Part shown: positions 1 through 7,674 of the stretch, piece after piece
Position numbering within the stretch: the first letter of the stretch is position 1
Layout of the letters: each line of letters begins with the position of its first letter
From: a bacterium CG2_30_54_10
GTDB lineage: Bacteria; Muiribacteriota; Ozemobacteria; Ozemobacterales; Ozemobacteraceae
Length of the DNA stretch: 7,674 nt
Reading direction: 5' to 3'
Assembly: GCA_001872985.1 (NCBI GenBank)
Contig: MNYA01000468.1
Location: 1-7,674 of the forward strand
Notes under the pieces: generated by a model
What the model was told of the DNA's origin: nothing
Databases searched by the model: none
The model's input: only the letters and a program-made list of their open reading frames with translations
Program-made: the position numbers and the translations under genes

Positions 1-13
1 TTCCCAAACAGGG

Positions 14-154
14 AAACTCTTAATTTTTTTCCTTCCACTCCAGATCTGCGTTAATCCGCGTTTATCTGCGGCAAAAAAATCCTTTCCTTTTTTCTGTTTT
101 TTCGTTTCCTCTGATTTTTCGCCTTTCTTCTTTCATACCGCTAAACTCTTACCA
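14..154 (+). repeat. Dispersed ~140 bp intergenic repeat, copy A
   Basis: This is one of two inverted copies in the window; the other is at 7508-7652. Positions 38-89 are identical over 52 bp to the reverse complement of 7576-7627. The distal 18 bp, ACCGCTAAACTCTTACCA at 137-154, are identical to the reverse complement of 7508-7525. The sequence between is T/C-rich and diverged. Each copy is bracketed by AAACTCTTA motifs in direct orientation (14-22 and 143-151 here). The core contains near-tandem 10-bp units: CTGCGTTAAT (46-55), CCGCGTTTAT (56-65) and CTGCGGCAAA (66-75). No coding potential is seen. The 10-bp period suggests DNA-level rather than protein-level constraint. Function is unknown. 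Confidence 0.8.
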
Positions 155-190
155 AAAAACAAGCAAATTGAGCGAATTCTTCATTTTCGG

Positions 191-344
191 TGGTGTCCTA
201 CAATAACTGAAGAATATTAACCACAAAGATCACACGGCACACAAAGACCGTTGAATAAAGGGTTTTAAGAAAATTTTCAATTTTTTCCCCTTTGTGACCT
301 TTGTGTATTTTGTGGTTTAAAATCAGTTAAACCAGGACACTACC
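191..344. mobile_element. MITE-like inverted-repeat element abutting the ankyrin gene stop codon
   Basis: The two halves are imperfect inverted copies of each other. GTGTCCT (193-199) mirrors AGGACAC (334-340), AACTGA mirrors TCAGTT, TTAACCACAAAG (218-229) mirrors TTTGTGGTTTAA (309-320), and inner CACAAAG units mirror CTTTGTG units. The element is flanked by near-identical direct repeats, TCATTTTCGG (181-190) and TCATTTTCCGG (345-355), which resemble a target-site duplication. It is about 154 bp long and encodes no protein, so it would be a non-autonomous element. Being a large hairpin immediately after the ankyrin stop codon, it may also end transcription of that operon. The transposition origin is inferred; the inverted repeats are directly visible. 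Confidence 0.65.
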
Positions 345-1091
345 TCATTTTCCGGTTTCCTCTTTTTCTCGGCGAAGCCGGAAAAACTCTTTGTAAACAC
401 TTAAAAGTTCCGGGTCATTCGATGCCTGGGCACATTCGAATGCGGTTCGGCCGACGCCGTCCCTGCGGTTGGGGTCGGCATTTTTGCTCAACATGAGGCC
501 GGCTACGATAGCCGCATTTTTTCCAATTGCCCGATGCAAAGGGGTCGAACCGGAAGCATCGGCGGTGTTTGGGTCTGCACCCAGGTCAAGAAGTGTTTTT
601 ACCAACCCATACACCCCCTGCCGCGCTGCCAGATGCAGAGAGGTTTCCCCCAATGCGTTGGGTTCGTTTACTGAGGCTCCGGCGGAAGCAAGCCTCTGAA
701 CGACGTCGAGAAAGCAGACTTCCATGCCTTCGGGCACCGCCATTCCGAAGCAAAGAGGCTGGACATTTGCAGCCCAATGCAGGGGGGTATTCCCGTTCTG
801 ATCTCTGAGGTGTGCATTAGCGCCATGTTTCAGTAAAATTTCGACGAATTCCTTCGACCCGAGTCCGGCAGCATAATGCAATGGGGAAATGCCTTTTGAG
901 TCGGTGGCATTGACGGTTTCAGGTTGGATGTCTACGATCTGAAGAAGGCGCTTCATATCGAGGCTCTGGACTGCAACATGGATTGGATCGGCCGAAACCT
1001 GGCCACATACAATCAGCAGCAGTAGCAACAGCGGCAGCCGCGGCAGCCGAAAGGTTCCAAGGTCTTTTCGGACTTTGTACAAAGCTGTCAT
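345..1091 (-). CDS. Secreted ankyrin-repeat protein
   Basis: A 248-residue protein that starts with a Sec signal peptide: basic residues at 6-18, a poly-Leu core at 19-28, and a likely cleavage site VSA|DP at 34/35. The mature part is almost entirely ankyrin repeats. There is a degenerate first unit (about 35-65), then repeats at about 66-97, 99-145, 147-178 and 180-211, and a partial C-terminal unit (213-237). The consensus PLHxAA and LLxxGADxN signatures are visible, for example PLHYAA (70-75), PLHWAA (103-108) and SLHLAA (151-156). The second repeat carries an insertion of roughly 15 residues containing two Cys (about 110-126). Ankyrin repeats are binding scaffolds, so a periplasmic or exported protein-protein interaction role is likely; no enzymatic domain is seen. 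The start at 1091 was chosen because the ATG overlaps the upstream stop codon (TAATG) and begins the signal peptide. A longer upstream ATG at 1310 lies inside the preceding gene and lacks a signal peptide. Confidence 0.9.
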   Translation of the reverse strand: MTALYKVRKDLGTFRLPRLPLLLLLLIVCGQVSADPIHVAVQSLDMKRLLQIVDIQPETVNATDSKGISPLHYAAGLGSKEFVEILLKHGANAHLRDQNGNTPLHWAANVQPLCFGMAVPEGMEVCFLDVVQRLASAGASVNEPNALGETSLHLAARQGVYGLVKTLLDLGADPNTADASGSTPLHRAIGKNAAIVAGLMLSKNADPNRRDGVGRTAFECAQASNDPELLSVYKEFFRLRREKEETGK

Positions 1092-1924
1092 TATTGGGGT
1101 GTCCCTGACGCATTTTCCAGGAAGATGACGGGGGATTGGGGCGTCATGTCGACGCCCGGCAAAGGAAGTTCCCTTCCGTTGGCTGGGGGAATACCGGACT
1201 CGGGCGCAAACTGGTCTTGAAGGAAAAGCCCATGAACGCCGGGTTTCACGGACTCGAAGAACATTGCTACGGGTCTGCTGTTCCGCTTTTCCATTCTTTG
1301 CAAAAAGCATCCGAGCGGGGTCATGATGACCTCGGATAAAACGGTCGGAGAAACCTCAAACTCGTCCAGGAAAACAGTTTGGCCCTGCTGATCCAGAATT
1401 TTTACGAAGATTTTTGCCTTTTCTTTCAGCACCAGCCGCACGCAGGCCCACAGAAAAAACACCCCGTCGACGAGGTCGATCTCCTCAGTTTCCGGGTCTT
1501 TCACCTGGATGAAAGCAGTGTAGGACGCCTGCACAGACCGGGCCGCACGCACCAAGCCTTCATGATCGTCCAAGGAAAGCCCTGGCTGCCAGAGAAAGCC
1601 GGCCTGCGAAGCGGGCCAAGCAGTCTCGATCGCCTCTTCGAGAGCGGAACGCTCTGGCCCAGCGGTAATAGGAGCAATTCTGCCATCAAAACAACCGGCA
1701 AAAAGGATTTTCCCGGGGGCCTTCCCCGTGTTCGAAAATTCGGTTTCGAGTTGGCGGCGGCATTGGAACATTCCATCAGCAAGGGCATACGAAACCAGGG
1801 AACTTACGGACCCTTTCTTCGCGGCAATAACCCACTCATGCGGCAGCAAATCGCATGCGCCGGCAAGAATTGAAATGGGAAAAAATGCGATGAGAAAAAC
1901 CAGCATTCGTTTCAGTAAAATCAT
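1091..1924 (-). CDS. Secreted protein of unknown family
   Basis: A 277-residue protein beginning with a clear export signal: basic residues K5-R6 and a hydrophobic core at 7-20. It could be cut by signal peptidase I after AGA (23/24). C24 follows LAGA, which is only a poor lipobox, so a lipoprotein is possible but not favoured. Residues about 31-52 (WVIAAKKG...LADG) look faintly like an ankyrin helix pair. Residues 72-191 are alpha/beta in pattern, with strands around ILFAGC (73-78), YTAFIQV (135-141), VRLVL (162-166) and KIFVKILD (171-178). That pattern is loosely reminiscent of TolB/CsgG-type lipoprotein folds, but I do not recognise a family. The tail (225-277) is Pro-rich. Start choice: ATG at 1924 is the first to give a signal peptide, with AGGGA 11 bases upstream; the ATG at 2002 adds 26 non-signal-like residues. 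It overlaps the ankyrin gene by one base, implying co-translation and perhaps a shared job. Confidence 0.82.
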   Translation of the reverse strand: MILLKRMLVFLIAFFPISILAGACDLLPHEWVIAAKKGSVSSLVSYALADGMFQCRRQLETEFSNTGKAPGKILFAGCFDGRIAPITAGPERSALEEAIETAWPASQAGFLWQPGLSLDDHEGLVRAARSVQASYTAFIQVKDPETEEIDLVDGVFFLWACVRLVLKEKAKIFVKILDQQGQTVFLDEFEVSPTVLSEVIMTPLGCFLQRMEKRNSRPVAMFFESVKPGVHGLFLQDQFAPESGIPPANGRELPLPGVDMTPQSPVIFLENASGTPQ

Positions 1925-1982
1925 GTATGTTTTTTTCCCTGGAAAAGAACGGACCTGAATCTGGATGGCATTCTTAACACGA

Positions 1983-1994
1983 TTCAAGCTTGAA
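1983..1994. promoter_or_regulatory. 12-bp perfect palindrome in the leader of the secreted-protein operon
   Basis: TTCAAGCTTGAA is a perfect inverted repeat. It lies about 15 bases downstream of the predicted -10 box and 58 bases upstream of the start codon. Its position would suit an operator for a dimeric regulator, but no second copy was noticed, so this is only a candidate. Confidence 0.25.
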
Positions 1995-2008
1995 ACTGGC
2001 ATTCCGTG

Positions 2009-2038
2009 ATTCTATCAGAAATATCCACAAAGAGCCAA
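2009..2038 (-). promoter_or_regulatory. Predicted sigma70-type promoter for the secreted-protein/ankyrin operon
   Basis: The -35 box TTGGCT (2038-2033) and the -10 box TAGAAT (2014-2009) are separated by 18 bp. The -10 matches consensus at 5 of 6 positions and the -35 at 4 of 6. Transcription would start near 2002, giving a leader of about 78 nt. The -35 lies inside a perfect 6-bp hairpin, GCCAAC (2054-2049) with GTTGGC (2039-2034), which directly follows the T-tract of the upstream RNA terminator. The strong terminator upstream supports the need for a separate promoter here. Confidence 0.5.
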
Positions 2039-2054
2039 CTGGAGTCTGGTTGGC

Positions 2055-2082
2055 AAAAAAAAACTCCCCGAAGGGGGAGTTT
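2055..2082 (-). terminator. Intrinsic terminator of the large RNA gene
   Basis: On the minus strand a perfect 9-bp stem, AAACTCCCC (2082-2074) with GGGGAGTTT (2069-2061), is closed by a four-base CTTC loop. It runs into an uninterrupted T-tract down to 2055. There is no comparable T-tract on the other strand, so the terminator acts in the minus direction. It defines the 3' end of the non-coding gene and insulates the downstream operon. Confidence 0.93.
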
Positions 2083-3168
2083 CATGAACTAAAAAGAGTT
2101 GAGTGACCGATACAAGGACAGCGAACTGGTTCACCTTACTGAAGGCTATCGACACAAACAGATCCGATTCGTCACCGTCACGGAAAACCTTCCTGTGGTT
2201 ACCTGCCTTCTAGAGTTTTAACACGGCTGCGCTATGACGCACATTGGTTACGACAAGCCTCAGACGTTCATTTTCGCCCTCGAGGCCCTTGCACAACCGC
2301 CAAACATCGGCTTGCGCCTTCTGCTTTCTATCCTCTTCTAGGCTTTGGCCCACTTCAAGGACTGAACATGTCTACACCGGATGGGTACCGGCACCTTCTT
2401 AGGTTTCTTCCCTTTCAGCGCCATCATCGCCCGGCATGCTAATCGGGCTTCCAAACCCGACGCTCCCTGTCAATAGGTTTTCGCAACCTCCTTACAGGTA
2501 ATTACGCCCGCAACGACTCGCAGGTCTATTCCACCCTACAGGCACTCCTAGGGTCTGGCCTCCAGAGAACAAAACATGGATGATGGGGAATTGTCTCCAA
2601 CCCACCGGCTCCCGCGTCGTTATCTGCCCTTCATGGGTTCCTTCCACGCGATATAAGTGACTCCCGATCACCTGACCACCGGGCTCTACGCTTTCGATGA
2701 TCCTACACCACGCGGCCCCTATGCTGTCTTGTAACAGCCGGCTCCCATCTTGAGCTTGGACCGACCTCGGAGCATTGCTCCCAACCATGCCTGCCTCTTT
2801 CGCGACGAAGCTTCACCCCCACCGCGCGAGCGCGTCTCTCATGGCCTTTCTCTCTTTCAGGGCTTCACTCACCGACGGCCCTGGGCCTAAGCCCTCCCCC
2901 TTGCGGGGTTGGACCCCCCCTAGGGTTCTTCTGCCACCGGAGATGGCGAACCGCGAACGGAACGCCTTCCCTCTTGGAGTTTTTGCCTTCTGACTCGAAC
3001 TTCTTCTTTGGACTGCGGGATACCGAGGTTATTGATTCCCTTTGGGGACCGAACAATTGTCACCAACTGCCAGAAACCCGCTATGGACTCCCAAGCTAGA
3101 CCGACCGGAGTTAGGAAGTTCAAGCCTTTCGGCTACCAGTTCGCTTTTCAAAGAATCGATCACTCAAC
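2055..3168 (-). ncRNA. Large structured non-coding RNA, ~1.1 kb, unrecognised class
   Basis: A transcript of about 1114 nt runs from a near-consensus promoter to a strong terminator and carries no credible open reading frame on either strand. Its ends pair. Bases 3168-3156 (GUUGAGUGAUCGA) form 13 pairs, one of them U-G, with 2110-2098. Bases 3144-3135 (GCGAACUGGU) form 10 Watson-Crick pairs with 2130-2121. Bases 2990-2985 (GAAGGC) pair with 2146-2141. A side domain is closed by 3123-3115 with 3003-2995. Local hairpins include GCC-GAAA-GGC (3133-3124), CCCC-GCAA-GGGG (2908-2897), GGC-GCAA-GCC (2318-2309), and a UUCG-capped stem at 2966-2945 (GGCG and CCG segments separated by U-U mismatches). 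Other stems are AACCCA/UGGGUU (2639-2634 with 2604-2599), ACCCUA/UAGGGU (2554-2549 with 2538-2533) and CCUGU/ACAGG (2498-2494 with 2470-2466) enclosing AGGUU/AACCU. Size and architecture resemble giant ornate RNAs such as OLE, GOLLD and ROOL. I do not recognise it as any of them, nor see signatures of rRNA, RNase P, tmRNA, SRP RNA or intron domain V. Function is unknown. Identification as a structured RNA gene is strong; class membership is open. Confidence 0.9.
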
Positions 3169-3174
3169 ACGGTT

Positions 3175-3222
3175 AGTATAACCAAAGGAATCGAATCTGT
3201 CAAGGAATTTTTTTATTTTTTT
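3175..3222 (-). promoter_or_regulatory. Strong sigma70 promoter with UP-like element driving the large RNA
   Basis: A perfect consensus -35, TTGACA (3203-3198), is followed by an optimal 17-bp spacer and a -10 of TATACT (3180-3175), 5 of 6 to consensus. An A-tract-rich segment (3222-3206 on the minus strand) sits directly upstream of the -35, where an UP element would bind the RNA polymerase alpha subunit. The expected start, seven bases past the -10, is G3168. That is exactly the first base of the RNA's 13-bp closing helix, so promoter and RNA predictions support each other. This promoter predicts very high constitutive expression. Confidence 0.93.
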
Positions 3223-3260
3223 ACAATCCAACCTATTGGCTGAGAGTCAGCGGAACCTGA

Positions 3261-3282
3261 AAAATCTGTAAAGAGGCTACAG
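3261..3282. terminator. Weak hairpin downstream of the outer-membrane protein gene
   Basis: A 5-bp stem (CTGTA 3266-3270 with TACAG 3278-3282) has a 7-base loop. On the minus strand it is followed by ATTTTT and could weakly terminate the xer/outer-membrane operon before the RNA promoter. The stem is short and the call is tentative. Confidence 0.3.
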
Positions 3283-3309
3283 TGTCGTTTTTTTTCAATC
3301 TTTTGTTCA

Positions 3310-6300
3310 TCAGAAGGTAATGACCATCTTGGCGTTGGCGACCAGGGCCTCATATCCGTTTCCAGAAAGGCTTGCGGTGGCTTTGACCTTCTTGATTTCG
3401 CCATCCAGCATGGTATCCATGCCGATTATTTGGGAAAAAGTCAGGCCACCCTCGAACTTGCTTCCAGGTCGTTCGCTTTCTATTTTTGTGTGGGTAAGAA
3501 AGAAACGGTATCTCTGGTTGCGAGCTTCCGGCGTCAAAACTAATGCTGCGCGAGTTTCCCATTCCTTGCTCGGCTGTTTAAACGTGATGACGTTTCTTTG
3601 AACCCCGGCTTCGAGAGTCGCACGTCGGGAAAAGATTCTCTGAAAATCCATTGATTTGCTGAGAGTCCGCTTGTCGTTATCATTTGTATAGATGTCGTTT
3701 TCATCGCGATCTTCGACTTTCGTGTCCAGTACATATCCTTCCCTGATCTCGTGACGGACCTCCAGGCGCTTGGCGGAATCACGAAGTTCATTGACCAGAA
3801 CGCGGTTTCTGGAAACCCCCTGCTCGTATTCAGTCGAGACTTTGAGCCGCCGCATTGGGGTGAATCGAACTTCATAGGTCTCACGATCGTTGAAGGAAAC
3901 GACCAACTTGGTTGCACGATCTTTCAGATCCCGGCGCTTCCAGTCGAAAAACGTTTCTATGGCTTCACGGGGCTGGTAATTCAACGAGAAATTGGATGTG
4001 CTCTTCTGAACCGGGTTCTCGAACCGGCCGATTACCTCCTCCTGATTGTGGGTCTCCAAGGGCAAACTTGGAGGAAGTTGGTACTTCGTTGGATCGAGAG
4101 TCGCATCACGAAGAACTTTCGAGGTGTTTTCGATTTTGTATTTGAACTGTGCCCGAAGATCGCGATTTGGCTGATACTGGAACCGGGAGTCGGCGATCTG
4201 TGAATCCTGTTTGGACTTGGCAAGGAAATCTTCCTCGGTCCTCCATTGGAAAATTCCCCGCGTGCTCAAGACCCTGTTTGGATCGTAGTTCATGTCCAGA
4301 GTATAGTTGCGAGTGTCGGAACGAAGTTGATTTGGATCCAAATCATCGTCAACGCTGATCTTGCCCGCCCCGACGGACCACTTGAAATTTTTGCTCTTGT
4401 CCATTCCAATCGAGGTCTGCATCTGAAGCACCTTCGAACCAGAGGAGCTGTTCACCGCATCCGAGTATTGGGTGTGTTCGAGTTTGGATTGAGAGTAGAT
4501 CGAGCCAAAATCGTGATCCCAAACCACAGCTCCCATATCGCGGCCGCGGTCCAAATGGGTCAGGAGGCCTTCCTCACGGTCGGCTTGAACCCCATAACGG
4601 GCTTCAAGCTTGGATTTTGGTTTGAATTTCCATGAAACTCCCCCCGTCTTTTCGCCGAACTTGATGGTCGGGATCAGCTTGTCATCCGATAGGTTCGTTC
4701 GAGACTGCTCGAGGGTTCCGAAGGCATCGACGGTTGGCCGGATTTTGTAAGTTAAGCGGCCGGAATCTTTCAGAATATCGTTTACAAGACCGCGTTCACC
4801 TAGCTCGGTAACGCCACTTTCCCTGCCAACCAGCTTGAAATCTTTGCCAATCCGCTTCATGGAGATTTCCCCGTCGAGGCGTTCACCTTTCGCCTCGAGA
4901 CTCAAGCGTGATGCATGATCCTTTATCAACTGATCCTGCGGGGAAGCTTCACTCTTGATGTTCGGATCAAGCATGGAAAGGGCGGTTTCGCCGGCCAGCT
5001 TGATCCATTTTCCGAATGTCCAGTTTGCATCGAGGCCAAGGATCTGATGTTCCATGGGACGCACCGTTCCTGAAGCCTCGGTATCGCCTTTGGGGATTGT
5101 GTCATCCGCCTCCCGCAGCCAGGTAAAGCCTATCCGACGGCCTTCGTCGCGTTGGTTTACCAGGCGAAGACCGAGAAGATTCCTTTTAAATGCCAGTTTT
5201 GAATCGGTCACTTCGTATTCAGCGACGATCCAACTTGTGATTTCAACCGGAAGGATATGCGGGAGGAGTTTTACGATGCCGTCTTCGTAATCGATCAGAT
5301 AGTCGGTTCCGCGGCTCAAGACACGGCCGTCGATGCTGATGTGTTCTGAATTCTGTACCACAGGCTGGCCTTTGAGCCGAAACTCCTGCTGCTGCCCGGC
5401 TCCCCGGAACTGCTCGCGGCGGGCCTGGCCTTTCGATTGGGAGAAAAGGAACGTTCCCTGCCATGCGGGACTGAATCCGCCCTGAGCCATGATTCCCCGA
5501 ACTTCCTTTTTGAAAAGGGTGAACTCGGTATCGGGAATGGCGACCGGGAAATCGCCCATAGTCAGGTTCCAGAGCGGGCCATCGACGTTGATGGTAAAAC
5601 GTCTGTCTTCGTCCTCCTTGTCGTCAAGAACCGCATTGACACGGGCGGAGTGGGTAATGTTCCCATCTATCTCGAGATGCAGACTCTGATCGAGTCTGAA
5701 GCCCGGTATCGATTCGTAGTTTTCGGTTGAAAAGTGGCCGATATCGCCTTTCACATTGGCTTTTTTCATTTCGAAGGTCTTTGTTCCAGAGATGTCCAGC
5801 TTTTTCTCTTTGTCGGATGGTTCATCAAGCCAAGGCTTTGATGAGGCTTTGGCCGGATCTTTAGAATCTTCATTTGAGATTGAAGCAGGAACAGACGGAC
5901 AGGCCAGAATGATCGATGAGGAAGCAGGCGACATCAGGGTGGTCGATTTATGCGCAGTAGACTTGGGCGCAGAAGGCTTGAGCGCAGTAGACGCGGGCGC
6001 GGAAGGCTTGAGCGCGGAAGGCGTAGGCGCCGTAGGCGGCTTAGATACGGCTAATGTTGGTGCGACAAGCTTAGGTGCGGCAGGCTTGGCGGCAGGCTTT
6101 TTTTGCATAACCGGCTTCGCTTTTATCGGAACACCTATTGCTGAGAAATTCGGGGATGACGAATCCGGGCTGAAGCCTTCGGTCAGCCGGGGAGGCAGCG
6201 GGTCGAAGAACCTGGGCGGGCGCCCCATTCCTTGCGTTTTTGAAAGAGGGCGGGTTCCCGAAGCCCCGGCCGCCGAAACTTCACCGGTACCGGCAAACAA

Positions 6301-6390
6301 AGCCAGAACCGCCAGGCACAGGCATATTGCAAGGGCTCCCGGGGGGGAACGCACGCGAAGAGATGAGCTGAAAAAATTAAGGGAGTTCAT
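3310..6390 (-). CDS. Predicted outer-membrane beta-barrel protein with Pro/Ala/Lys-rich N-terminal linker
   Basis: A 1026-residue protein. Residues 1-40 form a long signal peptide with basic residues (R12, R14), a hydrophobic core at 19-33 and a likely cut at VSA|AG (40/41). Residues about 88-170 are low-complexity (Pro, Ala, Lys, Ser, Thr) in irregular 7-11 residue units such as ALKPSAP, a likely extended periplasmic spacer. From about 198 to the end the sequence alternates polar and hydrophobic residues in many beta-strand-like segments rich in Tyr, Phe, Trp, Arg and Asp, and the last residue is Phe, the usual signal for BAM-mediated insertion. The segment GTDYLIDYEDGIVKLLP (361-377) resembles a short motif found in SprA-like and other large surface or outer-membrane proteins, but the family is not identified. 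The start at 6390 gives the signal peptide and a 4-bp ATGA overlap with the recombinase gene; an upstream in-frame ATG (6540) lies inside that gene. Substrate and function are unknown. Confidence 0.85.
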   Translation of the reverse strand: MNSLNFFSSSLRVRSPPGALAICLCLAVLALFAGTGEVSAAGASGTRPLSKTQGMGRPPRFFDPLPPRLTEGFSPDSSSPNFSAIGVPIKAKPVMQKKPAAKPAAPKLVAPTLAVSKPPTAPTPSALKPSAPASTALKPSAPKSTAHKSTTLMSPASSSIILACPSVPASISNEDSKDPAKASSKPWLDEPSDKEKKLDISGTKTFEMKKANVKGDIGHFSTENYESIPGFRLDQSLHLEIDGNITHSARVNAVLDDKEDEDRRFTINVDGPLWNLTMGDFPVAIPDTEFTLFKKEVRGIMAQGGFSPAWQGTFLFSQSKGQARREQFRGAGQQQEFRLKGQPVVQNSEHISIDGRVLSRGTDYLIDYEDGIVKLLPHILPVEITSWIVAEYEVTDSKLAFKRNLLGLRLVNQRDEGRRIGFTWLREADDTIPKGDTEASGTVRPMEHQILGLDANWTFGKWIKLAGETALSMLDPNIKSEASPQDQLIKDHASRLSLEAKGERLDGEISMKRIGKDFKLVGRESGVTELGERGLVNDILKDSGRLTYKIRPTVDAFGTLEQSRTNLSDDKLIPTIKFGEKTGGVSWKFKPKSKLEARYGVQADREEGLLTHLDRGRDMGAVVWDHDFGSIYSQSKLEHTQYSDAVNSSSGSKVLQMQTSIGMDKSKNFKWSVGAGKISVDDDLDPNQLRSDTRNYTLDMNYDPNRVLSTRGIFQWRTEEDFLAKSKQDSQIADSRFQYQPNRDLRAQFKYKIENTSKVLRDATLDPTKYQLPPSLPLETHNQEEVIGRFENPVQKSTSNFSLNYQPREAIETFFDWKRRDLKDRATKLVVSFNDRETYEVRFTPMRRLKVSTEYEQGVSRNRVLVNELRDSAKRLEVRHEIREGYVLDTKVEDRDENDIYTNDNDKRTLSKSMDFQRIFSRRATLEAGVQRNVITFKQPSKEWETRAALVLTPEARNQRYRFFLTHTKIESERPGSKFEGGLTFSQIIGMDTMLDGEIKKVKATASLSGNGYEALVANAKMVITF

Positions 6391-7280
6391 TTTCCTCGTG
6401 GGTGCGACCTGCCGTGAATCTCCTTGAGATCGTTGGATGTGAGATGTGTGTAAATCTGCGTCGTGGCAATATCCACGTGTCCCAGCATCTCCTGAACAAC
6501 CAGAATTCCGGCCCCACCTTCGAGCATGTGGGTTGCGCATGAGTGGCGAAGGGCATGGGGTGAAAGTTGGCGGGTAATTCCGGCTTTCAACGCATATTTG
6601 CGAACTATTTTCCAGACCCCCATCCGCGAGAGTGGTTTTCCCTGAAGGTTCAAGAAAAGAGCCCGCTGGGTTATATTTCTTACGAGCAGATGGCGGCCTT
6701 TCAAAAGAAACTCGTCGACCGCCGCCAAAGCAAAACCCCCGACAGGAAGAACCCGCTCCCGACCGCCTTTTCCGACGACAAAAAGGAATTCGCCCTCACG
6801 ATGCAGGCTTCCCATTTCCAGCCCGATCAACTCAGATTCGCGGATACCGGTCGCATAGAGAATCTCGAGTATTGCTTTGTCCCGCAGCCCGAGGGGGGTT
6901 GCTGGAAAGGCTTGTCCGAGAAGTTTATTAACTTCGGAAATTGAAAAAAACCTGGGAAGAGGCCGGCCGATCTTGGGGCGTTGGATAACACGGGTCGGAT
7001 CCTCGGAAATCCGACCTTCACGAAGAAGAAAGCGGAAAAAACCTCTCAAGGCCGAAGCCTTACGTGCTATCGACCTTGAAGCCAGGCACTGATCGTGCAA
7101 CTGAACCATGAAAAGAGTGATCGGAGTTTCCAAACCTGGTTCGATTGGACTCCGCATTTTTCCATCAAGAAAGTTCAGAAAGTCCTGAAGATCTTTTCTG
7201 TATGCTTCCAAGGAATTAGGCCGCAGACCTTTCTCGATGGAAAGGTAGGCCATATACTGTTCGAGGATTTCGGTCTCCAT
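6387..7280 (-). CDS. xerD: Tyrosine recombinase, XerC/XerD family (XerD-like)
   Basis: A 297-residue site-specific recombinase of the family that resolves chromosome dimers at dif. The N-terminal SAM-like DNA-binding domain spans about 1-90 and the catalytic domain about 110-297. All catalytic residues are visible: R147 (ATGIRESE), K171 (VGKGGRER), H242 and R245 (PHALRH), H268 (LGHVD) and nucleophile Y277 (QIYTHL). Length and residue spacing closely match the ~298-residue E. coli XerD, and the C-terminal HPRGK resembles the XerD tail. Start choice: the ATG at 7280 is preceded by AGGAG with five-base spacing. An in-frame ATG at 7295, with GGAG seven bases upstream, would add five residues. Its stop overlaps the next gene's ATG. 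No dif site or partner xer gene is in the window, so a role other than dimer resolution (mobile element or integron-like) is not excluded but is less likely given the canonical length. Confidence 0.93.
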   Translation of the reverse strand: METEILEQYMAYLSIEKGLRPNSLEAYRKDLQDFLNFLDGKMRSPIEPGLETPITLFMVQLHDQCLASRSIARKASALRGFFRFLLREGRISEDPTRVIQRPKIGRPLPRFFSISEVNKLLGQAFPATPLGLRDKAILEILYATGIRESELIGLEMGSLHREGEFLFVVGKGGRERVLPVGGFALAAVDEFLLKGRHLLVRNITQRALFLNLQGKPLSRMGVWKIVRKYALKAGITRQLSPHALRHSCATHMLEGGAGILVVQEMLGHVDIATTQIYTHLTSNDLKEIHGRSHPRGK

Positions 7281-7285
7281 TTGCG

Positions 7286-7290
7286 CTCCT
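7286..7290 (-). promoter_or_regulatory. Ribosome binding site deciding the xer start
   Basis: AGGAG lies five bases upstream of the ATG at 7280. A second GGAG (7306-7303) precedes the alternative ATG at 7295 by seven bases, so two nested starts are both plausible. The shorter one gives the family-typical length. Confidence 0.55.
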
Positions 7291-7413
7291 GACATTTCTG
7301 TTCTCCATGTATCGGAAAATTGGAGAGAATCCCGAACGAGGGTGCGCGGGGACGCTGGTAACTTCTCAATTAGTCCGGGCAAAAAAGTCGGTTTTTTAAA
7401 AGTTGGTTATCAC

Positions 7414-7482
7414 CGTCATTCCCGCGAAGACGAGAATCCAGCCTAATCCAAAGCCTGGATGCCCGCCACCGCAGGAATGACG
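7414..7482. repeat. Palindromic intergenic element (CGTCATTCC... type)
   Basis: CGTCATTCC (7414-7422) mirrors GGAATGACG (7474-7482), with a further inner match of AATCCAG (7435-7441) to CTGGAT (7455-7460). The outer sequence closely resembles the palindromic CGTCATTCCCGCGAA repeat family scattered between genes in many bacteria. A hexamer GGTTAT flanks it on both sides (7405-7410 and 7495-7500), possibly by chance. It lies upstream of the recombinase gene and encodes nothing. Confidence 0.75.
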
Positions 7483-7507
7483 AAAATTTTCCGGGGTTAT
7501 TGAAAAG

Positions 7508-7652
7508 TGGTAAGAGTTTAGCGGTTTGAAATAAGAAAGACGAAGAAAGCTGGGGAAACGAAAAAATAGAAAATTAAGGAAAGGATTTTTTTGCCGCAGA
7601 TAAACGCGGATTAACGCAGATCTGGAGGGGAAGGAAAGAAAGTAAGAGTTTA
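7508..7652 (-). repeat. Dispersed ~140 bp intergenic repeat, copy B (inverted relative to copy A)
   Basis: This is the second copy of the element at 14-154, in opposite orientation. It has the 52-bp identical core at 7576-7627 and the 18-bp identical end at 7508-7525. GTAAGAGTTTA occurs at both borders in direct orientation (7510-7520 and 7642-7652), 132 bp apart, and a variant GTAAGTGTTTAGC follows at 7654-7666. The boundary motif may therefore be part of a longer tandem arrangement continuing off the window. With the palindromic element next to it, this accounts for the 394 bp upstream of the recombinase; no gene is seen there. Confidence 0.8.
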
Positions 7653-7674
7653 GGTAAGTGTTTAGCCTGCTGAA

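What the first reader, a model, noticed from the sequence alone, without database searches (positions are those of the whole stretch)
2055..3168. A 1.1 kb structured RNA gene of no class I can recognise
Between two protein operons lies a stretch without credible coding capacity, bounded by a consensus promoter and a strong intrinsic terminator on the same strand. It is dense in hairpins with stable tetraloops. At about 1114 nt it would be among the largest non-rRNA structured bacterial RNAs; OLE, GOLLD and ROOL are, from memory, about 600-900 nt. No hallmark of rRNA, RNase P RNA, tmRNA, SRP RNA or group I/II introns was found by eye.
Basis: partly seen in the sequence, partly recalled or inferred. 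Interest (0 to 1): 0.95.

Follow-up and report, generated by a model that had tools for sequence, protein, structure and literature searches.

The report
New giant five-armed bacterial RNA
A 1.1-kilobase gap between two genes of an uncultured Riflebacteria bacterium carries the gene of a predicted noncoding RNA that matches no family in the Rfam catalogue, keeps its predicted base-paired shape through matched base changes, has relatives in at least three bacterial phyla, and likely serves as the core of a large RNA-based particle whose job is still unknown.

Summary
The minus strand at about 3168-2052 has a near-consensus promoter, no conserved reading frame, an intrinsic terminator, and no match in Rfam (4227 families). 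Homologs occur in 23 of 24 genomes of its family (Ca. Ozemobacteraceae, Riflebacteria), in three other Riflebacteria families, and in genomes of two further phyla. In 19 full-length homologs 166 of 249 predicted pairs change on both sides and stay paired; in 21 diverse sequences of the 3' arm, 38 of 44. The ends pair, closing a six-way junction with five arms. A model of the 3' arm also matches upstream arms, so arms arose by duplication. Model hits per genome are mostly one, but 6-7 in one genus. RNase P RNA lies elsewhere; no phage, plasmid or viral-contig match; no neighbour gene is constant. Most likely it works in trans as the structural core of an RNA or RNA-protein particle, like OLE, ROOL and GOLLD but unrelated in sequence. 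A new structured RNA class: about 0.97; the scaffold mechanism: about 0.5, inferred. No expression data. An alignment-wide covariation test found nothing; the test limited to predicted pairs found 32 of 227.

The parts
3175..3203 (-). promoter TTGACA-17-TATACT
   Evidence: 11 of 12 consensus bases; TTGAC at the same place in 19 of 19 homologs (read)
2052..3168 (-). predicted RNA gene, about 1.1 kb including terminator
   Evidence: start inferred from promoter position and helix P1
3155..3168 (-). 5' arm of closing helix P1
   Evidence: 93% complementary to 2098-2111; end-swap test
2098..2111 (-). 3' arm of closing helix P1
3135..3144 (-). 5' side of helix P2 (pairs with 2121-2130)
2121..2130 (-). 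3' side of helix P2
2985..3133 (-). arm D1, with a GNRA loop in 19 of 19 aligned sequences
2853..2978 (-). arm D2; model R3 of arm D5 matches 2834-2996 (24.7 bits, E 8.5e-5)
2557..2846 (-). arm D3; model R3 of arm D5 matches 2607-2774 (38.9 bits, E 1.3e-8)
2410..2553 (-). arm D4 (model R2 matches 2408-2555)
2134..2403 (-). arm D5 with the ladder helix modelled as R1 and R3 (2186-2362)
2060..2083 (-). intrinsic terminator hairpin, T run at 2052-2059

Best explanation
The minus strand at 3168-2052 carries a promoter-to-terminator unit without a conserved reading frame, with relatives in at least three bacterial phyla and with matched base changes in its predicted helices, that is predicted to be transcribed into a roughly 1.1-kb noncoding RNA and likely works in trans as the structural core of a large RNA or RNA-protein particle. 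Shown by calls: consensus promoter and terminator, no coding signal, compensatory changes in predicted pairs, complementary ends, a predicted closed six-way junction with five arms, significant matches between arms, several dispersed copies in some genomes, RNase P RNA and tmRNA at other places. Inferred: that it is transcribed and stable; that the arms arose by duplication; that the ladder arms (short helices separated by purine-rich internal loops) and GNRA loops give repeated docking surfaces for protein or for other copies of the RNA; that the product is a particle rather than a catalyst or a regulator.
For: Own promoter and terminator; no coding signal; 166 of 249 pairs with two-sided change; 32 of 227 predicted pairs significant with 0 in each of six slid controls; 38 of 44 pairs with two-sided change, 236 such cells against 73.5 in shuffles and at most 40 in slid versions; complementary ends that fit their own partner better than swapped ones (mean -30.0 against -16.7 kcal/mol, 0 of 10,000 permutations as low); related arms (32 of 32 secondary matches of model R3 lie inside the RNA and on its strand); R3 in 29 of 39 genomes of the phylum and 2 of 342 others and in 2 of 5 genomes of the phylum of G216; no neighbour gene shared by more than 10 of 30 loci, which argues against a cis role; no phage, plasmid or viral-contig match. 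By analogy: OLE, ROOL and GOLLD form RNA-only homo-oligomers (PMC12286853, abstract and passages).
Against: No transcript, particle or partner protein has been seen. The covariation test over all column pairs found 0 significant pairs. RNAalifold chose its pairs partly by covariation, and A6 was fitted to model R1, so lean towards the structure. In the end-swap test 5 of 14 representatives had at least one foreign 3' end that paired as well. Invariant purine-rich loops would fit a ribozyme as well. Most genomes outside the phylum lack it (340 of 342, with filters that lose weak matches), and 10 of 39 inside the phylum gave no match.
Confidence: 0.5

Rival explanations
1. It is a new large ribozyme: the invariant purine-rich loops form an active site and the related arms are its peripheral scaffold.
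For: 162 invariant columns in the 19-sequence alignment, 111 of them A or G; size and intricacy; own promoter.
Against: No resemblance to a known ribozyme family in Rfam; no sign of processing or of a substrate; not testable here.
Confidence: 0.2
2. It is a trans-acting regulator, for instance a decoy or sponge for a protein (as 6S RNA is for RNA polymerase, from memory), with related arms as repeated binding sites.
For: Matches between arms; independent transcription unit; several copies in some genomes.
Against: Far larger and more constrained than regulators that I know of (recalled); no protein named.
Confidence: 0.15
3. It is a mobile or selfish RNA element that spreads its own gene, which would explain dispersed multiple copies.
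For: 6 and 7 R3 hits in G031 and G038; 8 of 12 blastn matches in G031 end within 7 bases of a contig end, as near-identical repeats do; a group II intron lies beside one copy.
Against: One R3 hit in most family genomes; the same upstream gene beside it in 7 of 30 loci points to inheritance by descent; no phage, plasmid or viral match; no transposase looked for at each copy.
Confidence: 0.1
4. It is a decayed or disguised coding region, or a variant of a known housekeeping RNA (rRNA, RNase P RNA, tmRNA).
For: A 316-codon stop-free stretch on the opposite strand in L002 and L003.
Against: That stretch is not open in the other 17 aligned homologs; 35 of 376 indels are multiples of three; Rfam negative; RNase P RNA over cut-off in 23 of 24 family genomes and tmRNA over cut-off in 16 of 24, at other places (G000 itself has only weak tmRNA matches).
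Confidence: 0.01

Closest known systems
OLE RNA (ornate, large, extremophilic)
   Same: Large intricate RNA of unsettled biochemical role; chromosomal; forms an RNA-only dimer and a ribonucleoprotein (PMC12286853 passages; PMC9723947 and PMC12054373 abstracts).
   Different: About 600 nt against about 1.1 kb; mostly Bacillota; no covariance-model match to the window.
GOLLD RNA
   Same: Large ornate RNA of unknown function; forms a nanocage (PMC12286853, passages).
   Different: [quoted passage not shown] here no phage match, chromosomal contexts, no covariance-model match.
ROOL RNA
   Same: Large ornate RNA that forms an RNA-only nanocage (PMC12286853, passages). Shared style only.
   Different: No covariance-model match; different hosts (recalled).
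Ribosomal RNA genes (only as to copy behaviour)
   Same: In genus g19 many dispersed copies that break assemblies; ends closed by a helix (recalled for rRNA precursors).
   Different: No similarity in Rfam scans.

Membership tests
OLE RNA | match to the Rfam covariance model | tested here: not met
   all Rfam families, none at E below 0.04
OLE RNA | OapA protein gene nearby | not tested
   no search for OapA was made; the two window neighbours scanned have no Pfam family that says so
OLE/ROOL/GOLLD-like homo-oligomer (mode of action) | RNA-only multimer | not testable with these tools
   needs cryo-EM or mass photometry
GOLLD RNA | match to the Rfam covariance model | tested here: not met
GOLLD RNA | phage-borne | tested here: not met
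   no blastn match in 50,697 phage records; 0 viral contigs with the D4 motif
ROOL RNA | match to the Rfam covariance model | tested here: not met
RNase P RNA (class A) | match to RF00010 | tested here: not met
   the genome's RNase P RNA is at G000:C366:15100-15469
tmRNA | match to RF00023 | tested here: not met
   over cut-off at other places in 16 of 24 family genomes
group II intron | match to an Rfam group II model | tested here: not met
   the tool does find a neighbouring group II intron in L101
protein-coding gene | conserved reading frame, indels in threes | tested here: not met
   35 of 376 indels are multiples of three; no frame shared by the 19 homologs; no consistent codon phase in five pairs

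The most novel reading that the evidence does not exclude
A so far undescribed class of giant cellular RNA with members in three bacterial phyla, assembled by duplication of a ladder-like arm into a five-armed, end-closed molecule that forms a large (perhaps ribosome-sized) RNA particle with a housekeeping role, and kept in some lineages in many near-identical copies as rRNA genes are.
Probability: 0.35. Interest if true: 0.96.

Novelty: categorically new. Interest (0 to 1): 0.88.

Why it matters
Few non-ribosomal structured bacterial RNAs of this size and intricacy are described (OLE, ROOL, GOLLD), and the papers seen here call their roles unsettled or unknown. A chromosomal 1.1-kb class in at least three phyla, with enough covariation to draw its secondary structure and with arms that match one another, adds a system in which the purpose and origin of giant RNAs can be tested, and a large natural target for RNA cryo-EM and structure prediction.

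Tried and rejected
Rfam at strict and permissive thresholds: only chance-level matches in the window. Coding explanation: rejected. Replacement of RNase P RNA or tmRNA: rejected. Phage, plasmid or viral-contig origin: no match; the viral-contig scan used one degenerate motif of arm D4 only and the other two were blastn with the window's RNA, so divergent relatives there are not excluded. Covariation over all column pairs: 0 significant pairs; the narrower test was run afterwards and both are reported. R-scape itself was not available. A cis-regulatory role: rejected because of the terminator and changing neighbours. A constant partner gene: relatives (573-1395 aa) of the window's 1076-aa protein (3310-6540; no Pfam family; 35.5 bits to SprA against a cut-off of 200) end within 308 bases upstream of the RNA in 7 of 30 loci, not elsewhere. 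Literature: six paper searches. Riflebacteria with noncoding RNA gave 0 papers; none of the listings seen describes this RNA. The library holds open-licence papers only, and no preprint server.

Left out before counts: L020 (a 28-base, terminator-only match) from all alignments; L003, L009, L013 and L014 from A3 and A4, and L019 from A4 because it lacks most of arm D4; internal arm copies were kept out of A6 by choice of loci and threshold (one search used 20 loci). One search used 24 f1 sequences (19 of A1 plus five). One search used 14 of the 23 end pairs collected. One search used 38 loci.

Full report
OBSERVATION. The window is contig C511 of genome G000. On its minus strand a TTGACA-17-TATACT promoter at 3203-3175 and a 10-pair terminator at 2083-2060 enclose about 1.1 kb without a credible gene. 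The two ends are complementary, 3155-3168 with 2098-2111. Rfam finds nothing significant: best E 0.29 for the window and 0.044 for the stretch alone, the same chance match at 19.2 bits against a gathering score of 46.7.

HOMOLOGS IN THE FAMILY. blastn found the unit in 20 of 56 genomes searched, own genome included, all in its family; one of the 20 (G020) is a 28-base terminator match and was dropped. Nineteen sequences were aligned over the gene (A1: 1197 columns); 162 columns are invariant and pairwise identity is 47.5-97.5%, median 62%. Covariance model R1, of the ladder helix in arm D5, matches 23 of 24 family genomes, 20 of them above 100 bits. A degenerate motif of arm D4 found 22 stretches in the genome-contig collection: 17 of 22 titles name Candidatus Riflebacteria, Ozemobacter, Ozemobacteraceae or Rifleibacterium; the other five say Erysipelotrichia, Methylomirabilis, or only bacterium. 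The first two belong to contigs with the lengths of family contigs G023:C583 and G008:C51, so I take those titles to be mislabels. The same motif gave 0 in viral contigs.

DEEPER RELATIVES. A second Riflebacteria family (G031, G038) has 12 and 11 blastn matches, 69-94% identical to one G031 copy apart from a short opposite-strand match. A third family (G027, G032, G034) has one main match each. A fourth (G028) has a piece at a contig end. Outside the phylum, model R2 of arm D4 found G216 among 381 genomes, and R1, of a different arm, matched just 3' of it at 57.4 bits. Model R3, built from 21 diverse D5 sequences including that of G216, found 31 of 381 genomes: 29 of 39 Riflebacteria and 2 of 342 others, G216 and G210; and 2 of the 5 genomes held for the phylum of G216, one of them G381, which was not in the model. 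G210 is not among those 5, so I count it as a third phylum. In G216, G381 (two copies) and G210, R2 and R3 match in the same order, with 56-139 bases between them against 46 in the window; the ends pair and the units are 1001-1102 bases. E-values of my models are rough because calibration is short.

STRUCTURE. RNAalifold on A1 gives 249 pairs, 166 with at least one two-sided change; its energy is -232.2 kcal/mol against -103.8 for the reverse complement. My covariation test with a tree-keeping null found 0 significant pairs when all column pairs were tested. Limited to the predicted pairs it found 32 of 227 at E <= 0.05 on 24 sequences, with 0 in each of six slid controls, and 21 of 254 on A1, slid controls 0, 0, 1, 0, 0, 0. 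On A6, 38 of 44 pairs have two-sided changes, 236 such cells against 73.5 in shuffles and at most 40 in slid versions; A6 was fitted to the model, which favours it. Helix P1 is supported separately: over 14 representatives the own-end duplex averages -30.0 kcal/mol and swapped ends -16.7, with none of 10,000 permutations as low; in 9 of 14 no foreign 3' end did as well. Layout: P1, P2, then arms D1 3133-2985, D2 2978-2853, D3 2846-2557, D4 2553-2410 and D5 2403-2134, a few bases apart: a closed six-way junction with five arms.

RELATED ARMS. R3, a model of D5, also matches D3 (38.9 bits, E 1.3e-8) and D2 (24.7 bits, E 8.5e-5) in the window. Over 38 loci (272,545 bases) it gave 38 primary and 32 secondary matches; all 32 lie inside the RNA and on its strand, 26 of them at E <= 0.01, in 23 of 38 loci (bounds). 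Fifteen of the 38 loci have none at that level. The arms share short helices separated by purine-rich internal loops. Duplication of an ancestral arm is the simplest reading (inference).

NOT CODING, NOT A KNOWN HOUSEKEEPING RNA. Indels are multiples of three in 35 of 376 cases, and five sequence pairs show no consistent codon phase. RNase P RNA is over its cut-off at other places in 23 of 24 family genomes, tmRNA in 16 of 24; the own genome, 67% complete, shows only weak tmRNA matches.

CONTEXT. Relatives of the window's 1076-aa protein end within 308 bases upstream in 7 of 30 loci, so part of the family seems to keep the locus by descent; elsewhere neighbours differ. In one copy of G038 and one of G381, two phyla, the RNA abuts genes of a molybdenum hydroxylase ([2Fe-2S] subunit, Mo-cofactor subunit, MobA-like transferase) in different orientation: a lead, possibly chance. 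R3 matches per genome: 1 in most, 2 in G005, 3 and 4 in G014 and G018, 6 and 7 in G031 and G038. In G031, 8 of 12 blastn matches end within 7 bases of a contig end, as near-identical repeats do in assemblies.

MECHANISM. An independent transcription unit, large, closed at its ends, with related arms, a GNRA loop kept in 19 of 19 sequences (arm D1) and no constant partner gene is best explained as a trans-acting structural RNA: the core of a ribonucleoprotein or a homo-oligomer. OLE, ROOL and GOLLD form RNA-only homo-oligomers (PMC12286853, abstract and passages). Steps shown: gene unit, covarying fold, matches between arms, distribution. Steps inferred: transcription, particle formation, function. 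Odds: scaffold 0.5, ribozyme 0.2, regulator 0.15, mobile element 0.1.

NOVELTY. No Rfam family, and no description in the listings of paper searches (open-licence PMC papers only). It resembles OLE, ROOL and GOLLD by analogy and matches the Rfam model of none of them.

Noticed in passing
L142:12042-16507 and L163:3384-8443: A molybdenum-hydroxylase gene set ([2Fe-2S] subunit, Mo-cofactor subunit, MobA-like transferase) abuts one RNA copy in each of two phyla, in different orientation.
   Followed up: partly
window 3310-6540 (-): A 1076-aa protein without a Pfam family (weak SprA-like match below cut-off); relatives end within 308 bases upstream of the RNA in 7 of 30 loci.
   Followed up: partly
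window about 1-165 and 7500-7660: By eye the two ends of the contig carry an inverted repeat, probably a dispersed repeat at which the assembly broke.
   Followed up: no
window 6387-7382 (-): Phage_integrase-family recombinase, XerC/XerD-like by its domains; a related protein lies upstream in three other loci.
   Followed up: no
window 345-1310 (-) and 1091-2002 (-): Ankyrin-repeat protein and a 303-aa protein without a Pfam family, downstream of the RNA.
   Followed up: no
L101:9494-9766 (-): A group II intron lies just downstream of one RNA copy in G031.
   Followed up: no
L126:5270-5357 (-): A selenocysteine tRNA gene lies about 1.1 kb beyond the RNA in G027.
   Followed up: no
L055, L061: Public contigs titled Erysipelotrichia and Methylomirabilis have the lengths of contigs of Riflebacteria family genomes G023 and G008: likely mislabelled assemblies.
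   Followed up: partly
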